Assembly (NCBI GenBank): GCA_903844155.1
Contig: CAIMSU010000344.1
Location: 1 to 36,298 of the forward strand
DNA from: an uncultured Pseudomonadota bacterium
GTDB taxonomy: Bacteria; Myxococcota_A; UBA796; SXON01
DNA length: 36,298 bases
Direction of reading: 5' to 3'
This document shows, piece by piece, positions 1 to 36,298 of the stretch. Below the pieces are notes generated by a model that had not been told where the DNA came from, searched no databases, and was given only the letters and a program-made list of their open reading frames with translations. A program made the translations under genes and the position numbers. The first letter of the stretch is position 1; every line of letters starts with the position of its first letter.

Positions 1-71
1 GCGCAGTTGCTCGAAAGCCAAGGCGCCACGAGAATAAACAGCCAACACCGGACCGAAGGGTCCGGTGTTGG
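1..71 (+). repeat. Repeat family A, tail of an upstream copy (A0)
   Basis: This stretch matches the last part of copy A1 (72-266): both share a GGCGC..ACG..AA.AAACAGCC run-in followed by a hairpin. The hairpin here is perfect, with 13-nt arms at 42-54 and 59-71 and a GAAG loop at 55-58. The window edge cuts the copy, so its left end is not visible. The match to A1 and to the copy at 26175-26379 is direct. Whether the hairpin is a terminator, a translation-control element or part of a mobile element is not decided by the sequence. No T-run follows it, which argues against a classical intrinsic terminator. Confidence 0.7.
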
Positions 72-266
72 ATGGCCAAGGAGAAGGCGCGACTTCGAGC
101 CCTGCACGAAGCGTGCCTTCGACGCGGTCAGCAGCGGTCGCGCTCGCCGGAACCTGCGCAGGTGTGGACTCGTCAAGGGAGGTCACGAACACAGGTCCCA
201 GCCGGAAAACATGGCGCGACGGGCAACAAACAGCCATCACCGGACCGAAGGGGCCGGTGATGGCTG
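72..266 (+). repeat. Repeat family A, copy A1
   Basis: A unit of about 195 bp, in tandem with A0 and homologous to the minus-strand copy A2 at 26175-26379. Conserved blocks are GGCCAAG (74-80), GAAGGCGCGACTTCG (83-97), a small palindrome GCACG-aag-CGTGC (104-116), CGGTCAGCAGCGGTCGCGC (from about 125), and the terminal hairpin (arms 231-243 and 254-266, GAAG loop). The distance from GGCCAAG to the hairpin ATG is 186 nt here and 188 nt in A2, so spacing is kept although the central 80 nt has diverged. Both copies can be read as a small peptide early on, but the reading frame changes between start and end and substitutions are not mainly synonymous. A structured non-coding repeat is therefore the better reading. 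Confidence 0.7.
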
Positions 267-416
267 CCCGTTGCCTGCCGCGGGCGGGGGTGGGCCGGCA
301 TACTGCTGCCCTGGCCAAAAGCAGAGGTTCATTCGTTCGGCCGGGCCGGTGTGCCCGCGGGTCTGGCGCCGGATCCGCACGGCGAACGGTCCGGGGGCCT
401 CGCGACGACAGGGTGT
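267..416. other. Non-coding spacer, nothing recognised
   Basis: Between copy A1 and the insertion-sequence-like end at 417-467 I see no convincing gene. An open frame starting at the hairpin ATG (260) would give an Arg/Gly/Pro-rich peptide ending near 427 with no recognisable domain, and looks like a GC-rich accidental frame. The run GGCCGGGCCGGTGTGCCCGCGGG near 340-361 is low-complexity GC. Confidence 0.4.
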
Positions 417-467
417 GCGACTTTTGACCCCTGTCTCGCCGCCAAGCGCGACTTTTGGGGCCAGTCA
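417..467 (-). repeat. Insertion-sequence-like end with two 31-bp-phased motifs (family C)
   Basis: GCGACTTTTG occurs at 417-426 and again at 448-457, exactly 31 bp apart, and the segment ends in GTCA at 464-467. Reverse-complemented, it aligns with both 51-bp ends of the element at 24700-24952: outer TGAC, 11 nt to CAAA(A/T)GTCGC, second copy 31 bp further in. All three segments are 51 bp long with the same internal spacing. The opposite end of this element is not in the window. The last bases overlap the stop codon (465-467) of the neighbouring minus-strand gene, so that gene appears to stop inside the end sequence. Multi-site ends of this kind are known in IS21-like, Mu-like and Tn7-like transposons; the family here is not established. 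Confidence 0.5.
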
Positions 468-1508
468 GGGCGCCTGTCGAGGCCCGCCCGTCGGGTAGAC
501 CGCCTCGAACAAGTCAAACGCGCCACAGTACATCCCCTCCGGCTCCCCGAACGGCAGGCCGAGCTCGTTCGCCAGGCCTCCAAGCCCGCGCACCAGGCCG
601 CCGTCCATCTGCAGGTAATTCTGCCCGTCCAACGTCATCTGCCACGGCCCGCCGACGTCGATGATGTTTGCGCCCTTCGTCGCCGTCGCCACCCTGGCTC
701 CTCCCTCGAACGTCACTGTCGCTGCCCAATTCGGGTAGTTGTCCGTGCAGTTCACCAGTCCCCCGGGCCCTTCGACGTGCGCAAAGTCGCCAAAGTCGCT
801 TGCGACGTTCTGCACGTCTGCCGCGAAGTGATCGGGAACGGGGCCGTGTTTCGCGCTGCCGGTGTTCACGGTGGTGACGCCGTCCTTCACGACCACGGAG
901 AGCTTCCACTTCACGGAGGTTCCGAGCCCGCCCCAGGAGTAGTCCACGTCGATCGCCGTGATCGGCGCGGTCGCGAACGGTGGTGGACCGCTGATCGGCA
1001 CGGTGTGGCCGTACGCGAAGGGCAGGGCGCCGGCGAACGCCAGCGCGGGGTTCCCGTGGACCGCCGCGCGGTAGGCCTCCTGGCACCAGGCCGGCGCGTC
1101 GTCGCCCCGGCCGAGGCGGAGTGCGCAAGCGTCCGCGAGAACGGCGTGGTCGCAGGCGGTCTGGGCGTCGAACGCCGCGACCAGGGCGTTCAGCGCGGTG
1201 GCCTTGGGGTAGCGGGAGGCTGCGGTCGCGTCGACCGCGCAGGCCCGCGCCTCAGCGATCTGCGCGGCGCTTGCGGCGGGCGCTGGCCAGGGGAACACGG
1301 GCGCTGCGATGACGTCGGCCGGGGGAGGGGCCGCCGCGGGGGCCGACGAGGTCGCTGGCGCCGACGAGGTCGACGGCGACGCGGTCGTAGGCGACGCGGG
1401 GGTTGGCGATGAGCCCTCGGAGGCGCCGGTCGGGCCGGTTCCAGGGTGGACACAGGCAAAGGTGGCGAGCGCGATGCACGCGGCGGGGAAGCGGTGGGGG
1501 GTGGACAT
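465..1508 (-). CDS. Secreted or lipid-anchored protein of unknown function
   Basis: 347 aa. I chose the ATG at 1508 because AGGAG lies 6 nt upstream and the protein then begins with a signal-like segment (MSTPHRFPAACIALATFAC). Cys19 could be a lipobox cysteine, but the -3 position is not ideal (TFAC), so lipid attachment is uncertain. Residues about 24-70 are a Pro/Ala/Ser/Thr-rich linker typical of exported anchored proteins. The rest is a soluble domain with several Cys residues and beta-rich segments (DVDYSWGGLGTSVKWKLSV, FEGGARVATATKGANIIDVG); I do not recognise the family. It is 47 bp downstream of the glycosidase-like gene on the same strand, probably co-transcribed. Its stop codon sits inside the insertion-sequence-like end at 417-467, so the C-terminus may have been altered by that insertion. 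Confidence 0.75.
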   Translation of the reverse strand: MSTPHRFPAACIALATFACVHPGTGPTGASEGSSPTPASPTTASPSTSSAPATSSAPAAAPPPADVIAAPVFPWPAPAASAAQIAEARACAVDATAASRYPKATALNALVAAFDAQTACDHAVLADACALRLGRGDDAPAWCQEAYRAAVHGNPALAFAGALPFAYGHTVPISGPPPFATAPITAIDVDYSWGGLGTSVKWKLSVVVKDGVTTVNTGSAKHGPVPDHFAADVQNVASDFGDFAHVEGPGGLVNCTDNYPNWAATVTFEGGARVATATKGANIIDVGGPWQMTLDGQNYLQMDGGLVRGLGGLANELGLPFGEPEGMYCGAFDLFEAVYPTGGPRQAP

Positions 1509-1555
1509 GAACACTCCTGACAGTGGCGGCGGTGGGCGGGTTCCCGCCGACGGCG

Positions 1556-3043
1556 TCACGGGGCGAGCACGTTGATGCGCCCGGTGTTGGATTCGTAGCC
1601 TTGCGGGCTGCTCACCCAGACGCGGAGGCCGGTCGCCGGGCCAATGCTCGTCGGCAGGGTCACGTTGATCTGCCCCTCCGACTCGTACCACCACGGCGTG
1701 CCGGCGCCTGCGGTCGAGAGCGCGCCGTCGGCGTCGAAGTGGACGGTGTTGCCCGTCGTCGAAAATCCGCTCCCGAAGATGGAGATGGCGTCACCGGGAA
1801 TGATCTGGTCGTCCCAGGTCGTGCCGTCGCAGATGCCGCCGTCGTTGATCGACCCGCAGCTGTCCGGAATGTCGACGGCGAGGCCCGTGGCCCACCAGTT
1901 GGCGAGCCAGTCGCCGCTCAGCGTCCGGCGGCCGTCGCGGTCCATCAGGCCGAAACCGTAGACGGTCTGCACGCCCGGGTTGTCGTAGAGCTGCCAGTGG
2001 ATCGCGAGGCCGGCGCCCCAGTCCAGCGCGGCAGTCCCGATCGCGGCGCTGCGGGTCGCGTCGCGGCACTCGTCGTAGATGTCGCGGCCAGCGCCGTACT
2101 CGCCGATCAGGATGTCCTGGCGCGCCAGATCGGGGTGGGAGGCTGCGAGCGCAGCGTCGATGCGGTCGAGGGCGTCGGAGACGTGCGCGGCAAGCTGGTC
2201 GTCGGGCACGTCAAACGCTGCCGTCTGCCAGGAGGAGTAGCTGTACACGTCTACGCGAGCAGTGGGCGCGACCTCGGAGAGCACGCAGTCCAGGGGCGCG
2301 CTGCCGCAGGCCTCCCCGGTCTGCAGGTCATCGACGGCGTTGAACTCGAGCCCGCTGTAGAGCCGCGCCGTGCTGTCCGGCACAGCGGCGCGCGCCGCTT
2401 CGACGCCTTCCACGCGCGCTTCGACCCAATCCCGGTACCCCTGCCAGGCCACGGCATCGCCCTTCCACGAGGCCATGGCGTTGTCGCCCTCCCAATTCAG
2501 CAGGATGAACGTCCGCCCGGGCGCGTTCGTGAGCAGCCAGGTGCCGAGAGCGGCGATGGCGTCGCGCTCGGCGGTGGCCTCGTCGGCCCAGTAGCCGTCG
2601 GACCAGACGCTCTCGATGTCGGCCTCGGTGTAGGTCGTGAGGAGCACCGTGTCGAAGGAGGGGTTCGCGAGGACCGGGGCCCAGTTCTCTGAGGCAGCGA
2701 TGTCGACGAGCGCGACGTTGCCGAGGTTGGCGCCGTCATAGTCGTCGCGCGCGGAGAGGGTGAGGCGGAGCGTGCGGGCGCCCATGGCAGCGGCGGAGTC
2801 GGCGCCCCAGGTGAGCACGTCCGGGGTGCCCGGCCAGGCGCCAAGATCGGGGTCCCAGTGGTAGACGCCAAGCTGGTCCGACGCGTCTGAGGGCGGGGTA
2901 AACACGGGGTAGGACGCCGGTAGTCCGGACTCAGCGCTGTCGGAGGCGTGTTGTCCGCTATCCGACCACGTCGTCGCGCTGTCAGCCGGCGGTGCGTCCC
3001 CGGGATGGGTGGCAGGGGCGACGCAGGCGAGGAGCCACAGCAT
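1556..3043 (-). CDS. Lipoprotein with glycosidase-like TIM-barrel domain and C-terminal IPT/TIG-type domain
   Basis: 495 aa. The ATG at 3043 shares one base with the TGA of the desaturase gene (TGATG). The start gives a lipoprotein signal, MLWLLAC, with Cys7 as the lipidation site, followed by an Asp/Ser/Thr-rich linker to about residue 50. Residues about 55-390 look like a (beta/alpha)8 glycosidase of the GH5/GH39-like kind: GVYHWDPDLGAWP near the start, FILLNWEGDNA in the middle, and ILIGEYGAG where a nucleophile Glu is expected near a strand end. The C-terminal 90 residues (ISIFGSGFSTTGNTVHFD, then VWVSSPQGYESNTGRINV) have the pattern of an immunoglobulin-like IPT/TIG domain. Substrate is unknown; catalysis is inferred from motif pattern only and no exact glycoside hydrolase family can be named. 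Confidence 0.75.
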   Translation of the reverse strand: MLWLLACVAPATHPGDAPPADSATTWSDSGQHASDSAESGLPASYPVFTPPSDASDQLGVYHWDPDLGAWPGTPDVLTWGADSAAAMGARTLRLTLSARDDYDGANLGNVALVDIAASENWAPVLANPSFDTVLLTTYTEADIESVWSDGYWADEATAERDAIAALGTWLLTNAPGRTFILLNWEGDNAMASWKGDAVAWQGYRDWVEARVEGVEAARAAVPDSTARLYSGLEFNAVDDLQTGEACGSAPLDCVLSEVAPTARVDVYSYSSWQTAAFDVPDDQLAAHVSDALDRIDAALAASHPDLARQDILIGEYGAGRDIYDECRDATRSAAIGTAALDWGAGLAIHWQLYDNPGVQTVYGFGLMDRDGRRTLSGDWLANWWATGLAVDIPDSCGSINDGGICDGTTWDDQIIPGDAISIFGSGFSTTGNTVHFDADGALSTAGAGTPWWYESEGQINVTLPTSIGPATGLRVWVSSPQGYESNTGRINVLAP

Positions 3044-3879
3044 CAGAACACCTGCAGGGCCGCGGCGCCTGCGTCCACCGGGTCCAGACGCTCGGCGAGA
3101 CGCCCCAGGTGACAGGTCGGCACTGCCGGCCAGAGGTGGTGCTCGAGGTGGTAGAACATGCTGTAGCTCACCACGTTTTTCAGCCACCCGCGCTGTGTAC
3201 GCGCGACCGGGCCATCCGCGCTGCAGCCGCGATGCACGATCCACACGGCGAAGAACCCCGTGAAGCACTCGCCCGTCGCCATCGCCCCGAGGTGCCAGCT
3301 CAGCGCGGGCACCGGGGCGCCGATCGCCGTGAGGCCAAGCGCGAGCGCTACGCTCCCGACGCTCGCTGCCAATTCCGCGGCGATCCACGCCCGGTCCCGG
3401 GTCCCGCCGAGACGCCAGGCCTGTACGTGGAGCGAGATGGGGAACGCGGGTCCGAGGGCAATCGCCCGCCACCACGGCCAACCAGCGTGCCTGGCTTCGT
3501 GATCATCGGCGTCCAGGCAGTGTTTGTGGTGATGGAGGTGGGTCACGCGCACGGCGTGCATGCTCGAGAGCATCAGCACGCTGAGCGCGAACAGCAGCAG
3601 ATCGTGGCCAGGCCGTCCGACGCCGAGCGCCGAGTGCTGCGCGTTGTGCGACTGGCGAAGGCCCGTCAGGAAGAAGAAGAACGAGCAGGCAAGCCCGATC
3701 ATCCACCAGCCGGCGGCGTAGCAGGCAAGGCTGGCCACCAGCCACGGCAGGCTCAACGTCAGCTCCCAGACCTGCTCGGTCCGCGAGAGGGCGACGAGGT
3801 CGCGCCAGATGACGGCGGGAGGTCTGCCTGTCAGCGTCTCAGCGGTCAGGGGAGGGGACGCGGCGGCGGTCGGCGACAT
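3043..3879 (-). CDS. Membrane fatty acid desaturase/hydroxylase-like protein
   Basis: 278 aa. Integral membrane di-iron desaturase superfamily, shown by three histidine boxes at the expected spacing: HNAQH (78-82), HLHHHKH (114-120) and HLEHH (244-248). Hydrophobic segments lie at about 43-72, 94-108, 165-192 and 198-216. Family members use O2 to desaturate or hydroxylate acyl lipids or carotenoids at the cytoplasmic membrane; which substrate applies here cannot be told. It is the first gene of a minus-strand group (desaturase, glycosidase-like lipoprotein, secreted protein), with its stop overlapping the next start. The ATG at 3879 has AAGG immediately upstream, too close for a normal ribosome site, so the transcript could be leaderless. 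It is divergent from proline iminopeptidase across 185 bp. Confidence 0.85.
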   Translation of the reverse strand: MSPTAAASPPLTAETLTGRPPAVIWRDLVALSRTEQVWELTLSLPWLVASLACYAAGWWMIGLACSFFFFLTGLRQSHNAQHSALGVGRPGHDLLLFALSVLMLSSMHAVRVTHLHHHKHCLDADDHEARHAGWPWWRAIALGPAFPISLHVQAWRLGGTRDRAWIAAELAASVGSVALALGLTAIGAPVPALSWHLGAMATGECFTGFFAVWIVHRGCSADGPVARTQRGWLKNVVSYSMFYHLEHHLWPAVPTCHLGRLAERLDPVDAGAAALQVF

Positions 3880-4064
3880 CCTTGACAGCTATCGCCGGGC
3901 GATGGCGATGGCGTGCGGGCGGGGTGCAGGGGGTGTGGGCCCGGGCGCTCGCCCGGTTCCTGGCGCGCGAGGTGGCGGACCAGATCGGCGAGGGCGGCAA
4001 CGCGTGAGGCGGCCGGTGAGGCGTTCGCGATGCGGGCGCTCGGCATAGACCCCACGAGCCCGCG

Positions 4065-5018
4065 ATGCCCACGCGCTACCCCCCCATCGAACCTTACGAA
4101 TCCGGGGTCCTCCCCGTGAGCGATGGTCACGCGCTCTACTACGAGTGCTCCGGCAACCCCGGCGGTCAACCCGCGCTCTACCTCCACGGCGGTCCGGGCG
4201 GTGGCTGCGGTCCGGGCTACCGGCGTTATTTTGACCCCGAAAAATGGCGGATCATCGCCTTTGATCAGCGGGGGTGTGGACGCAGTCGGCCGCTCGCCTC
4301 GGCGCCGGACGCCGATCTGACGACGAACACCACGGCCCATCTGCTTGCGGACATCGAGGCCCTGCGGCGCCATTTTGGGGTGGAAGCGTGGACGGTCCTC
4401 GGGGTTTCGTGGGGGACGACGCTCGCGCTGGCGTACGCGCACGCGCATCGGGACCGCGTCCGGGGGCTGGTGCTCGCGCTGGTGACGACGACGTCGCGGC
4501 GGGAGGTGGATTGGATCACCGAGGGCGCCGGACGGATCTTCCAGGAACAATGGGAGAAGTTCGCCGAGGCCGTCCCTGCGCGCTTTCGTCGGCCGCGCCT
4601 CGTCGACGCATACGCCGAGTGGCTGGCCGAGCCAGACCCCGCGGAACACGCCGCCGCCGCTCGCGCATGGTGCGCCTGGGAGGACGCACACGTCTCGCTC
4701 TCGCCCGGCCACGTCCCCAGCGCGGCGTTCGAAGACCCGGCGTTTTGCCTGTGCTTCGCCCGCCTGGTCACCCACTACTGGCGCCACGCCGCGTTCCTCG
4801 CCGGCGGCGTCCTCCTCCGCGACGCCCACCGCCTCAACGGCATCCCCGGCGTGCTCATCCACGGCCGCTACGACGTCTCCGGGCCGCTGGAAACGGCGTT
4901 CCGCCTCTCCAAAGCGTGGACGACCGCCCAGCTCCGCGTGCTCGACGACATGGGCCACGGCAACGGGACGAGTTTTCCGGCGGCGGTGACGGCGGCGCTC
5001 GCGGAGTTGGCCGGCTGA
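4065..5018 (+). CDS. pip: Proline iminopeptidase (alpha/beta hydrolase, peptidase family S33)
   Basis: 317 aa, the usual length for prolyl aminopeptidase (EC 3.4.11.5), which removes N-terminal proline from peptides in the cytosol. The sequence shows HGGPGGGCG (41-49, oxyanion-hole region), FDQRGCGRS (66-74), the nucleophile elbow GVSWGTTLA with Ser115, the acid Asp270 in HGRYDVSGP, and His298 in MGHGN. The SWG elbow and the HGGPG/DQRG pair separate this family from general alpha/beta hydrolases. There is no signal peptide. It is a single-gene unit: divergent from the desaturase and convergent with the adhesin-like gene, 33 bp beyond its stop. Confidence 0.92.
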   Translation: MPTRYPPIEPYESGVLPVSDGHALYYECSGNPGGQPALYLHGGPGGGCGPGYRRYFDPEKWRIIAFDQRGCGRSRPLASAPDADLTTNTTAHLLADIEALRRHFGVEAWTVLGVSWGTTLALAYAHAHRDRVRGLVLALVTTTSRREVDWITEGAGRIFQEQWEKFAEAVPARFRRPRLVDAYAEWLAEPDPAEHAAAARAWCAWEDAHVSLSPGHVPSAAFEDPAFCLCFARLVTHYWRHAAFLAGGVLLRDAHRLNGIPGVLIHGRYDVSGPLETAFRLSKAWTTAQLRVLDDMGHGNGTSFPAAVTAALAELAG

Positions 5019-5051
5019 TAAGTGAAGATGGGCGGCGCCCGCGTTGGCGAA

Positions 5052-5876
5052 CTACTGGTTGTTGTTCACGGTCGCGGTCTCTTTCGCCGAGACGCTGATC
5101 GTCGTCCCGCCGAGGCCGAGGTCCCCGGAGACCAGGGTCGCGGTGTTGGTGCCCATGACCGTCGGCCCGACCGAAACTGTCGCGCCTTTGACCGTGATCT
5201 TTCCGCCTTGCGCCGTTCCTAGCAGCAGCGTTGCGTTGCCGCCCGGCGCCGAGACCGTCGTCGGGGACTTGAACACGGCGTCCGACTGTTCGACGACCTT
5301 CACGTCCCCGCCGCTCGCGGTCACGTTCGCCGCGTTCATCGCCCCGGAAGCGAAGGCACCGCCAGCACCGGCGTGGACGTTCACGGTGCCGTCGCAGTCC
5401 TGGACCTGCACCCAACCGCTCCCCGAATTGGTGATGTTCAGCGTCAGCGGGGCGCGCGGGATGCTCACGGACAGCGTGACCTCGATGTCCGACACACCGC
5501 CCTGCTTCCCCGGTACGCGCGTGGAGATGCGCCCGCCGTTGCTGTCGCCGTAGGCCGCGAGCCCGATGCCCTTGCCCGTAGCCTCCATCGGGTCCTGCGC
5601 CGTGCCCGAGACCACGTACTGCATGCGCGTGGACAGCGTCTCCGTGTCCATGCAGTGCACGGACAGGTTCCCGGAGGAGTGGGTGATCGAGACGGGCTTG
5701 CCCTTCACGTACCCGGTGGCGTTGGCGGTATTGCCGCCTTCGTAGGTGCTTTCGTCCGCAGGTGCATCACCGGCGTGTGCGCGGGCGAGCGGCAGGAGCG
5801 CGCCGACGGCGGCCATGACCGCCAGCGAGGCGAGGGTTGCGGGGCGGAGCGGGGACACGGTGCGGGCTGATGCCAT
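5052..5876 (-). CDS. Secreted beta-rich adhesin-like protein (DUF4097/DUF2807 style)
   Basis: 274 aa. An N-terminal signal peptide (about residues 1-36, cleaved near AHAGDAPADE) is followed by a Gly/Ser/Thr/Val-rich domain with short repeating strands, such as LTLNITNSGSGWVQVQDCDG, VTASGGDVKVVEQSD and VSAPGGNATLLLGTAQGGK. This regular 'xVxxxGGxVxV' pattern is typical of putative auto-transporter adhesin beta-helices (DUF4097/DUF2807). I infer an exported right-handed beta-helix; function is unknown. It lies 49 bp downstream of the DEAD-box helicase gene on the same strand, so the two may share a transcript. Its likely ribosome site GAGG (5885-5882) is buried in an 8-bp hairpin described separately. 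Confidence 0.75.
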   Translation of the reverse strand: MASARTVSPLRPATLASLAVMAAVGALLPLARAHAGDAPADESTYEGGNTANATGYVKGKPVSITHSSGNLSVHCMDTETLSTRMQYVVSGTAQDPMEATGKGIGLAAYGDSNGGRISTRVPGKQGGVSDIEVTLSVSIPRAPLTLNITNSGSGWVQVQDCDGTVNVHAGAGGAFASGAMNAANVTASGGDVKVVEQSDAVFKSPTTVSAPGGNATLLLGTAQGGKITVKGATVSVGPTVMGTNTATLVSGDLGLGGTTISVSAKETATVNNNQ

Positions 5877-5877
5877 C

Positions 5878-5899
5878 GATACCTCGGGCGGGAGGTATC
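5878..5899 (-). promoter_or_regulatory. Stem-loop covering the ribosome site of the adhesin-like gene
   Basis: GATACCTC (5878-5885) and GAGGTATC (5892-5899) are perfect 8-nt inverted repeats around a 6-nt loop. On the minus strand the 3' arm contains GAGG, five bases before the ATG at 5876, so in RNA the Shine-Dalgarno would be base-paired. It could be a translational switch, a thermometer-like element, a terminator of the upstream helicase gene, or a DNA operator palindrome. The sequence alone does not choose between these. Confidence 0.5.
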
Positions 5900-5925
5900 A
5901 AGGAACCCGCGGCGAGTCGCGTTTG

Positions 5926-7899
5926 TTACTCGGCTTCGGGAGCGGCTGCAGCAGCCTCGGGAGCGCCAGGCGCGCCACCGGCCGGGCGACGACGACGACG
6001 ACGACGCTTCTTGCGAAGTCCGTCCGCGCCGATCGGCGACTCCCCAGCCTCTCCAGGCTCCTCCGGTCCGTCTTCCAGCTCGTCGACACCGACTGCATCA
6101 GCATCCTGCGGGGCAGGGGAGGCGGCAGGGGCGACGGCCGCGGCGGGCGGCGGGCGATGTTCCTCGCGGCGGGGGCGGTCCTCGCGCGGGCGATCGTCGC
6201 GGGGGCGGTCATCGCGGCGGGGACGGTCGTCACGGGCTGGGCCGGCGGCGGGGCGGTCGTCGCGGCGGGGACGGTCGTCCTGACGGGGACGGTCGTCGCG
6301 GGGGCGGTCGTCTTGACGGGGACGGTCGTCGCGCGGGCGGTCGTCCTGACGGGGACGGTCGTCGCGCGGGCGGTCGTTTCGGGCCTCGCGCGGCCGATCA
6401 TCACGCGGGCGGTCCTCGCGTGGTCGGTCTTCGCGCCGGGGCTCGCGGGAGGGGCGCTCGGCCATCTCGTCCACGCCACCGCTGCCGTTGTCGCGGTCGA
6501 TGAGCTCGGCGCGGCGCGCAGCGTCGAACTGCATGAACGCGCGGATCATGACGGCGATGAGCTTGTCGGCGTCCGGCCGCTCTTTCATGCGGCGCGCGGC
6601 GTCCAGCCAGGACTCATACGCGGTCGACCCGGAGGCCTGGTTGATGACGCCTGAGACGCGCTCGGCGCGCAGCGTGGCGGACTCCTCGGGAGTCGGCATC
6701 TGCCGGACATCAAACTGGATCTTGTGGATGCGCTCGAGCGAGATGCGGCTCGAGAAGTCCGCTCCGCCAGCGAGGTTCAGCACCACGCCGGTCTTGCCGA
6801 TCCGCCCGGTGCGGCCCGAACGATGCAGGTACACCGCCGGATCATCGGGGAGCGCGTAGTTGATGACGTGCGAGAGGTCCGAGATGTCGATTCCCCGCGC
6901 GGCTACGTCCGTCGCGACGAGGAACTGCGTCGCGCCCGCCTTCACGCGCGCCATCACGCGCTCGCGCTGCTTCTGGGGCAGGTCACCCGAGATCATCTCG
7001 GCGTTCATCCCCTGGCGTTCGAGGTAGCTGCACACCGTCCCGACGTCCTCCTTCGTATTGCAGAAGATGATCGCCGACTTCGGCCGCTCCTTCTCGATGA
7101 GGTCCAGCAGCGCGCGCGCCTTGTGGTAGTCCGGGCTCGACTCGTACAGGATGTGCGTGACCTGCTGCACGTTGTCGCCGTCGTAGGACAGCATGATGTC
7201 GACGGCGTCCTTCGTATAGCGCCCGATCAAGCCGCGGATCGACTCGTTGACGGTCGCGGAGAACAGCAGCGTCTGCCGGGTGGGCTTGCACTTGTCCAGG
7301 ATCTTCCGGACGTCTTCGAGAAAGCCCATGGAGAGCATCTCGTCCGCTTCGTCCAGGACCGCGAACTCGACCCCGGAGAGATCGAGGTTGCCACGACGGA
7401 GGTGGTCGAGAATGCGCCCGGGCGTGCCGACGACGATCTCGCTGCCTTCCTTGAGCGCGGCGACCTGCCCCTCAAAGCCGACGCCGCCGTAGATCGCGCA
7501 GATGCGCAGATCCTTGAACTTGGCGATGGCGGCGCACTCTTGCGCGATTTGGATCGCAAGCTCGCGCGTGGGGGAGAGGACAAGGGCGCGCGAGTGGCGG
7601 TCGCCGTCGGCGATGCGCTCCACGATCGGCACGCAGAACGCCGCTGTCTTGCCCGTGCCGGTCTTGGCGCGGACGATGAGATCGCGGCCGGCGAGGGCCG
7701 GATCGATGGTCTGCGCCTGCACGGGCGTGGCGTTCTGGTAGCCCATCGCCGTCAGGCCCTGGAGCACCACGGGGGAGATGGGAAAATCGGCGAACATCCG
7801 GTCCGACACGTGGTCGGTGCGGGCGGCGGGCGGCGTGGGGACGGGCTCGGCGGGGGATGCGTCGGGGGCGGTGTCGGGGGAGAGGTCAGTGTCAGACAA
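5926..7899 (-). CDS. DEAD-box ATP-dependent RNA helicase with long charged RDDRP-repeat tail (CsdA/DeaD-like)
   Basis: About 657 aa from a TTG at 7899. That start includes an acidic disordered N-terminus; the ATG at 7797 just before FADFPISP is an alternative, and neither has a strong ribosome site. Motifs in order (TTG numbering): Q motif GYQNATPVQAQ, Walker A TGTGKT (81-85), PTREL, TPGRILD, DEAD (183-186), SAT (214-216), IIFCNTK, DVAARGIDI, HRSGRTGRIG (359-368). The ATPase core is complete. From about residue 478 comes a long low-complexity tail of RPRDD/RPRQDD units and a final KKRRRRRRRP basic patch, expected to bind RNA non-specifically. DeaD/CsdA-type helicases unwind structured RNA in ribosome assembly and at low temperature. 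It is divergent from the DHH gene and upstream of the adhesin-like gene. Confidence 0.93.
   Translation of the reverse strand: MSDTDLSPDTAPDASPAEPVPTPPAARTDHVSDRMFADFPISPVVLQGLTAMGYQNATPVQAQTIDPALAGRDLIVRAKTGTGKTAAFCVPIVERIADGDRHSRALVLSPTRELAIQIAQECAAIAKFKDLRICAIYGGVGFEGQVAALKEGSEIVVGTPGRILDHLRRGNLDLSGVEFAVLDEADEMLSMGFLEDVRKILDKCKPTRQTLLFSATVNESIRGLIGRYTKDAVDIMLSYDGDNVQQVTHILYESSPDYHKARALLDLIEKERPKSAIIFCNTKEDVGTVCSYLERQGMNAEMISGDLPQKQRERVMARVKAGATQFLVATDVAARGIDISDLSHVINYALPDDPAVYLHRSGRTGRIGKTGVVLNLAGGADFSSRISLERIHKIQFDVRQMPTPEESATLRAERVSGVINQASGSTAYESWLDAARRMKERPDADKLIAVMIRAFMQFDAARRAELIDRDNGSGGVDEMAERPSREPRREDRPREDRPRDDRPREARNDRPRDDRPRQDDRPRDDRPRQDDRPRDDRPRQDDRPRRDDRPAAGPARDDRPRRDDRPRDDRPREDRPRREEHRPPPAAAVAPAASPAPQDADAVGVDELEDGPEEPGEAGESPIGADGLRKKRRRRRRRPAGGAPGAPEAAAAAPEAE
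6160..6444 (-). repeat. In-frame tandem repeat encoding the helicase RDDRP tail
   Basis: Short units of about 18-24 bp (core GGGGACGGTCGTC as read on the plus strand) are repeated more than ten times. They encode alternating Arg-Pro-Arg-Asp-Asp blocks in the helicase C-terminus. Units are multiples of three, so gain or loss of units would change tail length without breaking the frame. Confidence 0.7.
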
Positions 7900-8006
7900 G
7901 GGATGCGCTCGGCGAAAAGGGCGGGTTCCTATCTGCTTTGGGCCGAAAGGGCAACGCCCTCGGCGTCGGGTCGGCGAAACTGTAGCTGCGGCGACGATTG
8001 TGCCCC

Positions 8007-8035
8007 TTGCGCAAGGCCCGTCCACCCTCTACAAT
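8007..8035 (+). promoter_or_regulatory. Sigma-70-type promoter for the DHH gene
   Basis: TTGCGC (8007-8012) and TACAAT (8030-8035) are separated by 17 bp, the preferred spacing. The -10 matches consensus at 5 of 6 positions and the -35 at 3 of 6. Transcription would start near 8042, which supports the ATG at 8061 over the upstream ATG at 7998. Confidence 0.55.
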
Positions 8036-8060
8036 TCAACGCTTCCCCTCGGTGTCCGAA

Positions 8061-9098
8061 ATGGCCAGTGTTCCGCCGCCCGTCCGTCCTGCTGCGGCGC
8101 CGGTCGCCATGTCGGCGTTGCGTGAGCCCATGGCGGCGCTCCTGGAGGCGATCCGGGGCAGCCGACGCGTCGTGCTGACGGGGCCGGAGGGCCCTGACGG
8201 CGACAGCATCGGCGCATGTCTCGCCCTGCGCCGGGTCTTGCTTGTCGCAGCGCCGGGCGTCGTTGTGGAGGTCGTGGGGGACATCAGCCCCCGCTACCGG
8301 TTCCTCGACGACGTCGCCCTGGTCCTGCCGAATCGCGCAGCGGCGGGGGCAGACGGCGTGATCGTCTTGGACGGCGACCGCAAGCGGCTGCCGGTCGACG
8401 TGCGGCCCGCGTTCGCTTCCGCGCGTTGGACGGGGATCATCGACCATCACCGCTCTACCGAACCCACGGGCTACTCCGTCGCGCTCGTCGACCCCGTCGC
8501 CGAGAGCACGTGCGGCATGGTGGCGACCCTGGCGGGGGAGTGGCGTGTTCCGCTCGACAAGCCCCTGGCCGAGCTGATCTACGCAGGCCTCGTGTTCGAC
8601 ACCGGTGCTTTCCGGTACTCCAACACCCAGCCGTCTACGCATCGGCTCGCGGCGGCGCTGCTCGAGACCGGCATCGACCACGCGAACATCGTCCTGCGCA
8701 CGCTTGTGGAGCGCCGGGCCGCCTCTTTGCGGCTGATGGGCGCGGTGTACTCGTCGGCGCGGTTTGGCCCGGGGGGCTTGAGCGTTGTCGGAACGGTGAC
8801 GCGGGAGACGCTGGAGCGCGCGGGGGCGGTCGAGGCGGATCTGGACGGCGTTGTTGACGTGCTGCAGCACATCGAAGGGGTGGAGGTCGCGGCGCTGGTG
8901 ACGGAGCGGCAGGGAAAGGCGAAGGTCTCGCTGCGGTCACGCGGACGCGTGAACGTGGCTGATCTCGCGCAGCAGCTCCATGAGGGCGGCGGGGGCCACG
9001 CAAAGGCCGCGGGCGTCGTCATGCCGGCGCCGGATTTTGACGCGACCATCGAGGCGTTGCTGGACCTGCTGGAGCGGGCCACGGCCGGCCGGAATTGA
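8061..9098 (+). CDS. DHH/DHHA1 family phosphoesterase (NrnA-like oligoribonuclease/pAp phosphatase)
   Basis: 345 aa from the ATG at 8061, just downstream of a good promoter. The DHH domain shows GPDGDSIG (44-51), LDGD (103-106), IDHH (127-130) and LVFDTGAFRYSNT (177-189). The C-terminal DHHA1 domain ends with GGGGHAKAAG (309-318), which binds the substrate end. NrnA-type enzymes degrade 2-5 nt RNAs and pAp with Mn2+ in the cytosol. The His that usually opens motif I (pattern HxxPDGD) is not evident here, where the segment reads TGPEGPDGD, so metal binding may be altered. Nearby sequence on the opposite strand codes for an RNA helicase, which fits a role in RNA turnover. Family assignment is firm; exact substrate is not. 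Confidence 0.9.
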   Translation: MASVPPPVRPAAAPVAMSALREPMAALLEAIRGSRRVVLTGPEGPDGDSIGACLALRRVLLVAAPGVVVEVVGDISPRYRFLDDVALVLPNRAAAGADGVIVLDGDRKRLPVDVRPAFASARWTGIIDHHRSTEPTGYSVALVDPVAESTCGMVATLAGEWRVPLDKPLAELIYAGLVFDTGAFRYSNTQPSTHRLAAALLETGIDHANIVLRTLVERRAASLRLMGAVYSSARFGPGGLSVVGTVTRETLERAGAVEADLDGVVDVLQHIEGVEVAALVTERQGKAKVSLRSRGRVNVADLAQQLHEGGGGHAKAAGVVMPAPDFDATIEALLDLLERATAGRN

Positions 9099-9194
9099 CG
9101 GGGGATCTTCGCGCGGCTCGTGCGCGCGCTCTGCGATCCGGTTAGCCAAGCGCGTCGTATCGCTACCGCCTTCAACTCCGTCCCCGGAGCCTCC

Positions 9195-10229
9195 ATGCGC
9201 CTCGCTGTCACGCCCCTGCTCGTTGCCCTCCTCCCGCTGTCCGTCGTGCTTGGGGGCTGCACAGGCGCTGCCCCCGCGCCAGTGTACAGCGGCAACACCA
9301 CGCCCACGATCACGCAGGACACGGGCTCCGGGGACACGGATACCGACACGGACTCGGACACGGATACCGACACGGACACCGACACGGACACCGGGGCCAC
9401 CTTCGCGGCCGCAGTCACGGACGCGACGTTCCGCGATGCCGTCGACGTCGCGGTCAGCGGGACCACCCTCTACGCGGCCGGCTTCGACGATGCCGGGAAC
9501 GCCGAGGTGGTCAGCGTGCCAGTCTCTGGCGGGGCCCTCACCGTGCTCGCTTCTGGCAGCCCGCTCGTCCAACCGTCCGGGATCGCGATCTCGGACGATG
9601 GATCGATGCTTTATGTGTCAGACGTCGCTTCGGGCTCGGGCGCTACGAACGGCGGCGTGTACGCCATCCCCGTTGGCGGCGGCACGCCCGCCGAGATCGG
9701 CACGGCCGGGGTCATCGACCTTCCGGGCGACGTGACGGTCACGGGCGCGAGCACGGGCTACGTCAGTGGGTTCACGGCCGATGGTACCGCGGCGATCTTC
9801 TCGGTGAACCTCGGGAACGGCGCGGCTACGGTCGCGGTTTCGGGCGGCGTCCTCGTCGATCCGATGCAGCTACAGGCGTCGTCCGATGGTTCCATGCTCT
9901 ACGTGCTCGACTCGCTCGGCGCTGGCGGCGGGAAGGCGTCGGTTCTGGCGTATGACACCTCGGACTTCTCCGAGGTCACGCTGTACGACGGGTTCAGCAC
10001 GAACTTCCCTGGCGGCCTCGCGGTCTCCGCGGACGACGCGACGGTCTACTTCTCGACGATCCTCGACCCGAGCCTCTACGGCGTCTCGGCCGATGGTGCG
10101 GCGGTTCAGGAGTTCGACACCCTCGGCTTGCTTGAACTCCCCGCCGGTGTCTGCTCGGACGCGACCGCCGTGTACGTCGTGGACAGCTCCAGCCTTGCCG
10201 GCGCGGACATCTACTCCCTCTCCTTCTAA
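9195..10229 (+). CDS. Lipoprotein with Asp-Thr spacer and beta-propeller-like domain
   Basis: 344 aa. The ATG at 9195 has GGAG 6 nt upstream and opens a lipoprotein signal ending LSVVLGGC (Cys at about residue 21). Residues about 38-65 are an almost pure Asp-Thr spacer (DTDTDSDTDTDT), encoded by near-repeats of a 6-bp unit at about 9335-9395. The rest has repeated blades of the type 'G.TLYAAG...', 'SDDGSMLYVSD', 'SSDGSMLYVLDS', 'SADDATVYFST', consistent with an NHL/SMP-30-like beta-propeller on the cell surface or in the periplasm. No catalytic residues can be assigned. It is 58 bp upstream of the DUF4331 gene in the same orientation and is probably co-transcribed. Confidence 0.8.
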   Translation: MRLAVTPLLVALLPLSVVLGGCTGAAPAPVYSGNTTPTITQDTGSGDTDTDTDSDTDTDTDTDTDTGATFAAAVTDATFRDAVDVAVSGTTLYAAGFDDAGNAEVVSVPVSGGALTVLASGSPLVQPSGIAISDDGSMLYVSDVASGSGATNGGVYAIPVGGGTPAEIGTAGVIDLPGDVTVTGASTGYVSGFTADGTAAIFSVNLGNGAATVAVSGGVLVDPMQLQASSDGSMLYVLDSLGAGGGKASVLAYDTSDFSEVTLYDGFSTNFPGGLAVSADDATVYFSTILDPSLYGVSADGAAVQEFDTLGLLELPAGVCSDATAVYVVDSSSLAGADIYSLSF

Positions 10230-10287
10230 CGTTTCCCCCCTTTTGACTCCTACGACCTGCTGAACCCCACCCGAATCTGAGGTTTCC

Positions 10288-11664
10288 ATGCTCCTTTCCC
10301 TCGTCACCCTCGCGTTTGCGTCGTCCCACCGTGAGGCGCCCGCGATCGCGCTCGATCCTTCGGCCGATCTTAGCGACTACTACGCGTTCATCGACCCGAA
10401 CGACTCCTCCAAGGTCGTGTTCATCCTCAACGTGAACCCGCTCGAAGCCCCCGGTGGCGGCCCGAACTTCAATCGCTTCGACGACAACGTGATGTACAGC
10501 ATCCACGTCGACAACGAGGGCGATGGCGAAGAGGACATCGACTTCAACTTCCAGTTCCACACGACGTACTCCAAGGACGCCTTCGGGTACGACACGTTCA
10601 TCTACAACATCGGCGACGTGGCCACGCCCGCCAACGTCTACCAGCAGCAGACCTACAGCGTCACCCGCGTGGATGACGGCGTTGAGAGCACCATCCTCTC
10701 GGACGGCAAGGTCGCGCCGATCAACGTCGGCACCCAGAGCGGCTCCGGCGGCTACGACCCCACCGGCTCGACCCCGGGCAGCATCACCGCGGCGAACGTG
10801 CAGACCTCGGGCGCGTACAAGTTCTTCGCTGGTCCCCGCCAGGACGGCTTCTACGTGGACCTCGAGCGCACGTTCGACCTGCTGAACCTCGCCGGGGCGG
10901 ACGGCACGCCGAACCAGAACACCTTGCTCGGCTACAACGTGCACTCCATCGCGATCGAGCTGCCGATCACGATGGTCACGAAGGACGGGTTGGCCGCGAC
11001 CGCCGGGAACAAGAACCGCGTGATCGCGAGCTGGGCGACGACCTCGCGCCGGGCCGTGACCGTGCGCCGCTCAACCGGGACGGACACCGCCAGCCGCGGT
11101 GGGTGGGTCCAGGTCTCGCGCCTCGGCAACCCGCTCGTCAACGAGGTGGTGATCCCGAACCCCTACAAGGACGTGTTCAACGCGAGCCACCCGCGCGACG
11201 ACCTGCAGTTCCTGCCCTACGTGCAGACCTCGCTCCTCGGCGCGTACATGAACGTCGTGCTCGGCACCTCCTGCCCGGCGACGTACGACGCGGGACTTGG
11301 CCTCGGCGGCCGTGAAGACCTCATCCTCGCGTTCCTGACCGGGCACCCCTCGCTCGGCACCATGCCAGACGACTACGCGCTCGGCGGCGCCATCCCGAAC
11401 GAGTCCGGCAAGACCTTCGGCGCGTTCGAGGCGCTACGCATGAACCTGGACGGCAGCGGCTTCGGCCAGTGGCCGGACGGGCGCAACGTGCAGGACGACG
11501 TCGTCGACACGGCCCTCTCGGCGGTCTGCGGCTTGCTCGTCGACGGCAGCGCCGTCAGCGACGGCGTGGACTCAACCGGGCTCAACTACCTGTCGACGTT
11601 CCCCTTCCTGGGCGACCCCTGGGCCGGCGACGACCACCCGACGGGCGGCCACACGCTGCCGTAG
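10288..11664 (+). CDS. DUF4331 family secreted protein
   Basis: 458 aa; ATG preceded by GAGG at 5 nt. A short signal peptide (MLLSLVTLAFA) is followed at once by the family hallmark SSHREAPAIALDPSADLSDYYAF, in which mature DUF4331 proteins typically start with SSHREAP. Further typical segments are VVFILNVNPLEAPGGGPNF, the Phe/Tyr-rich FFAGPRQDGFYVDLER and GYNVHSIAIELPI, and the late GREDLILAFLTG. The family is exported and of unknown function. TPR and HupE/UreJ genes often sit beside it in other bacteria, as they do here (11668-13802, opposite strand). Its stop is only 3 bp from the stop of the convergent HupE-like gene. Confidence 0.9.
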   Translation: MLLSLVTLAFASSHREAPAIALDPSADLSDYYAFIDPNDSSKVVFILNVNPLEAPGGGPNFNRFDDNVMYSIHVDNEGDGEEDIDFNFQFHTTYSKDAFGYDTFIYNIGDVATPANVYQQQTYSVTRVDDGVESTILSDGKVAPINVGTQSGSGGYDPTGSTPGSITAANVQTSGAYKFFAGPRQDGFYVDLERTFDLLNLAGADGTPNQNTLLGYNVHSIAIELPITMVTKDGLAATAGNKNRVIASWATTSRRAVTVRRSTGTDTASRGGWVQVSRLGNPLVNEVVIPNPYKDVFNASHPRDDLQFLPYVQTSLLGAYMNVVLGTSCPATYDAGLGLGGREDLILAFLTGHPSLGTMPDDYALGGAIPNESGKTFGAFEALRMNLDGSGFGQWPDGRNVQDDVVDTALSAVCGLLVDGSAVSDGVDSTGLNYLSTFPFLGDPWAGDDHPTGGHTLP

Positions 11665-11667
11665 GGT

Positions 11668-12633
11668 TTAGAACCACACACGCTGGACGAACCAGGTGAG
11701 GCCCGCGAGGGCCACCCCGATCGAGGCGATGGGCACGACCCGTCGCTCGTACCAGGCGTAGCGGCGAAGGAAGAGCAGGATCGGCATCGCCAGCGCGACG
11801 ACCGTGGCCTGCCCGACTTCGACGCCGCCGTTGAACGACACCAGCGCGAGCGCCAGCGCGTCCCGCGGCAGGCCCAGCTCGATGAGCAGACCGGCGAAGC
11901 CAAAGCCGTGGATAAGCCCGAGCAGAAACGTGATGACCACGCGCCTTCTGGGCGGTGGACGCCAGAAGTTCTCGACGCCGACGAACGCGATGGACGCCGC
12001 GATCGCTGGCTCCACGAGGCCCGGCGACAGGTGGACGATGCCGAGCGCGGCGAGCGTGAGCGTGATGGAGTGGGCGACGGTGAAGCCCGTGATGATGAAG
12101 AACATCGCGCGGAGGCTCGGCGCGGCGATGAGGAGCCCAAACAGGAACAACAGGTGGTCGTACCCGGTCCAGATGTGCTCCACGCCGAGCTTTCCGAAGC
12201 GCAGGGCCACGTCCGTCCGGTCGGTCGCGCCGGTGAACGCGACCTCTGTGTGGCCGGCGTCCAGTACGGCGACGGATTGGCCGAACGCCTCGACATAGTG
12301 GCGATGGCCTTGCTCCATCTGGGCGAGGAAGTCGGCGTCGTAGGTTCCGGATTCACCGCCGGGGCAATGGAGCGCGGACTGGATCTGGACGCCGTCGCCC
12401 TCAGCCGCGGAGATCTCGGGCGCGTCGATGGTGCAGGGGCCGCCGATGTTCACGCGGGCGTGGTCGACGGTCAGGTCCGCGATGAGCAGGCGGGATTCCT
12501 GCAGGTCGGTGACGGGGAATTTGGCAGCGAGCTCGGGGCGGGCGATGGTGATTGTGAGCGTGTGGCCGTCGATGCGGGCGTAGGACAAGCCGGGGCGGTG
12601 GGCCTCGGCGAGCGGGACGAACCAGAGGATCAC
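11668..12633 (-). CDS. HupE/UreJ-like membrane protein
   Basis: 321 aa from a GTG at 12633 that overlaps the TGA of the TPR gene (GTGA), implying translational coupling. A signal segment (MILWFVPLAEA) leads into an extracytoplasmic domain to about residue 150. A polytopic C-terminal domain follows, opening with the signature VEHIWTGYDHLLFLFGLL, then FFIITGFTVAHSITL, LLGLIHGFGFAGLL and FNGGVEVGQ. These Gly/His-rich helices are characteristic of the HupE/UreJ_2 family, often proposed to handle nickel, though many members have no link to hydrogenase or urease. No such enzyme genes are here. With the TPR lipoprotein and DUF4331 it forms a recurrent uncharacterised group. Confidence 0.88.
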   Translation of the reverse strand: MILWFVPLAEAHRPGLSYARIDGHTLTITIARPELAAKFPVTDLQESRLLIADLTVDHARVNIGGPCTIDAPEISAAEGDGVQIQSALHCPGGESGTYDADFLAQMEQGHRHYVEAFGQSVAVLDAGHTEVAFTGATDRTDVALRFGKLGVEHIWTGYDHLLFLFGLLIAAPSLRAMFFIITGFTVAHSITLTLAALGIVHLSPGLVEPAIAASIAFVGVENFWRPPPRRRVVITFLLGLIHGFGFAGLLIELGLPRDALALALVSFNGGVEVGQATVVALAMPILLFLRRYAWYERRVVPIASIGVALAGLTWFVQRVWF

Positions 12634-13802
12634 GGCGCGGCCTGGCTCGCGCGGGCCTGCGCCTGCTCGCTGGGGAGGAGGCCGGGACCGGACTTTAGCG
12701 CACGGTCGAGCAGGGTTTTGGCGGCAGCAGGCGAGGACTGGCGCAGGACGAGGCCGGCTTGCAACAGCGCTCTCGGCTCCACGATGCCCGTGGCCAGGAT
12801 CGCGTTGACTTCGGCGTCCTGGGCCGGGCCTGCCGTGGTGAACCGCGCGTAGGCGAGCGCCATGCGGGTGACGGCGTCCTGCCGGTTCTTCAACTCGTCG
12901 GAGAGGAGCGATACGGACCTGCTGCGGCCCCCGGGATCTGCGCGGGTGGCCAGCCAGATCGCGTAGCCCCGCGGGTCCTGCGCGCCGACGGCGTCCACGT
13001 TCGCGGTCGGGTCGCCCGCTTCCGCACGCGCGCGGGTCGCCTCGACCGTGGGCCCGACGGCCTTGAAGTCGGCCATCGCGCCGGCAAGGTCGCCCGAGGC
13101 GAGGCGAGTTCGCCCACGCGCGAACCGGGCCGCCGGGTAGTCCGGCAGGAGCGCGAGGGCTTCGTCGATCTCCGGCGCAGGCTTTCCGGTCAACGCGTGG
13201 AGCCAACCCATCCGCGTGAGCACCCAGGCGAGGGGCTCGGGATCGCTGCGACTCCCGGCGTCCACGGCCAATTGTTGCATCGCGAGGGCCCCGTCGACGT
13301 CGCCCCACAGCCAGCGTAGCCACGCGATGCGGTCGTACATCTCGAGGCCCGGGCGGATGTTCACGGCGGTCTGGTAGGCGTCCCCGGCGGCGTCCAGCTT
13401 TCCCTGCTCCATGAGCGCGTCGCCGAGCAGCGCGTAGTCGAGGAAGTTCGCGTCCGCGACCGGGCCGGATTCAAGCGCGCGGGCGGCGGTCTCTGCCTCG
13501 GCGAAGCGGTGGAATTGGATGAGCAGGTGGACCTTGAGCCGCCTGGCTTCAATGTCCGCGGGCGATCGGAGCAGCGCGCAGTCCAGCGCGGTCTCGGCGA
13601 GGGTGTAGAACCCAGGGTCGCCCGAGAGCCGAGCCTCGCGCACGCGCACACGCGCGAGCTTCAGCGCGTCGTTCCCGGCTTTCTTCCGATCCGGCTCGAG
13701 CGGGCCGGGCGCGGGCGTCGCCATCACCTCGCAGGCATCCGGCGGCTTTTGCGGCGGAGGGGGCGACCCACACGCCAGGAGGAACAGGAGCGTCGGCAGC
13801 AC
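12630..13802 (-). CDS. TPR-repeat lipoprotein
   Basis: 390 aa from a GTG at 13802. The start is a lipoprotein signal, LPTLLFLLAC, with Cys11 as the lipidation site, followed by a Pro-rich tether. The body consists of helical pairs with TPR character: ANFLDYALLGDALMEQGKLD followed by AAGDAYQTAVNIRPGLEMYD, then MGWLHALTGKPAPEIDEALA and ARFARGRTRLASGDLAGAMA. TPR domains mediate protein contacts. The gene overlaps the HupE-like gene by 4 bases, so the two products are probably made together, with this one as the periplasmic scaffold. It is divergent from the gene at 13943 across 140 bp. Confidence 0.85.
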   Translation of the reverse strand: MLPTLLFLLACGSPPPPQKPPDACEVMATPAPGPLEPDRKKAGNDALKLARVRVREARLSGDPGFYTLAETALDCALLRSPADIEARRLKVHLLIQFHRFAEAETAARALESGPVADANFLDYALLGDALMEQGKLDAAGDAYQTAVNIRPGLEMYDRIAWLRWLWGDVDGALAMQQLAVDAGSRSDPEPLAWVLTRMGWLHALTGKPAPEIDEALALLPDYPAARFARGRTRLASGDLAGAMADFKAVGPTVEATRARAEAGDPTANVDAVGAQDPRGYAIWLATRADPGGRSRSVSLLSDELKNRQDAVTRMALAYARFTTAGPAQDAEVNAILATGIVEPRALLQAGLVLRQSSPAAAKTLLDRALKSGPGLLPSEQAQARASQAAP

Positions 13803-13942
13803 GGCGTTGCCATATCGCGATGCTGCCTGGCGCCCGCGGTCCGGCCGGTCAACGTCTGTCTACGCCCAGAGTCCGGCGACCGCGTACCTTGACACGGAGT
13901 TCTTTCGGTGCGAAGGAGGCGACCGATCGGAGCCAACGTGTT

Positions 13943-14611
13943 GTGTCAATCCACCCGCCAGCGCCGCATGGCCCAGTCGCTCCGTTGACCCGCGCCGCCT
14001 GGATCGCCGTTGCGGCACTCGTCGCCACCTTCGCCGCGACTGCTGGTGTTGCAGGCGGGTATTTGATGGCGCGGCGGCCGGCGGCACCGCCCGCTGCCGC
14101 CCTTTCGCCAGTAGCCGCTGGGGTCCCGGCAACGCCGCCTGGCTTCACCCCGCACGACCCGAACGCGCCCAACGCCATCGCCGCGCTCGCGCTCTCGCAT
14201 ACGGGCGAGCCCGTCGTGCCGCACGCTGCGGTCATTCCGAAGATCGCCTCGACGATCGTGAACTTTCGCACGTCCCAGGCGGACGCGGGCTCCGAACGTG
14301 CCTGCGCGGTCGCCGCGCTTGCCGCGGGGCAGGCGGCGCTGGCGACGGCGGGATCTGCTGCTACGGAGCCTGCAAGCCCGCCCTGCACCGCCGATGGGAC
14401 CATTTCAGGCCGCATGCGGCTCTCGGTCCTCCCCGCGGCCATCGGCAAGGAGCGCACGCCTGCGTTCCAGTGCGAGGTCACGATCCGGTACGGCGCGGAT
14501 GCGGTCGGCGGGCAGCGAGAGGCGCGCGGCACGAACCTCGCGTCGGCCGCGGCTGCCGCGTGTGAGGCGGCGGGAGACGCGGCGATCACGGACTTTACAA
14601 GCGCGAAATAG
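13943..14611 (+). CDS. Membrane-anchored protein of unknown function
   Basis: About 222 aa if the GTG at 13943 is used (GGAG 11 nt upstream); a TTG at 13985 is another choice. A single hydrophobic segment (AAWIAVAALVATFAATAGVA) near the N-terminus anchors the protein. An Ala/Pro-rich linker follows, and then a domain of about 130 residues containing IVNFRTSQADAGSERACAVA and FQCEVTIRYGADAVGGQ, ending with an Ala-rich helix. The last part recalls small double-stranded RNA-binding-like folds only vaguely, and I do not claim a family. It lies 213 bp upstream of ppdK. Confidence 0.5.
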   Translation: MSIHPPAPHGPVAPLTRAAWIAVAALVATFAATAGVAGGYLMARRPAAPPAAALSPVAAGVPATPPGFTPHDPNAPNAIAALALSHTGEPVVPHAAVIPKIASTIVNFRTSQADAGSERACAVAALAAGQAALATAGSAATEPASPPCTADGTISGRMRLSVLPAAIGKERTPAFQCEVTIRYGADAVGGQREARGTNLASAAAAACEAAGDAAITDFTSAK

Positions 14612-14823
14612 CCGGTTGTGCGGCGAGCGGCGTTGGATCGACGCGGCGTTCCGCGTAGGGCCTTGATCGGCGCCGGACCGGGCGAGCCGCCCCGCTCCCC
14701 TCCGCCTCCCTACGGGTCCGCCAACGCGTCCAGCCCCGGCCAGTGGCCTCGTTTCTTGATACGAGCGCCGGGCGCCTGCCCCCCGGCAGTTGAGCGCGGA
14801 CTCTGTCCCCCCGCGAGGTCACT

Positions 14824-17463
14824 TTGGCTACCTGGGTCTATTCGTTCGGAAGCGGCATTTCCGATGGCGACGCGTCGATGAAGGCGCTGCTTGGCGGCAA
14901 GGGTGCCGGTCTCGCCGAGATGACGCGCATCGGCCTGCCGGTGCCCCCCGGCTTCACCATCACCACCGCCGCCTGCAACCACTGGTTCCAGAATTCGGGC
15001 TACCCGGAGGGCCTGTGGGACGAGGCGAACGCCGCGTTGAAGCTTGTGGAGTCGCGGGCGGGCAAGCGCTTTGGCGACCCCGAGAATCCGCTGCTCTGCT
15101 CGGTCCGGTCGGGCGCAGCGCAGTCCATGCCGGGCATGATGGACACGGTGCTGAACCTTGGCCTGAACGACGCGACGGCCGAGGGGCTGGCCGCCCGCAC
15201 CCGTCGCCCGATGTTCGCGTGGGACAGTTACCGGCGTTTCGTCATGATGTTCGGCGACGTGGTGCTGGAGATCCCGTACACCCGCTTTCAACGCGTGATC
15301 GACGAGGTCGGGCAGGGGAAGGAGCCGCGGGATCTGGAGCTTGCGACGCTGCAGGGCCTCGTCGAGAGGCTCAAGGCGGTCGTGGCAGACGCGTGGGGGC
15401 CGTTCCCGCAGGACCCGCAGGTGCAGCTCAAGCTGGCGGTCGAGGCGGTGTTCCGCAGCTTCAACGGGCAACGTGCGCGCTACTACCGCAAGATGAACAA
15501 CATCCCGGACAATTGCGGCACGGCCGTGAACGTCCAGTCGATGGTGTTTGGCAACATGGGCGAGAATTCAGCGACGGGCGTGTGCTTTACGCGCAACCCG
15601 AAGTCCGGCGCGCGCGTGTTCTTCGGTGAGTGGCTGGCGAACGCGCAAGGCGAGGACGTCGTCGCCGGTACGCACACGCCGAACCCCATCAACCGGGATG
15701 CGGGGGAGACTGCCGGGGTCACGCTACAGGAGGCCATGCCCGCGGTGTACGAGGAGCTGCACGGCCTGCAACGCAAGTTGGAGCTCCACTACCGCGACAT
15801 GCAGGACATCGAGTTCACGATCGAGGAGGGGAAGCTCTACCTGCTCCAGACCCGGAACGGGAAGCGCACGCCCGCGGCGGCCGTCCAGATCGTCGTCGAC
15901 CTCGTGGCGGAGGGGCTGATCACCGAGGAAGAGGCGATCAAGCGGGTCAAGCCGGCGGAGCTGGAGCTGGTCCTGCGACCGGTCCTGGACCCGGATGCGC
16001 GCAAGAAGCGCATCGCGCGCGGGCTGGACGCGAGCCCCGGTGCTGCGACTGGGAAGGTCGTTTTTCACTCGGAAGAAGCCCAGGAGATGGCCGACAAGGG
16101 CGAGGCTGTCATCCTCGTCCGACTGGAGACGAGCCCCGAGGACATCCAGGGGATGAACATGGCGCGCGGAATCCTGACGGCGCGCGGTGGGCAGACGAGC
16201 CACGCAGCGGTGGTCGCCCGAGGCATGGGGAAGCCCTGCGTCGTCGGCTGCACCGAGATCCTCGTGGATTACGGCCGTCAATTGTTCTACGCGGGCGACA
16301 CCGTGGTCAAGCGCGGCGACTTCATCACCATCGACGGCGGGACGGGCGAGGTGTTCGAGGGTGAGATCCCCACGCTCGCGCCGCCGACGGACGCTGGCGC
16401 GATGGGCAAGCTGCTGTCATGGGCGGACAAGCGCGCCAGGCTGAAGGTGCGCGCGAACGCCGACACGGGTGGCGATGCGGCGAACGCGCGTCGGCTCGGC
16501 GCCGTCGGCATTGGCTTGTGCCGCACGGAGCACATGTTTTTCGAGCCCACCGCGTTGCGGGCGATGCGGCAGATGATCCTCGCCGACGACGAGCGGTCGC
16601 GTCAGCGCGCGCTCAACGCCGTGCTGCCGATCCAGCGGCAGGACTTCATGGAGATCTTCCGGGCGATGGACGGCCTGCCCGTCACCATCCGCCTCCTTGA
16701 CCCGCCGCTGCACGAGTTCCTCCCTTCGCGCCCCGAGGAGATCTCGACCGTCGCCAAGGACCTCGGCGTGCGGACAGAAGCGCTCGGCGAACGCCTGAAG
16801 CAGCTCCACGAGTCCAACCCGATGATGGGCCACCGCGGCTGTCGCATCGGCGTCACGACGCCGGAGATCTACAACACGCAGGTGCGCGCGATCTTCGAGG
16901 CCGCGGTTGCCGTCGCGAAGGAGGGGATCGAGGTCATCCCCGAGGTGATGATCCCGTTGGTGTCGATGCCCATGGAGCTTGAACGGTGCCGCAAGCAGGT
17001 CGAGGACACCGCCGAGCAGGTGCTGGCCGAGAACAACGTCCGCATCCTCTACAAGATCGGCACGATGATCGAGCTGCCCCGCGCCTGCGTGCTCGCAGAC
17101 CAGATCGCGGTTCACGCCGACTTCTTCAGCTTTGGGACGAACGATCTCACGCAGATGACCTACGGCTTCTCGCGTGACGACATGGGCAAGTTCTTCAGCG
17201 AGTACCAGGCTCGAGGCGTCATCAAGGACTCGCCGTTGTCCGTGTTCGACACGGAGGGGGTTGGCGCGCTGGTGCAGATGGCGGCGCAGAAGGGCCGGGC
17301 GACCCGGCCGCAGCTCAAGCTCGGTGTTTGCGGTGAGCACGGCGGTGACCCGACCGGGGTGGCGTTCTTCCATCGGATCGGGCTTGACTACGTGAGCTGC
17401 TCGCCGTTCCGGGTGCCCGTCGCCCGGCTGGCGGCGGCCCACGCAGCGCTCGGCGTCCTGTAG
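14824..17463 (+). CDS. ppdK: Pyruvate, phosphate dikinase
   Basis: 879 aa, the normal bacterial length. The start is TTG at 14824, with GAGG about 6 nt upstream, and gives the usual N-terminus (VYSFGSG...GGKGAGLAEM). The enzyme interconverts pyruvate, ATP and Pi with PEP, AMP and PPi in the cytosol. Domains are an ATP-grasp region from residue 1 to about 350 (PVPPGFTITT, ending in LLQTRNGKRT), the swivelling phosphohistidine domain with GGQTSHAAVVARGMGKPCVVG and catalytic His460, and the C-terminal PEP/pyruvate TIM barrel from about 530 (LLDPPLHEFLP, FFSFGTNDLTQMTYGFSRDD, acid/base Cys836 in VCGEHGGDP). All key residues are present. The next gene begins 5 bp after its stop, so co-transcription is likely. 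Confidence 0.97.
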   Translation: MATWVYSFGSGISDGDASMKALLGGKGAGLAEMTRIGLPVPPGFTITTAACNHWFQNSGYPEGLWDEANAALKLVESRAGKRFGDPENPLLCSVRSGAAQSMPGMMDTVLNLGLNDATAEGLAARTRRPMFAWDSYRRFVMMFGDVVLEIPYTRFQRVIDEVGQGKEPRDLELATLQGLVERLKAVVADAWGPFPQDPQVQLKLAVEAVFRSFNGQRARYYRKMNNIPDNCGTAVNVQSMVFGNMGENSATGVCFTRNPKSGARVFFGEWLANAQGEDVVAGTHTPNPINRDAGETAGVTLQEAMPAVYEELHGLQRKLELHYRDMQDIEFTIEEGKLYLLQTRNGKRTPAAAVQIVVDLVAEGLITEEEAIKRVKPAELELVLRPVLDPDARKKRIARGLDASPGAATGKVVFHSEEAQEMADKGEAVILVRLETSPEDIQGMNMARGILTARGGQTSHAAVVARGMGKPCVVGCTEILVDYGRQLFYAGDTVVKRGDFITIDGGTGEVFEGEIPTLAPPTDAGAMGKLLSWADKRARLKVRANADTGGDAANARRLGAVGIGLCRTEHMFFEPTALRAMRQMILADDERSRQRALNAVLPIQRQDFMEIFRAMDGLPVTIRLLDPPLHEFLPSRPEEISTVAKDLGVRTEALGERLKQLHESNPMMGHRGCRIGVTTPEIYNTQVRAIFEAAVAVAKEGIEVIPEVMIPLVSMPMELERCRKQVEDTAEQVLAENNVRILYKIGTMIELPRACVLADQIAVHADFFSFGTNDLTQMTYGFSRDDMGKFFSEYQARGVIKDSPLSVFDTEGVGALVQMAAQKGRATRPQLKLGVCGEHGGDPTGVAFFHRIGLDYVSCSPFRVPVARLAAAHAALGVL

Positions 17464-17468
17464 CCAGA

Positions 17469-19235
17469 TTGCCGTTCGACGAGCGGGAGCGCGACGCCGT
17501 CTACCGCGCGATCCACACGCGGCGGGACATCCGGGCATACCTCCCTGATCCCGTCCCCGACGCGCTTTTGTGGCGGATCCTTGAGGCTGCACATCATGCC
17601 CCGTCCGTCGGGTTCATGCAGCCCTGGAACTTCGTGGTCGTCCGAGACCCGGAGCTCCGCCGACAGGCATGGGCGCACGTCGTGGCCGTCTCTGAGCGCG
17701 CGAAGGCGACGTATGAAGGGGATCGTGCTGCGAGCTACGGCACGCTCAAGCTCCAGGGGATCCTCGACGCGCCGCTCTCAGTCGTGGTGACCTGCGATCC
17801 GACGCGTGCGGGCAACGTCCTCGGCCGGCACACGATGCCCGAGACGGACAGCTACAGCACCTGCCTCGCGATCCAGAACCTGTGGCTCGCGGCGCGCGCA
17901 GAGGGCCTCGGCGCTGGCTGGGTGAGCATCCTGGAGCCCCCCTTCGTCCGCTCGTTGCTTGGCATTCCCGACCACGTGCGCATCATCGCGTGGCTCACGC
18001 TCGGCTGGCCGGTCGAGAATCCGACCGAGCCGATGTTGCAGGCGGTTGGCTGGCGTTCGCGCCTGCCGCTGACCGACGTCGTCTCCGTTGACCACTGGCC
18101 AACTGCTCCGGCAGGCTCGCCCGAAGGGACAATGCTCCTCCCGCATTTCGCATCCGAGGGATACGAAATGCAGGAGGAGGATCGTCACACAGGGCTGAAC
18201 AGCGCGGCGTCTGCTGAAGTAGCCGGGGTTCGGGTCACCGCCGCGGAACGGAACTTGAACCTGACAAAGCCTCCGGGTAGCCTCGGTCGGCTGGAGGCCG
18301 TGGCGCTGCAGGTCGCGCGGGTGCAGGGCGTGGCGATGCCGCGGTGGCAGCGAAAGGCGCTGGTGTTGTGCGCGGGCGATCACGGGGTGACGGAGGAGGG
18401 CGTGAGCGCCTACCGGCGCGAGGTGACCGCGCGCATGGTGGTCCAGTTCATCGCGAAGGCCGCGGCGGTGAACGCCTTTGCGCGGCAGAACAACGTCTTG
18501 CTGACGGTCGCGGATCTTGGCGTGGACCACGACTTCCACGACGCCACGGGCAAGCCCGCGACCGGCCTGGTTCACGCGAAGATCCGGCGAGGGACGAGGA
18601 ATTTCGCCCGTGAGCCGGCGATGACGAGCGCGGAGTGTGCCAGCGCGATCGCGGCCGGGCGGAGTCTGCTCCCGGAGTGCGACCTGCTCGGGGTCGGGGA
18701 GATGGGGATTGGGAACAGCACTTCTGCCGCGGCGCTGGTCTGTGCGACGTTGGGCCTCGATCCTGAGGCGGTCGTCGGGCGGGGCACAGGCGTGGGCGAT
18801 CTGGCCTGGGCACGGAAGGTGGATGTGGTGCGGCGGGCGTTGCTGCTGCACGCGGGCCTCGACCCGCTCGCAGCGCTCGGGGGCTACGAGATCGCCGCGT
18901 TGGTCGGGTTGATCGACGAGGCGACCTTGCGGGGCGTGCCGGTGGTGCTCGACGGGTTCATCACGGGCGCCGCCGCGATCGTGGCGGTCGCTCGTCGACC
19001 AGCGGTTCGCGAGTGCCTCATCGCCGGGCACCGTTCTGCTGAGGCCGGGCACGGCGCGGTGCTGGACGCGCTCGGGTTGTTGCCCTTGTTGGACCTGGCG
19101 ATGCGGCTGGGGGAGGGGTCGGGGGCGGCGCTCGCGCTCGGCCTCGTCGAGGCGGGCTGTCGAACGCTTTCGGAGATGCGGACGTTCGACGAGGCGGGCA
19201 TCCGCGATGCCGTGGACCCGGCTGGGCGACGGTGA
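17469..19235 (+). CDS. bluB-cobT: BluB-CobT fusion: DMB synthase plus nicotinate-nucleotide:DMB phosphoribosyltransferase
   Basis: 588 aa from a TTG five bases after the ppdK stop. Residues 1 to about 205 are BluB, the flavin-destructase that turns FMNH2 and O2 into 5,6-dimethylbenzimidazole: THTRRDIRAY-type FMN contact with Asp20, APSVGFMQPWNF (44-55), DSYSTCLAIQNLWLAARAEG and GWVS with Ser153. Asp20 and Ser153 correspond to the Asp32/Ser167 pair known in Sinorhizobium BluB. Residues from about 240 to 588 are CobT, which makes alpha-ribazole phosphate from DMB and NaMN: TKPPGSLGRLE, CAGDHGVTEEGVSAY, VGEMGIGNSTSAAAL and MRLGEGSG with catalytic Glu549. Consecutive enzymes for the lower ligand of cobalamin are thus joined, allowing hand-over of DMB. 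The linker (about 205-240) contains a long DNA palindrome described separately. Confidence 0.93.
   Translation: MPFDERERDAVYRAIHTRRDIRAYLPDPVPDALLWRILEAAHHAPSVGFMQPWNFVVVRDPELRRQAWAHVVAVSERAKATYEGDRAASYGTLKLQGILDAPLSVVVTCDPTRAGNVLGRHTMPETDSYSTCLAIQNLWLAARAEGLGAGWVSILEPPFVRSLLGIPDHVRIIAWLTLGWPVENPTEPMLQAVGWRSRLPLTDVVSVDHWPTAPAGSPEGTMLLPHFASEGYEMQEEDRHTGLNSAASAEVAGVRVTAAERNLNLTKPPGSLGRLEAVALQVARVQGVAMPRWQRKALVLCAGDHGVTEEGVSAYRREVTARMVVQFIAKAAAVNAFARQNNVLLTVADLGVDHDFHDATGKPATGLVHAKIRRGTRNFAREPAMTSAECASAIAAGRSLLPECDLLGVGEMGIGNSTSAAALVCATLGLDPEAVVGRGTGVGDLAWARKVDVVRRALLLHAGLDPLAALGGYEIAALVGLIDEATLRGVPVVLDGFITGAAAIVAVARRPAVRECLIAGHRSAEAGHGAVLDALGLLPLLDLAMRLGEGSGAALALGLVEAGCRTLSEMRTFDEAGIRDAVDPAGRR
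18135..18179. repeat. Near-perfect 21-bp inverted repeat in the BluB-CobT linker
   Basis: Arms 18135-18155 and 18159-18179 pair over 21 positions around a 3-nt loop (GAG at 18156-18158). Only two positions fail, and both are C opposite A (18142/18172 and 18151/18163). On the complementary strand these become G-U pairs, so a minus-strand transcript would form a full 21-bp stem. The element encodes part of the linker between two conserved domains and is less GC-rich than its surroundings (ATTTCG/CGAAAT). It may be an inserted palindromic element. Confidence 0.75.
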
Positions 19236-19295
19236 CACGGTCTCGCGTGCGACGAGCAGCAGCGGCGATTTCCCTCCGCTCAGTGGGGAGCGCGC

Positions 19296-19301
19296 TATAC
19301 T
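19296..19301 (+). promoter_or_regulatory. Probable -10 element (TATACT) for the PEGA gene
   Basis: TATACT lies 31 nt before the ATG at 19333, in a 97-bp gap after bluB-cobT. The same hexamer occurs at 21041. No convincing -35 hexamer is found at 16-18 bp, so this is a candidate only. Confidence 0.4.
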
Positions 19302-19332
19302 CCCACGCTCCGCCCGGAGTGCTGGAGTCCAG

Positions 19333-20952
19333 ATGAAGATCTGTCCCTTGTGTCACACCACCTATGAGGACTGGATTGACTTCTGCTTCAACGACGGCAT
19401 GCCGCTTGTCGGCAAGGAGGGCGCAGCCAACCCCTTTCCGGTGAGGCCCGCCAGCGCCTCGCTGGCGCCTGCGCCGAAGCTCGCGGATGAAGCGGACCTG
19501 CCAGCGCCCGGCATCGTCGCGCCCCCAACCGCTCACGTCGGCGCCGGGGACGAAGCGCCGAATCGCGCGCCACCGACGCAGCCGCCGACCGACATCACGG
19601 GGGTCTTCACCGGGCCGATCCACGACGACGACGGCGAGGAGTTCCGTCGCCCGCCCGCACAGCCGATGAACCTGGCCAGCCTCGCGCCGGTCGAGCCGCC
19701 GAGCGTTGAGCCCGACGCGGACGCGACCCGCCCTCTCGGCTCCGTCGTCCTCCCCGCCGACGACTCGGAGGAGCGAGCCACGGTGCCACTGTCCTCCTCC
19801 GCCCTCGCGGACGCGTCGGATCTGCCGTCATCCCCGGCGTCCCCGGTGCCGCCGCGCGTGCCGGTGGTCGCCGCAGCGGTGACGGAGCTCGTCTCCTCAT
19901 CCGAGGCCGCCGTTGTGCCGCCGCCGCCAGAGGTGGCCCCTCCTCCGGCGAGCGCGCCGGTTGTGCTGGATGGCAGCGAGCTTCCCGGGTTCGTCACAGG
20001 GGCAGAGGCCCCGGTCGTGCCGCCGCGGGCTTCGCGGCCAGCGCCGGAGCCGGAAGACGACGAACCCGCCCCGAGCGGGAGCGGGTTGGGCCTCGGGGTG
20101 ATCATCGGCGTTGTCGGCCTGGTGTTGTTCCTTGTCGTGGCCGTCGTCGGCGCGGGGGCCGTGTTCCTTAACGGGGGGTCCAGAGCACCCGATCACCCCG
20201 CGCCGCCCCCGGCGGTCGTGAAGGCGGCGCCGACACCGCCTCCCGTAGCGCCTCCGCCTGCAGACCCCGTGCCCGTCGCCCCTCCGGACGCCGTCCCTGC
20301 TGCCCCCGTCGCCCCTCCGGACGCGATCCCAGCCGCGCCCGTCGCCGCCCCGGTCGCCCCACCTGTGGCCGCTCCCGTCGCCGCGCCCGTGGCAGCCGTC
20401 GACGCGCCGAAGAACCCGACTCCGCACCCAGCCGCGGCGAACGTCCCGAAGCAGCCGGTCGCGGTGGCCGCACCGGTGGCGGCGCCGGTCGCGGATGACA
20501 ATCCCTGGGGCACTGCGGCCCCGGCCACCTCCGGCACGCTCAAGATCGTGACCGACCCGGATGGCGCGATGGTGTTCATCAACGACGTTCAACGTGGAAA
20601 AACGCCGATGTCCGTCGAGGTCCAGTATGGCGTCCAGCACATCCGCGTGGTGCGCACCGGCTACAAGACCGAGGAGCGGGACGTCACGATGAAGGTGCCG
20701 GAGATCAGCGTGCCGTTCATCCTCAAGCCCGAGGTGGTGACGGGCATGGTCAACGTGTACGGCCCGGCCGGCTACAAGGTGAGCATCGATGGGCATGATC
20801 GCGGCGCGATGCCCGTCACCGTGCAGGTCTCCGAGGGCGTCCGCCAGTTCAAGCTGACCAGCGACGCGGACGGCACCGGCTGCTCGCTCCCGAAGGAGAT
20901 CGTCTTCCACTCGCCGGGCCGACCAGAGACGGTAACGCTCGCCTGCCAGTAG
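19333..20952 (+). CDS. Zinc-ribbon, single-span membrane protein with C-terminal PEGA domains
   Basis: 539 aa; ATG at 19333 with GGAG 5 nt upstream. The N-terminus MKICPLCHTTYEDWIDFCFNDG carries a partial zinc-ribbon pattern (CxxC then FCxxDG, lacking the fourth Cys). A long Pro/Ala/Glu-rich cytoplasmic region to about 250 follows, then one membrane span (LGVIIGVVGLVLFLVVAVVG, about 255-280) and a second Pro/Ala/Val-rich stretch with repeated 'APVAAPVAPP' units. The C-terminus has two PEGA-type modules: GTLKIVTDPDGAMVFINDV with GKTPMSVEVQYGVQHIRV, and GMVNVYGPAGYKVSIDG with GAMPVTVQVSEGVRQFKL. PEGA domains are surface or periplasmic modules often attached to kinases and sensors in Myxococcota. 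Here it may couple a cytoplasmic zinc ribbon to an external domain. Function is unknown; this is a stand-alone gene with its own promoter. Confidence 0.82.
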   Translation: MKICPLCHTTYEDWIDFCFNDGMPLVGKEGAANPFPVRPASASLAPAPKLADEADLPAPGIVAPPTAHVGAGDEAPNRAPPTQPPTDITGVFTGPIHDDDGEEFRRPPAQPMNLASLAPVEPPSVEPDADATRPLGSVVLPADDSEERATVPLSSSALADASDLPSSPASPVPPRVPVVAAAVTELVSSSEAAVVPPPPEVAPPPASAPVVLDGSELPGFVTGAEAPVVPPRASRPAPEPEDDEPAPSGSGLGLGVIIGVVGLVLFLVVAVVGAGAVFLNGGSRAPDHPAPPPAVVKAAPTPPPVAPPPADPVPVAPPDAVPAAPVAPPDAIPAAPVAAPVAPPVAAPVAAPVAAVDAPKNPTPHPAAANVPKQPVAVAAPVAAPVADDNPWGTAAPATSGTLKIVTDPDGAMVFINDVQRGKTPMSVEVQYGVQHIRVVRTGYKTEERDVTMKVPEISVPFILKPEVVTGMVNVYGPAGYKVSIDGHDRGAMPVTVQVSEGVRQFKLTSDADGTGCSLPKEIVFHSPGRPETVTLACQ

Positions 20953-21040
20953 GGGACCTCGCAGGTCACGGATTGTCTCCGTCGTTCGACGGGCGGCTCC
21001 ACAGCGCGTTTTCACGCTGGTAATTCGCGCGAACTTTCTC

Positions 21041-21046
21041 TATACT
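21041..21046 (+). promoter_or_regulatory. -10 element (TATACT) implying a leaderless transcript
   Basis: TATACT ends 7 nt before the ATG at 21054 and there is no Shine-Dalgarno. With normal -10 to start-site spacing, transcription would begin at or next to the ATG, giving a leaderless mRNA. The -35 region is not recognisable. Confidence 0.5.
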
Positions 21047-21053
21047 CGCGCGC

Positions 21054-23099
21054 ATGCAAACCCTTTCGCTGCGTCCTCTCGCCTCGGCCACCCGCCTCCT
21101 CCCGGCGCTCGTCATCGCGCTCGCTCTGGCGGGTTGCGCGCCGGGCGGCTCCAAGGGGACCACGCAGCAGCCCAACCAGGTGATCACCTACGCCGACTCC
21201 GATGGCGACGGCATCACCGACTTCGATGAGGGGTTCGTCGACCCGAACTCCCCCACGGCGGACAGCGGCGGCCCCACCGTCTCCGTCGACACGGATGGCG
21301 ACGGCACGCCCGACTACCTCGACCTCGACTCCGATGGCGACGGCATTCCCGACCAGCTGGAGGCCGGCGACACCGACCCGCTGACGATGCCCTTCGACTC
21401 GGATGGCGACGGCATTCCCGATTACCGCGACCTCGACAGCGACAACAACTGCATCCCGGACGAGACGGACGGCCAGGCGGATCTCGACGGCGACGGCATC
21501 ATCGACTCCTCGGACCTCGACGACGACGGGGACGGGATCCTCGACAGCGTGGAGATTGGCGCCGACTGCGCCATCCCCGACTCTGACGGCGACGGCACCC
21601 CGGACTACCAGGACCTCGACTCGGACGGCGACGGCGTTGGCGACGTGTACGAGGCCGGCACCACCCCCTGGGCGACGACCCCGCATGACAGCGACGGGGA
21701 CGGCATTCCCGACTACCTCGACACGGACTCGGATGGCAACGGGATCCCGGACGGCACCGAGGACGGTTGCTCCGGCCCCTCCGACGTCCCAAAGGACACC
21801 GATGGCGACGGCATCATCGACTCGGCGGACATGGACAACGATGGCGATGGCGTCCCCGACCTGCAGGAGGTCACCCTCGGCACCGACATGAACAACCCCG
21901 ACACCGATGGCGACGGGTTCACGGACGGCGCGGAGGTGGCGGCGGGCACCAGCCCGACGGACCCCAACTCGGTGATCAGCGGCATCTACGTGACCGTGCC
22001 CGAGCGCACGACGGTCGAACAGAGCTTCGAGTTCACGTTGAACGTGAAGATGGGCGACGTGATGTTCATGATCGACACGACCTGCTCGATGAGCAGCACG
22101 CTCACCGGCATGTCCAGCCAGTTCTCGGGCATCGAGACCGGCCTGCACACCGCGCTCCCGGACGTCGAATTCGGCGTCTCGCAGCACGACGACTACCCGT
22201 ACACGGGCATGGGCACGTCGGGGATCGACCACCCGTTCGCGCTCGATCAGCAGATCACGGACGACACCTCCGCGGTCCAGACCGCGCTCTCGCGCTTGTC
22301 GATCCACAGCGGTGGCGACACGCCCGAGTCGAGCATGGAGGGCCTCTACCAGGTCCTGACTGGCGTCGGCTACGACATGAAGTGCGATGGGCGGTTCGAC
22401 TCCTCCACGGACGTCAAGCCGTTCATGTCGAGCGCTGGCGACCTTTTCGGCGGCTCCGGCGGGCAATACTACAACGCTTCCACATCGGGGGGTGCGACGG
22501 GGGTTGGCGTCGGCTTCCGGCCGTACGCGCTCCCGATCATCATCTACGCGACAGACGCGCAGATGCGCGACAAGACCGCCCCCTACCGGGACGCGCAGGC
22601 GGTTCCGCCGCAGGCCTGCAACAATGCCACCGAGGCCGAGGTTGCGACGGCCGCCAAGAACATGGGGGCCTACCTGATCGGCGTTTCGGTCGGCGGCAGC
22701 TCGACGAACTCGGCGTACGCGCAGATGAACACGCTCGCGGCAGACACCAACTCGCTTGATTCATCGGGGAACAAGCTGGTGTATACGTGGTCGGGCAGCT
22801 CGGCGACGCTGAAGACCACGATCATCAACGCGGTGACCGATCTCGTCAGCGCCGTGCGGTTCTCGACCGTCACGCTCGTTCCGGACGACCCGTACGGGTT
22901 CGTTACCGGCATCGACCCCTCCAGCTACGACATGTCGGGCAGCCCCGACGGCGAGACCGTCAGCTTCAACCTGACATTCCGCGGCGCCGTCCCCGCTGGA
23001 ACGACCGACCAGACCTACCACGTCGCGCTGAACGTGCTCGGCGACGGCACCGTGCTCCTCGACACGCTCGACATCTACATCGTCGTCCCCGGGAAATAA
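21054..23099 (+). CDS. Lipoprotein with thrombospondin type-3-like Ca-binding repeats and a VWA domain
   Basis: 681 aa. The signal ends in IALALAGC (Cys28), giving a lipoprotein. Residues about 47-300 consist of some 14 Asp-rich repeats of the type 'DSDGDGIPDYxDLDSDGDG', as in thrombospondin type-3/Ca-binding stalks. A VWA-like domain follows: VMFMIDTTCSMSSTL (Asp341) is a MIDAS-like DxTxS variant, then FGVSQHDDYPY, ALSRLSIHSGGDTPESSMEG (metal-coordinating Thr region), PIIIYATDAQMRD and AYLIGVSVGGS. A beta-rich C-terminus (VSFNLTFRGAVPAG) completes it. It probably sits on the cell surface, using Ca2+ to stiffen the stalk and the VWA domain to bind a protein. It is the first gene of a three-gene unit; the next ORF begins 1 bp after its stop. 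Confidence 0.88.
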   Translation: MQTLSLRPLASATRLLPALVIALALAGCAPGGSKGTTQQPNQVITYADSDGDGITDFDEGFVDPNSPTADSGGPTVSVDTDGDGTPDYLDLDSDGDGIPDQLEAGDTDPLTMPFDSDGDGIPDYRDLDSDNNCIPDETDGQADLDGDGIIDSSDLDDDGDGILDSVEIGADCAIPDSDGDGTPDYQDLDSDGDGVGDVYEAGTTPWATTPHDSDGDGIPDYLDTDSDGNGIPDGTEDGCSGPSDVPKDTDGDGIIDSADMDNDGDGVPDLQEVTLGTDMNNPDTDGDGFTDGAEVAAGTSPTDPNSVISGIYVTVPERTTVEQSFEFTLNVKMGDVMFMIDTTCSMSSTLTGMSSQFSGIETGLHTALPDVEFGVSQHDDYPYTGMGTSGIDHPFALDQQITDDTSAVQTALSRLSIHSGGDTPESSMEGLYQVLTGVGYDMKCDGRFDSSTDVKPFMSSAGDLFGGSGGQYYNASTSGGATGVGVGFRPYALPIIIYATDAQMRDKTAPYRDAQAVPPQACNNATEAEVATAAKNMGAYLIGVSVGGSSTNSAYAQMNTLAADTNSLDSSGNKLVYTWSGSSATLKTTIINAVTDLVSAVRFSTVTLVPDDPYGFVTGIDPSSYDMSGSPDGETVSFNLTFRGAVPAGTTDQTYHVALNVLGDGTVLLDTLDIYIVVPGK

Positions 23100-23100
23100 G

Positions 23101-24165
23101 ATGCGTACCTTCACGATTTTCGCGATCCTCGGACTGGCGGCGGGCTGCTCGGAGACCAAGATCCAGCACGTGAGCGACTACGGCGGCGTGTACGAGTCCA
23201 TCATCAAGGGGCGCGTTTGCGACCCCGTGAAGAACCAGTGGATGGAGGGGGCGACGGTCTACACGCACATCGTCTCGGACGCCGGCGAGCTGCTTGGGAC
23301 CGTCACGACGACGACGGACGCAAACGGGTACTACGAGCTCGATGGGCTGCGCGACGGGCTGATCTACAAGGTCTATGTCCAGTCCGGCAGCTCCGTCATC
23401 GCCGAGTACGACGTGGACCTGACCGCGGGCGGCGAGGCGGACGTGCCGGAGCCGACGTGCGGGGGCTCCGTTTCGGGCACCGTCGCGGTCATCACCGGCA
23501 GCTACGACACGATGGGCGATGTGCTCACGGCCGCGGGAATCACCAGCTACACCCTCATCGACGGCAGCGACGGCGCCAGCCTGGTTGAGTTCTTGAGCTC
23601 CGTCGACAACCTCTCGCCGTACCAGACCGTGTACTTCGACGGCGGTCACGTGGAGGAGGACGTCATCTACGACACCGACGGCTCCGACACCGCCGGGAAC
23701 GTGCCGCTCGTGCTCACCGCCATCCACGACTACGTCGCCGGCGGCGGCAAGGTGGTCGCGAGCGACTGGTCCTACGACGTGGTCGAGCAGGTCTGGCCCG
23801 ACCAGATCGAGTTCCTTGGCGACGACACAGTCCCGAACGCTGCACAGCTCGGGGTGCCGATGGTGATCCAGGCCACGGTCGCCGACTCGAACCTCGCCGC
23901 CGCGGTCGGCGACACGTCACAGAAGGTGACCTTTGACCTCGACACATGGCCGGTCATCGAGTCAGTCTCCGGCAGTGGTACCGTGCTCCAGAAGGGCGAC
24001 ATCACCTACCAGGAAGGCCTCACGACCACGAACGAGACCAACAAGCCGCTCTCTGTGAGCTTTACGGCCGGCAGCGGCAGCGTGGTCTACATGTCGTGGC
24101 GGATGGCAGCGAACACGGACGCGAAAGCGACGGCGGCGATCCAGTACATCATCGGGTCGCTGTAG
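23101..24165 (+). CDS. Lipoprotein with carboxypeptidase-regulatory-like domain
   Basis: 354 aa. Signal and lipobox are FAILGLAAGC (Cys16). Residues about 35-120 form a beta-sandwich of the carboxypeptidase regulatory type: SIIKGRVCDPVKNQWMEGA, VTTTTDANGYYELDGLRDG and YKVYVQSGS. From about 125 there is an alternating alpha/beta domain (VAVITGSYDTMGDVLTAAGI, VYFDGGHVEED, VAGGGKVVASDWSYDV, GSVVYMSWRMAANTDA) that looks like a ThuA/glutamine-amidotransferase-like fold without an obvious catalytic Cys. It lies in a tight operon with the VWA protein and the small gene after it, so it is likely a partner at the cell surface. Confidence 0.8.
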   Translation: MRTFTIFAILGLAAGCSETKIQHVSDYGGVYESIIKGRVCDPVKNQWMEGATVYTHIVSDAGELLGTVTTTTDANGYYELDGLRDGLIYKVYVQSGSSVIAEYDVDLTAGGEADVPEPTCGGSVSGTVAVITGSYDTMGDVLTAAGITSYTLIDGSDGASLVEFLSSVDNLSPYQTVYFDGGHVEEDVIYDTDGSDTAGNVPLVLTAIHDYVAGGGKVVASDWSYDVVEQVWPDQIEFLGDDTVPNAAQLGVPMVIQATVADSNLAAAVGDTSQKVTFDLDTWPVIESVSGSGTVLQKGDITYQEGLTTTNETNKPLSVSFTAGSGSVVYMSWRMAANTDAKATAAIQYIIGSL

Positions 24166-24166
24166 G

Positions 24167-24559
24167 GTGATTTTCAGGGCGTTCGCCCTACTAAGCGCGT
24201 GCGCGCCCAGACCCGTCGAGGGGTTGTGGGACGTGACCACTGCCCCGCCGACCGGATGTGATCAGGCGTTGGTCGGGGGCACGGCTCTGTACAACTTCGC
24301 GCTAACGCCCACGACGGGCGGGTTCACGTTGGACGATCGAGATGGTTCGGCCGACCTGGTCACGTGCAGTCAGGACGGCCCAGACTTCTCCTGCGACCCT
24401 GGGGCGTACTACATCTGGTGGTCCGGCGGGGTTGACCTGGGCGTACTCAACGTCACCGGGACGCTTGCGGACGTCCGCACAGCCAGTGGCACGTTCGACG
24501 TGAAGATGGAGGGCGGGAATTGCCACGCGACCGCCACCTACACCATGACCAAGGATTAG
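24167..24559 (+). CDS. Small lipoprotein of unknown function
   Basis: 130 aa from a GTG one base after the preceding stop. The N-terminus MIFRAFALLSAC is a short lipoprotein signal with lipidation at Cys12. The mature part is a compact beta-rich domain (VEGLWDVTTAPPTGCDQ, GGFTLDDRDGSADLVTC, ASGTFDVKMEGGNCHATATY) with four further Cys that could form disulfides. The 'GLWDVT...' opening and closing beta strands suggest a lipocalin-like or similar small barrel, but this is not firm. It is the last gene of the VWA operon. Confidence 0.7.
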   Translation: MIFRAFALLSACAPRPVEGLWDVTTAPPTGCDQALVGGTALYNFALTPTTGGFTLDDRDGSADLVTCSQDGPDFSCDPGAYYIWWSGGVDLGVLNVTGTLADVRTASGTFDVKMEGGNCHATATYTMTKD

Positions 24560-24699
24560 CTCCACTTTCGCACGGGCCTCATCGCGTCGTGATGAGCAAG
24601 GTATTGGGGCGTTGCGGCGGCGTGGGTCTGGGCCTGGGCGCGGGATCGTTGGGCGAGTCTGGGGTCCGCCGACACCCATCTGGAGGGCTGTGGGGCGTT

Positions 24700-24952
24700 T
24701 GACGGGGTCCAAATGTCGCCCCGTGCGCGCTGACCGGGTTCAAATGTCGCTGTCGCGGTGTGTCGGCGGTCGGTCGGGCGCTGGTCGGGCCGGTTGGCCG
24801 CCGGCACTCTCGAATTCACGGCGTTTGTCTGTCGACTCTCGTCGGCGGCACGGTGGGCCTGGCATTTCCCGTCGCCCCGGAGTGTCGGCTCCGACGCCCA
24901 GGCGACATTTGACCACGGTCAGAACCGGTTCGGCGACATTTCGGGCCGGTCA
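24700..24952. mobile_element. 253-bp MITE-like element with 51-bp inverted ends (family C)
   Basis: The left end (24700-24750) reads TGAC, 7 further bases, AAATGTCGC (24711-24719), then a second AAATGTCGC at 24742-24750. The right end (24902-24952) is its inverted counterpart: GCGACATTT at 24902-24910 and 24933-24941, closing with GTCA at 24949-24952. Both ends have two motifs 31 bp apart and 11 bp from inner motif edge to terminus, and the second motif is preceded by TGACCG on both sides. The 150 bp between has no reading frame of note. It fits a non-autonomous transposable element with multi-site ends; the transposase is not in the window. It occupies most of the 470-bp gene-free gap 24560-25029. 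No clear target duplication is visible. Confidence 0.65.
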
Positions 24953-25029
24953 GCCCACCCGCTCGGGTGCGTGGCCCAGCCAGCCCCATCCGCCCCGGCT
25001 CCGCAGACTGGGCGCGCGAACCGCCCGGC

Positions 25030-25716
25030 CTACCCCCAGAGCCGGATCCCGCCCAACAAGCCCGCGACGTTGTCCACAATCCGGACGTTCGCCGGGAGGT
25101 CCTCGGCGTGGACGTGCTTGGAGTTGCCGCCGCCGAGGTAGAGCACGCGGAAGTTCAGGATGGGCTGGAGCTGGGCGATGACCTCGAGCACGCGCTTGTT
25201 CCAGGCCTTCTTGCCGACCTTCTCCATCGCGGCGTTGCCGACGCGCTCCTCGTAGGTCTTGTTCTTGCGGAACGGGTGGTGCGCGAGCTCGATGTTCGGC
25301 ACGTAGCGCCCGTCCACGTACAGGCCAAAACCCATCCCGGTGCCGAGGGTGATGACCGCTTCGACGCCTTTCCCCTCGATCACGCCCAGACCCTGCACGC
25401 CGGCGTCGTTGGCGGCGCGGACCGGCTTGCCCGTCAGCCGCTCGACCTCTCCGGCGAGATTGTAGCCGGTCCAGTCGGGGTGGAGGTTGGGTGCTGAGTG
25501 CGTCGTGCCGTCGATGACCACGCCGGGAAAGCCGATGGAGACGCGGTCGAACTTGCCTTGCGCGGCGACGAGCTGGCCGATGACCTCGAGGCATGCCGCG
25601 GGCGTGGCGGGGCGAGGGGTCTCGATGCGGGCCCGCTCGGTCAGGGCCTTGCCCTTGCCGTCGACGACGATCGCCTTGATGCCGCTGCCGCCTACGTCGA
25701 TGCAAAGGGTCTTCAT
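25030..25716 (-). CDS. ROK-family sugar kinase, polyphosphate glucokinase-like
   Basis: 228 aa, ATG at 25716. An actin-fold sugar kinase: phosphate-binding CIDVGGSGIKAIVVDG (5-20), SIGFPGVVIDG, catalytic Asp104 in NDAGVQGLG and the second phosphate loop TLGTGMGFGLY (123-133). The ROK zinc motif CxCGxxGCxE is absent, as in polyphosphate/ATP glucokinases (PpgK), and the segment NIELAHHPFRKNKTYEERVG matches the PpgK-type region. It probably phosphorylates glucose with polyphosphate or ATP in the cytosol (EC 2.7.1.63/2.7.1.2); the donor cannot be read from sequence. It is the last gene of a long minus-strand series, 37 bp after the DUF4019 gene. Confidence 0.85.
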   Translation of the reverse strand: MKTLCIDVGGSGIKAIVVDGKGKALTERARIETPRPATPAACLEVIGQLVAAQGKFDRVSIGFPGVVIDGTTHSAPNLHPDWTGYNLAGEVERLTGKPVRAANDAGVQGLGVIEGKGVEAVITLGTGMGFGLYVDGRYVPNIELAHHPFRKNKTYEERVGNAAMEKVGKKAWNKRVLEVIAQLQPILNFRVLYLGGGNSKHVHAEDLPANVRIVDNVAGLLGGIRLWG

Positions 25717-25753
25717 GATGCTGTCTCGGGGAAAGTGGCGTCGCAGCGCCCGT

Positions 25754-26182
25754 TCAGTGGATGTAATAACCCGAGACGCGCCAGGTCCCGTCAGGGTCCT
25801 TCATCGGCGTGACCGTCTCGGTCGCAGTCGGCAGGTTCGCGAACGCGGACTTGTAGACAATGACGACGTAGTCGCCGGCCGGGGCGTTCGGGAGCGTGGT
25901 CGTGGTGGTCGACGTCCACAACGTCCGCGACTTCATGGCGCCAACCTGCGTTCTTGTCGCCCCGACGACCTGTGTCCACCCGTCGTGGGTGACGGCTGCG
26001 CGGAAGAGCGCGGCCGCGGTGTCATACGAAGCGCCGTAGTCGCCGGCGTCCACGAGCGCGAGCCAGTCCAAAGCTGCCTGTTGCGCCGGTCCGTGCTGGG
26101 CAGCCGCGGTCGAAGTGGAAGGCGGGACCTGCGCGCCCGGCGTTGGCTCCCCCGCGAACGCCATCGCAAACAACGCGGCCAT
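25754..26182 (-). CDS. Secreted DUF4019 protein
   Basis: 142 aa. A signal peptide (MAALFAMAFA, cleavage about AFA/GEP) and a short Pro/Thr linker precede a domain of about 95 residues with the DUF4019 layout: ALDWLALVDAGDYGASYDTA, FRAAVTHDGWTQVVGATR, MKSRTLWTSTTT, DYVVIVYKSAFANLPTATET and the end DPDGTWRVSGYYIH. Family function is unknown. I chose the ATG at 26182 because GAGGGG lies 6 nt before it; GTG at 26185 and ATG at 26164 are alternatives. Both the Shine-Dalgarno (loop) and the ATG (3' arm) belong to the terminal hairpin of repeat A2, so the repeat forms the 5' leader of this gene. Confidence 0.82.
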   Translation of the reverse strand: MAALFAMAFAGEPTPGAQVPPSTSTAAAQHGPAQQAALDWLALVDAGDYGASYDTAAALFRAAVTHDGWTQVVGATRTQVGAMKSRTLWTSTTTTTLPNAPAGDYVVIVYKSAFANLPTATETVTPMKDPDGTWRVSGYYIH

Positions 26183-26379
26183 CACCGGCCCCTCGGGTCC
26201 GGTGATGGCTGCTTCTTGCTGGTCGCGCCGCAGTCCTTCAGCGAGGAGGTTTGTTCACGAAATCGGTTGCCACATCTGCACCAGCGCCGGGACCGGCTGA
26301 GCGCGACCGCTGCTGACCGCGCCGAACACACGCTTCGTGCGGGGCACGAAGTCGCGCCTTCAACTTGGCCAGTCAACAT
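26175..26379 (-). repeat. Repeat family A, copy A2
   Basis: Minus-strand copy of the repeat seen at 1-266. It fills the gap between the DUF429 stop (26385) and the DUF4019 start. Shared blocks with A1 include GGCCAAG (starting 26370 on the minus strand), GAAGGCGCGACTTCG, GCACGAAGCGTG, CGGTCAGCAGCGGTCGCGC and the terminal hairpin (arms 26178-26188 and 26199-26209). Small internal palindromes are kept. An open frame runs from ATG 26379 to a TGA overlapping the DUF4019 ATG (TGATG), but the corresponding frame is broken in A1. Confidence 0.7.
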
Positions 26380-26384
26380 CGCCG

Positions 26385-27143
26385 CTATTCCGCCGCCGGC
26401 GGCTGCACGCGGCTCGGGTCGGGGAGCAGGATGTAGCCCTTCTGCAGGTCCCCAAGGAACGCGCAAGCATCGCCACCGACTTGCCCGAGGATCGCGCCGA
26501 CGTAGGCCGTCACCAGTGCCTCGATCCGCTCCTCCAGCTCGCCGATGCGCGTGCCGTTGAGGTCCGGGAGGTGCGCCTCGAGGATCGCGTCCAGCGCGTC
26601 CGACGGCTCCAACATCGGCGTGCCATCCATCATCCGCTCCTGGATCAGCTCGCGCAGGCGGTCGACGGACTCCTTGCGACTGCCGATCGGGCCGGACTTG
26701 ATCCGGACGGGCCGGTCGAGGCCGAACAGCATGATCTGCGCGGATTGAAAGTGCGTCTCGATGATGCGATCGGACTCGCTCGACGGGTCCGGGTCGAACC
26801 CCATCCGCATCCACGCCTTCGCCATCGTGCGCGGGTGGCTCGCGGAGATGTTGTTGTTCGCGTACTCGTCGATCTTGTAGCGGCCGAAATGCTCGAGGAG
26901 CAGCCGGTCGCAGGGCCGGGACCCGCCGAGGTTCTCGATGATCACGGGCGCGTTGACGGTCAGCGTGCAGTGCCCTCGCCCGCGATTCCGGGACACCCAC
27001 CGGAGCGTGTCCTCGTGCGTGCGTAGGCTCTCCGCGGTGACCATGATGAGGTTGCCGGCTTCGGTGGTCTCAAGGACCACGCCGCCCGAGGGGTCCCGGG
27101 GGGTCCAGCCGAGATCCAGTCCAAGGTATCGAATCGTCCGCAA
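26385..27143 (-). CDS. DUF429 family protein (predicted RNase H-fold nuclease)
   Basis: 252 aa from a TTG at 27143, supported by AAAGGAG six bases upstream. The N-terminus YLGLDLGWTPRDPSGGVVL has the first strand and Asp10 of an RNase H-like fold. Typical DUF429 segments follow: TVNAPVIIENLGGSRPCDR, FGRYKIDEYANNN, ETHFQSAQIMLFGLDRP and, near the C-terminus, SDALDAILEAHLPD. Nuclease activity is predicted for the family, not shown. It follows the aldehyde dehydrogenase gene by 55 bp, and repeat A2 starts right after its stop. Confidence 0.82.
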   Translation of the reverse strand: MRTIRYLGLDLGWTPRDPSGGVVLETTEAGNLIMVTAESLRTHEDTLRWVSRNRGRGHCTLTVNAPVIIENLGGSRPCDRLLLEHFGRYKIDEYANNNISASHPRTMAKAWMRMGFDPDPSSESDRIIETHFQSAQIMLFGLDRPVRIKSGPIGSRKESVDRLRELIQERMMDGTPMLEPSDALDAILEAHLPDLNGTRIGELEERIEALVTAYVGAILGQVGGDACAFLGDLQKGYILLPDPSRVQPPAAE

Positions 27144-27198
27144 TCTGTACTCCTTTTCCGACTTTGATTTCCGTCGCTGTCTACTTACGCTCGTGTTC

Positions 27199-28791
27199 CT
27201 ACTTCCACCGGTTCAACAGTCCGCCCACCGCCACCGGAACGGCGCGGACGCGATCACCAAGCTTTGCACCACCCCGCCCAACGTCGATGAGCCCCCGCGC
27301 GACCCGCACCAGCGCATCGTTGTAGGGGTACCACCACATCTCCCGCTTCTGTCCCGTGCGGTCGACGCAGACGGTTCGCACCTGTGTCAGCCCCTCCAGG
27401 CCGAAGCGTGAGCCGGTCACCCCGTACCCGCTCTCGCCGCGCCCTGTCCAGGCCGCTCCGCCCATCGGCCCGGTGAAGCAGCAATTGTTGACGAAGATGA
27501 CGCCGCACCGGATGCGTCGTGCGACCGCCTCCGCCTTGGAGACGTCCCTTCCCCACACGCTCCCGCAGAGCCCATACGGCGTGGCGTTGGCCATCCGGAT
27601 CGCGTCCTCGACGTCGTCGAACGGCACGATCGGGAGGACTGGGCCGAAGGTCTCCTCGACCATGAGCGCGCAGTTCGCGGGCATGTCGGTGACGACCGTC
27701 GGCGGGTAGAAATAGCCGTTGCCGGTGGGACTACCGCCGACGCGCACGACGGCGCCAGCGGCCCTCGCGGCCTCGACCTGCGATGCCACCTTCGCGAGGC
27801 CAGCCTCGTTGACGAGCGGGCCGACGTCGTCGCCGAGGCGCAGCGCCTGCGTGGCGACGACAACGCGGTCGACGAACGTGGCGTAGATCGAGCGGTGCAC
27901 GTAGCACCGCTCGATCGAGGCGCAGTCCTGCCCGGCATTGTGGAACGCGCCCCAGACGACTCCGGCGACGGCGCGGTCCAGGTTCGCGTCCGCGAGCACA
28001 ATGGCGGGGTCCTTGGAGCCGAGCTCCAATGAGCACGGGATCAGCATCGTCGCCGCCTGCATCGCCACGCGCTTGCCAGCCGTGACGCTGCCCGTGAACA
28101 CGATCTTGTCCGGGTGCGCGGCGATGAGCGCCTCGCCAACCCGACCATCGCCCTGCACCGTCGTGACGAGATCCGGTGGGAGCGTGGCGGCGAGGATCTC
28201 CGCGAGGATCGCGCCGGTTCGGGGGGCGTGCTCGCTCGGCTTGTAGACGACGGCGTTCCCGGCCAGCAGCGCGGGGACGATGGTGCGGAGCGGCAGGTTG
28301 AAAGGATAGTTCCACGGCATGATCAGCGCGATCACGCCGATGGGATCGAGCTCCAGCCAGACCTGCTTCCCGGGGTAGTTGATCGGGTTGAGCGGCACGT
28401 CGATGGGCGTGAGCAGGTCGTCGATCGCCCCCAGCCAGTGGTCGAACAGCTCCCCCGTGGTGACGAGCTCGCTCGTCCATGCCTCGCCCGGCGGCTTGCC
28501 GATCTCCTCGTGGAGCACCTTCGCGATGTCTGCAGCGCGCGCCATGATCGCGTCGCCCAGCGCGCGCACGGCCCGTTTGCGCTGCGCGATGGCGGTCGCC
28601 GCAAAGCTGACACCCGCTGCCCGCGCTGCTGCCACGACGTTGACCAGCGTTGCGGGGTCGGTCGCGTCCACCACCCAGCCTGTCTCCCCACCCGTTCTTG
28701 GGTCAACCGCGGCGATCTGCACGCCTGCGGACTGCAGGGACGACGGGCCGGCCGCGGCGACGGGTGAAGGGTTTGGACGAAGGCGAGACAT
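27199..28791 (-). CDS. NAD(P)-dependent aldehyde dehydrogenase
   Basis: 530 aa from the ATG at 28791, with AGGA upstream. The full ALDH superfamily pattern is present: MPWNYPFNLPLRTIVPALLA with the catalytic Asn, NAVVYKPSEHAP (cofactor-binding Lys), FTGSVTAGKRVA, general base Glu256 in SLELGSKDPAIV, nucleophile Cys290 in NAGQDCASIE, and EETFGPVLPIVPF. The extra C-terminal 60 residues (REMWWYPYNDALV...) are seen in a subgroup of ALDHs close to succinate-semialdehyde and broad-range enzymes. The substrate is not determinable. It lies 14 bp downstream of the kinase gene, in the same minus-strand operon. Confidence 0.92.
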   Translation of the reverse strand: MSRLRPNPSPVAAAGPSSLQSAGVQIAAVDPRTGGETGWVVDATDPATLVNVVAAARAAGVSFAATAIAQRKRAVRALGDAIMARAADIAKVLHEEIGKPPGEAWTSELVTTGELFDHWLGAIDDLLTPIDVPLNPINYPGKQVWLELDPIGVIALIMPWNYPFNLPLRTIVPALLAGNAVVYKPSEHAPRTGAILAEILAATLPPDLVTTVQGDGRVGEALIAAHPDKIVFTGSVTAGKRVAMQAATMLIPCSLELGSKDPAIVLADANLDRAVAGVVWGAFHNAGQDCASIERCYVHRSIYATFVDRVVVATQALRLGDDVGPLVNEAGLAKVASQVEAARAAGAVVRVGGSPTGNGYFYPPTVVTDMPANCALMVEETFGPVLPIVPFDDVEDAIRMANATPYGLCGSVWGRDVSKAEAVARRIRCGVIFVNNCCFTGPMGGAAWTGRGESGYGVTGSRFGLEGLTQVRTVCVDRTGQKREMWWYPYNDALVRVARGLIDVGRGGAKLGDRVRAVPVAVGGLLNRWK

Positions 28792-28805
28792 CCCGGGCTC
28801 GTATC

Positions 28806-31715
28806 CTATCCGGCAAGAGAGCGCGCCCACGTCACCGCGGGCATGTCGAGGAAATGGGCTCGCAATGGGCTATATGTCCCGACGAGGGCGGTGTCGGCGA
28901 TCGCGTGCGCCTCGGCCCTTGCTCCCGGTCCGCGCAGGCTGTGCAGGAGGGCGAGGAGCAAGCTGCGATCCCCGCAGGCGCGCGCGCTGGCTTCGGCGAG
29001 CTGGTAGAGGCGCGCGTCGCGGGCCCGCCGGGCGCAGGCCGAGAGCAGCTCAGCCCGAAGATCGGCGAACGCCGGTGATTCAAGCTGGGCCGCGTGCTCC
29101 GTCCCCGCCCGGACGTTGCCGCACAGGACCGCGGCCATACCGGCGTGGTAGGCGTGGCGCGGCTCATCGGCGGCCCGGGCGGACCACTCCATGGCGCGAA
29201 CGTGGGCCGCGTGCGCGGCGGCCGGGTCGGACTTCAGCGCGCGGAGCCGGGCAACGAGCGTCGCGTACCACGCGCGAACGGACCATTCGCACCCGTCATC
29301 CGCGGCGTGGGCGAGCGCGGCGATGCGGTCCTCCGCCTCGTCCAGGGCGCCGGCGCGAAGCAGGATGTCGATCCAGGTGAGGGGCGCGAGCGCCGTCCCC
29401 GAAGTCCCAGAGAGCGTCTCCACGGCCTCAGCGTGGGCGACCGTCGCCGCGTGCAGCTCGAGCTGCGAGGCGTGCTGGCGCGCGAGCAGGAGCTGCAGCC
29501 GCCCTCGAACGTGAGCGTCGACGGCTGAATTGGCGACGATCAGGCGCGTGCGCGCGGCGGCATCGCTCCGTCGCCCGATCCGCAGCTCCAGGTCGATGAG
29601 CGCGAGGGTCGCCTCGGCGCCGACGCGGGTCTGGATCTCCGGGTCGAGCCCGGTGACCCGCAGCAACCGCCGACGGGCGGTGTTGGCGTCCGCGTGACGC
29701 AGCGCCACGTTGGCCAGGAGCCAGGAACGATGGGCGGTGTGCGCATCGCCGAGGTCGCGTACGGCGTCGATGAGGCGCGGAGCGACGGGCCTGCCGAGGC
29801 TCAACAGGCCCTCCGTTTCGGCGAGCAACGCGTCCGCAGCGGGGTCGCCGTCGACGTCGATCCGGGCGGCTCCCCCAGACGTGGGCGGGCGTCCGCCGCG
29901 AATGACGTCGGCGAGGATGGGGCGACGGAGGCGGACACGGTCGTCCTCGTCGACGTGCACAAGGCCCAGCCGCAGGAGCGGGTATACGGCATCGGCGTCG
30001 AGACCGAGCGCGGCTTCGAGGCGTTCAAGGTCGCTGGGGTCGACGTTGTCGGCGATGGCGTCGAGCAGGGTCCGCGATGCCGGCGGGAGCTGGGCCAGGG
30101 TGCGTTGCAGATCGCGCGTCGCGCGTGCCGGCGTGGTCGGACGGATCGTGTCGATCCAACGCCAGGTGGGGCTCCCGTCGTCGTCGGCCCCCGTGCAGAC
30201 GAGCGCACCCGCCCCGGCCAGCCGCCGCATCGCCACCACCACGAGCGCAGGCTGTCCCCCCGTCGCCTCGAACACCGTCGCGGTCAGCGCGAGGGGGGCG
30301 GCTCGCGCGCCGAGCATCCGTCGGATGAGATCGCCCGTCTCCTCCTCGGTCAGCGGGCGGAGGGCCACGTGGAGGCCGCCAAGGCCCCGACGCGGGCTCT
30401 GCCCGGTCGTCACCACGACAAGCTCCGGGATCGCAGCACGCACCTCGCCGATCCAGCCCACCAGCCCATCGTCGCTCACGTCCTCCACGACGAGCAGCAG
30501 CCCGGGTCCCGAGCGCGACTCCCCCGCGAGTCCGGCGAGGGCGTTTCGGACGCCCGCCGCCGTCGGCTTGACCGACCCGGCCCACCCGTCGAGGCACCCG
30601 GCCAGCGTCCGCAACGCCCAGGGCACGCTCGCGCCGTGGTGCGCACGCAGGCTGACGTGCTCGATGCCTTCGGCCTTCGCCAGCTCACGGGCTTGCTCCG
30701 CAGCCGCGCCGAGCCCGCTCCCAAGCTCCCCGTGAAGCTGCAAGACGCCGACCGTGCCCGGCTGGCCGCGCCCATGCAGGCACGCCAGCACGGCCCCTCG
30801 CACCGCCTCCCGGCCAACCGGCGCCCTTGGCGAGGTCAGCGTCCGGATGGGCGCCCAGCCCTGCTCGCCGGCGTCGGGAGAGGCCTCGCGTTGGAGCGGG
30901 CTGCCGAGCGCCAGCAGCGCCAGGGCGATGGCGGCGGATTGTGGGCGGTCCGCGGGGTCTCTGGCCATCAGCCGGTCGACGAGCGCGGCAAACGCCGGAT
31001 CGAGGTCGGGGACGCGCTCTCCGATGGGTGCAGCGCGTCCGGACTGGTGGGCCTGGAGGTACCCGGCGAGCCCGCGGGCCTGGTAGGGGCGCTGACCGCA
31101 GAGCGCCTCGTAAAGGGTGATGCCGAGCGCGTAGAGGTCCGCCCGGGTGTCGACGCGCGAGCCTGCGATCTGCTCGGGCGCCATGTAGGCGTGGGTGCCG
31201 ACGACCTGACCGAGGGTGGAGGTGAGGGGATCGGTGGGGTCGATGGCGAGACCAAGGTCCATCAACACCGCCCCTCCCGGGCCGCCGTCCCCGTCGAGGC
31301 GCCAGATGTTCGAGGCCTTCAGGTCGCGGTGGACGACGCCCTGATCGTGCAGATGCACCAGGATCTCCAGCACGCTGCGGGCGAGCGCGTACACCTCGCC
31401 CACCGGAAGCGGGCCGCGAGCGAGGGTGCGGTCGAGGCTCTCACCGTAGAGCCGGTCGAGGACCAGAGCGGGCTCCGGGCCGTCAAGGACCGCGTGGCAG
31501 CGGACCAGCCCGGGGTGCCGTTGGTGCTGGAGGATCCGGCCCTCGCGCAAGAAACGCCGGCGCAGGTTCGGCCGCGAGGGGTCCCGGAGCACCTTCACCG
31601 CGTAGATCTGGTCGGGCTGGACGGCATCGTCCCAGCGCGCGCTCCACACGTCCGCGATCCCGCCCTCCCCGATGTGCTCGAGGAACGTGATCCCGCGGAC
31701 GGTCGGGGTGCTCAT
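28806..31715 (-). CDS. Ser/Thr protein kinase fused to STAND-like ATPase and helical-repeat region
   Basis: 969 aa; its ATG overlaps the TGA of the hydrolase gene by 4 bases. The kinase domain (about 8-275) is complete: IGEGGIADVW glycine loop, AVKVL with Lys41, HRDLKASN with catalytic Asp131, DLG (153-155, replacing DFG), and GTHAYMAPEQIAG. From about 300 to 560 there is an AAA/STAND-like region whose P-loop reads GELGSGLGAA, lacking the Lys of GxxGxGKT, with a plausible Walker B in GLLLVVEDVSDD; it may not hydrolyse ATP. The remainder is an Ala/Leu/Arg-rich helical TPR-like array. This architecture is common in myxobacterial kinases. No membrane span is seen, so it is probably cytosolic. 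Its place in an FBPase operon suggests a metabolic target. Confidence 0.9.
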   Translation of the reverse strand: MSTPTVRGITFLEHIGEGGIADVWSARWDDAVQPDQIYAVKVLRDPSRPNLRRRFLREGRILQHQRHPGLVRCHAVLDGPEPALVLDRLYGESLDRTLARGPLPVGEVYALARSVLEILVHLHDQGVVHRDLKASNIWRLDGDGGPGGAVLMDLGLAIDPTDPLTSTLGQVVGTHAYMAPEQIAGSRVDTRADLYALGITLYEALCGQRPYQARGLAGYLQAHQSGRAAPIGERVPDLDPAFAALVDRLMARDPADRPQSAAIALALLALGSPLQREASPDAGEQGWAPIRTLTSPRAPVGREAVRGAVLACLHGRGQPGTVGVLQLHGELGSGLGAAAEQARELAKAEGIEHVSLRAHHGASVPWALRTLAGCLDGWAGSVKPTAAGVRNALAGLAGESRSGPGLLLVVEDVSDDGLVGWIGEVRAAIPELVVVTTGQSPRRGLGGLHVALRPLTEEETGDLIRRMLGARAAPLALTATVFEATGGQPALVVVAMRRLAGAGALVCTGADDDGSPTWRWIDTIRPTTPARATRDLQRTLAQLPPASRTLLDAIADNVDPSDLERLEAALGLDADAVYPLLRLGLVHVDEDDRVRLRRPILADVIRGGRPPTSGGAARIDVDGDPAADALLAETEGLLSLGRPVAPRLIDAVRDLGDAHTAHRSWLLANVALRHADANTARRRLLRVTGLDPEIQTRVGAEATLALIDLELRIGRRSDAAARTRLIVANSAVDAHVRGRLQLLLARQHASQLELHAATVAHAEAVETLSGTSGTALAPLTWIDILLRAGALDEAEDRIAALAHAADDGCEWSVRAWYATLVARLRALKSDPAAAHAAHVRAMEWSARAADEPRHAYHAGMAAVLCGNVRAGTEHAAQLESPAFADLRAELLSACARRARDARLYQLAEASARACGDRSLLLALLHSLRGPGARAEAHAIADTALVGTYSPLRAHFLDMPAVTWARSLAG

Positions 31716-32725
31716 CGCACCGCCATCCAGTCGCGCAGCGGCTCCCAGACGAATTGACGGGCGTGCTTCCCGAGGAGCAGGTCGACGTGGCCCCAGTGGT
31801 GCCCGGTCGCGTAATCATCGAGCAGCATCCAGGTCTTGTCGTGACTGCCGGAGCGGTCGTAGGCCATGCGCGCGTCCGAGGGCGGCATGAGGTGGTCGAG
31901 ATCCCCGGCAACAACGAGGACCGGGAGCTGGGTAGCGGCCCAGTCAGCATCCCACTCCGGGCTCCCCGTCTGACCCCATTTGGCCATGTCCATCCAGATG
32001 GACAGGTTTGTCCAGTCAAACCCGCGCTCCATGCGCTCGGCGAGGAGCTCGGGTTCCATGCTGCCCGGCGCCCAGCCCGAGATCGGGAACGCGTAGCCGG
32101 CGACGTCCGAGATCCCGTACAGCCTGCCGAGGAGCTGGCCGGCGAGGCGGGTTTTCACGCTGAGCGTGCCGAGGACGGCCGCGGCCCGGTCGCCGCCGGC
32201 GCCGAACAGCCGCGAGAGCTGGCAAAGGAGGTTCAGGCTCTTGTTCGCCTGGGCGAAGGAATACAGGCCGCCGATGCCGACAACCCCCCGCATCTGCGCT
32301 CGGGTGGCGGCGGCGTAGCTCACAGCGCCGCCGAGCGAGTGGCCGAGCCAGAACGCAGGACCAAGGGCCTCGGCCAGCGTGGCGGCGTCGTCGACGTAGG
32401 CAGAAAAGCGCCCCGCACGCGCCTCGGCGGGCGTCTGGCCACGGGAGAGTCCGTGGCCGCGAAGCTCCAGGTTCCACACGTCGTAGCCCTGCGCCGCCAG
32501 CCACGCGGAGAGGCTACGCGTGCTCGCGTGCCAGGTGTAGCGGTTCTGGGCAAAGCCGTGGACGAGCACGATGCGCCGGTCGGTCAGGGGCCCGGCGGCT
32601 GGTCCAGCCCACTTCCGGGTCAACGTCAGGCCGTGAAAGCCAACGCGCTGACGGTGCAGGTCGACGGCCTCGCCTGCGTCGGTGGTCTGGCGCACCGCCT
32701 CGACGGGGCCGAATTCAAGGCTCAC
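31712..32725 (-). CDS. Alpha/beta hydrolase
   Basis: 337 aa from a GTG at 32725 that overlaps the fbp stop (GTGA). The fold signature is clear: IVLVHGFAQNRYTW (oxyanion region), NLELRGHGLS, nucleophile elbow GHSLGG with Ser130, acid Asp275 or Asp277 in VVAGDLDHLMPP, and catalytic His313 in WGHVDLLLG. The cap region (about 150-255) contains hydrophobic segments, suggesting a lipid-like or ester substrate. It resembles esterase/lipase or PHA-synthase-like hydrolases; the exact reaction is unknown. It lies second in the operon fbp-hydrolase-kinase-ALDH, overlapping both neighbours by 4 bases. Confidence 0.88.
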   Translation of the reverse strand: MSLEFGPVEAVRQTTDAGEAVDLHRQRVGFHGLTLTRKWAGPAAGPLTDRRIVLVHGFAQNRYTWHASTRSLSAWLAAQGYDVWNLELRGHGLSRGQTPAEARAGRFSAYVDDAATLAEALGPAFWLGHSLGGAVSYAAATRAQMRGVVGIGGLYSFAQANKSLNLLCQLSRLFGAGGDRAAAVLGTLSVKTRLAGQLLGRLYGISDVAGYAFPISGWAPGSMEPELLAERMERGFDWTNLSIWMDMAKWGQTGSPEWDADWAATQLPVLVVAGDLDHLMPPSDARMAYDRSGSHDKTWMLLDDYATGHHWGHVDLLLGKHARQFVWEPLRDWMAVR

Positions 32726-33768
32726 GTCGAGAGCACCCTCGTGATCGCGTCCACCGCGTTCTTGTTGCCGATGTAGAGCGGCGTGCGTTCGTGCAGCGAG
32801 GCCAGCGTGCGGTCGAGGATCGGGCCGACGCCGTCCGTCGCCGCGCCGCCCGCCTGCTCAGCGAGGAACGCCAGCGGAAAAGCCTCGTACAACAGGCGTA
32901 GCTTGCCGTTCGGCGCCTTCTTCGACGGCGGGTACAGGAACACGCCGCCCTTCACGAGGTTCCGGTGAAAATCCCCGACGAGGCTGCCGATGTACCGCGC
33001 CGACCAGCCGAGCGCCGGGTCCTTGGTGCCAGCCAGCCAGCCGACCAGCCGCGGATCCCAGGTCCCGGTGTACGCCTCGTTGCAACTGTACGTGCGGGTG
33101 TCCGGCGTGAGCCGAATGTCGTGGTGCGACAGGAAGAATTCGCCGACGGTCGGGTCCAGCGTGAACCCGTGCACGCCTCGCCCCGTCGAGAGCACCAGCA
33201 CCGTCCCCGCGCCGTAGACGATGTACCCGGCGGCGACGATGTCCCGGCCGCTGCGCAGGACGTCCTGCGGCTGCCCCTGCCCGCTCTCGCTCATGCGCCG
33301 AAACACCGCGAAGATCGTGCCGATGCTCGCGTTGGTGTCGATGTTTGAGGAGCCGTCGAGCGGATCCATCGCAAAAACGTACTTGCCGGTCGGGAATTGC
33401 GGCGGGATGGGGATGGCGTCGTCCTCCTCCTCGCTGATGATCATGCACAGCACGCCGGCGTGCTCCAGCGCGCGCTTGAAGGTCTCGTTCGCGTAGACGT
33501 CCATCTTCTGGACGTACTCGCCCTGGATGTTCATCGTGCCCGTCGCCCCGAACATCCCCGCCAGCCCCGCCCGGTTCACGCGCGCGCTGACGAGCTTCGC
33601 GGCCAGCGTGACCTGGTTCACCAGCGTGACGAACTGGCCCGTCGCCTCCGGATAGCCGCGGAGCGTCTCAAGCAGAAAGCGGTCGAGGGTCGTGCCTTCT
33701 TCGAACTGCGGAGCGATCGGCGGCGCGCCGGGGGAGGGAGGGGCGAGGGTGTGCGCGGGGGAGGGCAT
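32722..33768 (-). CDS. fbp: Class 1 fructose-1,6-bisphosphatase
   Basis: 348 aa, ATG at 33768. Hydrolyses fructose 1,6-bisphosphate to fructose 6-phosphate in gluconeogenesis (EC 3.1.3.11) in the cytosol. Diagnostic segments are GEYVQKMDVYANE, ISEEEDDAI (metal-binding acids, 112-119), AMDPLDGSSNIDTNASIGTIF (metal and phosphate binding, 133-153), YSCNEAY, RYIGSLVGDFHRNLVKGG, GGVFLYP and LRLLYEAFPLAFLAEQAGG. It is complete and unremarkable apart from a Pro-rich N-terminal extension of about 20 residues. First gene of the minus-strand operon; divergent from the ferritin-like gene across 67 bp. Confidence 0.96.
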   Translation of the reverse strand: MPSPAHTLAPPSPGAPPIAPQFEEGTTLDRFLLETLRGYPEATGQFVTLVNQVTLAAKLVSARVNRAGLAGMFGATGTMNIQGEYVQKMDVYANETFKRALEHAGVLCMIISEEEDDAIPIPPQFPTGKYVFAMDPLDGSSNIDTNASIGTIFAVFRRMSESGQGQPQDVLRSGRDIVAAGYIVYGAGTVLVLSTGRGVHGFTLDPTVGEFFLSHHDIRLTPDTRTYSCNEAYTGTWDPRLVGWLAGTKDPALGWSARYIGSLVGDFHRNLVKGGVFLYPPSKKAPNGKLRLLYEAFPLAFLAEQAGGAATDGVGPILDRTLASLHERTPLYIGNKNAVDAITRVLST

Positions 33769-33823
33769 GGGAGAGGCTTATCCGCGGTTGGGTGAGGGCG
33801 GGGATGGCGACGACAGGGCGTGG

Positions 33824-33829
33824 TAGAAT
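33824..33829 (+). promoter_or_regulatory. -10 element (TAGAAT) implying a leaderless transcript
   Basis: TAGAAT ends six bases before the ATG at 33836, with no Shine-Dalgarno between. As at 21041, transcription would start at the ATG itself. No -35 hexamer is obvious. Confidence 0.45.
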
Positions 33830-33835
33830 CGCCGG

Positions 33836-34909
33836 ATGCCCCAAGCGGACATCAATCGCCGCCTGCTGCTCGCGATTGGCGCGCTCCTGCTGCCGGCGAT
33901 CGGCGATGCCCTCGCGGACACCGCGGACACCGCGGACACCGATACTCCGCGCCCCGACAGCGGCGGCGAGCTGACGACCGCCTGTGTCCCCTGGACCCCC
34001 GAGGTGCAGGGAGCGTGTCCGCCGGCGAGCGCGATCACGTTCACGGCGGGCTTCGGCCCGCGCGAGGTGCCCCTCGATCCCCAGGAACTCGGGACTTTTG
34101 CGGACGGCGAGTGCTGCTACGTGGTGCAGGTGGTCGGGACGGTGATGGGTTGCGGGTGCAACCAGGGGCGCAGGCTGTTGATCGAGCGCCTGCCGCGAAC
34201 GGCGGGCCTCGCGGCGACGCGCGGCTGGCACGACCCCCGCGTGCGTCCTCCAACGTGCACCGGGCTGGACCGCGCCCGGCGATCCCACCTCGCGCGATTC
34301 TGGGCGAGCGTCGGCTTGAACGAGCACGCATCCATCGCCAGTTTTCACCGGGTCGCGCTGGAGCTCATGGCGTTCGGTGCACCCGCCCCGCTCATCGCAG
34401 GAGCACAGCGCGCCGCTGACGACGAGCTTCGCCACGCACGGCGGGCGTTCACGCTCGCGTCGGCGTTCGCAGGCGCCCCGGTGGGTCCCACGGTCCTGTC
34501 CGTCGACGGCTTCTCCCTGGCGGCGTCCCGCGCCGAGCTCGCGGCTCGCAGCGTTCGCGAGGGGTGCGTGGAGGAGACGGTGTCGGTTGGCGTGGCCAGC
34601 GCCATGCTTGCGGTCGCCACGGACCCGGCGGTTCGCTCGGTCCTCTCCGGGATTGTCGACGATGAAATCCGGCATGCCGTTTTTTCCTGGCGCTTGCTGA
34701 AGTGGCTCTGGGCCGAATCGAGCGCCGCAGAGCGCCTCGGGATTCGGGACGCCTTCGCAACGGACCAGCCGGCCCCGGAGGCAGGCTACGCTCCGTTCCC
34801 GGACGATCTTGGCGCGTGGGGCATCCCGTCGGACGGCGTGCTTCAGGCCGCCGGCCTGGCAACCCGGCGTTCGGTCGTCGACCCGCTCGCCGCGCGGTTT
34901 TGCGCCTGA
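33836..34909 (+). CDS. Exported ferritin-like diiron-domain protein
   Basis: 357 aa. The N-terminus INRRLLLAIGALLLPAIGDA resembles a signal peptide, with a twin Arg that could be a Tat motif, followed by an Asp/Thr spacer. A Cys-rich module lies at 50-110 (CVPWTPEV...C, GECCYVVQVV, MGCGCNQG). The C-terminal helical bundle has the four-helix diiron pattern: Glu163 in LNEHASIASF, Glu197 and His200 in DDELRHARR, Glu246/Glu247 in GCVEETV, Glu277 and His280 in DDEIRHAVFSW. Such exported ferritin-like proteins are frequent in Myxococcota; function is unknown (oxidase, iron handling or stress). A small GC-rich hairpin at 34914-34928 (CGGGG/CCCCG) follows the stop. Confidence 0.82.
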   Translation: MPQADINRRLLLAIGALLLPAIGDALADTADTADTDTPRPDSGGELTTACVPWTPEVQGACPPASAITFTAGFGPREVPLDPQELGTFADGECCYVVQVVGTVMGCGCNQGRRLLIERLPRTAGLAATRGWHDPRVRPPTCTGLDRARRSHLARFWASVGLNEHASIASFHRVALELMAFGAPAPLIAGAQRAADDELRHARRAFTLASAFAGAPVGPTVLSVDGFSLAASRAELAARSVREGCVEETVSVGVASAMLAVATDPAVRSVLSGIVDDEIRHAVFSWRLLKWLWAESSAAERLGIRDAFATDQPAPEAGYAPFPDDLGAWGIPSDGVLQAAGLATRRSVVDPLAARFCA

Positions 34910-34944
34910 CCGCCGGGGTGAGGCCCCGCACCGCCAGCGCTGCC

Positions 34945-35147
34945 GCCGATCCCGGCGCTCGGCACACCTCGCACCGGCCTCGGCGGTCAATTCTCGCCGT
35001 TCCAAGGCGACGAACCCCGCCAGCCGGCGAAGACGCCGCCTGTCACGGTTCGTGCGCGGAACAGCGGGCTGGGGGCCAATCCGTCTGGCCATCTTCGCAC
35101 TACAGGGGGATACAGACGCTTGGTTTGCCGAGCGTGCGGACTGGCCC
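34945..35147 (+). repeat. Repeat family B, copy B1
   Basis: First of two tandem units of 203 bp. Both units begin GCCGATCCCGGCGCTCGGC and share GTTCCAAGGC.ACGAACCCC and GCCAGCCGGCGA. The last 75 bp (35073-35147) form a palindromic module bounded by GGGCCAATCCG and CGGACTGGCCC, with an inner stem ATCTTC (35091-35096) / GGGGAT (35106-35111). The unit starts 36 bp after the ferritin-like stop. No gene is seen in it; reading frames across it lack known domains. Confidence 0.75.
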
Positions 35148-35351
35148 GCCGATCCCGGCGCTCGGCACACCTCGCGCCAGCCTCGGCGCTGAATTCCCGC
35201 AGTTCCAAGGCCACGAACCCCGCCAGCCGGCGAGTGCGCCAGCCGGCACCGAACGTGCGGGGAACGCCGCGCGGGGGGCCAATCCGACCAGCCATCCACG
35301 CGATTTCAGGTGGATACAGACGCCATGTTTGCCGAGCGCCAGCACTGGCCC
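35148..35351 (+). repeat. Repeat family B, copy B2
   Basis: Second tandem unit, directly abutting B1. The palindromic module spans 35276-35351; its outer arms are less perfect than in B1 or B3, but the inner stem is perfect: ATCCAC (35294-35299) / GTGGAT (35310-35315). Shares TGGATACAGACGCCATGTTT-type sequence with B1 and B3. It ends 13 bp before the small lipoprotein gene. Confidence 0.75.
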
Positions 35352-35364
35352 CCCCGCGGCTCCG

Positions 35365-35736
35365 GTGTCGTCGAACTGTGCCGCTCTCTGGCTGTCTCTT
35401 TTCCTCGCCGGGTGCATGACGCCGACCAGCTTTGCACATGCGTTCGCGGACAGGGAGTGCAGTTGGCTCAGCCGCTGTGCCCCCGACACCGAGGCGATGC
35501 TTTACGAGGACGGCACCGACTGCCGCCAGACGACTGTCGGCGATGTGACCGGGACCTCGGGCTGCATGGAGCGCCACTGCACGTTCGACCCGGCGGCGGC
35601 GCGAGGCTGTGTCGACGCGCTCGCCGGCACCTGTGAGGTGGTCACCGACCCGACCCCAGCGGCCTGCGCGCGCGTCTGGGCCGGTTGCGACGGCAGCGAG
35701 TCGGTGTGTTCCACCCCCTCGGACACGGGGCGATAG
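35365..35736 (+). CDS. Small Cys-rich lipoprotein
   Basis: 123 aa from a GTG at 35365, chosen because it gives a clean lipoprotein signal: MSSNCAALWLSLFLAGC with Cys17 lipidated. There is no strong ribosome site. The mature domain of about 105 residues has ten or more Cys in the order CSWLSRC...DCRQ...GCMERHCTFDPAAARGC...C...C..C...C. The 'RxCTFDxxAAxxCxDAL' segment resembles a family of short secreted Cys-rich proteins common in myxobacterial genomes, of unknown role. The next gene begins 9 bp after its stop. Confidence 0.65.
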   Translation: MSSNCAALWLSLFLAGCMTPTSFAHAFADRECSWLSRCAPDTEAMLYEDGTDCRQTTVGDVTGTSGCMERHCTFDPAAARGCVDALAGTCEVVTDPTPAACARVWAGCDGSESVCSTPSDTGR

Positions 35737-35745
35737 GTGGGCACC

Positions 35746-36096
35746 ATGACCGTCAGCGGCCCCGCCCGGGACTGGGTCTCCGTCTGGGTCGGCGACTTTA
35801 CCGAGGAGCTGGCGCTGGACGGCTACCTCGGACCCGCATTCCGTCGCGACCACGGCTGCGTCGCGCACGAAAACTCGGCCTACGGGGTGCACACCGCCGC
35901 GATGCCGCTCGGCCAGCTCCTCGCCGAGCACGCGATCTACGCGCTGTGGGGGCGGCAGATCCTCGCCGTCGCCGCCTCGCAGGGCGTGTCCGCCGCGAGT
36001 TGTTCCCTGGTCTACCTGCACTATCGGCACGTGCCGGCTCACCAGGCGCCCGGCCCCCTGCGCTTCGTCGGGAGTGTTCAGATGGCGCGAGGCTGA
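35746..36096 (+). CDS. Small cytosolic protein resembling immunity family Imm22
   Basis: 116 aa from the ATG at 35746, with AGGTGG about 6 nt upstream; a GTG at 35737 is an alternative. No signal peptide. The opening WVSVWVGDFTEELALDGYL, then AFRRDHGCVAHENS, LLAEHAIYALWGRQILAVAA and the final strand SCSLVYLHYRH, fit the layout I associate with Imm22-type immunity proteins ('VWxGxFxxEExLxxYL...F..D.G'). This is from memory of the family pattern and is tentative. No toxin gene is visible, so it would be an orphan immunity gene. It is flanked by repeats B2 and B3 in inverted orientation. Confidence 0.6.
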   Translation: MTVSGPARDWVSVWVGDFTEELALDGYLGPAFRRDHGCVAHENSAYGVHTAAMPLGQLLAEHAIYALWGRQILAVAASQGVSAASCSLVYLHYRHVPAHQAPGPLRFVGSVQMARG

Positions 36097-36098
36097 TG

Positions 36099-36270
36099 GG
36101 GCCAATCCGTGCGCTCGGCAAACATAGCGTTCGCATCCACCTGTAGTGCGGCGGTGGCTGGTCGGATTGGCCCACCGCGCGGCGTTCCATGCACGTTCGG
36201 TGACGGGCGCCGTACTCGGCGGCTGGCGGCGAACGTGGCCTCGGAACGCCGAAAAATCAACGCCGATGCC
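36099..36270 (-). repeat. Repeat family B, copy B3 (inverted)
   Basis: Minus-strand copy beginning 2 bp after the stop of the Imm22-like gene. Its 75-bp palindromic module (36099-36173) has perfect 11-bp outer arms (GGGCCAATCCG / CGGATTGGCCC) and an inner CCACC (36137-36141) / GGTGG (36153-36157) stem. Beyond it, CACCGAACGTGC, GGAACGCCGCGCGG and AGGCCACG match B2 in reverse orientation. The window ends shortly after, so the full extent is not visible. Confidence 0.72.
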
Positions 36271-36298
36271 GGCGCGGTCGGGCGTCCGCGCCCGACGC

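Follow-up and report, generated by a model that had tools for sequence, protein, structure and literature searches.

Repeat Copies in the Window

The window analysed here is the whole 36,298-nucleotide stretch of contig CAIMSU010000344.1 (host contig C344). Its left edge holds the cut 3′ tail of one copy of a repeat (A0) followed in tandem by a complete copy (A1), and a third copy (A2), complete but diverged, lies on the opposite strand at the 5′ end of a DUF4019 gene (Table 1). This arrangement of a tandem pair and a distant inverted copy had been described in an earlier note made by reading the letters of the window, and it is real: the inverted-repeat arms of A1 and A2 align at 88% (63-145 with 26299-26381) and 87% (213-267 with 26175-26229). 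The repeat unit exists as proposed, with its exact ends slightly corrected to run from TG to TG. The tandem period of A0 and A1 is 192 nt because one TG is common to the adjoining copies. The right-hand TG of A2 is mutated to CG. The inventory of A0, A1 and A2 was correct in itself; absent from it were dozens more copies, two sibling families (B and C), a fixed target and the position of A2 relative to the DUF4019 gene. In the host genome 25 segments of the repeat are found at contig ends; the window begins inside a copy because copies sit at such ends, and the contig break at its edge is thus accounted for by the copies there.

Two side features of the window were recorded. A second repeat occupies 34943-35301 and 36099-36276, with two direct 156-nt copies (83%) and one inverted copy at a spacing of about 200 nt. 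It contains GGATACAGACGC..GTTTGCCGAGCG and is probably located in coding sequence. At 21183-21936 a large ORF carries calcium-binding repeats of the DSDGDG type (thrombospondin type 3-like), arranged in an array.

Table 1. Copies of the repeat and associated features in the window.
Feature	Position	Strand	Evidence or remark
A0, 3′ tail of the upstream copy, cut at contig end	1-74	+	repeat alignment
A0 P3 hairpin	39-74	+	finishes on the TG (73-74) with which A1 begins
A1, full-length family A copy of 194 nt, from TG to TG	73-266	+	covariance-model match, E 1.8e-53
A1 P1, hairpin at the 5′ end with an outer helix (TGGCC/GGTCA) below a long upper stem	73-130	+	folds, helix counts
A1 P2, 5′ strand GTCGCGC, pairs with 214-220	137-143	+	fold, helix counts; a different perfect helix takes its place in family B
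A1 small conserved hairpin of the middle domain, TTGA-N4-TCAA type	165-176	+	73.7% of cells paired in family A (weak); intact in B
A1 P2, 3′ strand GCGCGAC	214-220	+	fold, helix counts
A1 A-rich linker; read on the minus strand, a terminator-like T-rich tract that follows P3 immediately	221-230	+	
A1 P3, terminal hairpin CAGCC...GGCTG	231-266	+	other copies have several different sequences here, nearly all of them paired
DUF4019 gene; present start (GTG 26185 or next ATG) inside P3 of A2	25754-26185	-	Pfam DUF4019, E 7.9e-34
A2, diverged family A copy of 196 nt, complete	26176-26371	-	model match, E 1.6e-43
A2 P3	26176-26211	-	fold
A2 P1	26314-26371	-	fold

Copy Number, Subfamilies and Distribution

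The host assembly searched has 8.13 Mb in 375 contigs, and copies were collected by BLAST and with two covariance models (R1 and R2). The family A repeat is no chance resemblance: a BLAST search of the host genome gave 56 matches, with E values as low as 1.7e-103. In total, about 75-77 copies or fragments were found at about 62 places in the host sequence examined, so that the further copies on which the earlier note had staked its reading are plentiful. They fall into three subfamilies with 54 (A), 20 (B) and three (C) segments. Of the 33 full family A copies, 31 measure 194 nt from one TG to the other, while family B measures 197 nt and family C about 196 nt. The corresponding net inserts are 192, 195 and 194 nt. 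Selection for in-frame insertion, suggested by net lengths that are a multiple of three in A and B, was discarded as C (194) does not fit. Among incomplete copies the 3′ end was lost in six and the 5′ end in one.

None of 378 further genomes of the phylum, among them four congeners and 17 family members, gave a match to model R2. When model R1 was run on 70 genomes of the class besides the host, the only matches were weak and at chance level; those in G005 and G051 (E 0.002-0.008) were taken as chance. A DNA search of 93 relatives had no match except two short, chance-like ones. The sequences behind the weak matches in G049 and G018 were read individually and look like chance coding sequence. 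Plasmids, phages and viral contigs, each searched by single queries or exact patterns only, gave no match. Among the genomes compared, the family thus seems confined to one species. In Rfam there was no match above the gathering threshold in the window and, over the copies, only matches at chance level (E up to 5), in agreement with the earlier impression that no named family fits.

A Conserved Three-Domain Fold

The three subfamilies share one architecture: a 5′ hairpin (P1), a domain closed by a long-range helix (P2) and a terminal hairpin (P3). The fold energies of A1 (z = -5.7) and A2 (z = -4.9) beat all of 200 dinucleotide shuffles, and one family B copy reaches z -9.7 against shuffles. 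In each of the A, B and B plus C alignments the covariation score is higher than in 500 out of 500 shuffles, which ignore shared ancestry. Compensatory double changes affect five pairs in family A, all in P3, eight pairs in P1 and P3 of family B, and 16 pairs distributed over P1, P2, P3 and the small hairpin when B and C are aligned together. The fraction of paired cells, 91-97%, drops to at most 45% once the partners are slid. Comparison of A with B shows an inner P1 stem and a P2 helix that are different throughout with the pairing kept, the whole P2 helix of A having given way to another perfect helix in B. These significant compensatory changes in the A, B and B plus C alignments support one half of the earlier proposal, that of a structured RNA. 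The wobble cells of P1 are nearly all G-U, not A-C, when read on the plus strand; this points to the plus strand as the folded one. P3 sequence types are common to A and B, as if terminal hairpins had been exchanged between the two families.

Ends, Target and Arrays

The ends of the element are defined by a dinucleotide. Family A copies have TG on the left in 31 of 32 cases and on the right in 30 of 32; full copies begin (T/C)GG(C)C and finish with GGCTG or a close variant. Their target is YGGS^TGC, in which YGGS stands outside the left end and is followed by the TG, and the base after the right-hand TG is mostly C (position -4, Y (C or T), 23/24; -3, G, 23/24; -2, G, 21/24; +1, C, 21/26). The element's own 3′ end, TGGC^TG, resembles this target. 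Family B also has TG on both sides. The full copies of family C, three in number, all have TA on the right; on the left TA stands in two of them, and copy L142 has CC. TG or TA is all that matches between the two ends, so any duplication is of 2 bp at most. Terminal inverted repeats are absent: the end TGGCCAAG and the reverse-complemented 3′ end, CAGCCATC, do not correspond. The feet of P3 read CAGCC/GGCTG or TAGCC/GGCTA. All 15 adjacent pairs of copies are arranged head-to-tail in the same orientation, and wherever a joint is complete a single dinucleotide is common to both copies.

Insertion Sites and Host Genes

About 83% of the examined host sequence is called coding, and 11 of the 37 copies with good flanks lie inside called genes (the gene calls are rough). 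Most copies are intergenic and some interrupt genes. In the RecQ gene (L027/L155) the copy is found in a variable linker and the frame is open throughout its 872 codons; the insert is absent from the RecQ orthologues of relatives. These orthologues, together with the dispersed copies with exact ends, uphold the other half of the earlier proposal, a mobile non-coding element. Antisense to the element, an open frame also runs through the copy in a sulfotransferase gene (L009) and in the gene of a coiled-coil protein (L033), and through both copies in a membrane-protein gene (L031), where the second copy is 3′-truncated. In family A, 30 of 31 copies leave one antisense frame open; three host genes use this frame, which shows no synonymous bias. 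The gene of a B12-binding radical SAM protein (L026) receives a stop codon from its copy. A cobalamin riboswitch (RF00174, E 2e-26) was detected near this interrupted gene, at L026:101-316 on the minus strand.

When the DUF4019 flanks are joined over one TG core, a start MLTALFAMAFAGEP... appears in the frame of that gene. A2 thus appears to have inserted at codon 3, and the restored start suggests that the present start codon was probably supplied by P3 of A2. Two other copies (L149:929-1125 and L044:1750-1943) abut the starts of sbcD-like (RVLHVSDTHLGIR) and tsaD-like (MIVLGIETSCDD) genes, where P3 occupies the expected position of the ribosome-binding site.

Nature of the Repeat and Alternative Explanations

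We are highly confident that the repeat is a mobile structured one, a non-autonomous DNA unit of about 195 bp that has a three-domain fold and encodes no protein. That it moves at present we infer from the copies alone. The fuller account, in which a mover acting in trans targets the element to sites like its own 3′ end, is the best overall explanation and is held with moderate confidence.

The copies could instead be a mobile transcription terminator or RNA-processing signal, in which the minus-strand P3 and its T-rich tract stop transcription from the 3′ side and selection keeps the useful copies. Of the first eight minus-strand bases after P3, 4-6 are T in each of the A copies listed, and this in a genome rich in GC; the first 700 bases of the window have three terminator-like sites on the minus strand versus 0.7 in shuffles; copies may indeed stop transcription entering from the 3′ side. 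However, the neighbouring gene reads towards that end in about 16 of 26 extragenic copies (a hand tally, not significant), the T-tract is absent at the plus-strand end, and P1 and P2 are left unexplained. Termination would furthermore be an effect on neighbours, which is no alternative to mobility and gives no reason for the spread of the copies. As an account of what the repeat is, we find it unlikely.

The odds are slightly poorer again for a multicopy functional host small RNA or riboregulator whose mobility is secondary. Covariation and the one-strand G-U bias in P1 are what such an RNA would display, as are the conserved unpaired motifs GTCACGAACACGCG and the A-rich linker, but the sequence is missing from the four congeners and 17 family members, copies interrupt genes and occur in both orientations relative to genes, and a sigma-70 scan of the first 700 bases found no promoter-like site.

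A SINE-like retro-element, its RNA copied in trans by a reverse transcriptase, is improbable. The unit is structured and RNA-like and the genome has two reverse transcriptase loci, one of them retron-like; yet the excess of 3′ losses (6) over 5′ losses (1) is the opposite of target-primed reverse transcription, neither reverse transcriptase contig carries a copy and both enzymes score below the group II maturase cut-off. The retron-like reverse transcriptase (L168/L169, host contig C314) has 528 aa, and its best padloc matches are RT_other and RT_XIII.

There is very little to recommend a self-splicing or bypassed insert that is removed from mRNA: removal of the copy from L026 restores the B12-binding radical SAM motif RRGCPFSCAYC, but the radical SAM reading seems to lose frame downstream, the copies in L009, L031 and L033 are antisense to the gene, and there is no group I or II match. 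The intron reading taken from L026 was consequently dropped. A protein-coding repeat is just as implausible in spite of the open antisense frame of A and its in-frame use in three genes, given that synonymous changes in that frame (0.31) show no excess over the other frames (0.22-0.35), variation is even across codon positions and the open frame of family B is a different one; the absence of synonymous bias in every frame of the copies agrees with the non-protein reading made at the outset.

Proposed Mechanism and Candidate Movers

For the mobile structured repeat that we favour, an enzyme supplied in trans would recognise the folded ends of the element, cut between S and TG both at the left target and at the 3′ end of the element, and the cut element would then be joined to a new TG. 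The end of each copy would itself serve as a preferred target, so that new copies would land behind old ones and build the head-to-tail arrays.

HUH single-strand transposases act on hairpin-marked ends and a short fixed target. A member of this class, following the logic of IS200/IS605, TnpA_REP or IS91, is the most likely mover, a choice that we make tentatively: hairpin-marked asymmetric ends, no inverted repeats and no real target duplication would fit such chemistry. TnpA_REP cleaves C|T beside a hairpin, with a tetranucleotide at the hairpin foot contributing to the choice of site (PMC8266576). Two Y1 transposase genes that resemble the REP-associated type (L091 and L092) are present in the host, both below the NCBIfam cut-off. 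The arrangement typical of a RAYT, a Y1 gene flanked by the repeat, was found for neither, L091 being flanked by a different REP and L092 having no adjacent copy; no enzyme could be linked to the element in a search that covered Y1 and IS110 transposases and reverse transcriptases. Among the copies found by the covariance models there was no transposase-carrying relative with the same ends. Orientation with respect to the lagging strand, judged by GC skew, gave 34/57 (p = 0.18) over all and 10/12 (p = 0.04) in strongly skewed regions, and a lagging-strand insertion bias is not established.

The REP next to L091 belongs to a separate system. Inverted dimers of ATCAAAAGCGACGTCGTCNNTTTTGAT stand on either side of its RAYT gene (L091 1207-2298, host contig C268), and about a dozen ATCAAAAGCGACGTCGTCNNTTTTGAT-like units were counted in about 1 Mb of host sequence (L201, L214, L221, L223, L237). 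In L214 one pair of the ATCAAAAGCGACGTCGTCNNTTTTGAT type is located 56-87 nt from an A copy.

A site-specific or other recombinase is the second choice of mover, and a rather doubtful one. The matched dinucleotide could also be the 2-bp target duplication of a DDE-type transposase. An IS110 bridge-RNA reading was rejected: the IS110 transposase (PF01548) had no match in the host, with 4 of 14 control genomes positive, and in a guide-loop test complementarity between the element and its flanks was not above permutation. We consider it unlikely that the copies stem from an undescribed transposition system in which the three-domain folded nucleic acid would be the substrate, deposited head-to-tail at its own 3′ end, the bodies A, B and C would be interchangeable and carry exchangeable terminal hairpins, and insertion would donate hairpins, start codons or in-frame peptides to host genes.

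Comparison with Known Systems

IS200/IS605 and IS91/Helitron-like elements have end hairpins, no inverted repeats, a fixed left target that resembles the right end, and head-to-tail arrays. The ends described here share these features, but in the present element P3 reaches to the extreme end. The integron attC core (RYYYAAC / GTTRRRY) was not seen in the P3 feet, judged by eye.

The classes that the element is most like are bcr1, REP and the Rickettsia palindromic elements, but for each of these, and for MITEs, it lacks at least one defining feature tested. The bcr1 RNA, too, folds. The bcr1 and group A repeats of the Bacillus cereus group are lineage-restricted, present in tens of copies and 100-400 bp long, and bcr repeats are suspected of site-specific mobility at a short motif (PMC6542083). 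Whereas the mobility of bcr is tied to TTTAT motifs, the element has a TG or TA dinucleotide, the YGGS^TGC target and exact head-to-tail arrays, and no TTTAT motif in its end and target profile; a relationship to bcr repeats is neither shown nor expected. REPs provide a second comparison class (PMC3733652, PMC8266576). REP/REPIN sequences mobilised with TnpA_REP (RAYT) have hairpins with an asymmetric foot as found here (PMC8266576), but they are 20-40 nt long with GTAG or CGTC tags, whereas the present element has 194-197 nt, three domains and an STGG foot in A and B. GTAG at the P1 foot was found in two subfamily C copies only.

Rickettsia palindromic elements are palindromic repeats of about 150 bp that lie in frame inside protein genes, and MITEs serve as a further comparison class (PMC10969869). 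RecQ and two or three other genes of the host likewise keep their frame open through the copy, but most copies are outside genes and at least one (in L026) breaks its gene. The element is like MITEs (ERIC, BOX, Correia) in being short, non-autonomous, mostly intergenic and structured with a species-specific copy number, and differs from them by the lack of terminal inverted repeats and in that any duplication is of 2 bp at most.

The repeat is a new, lineage-specific family of about 195 letters and of a known general kind. Bacterial genomes are shaped by small non-autonomous repeats, many of which are moved by enzymes that, to our knowledge, nobody has identified. In the present family the ends, target, array joints and fold are known to single-base precision, and sibling subfamilies have matched end and target dinucleotides, which makes candidate enzymes directly testable.
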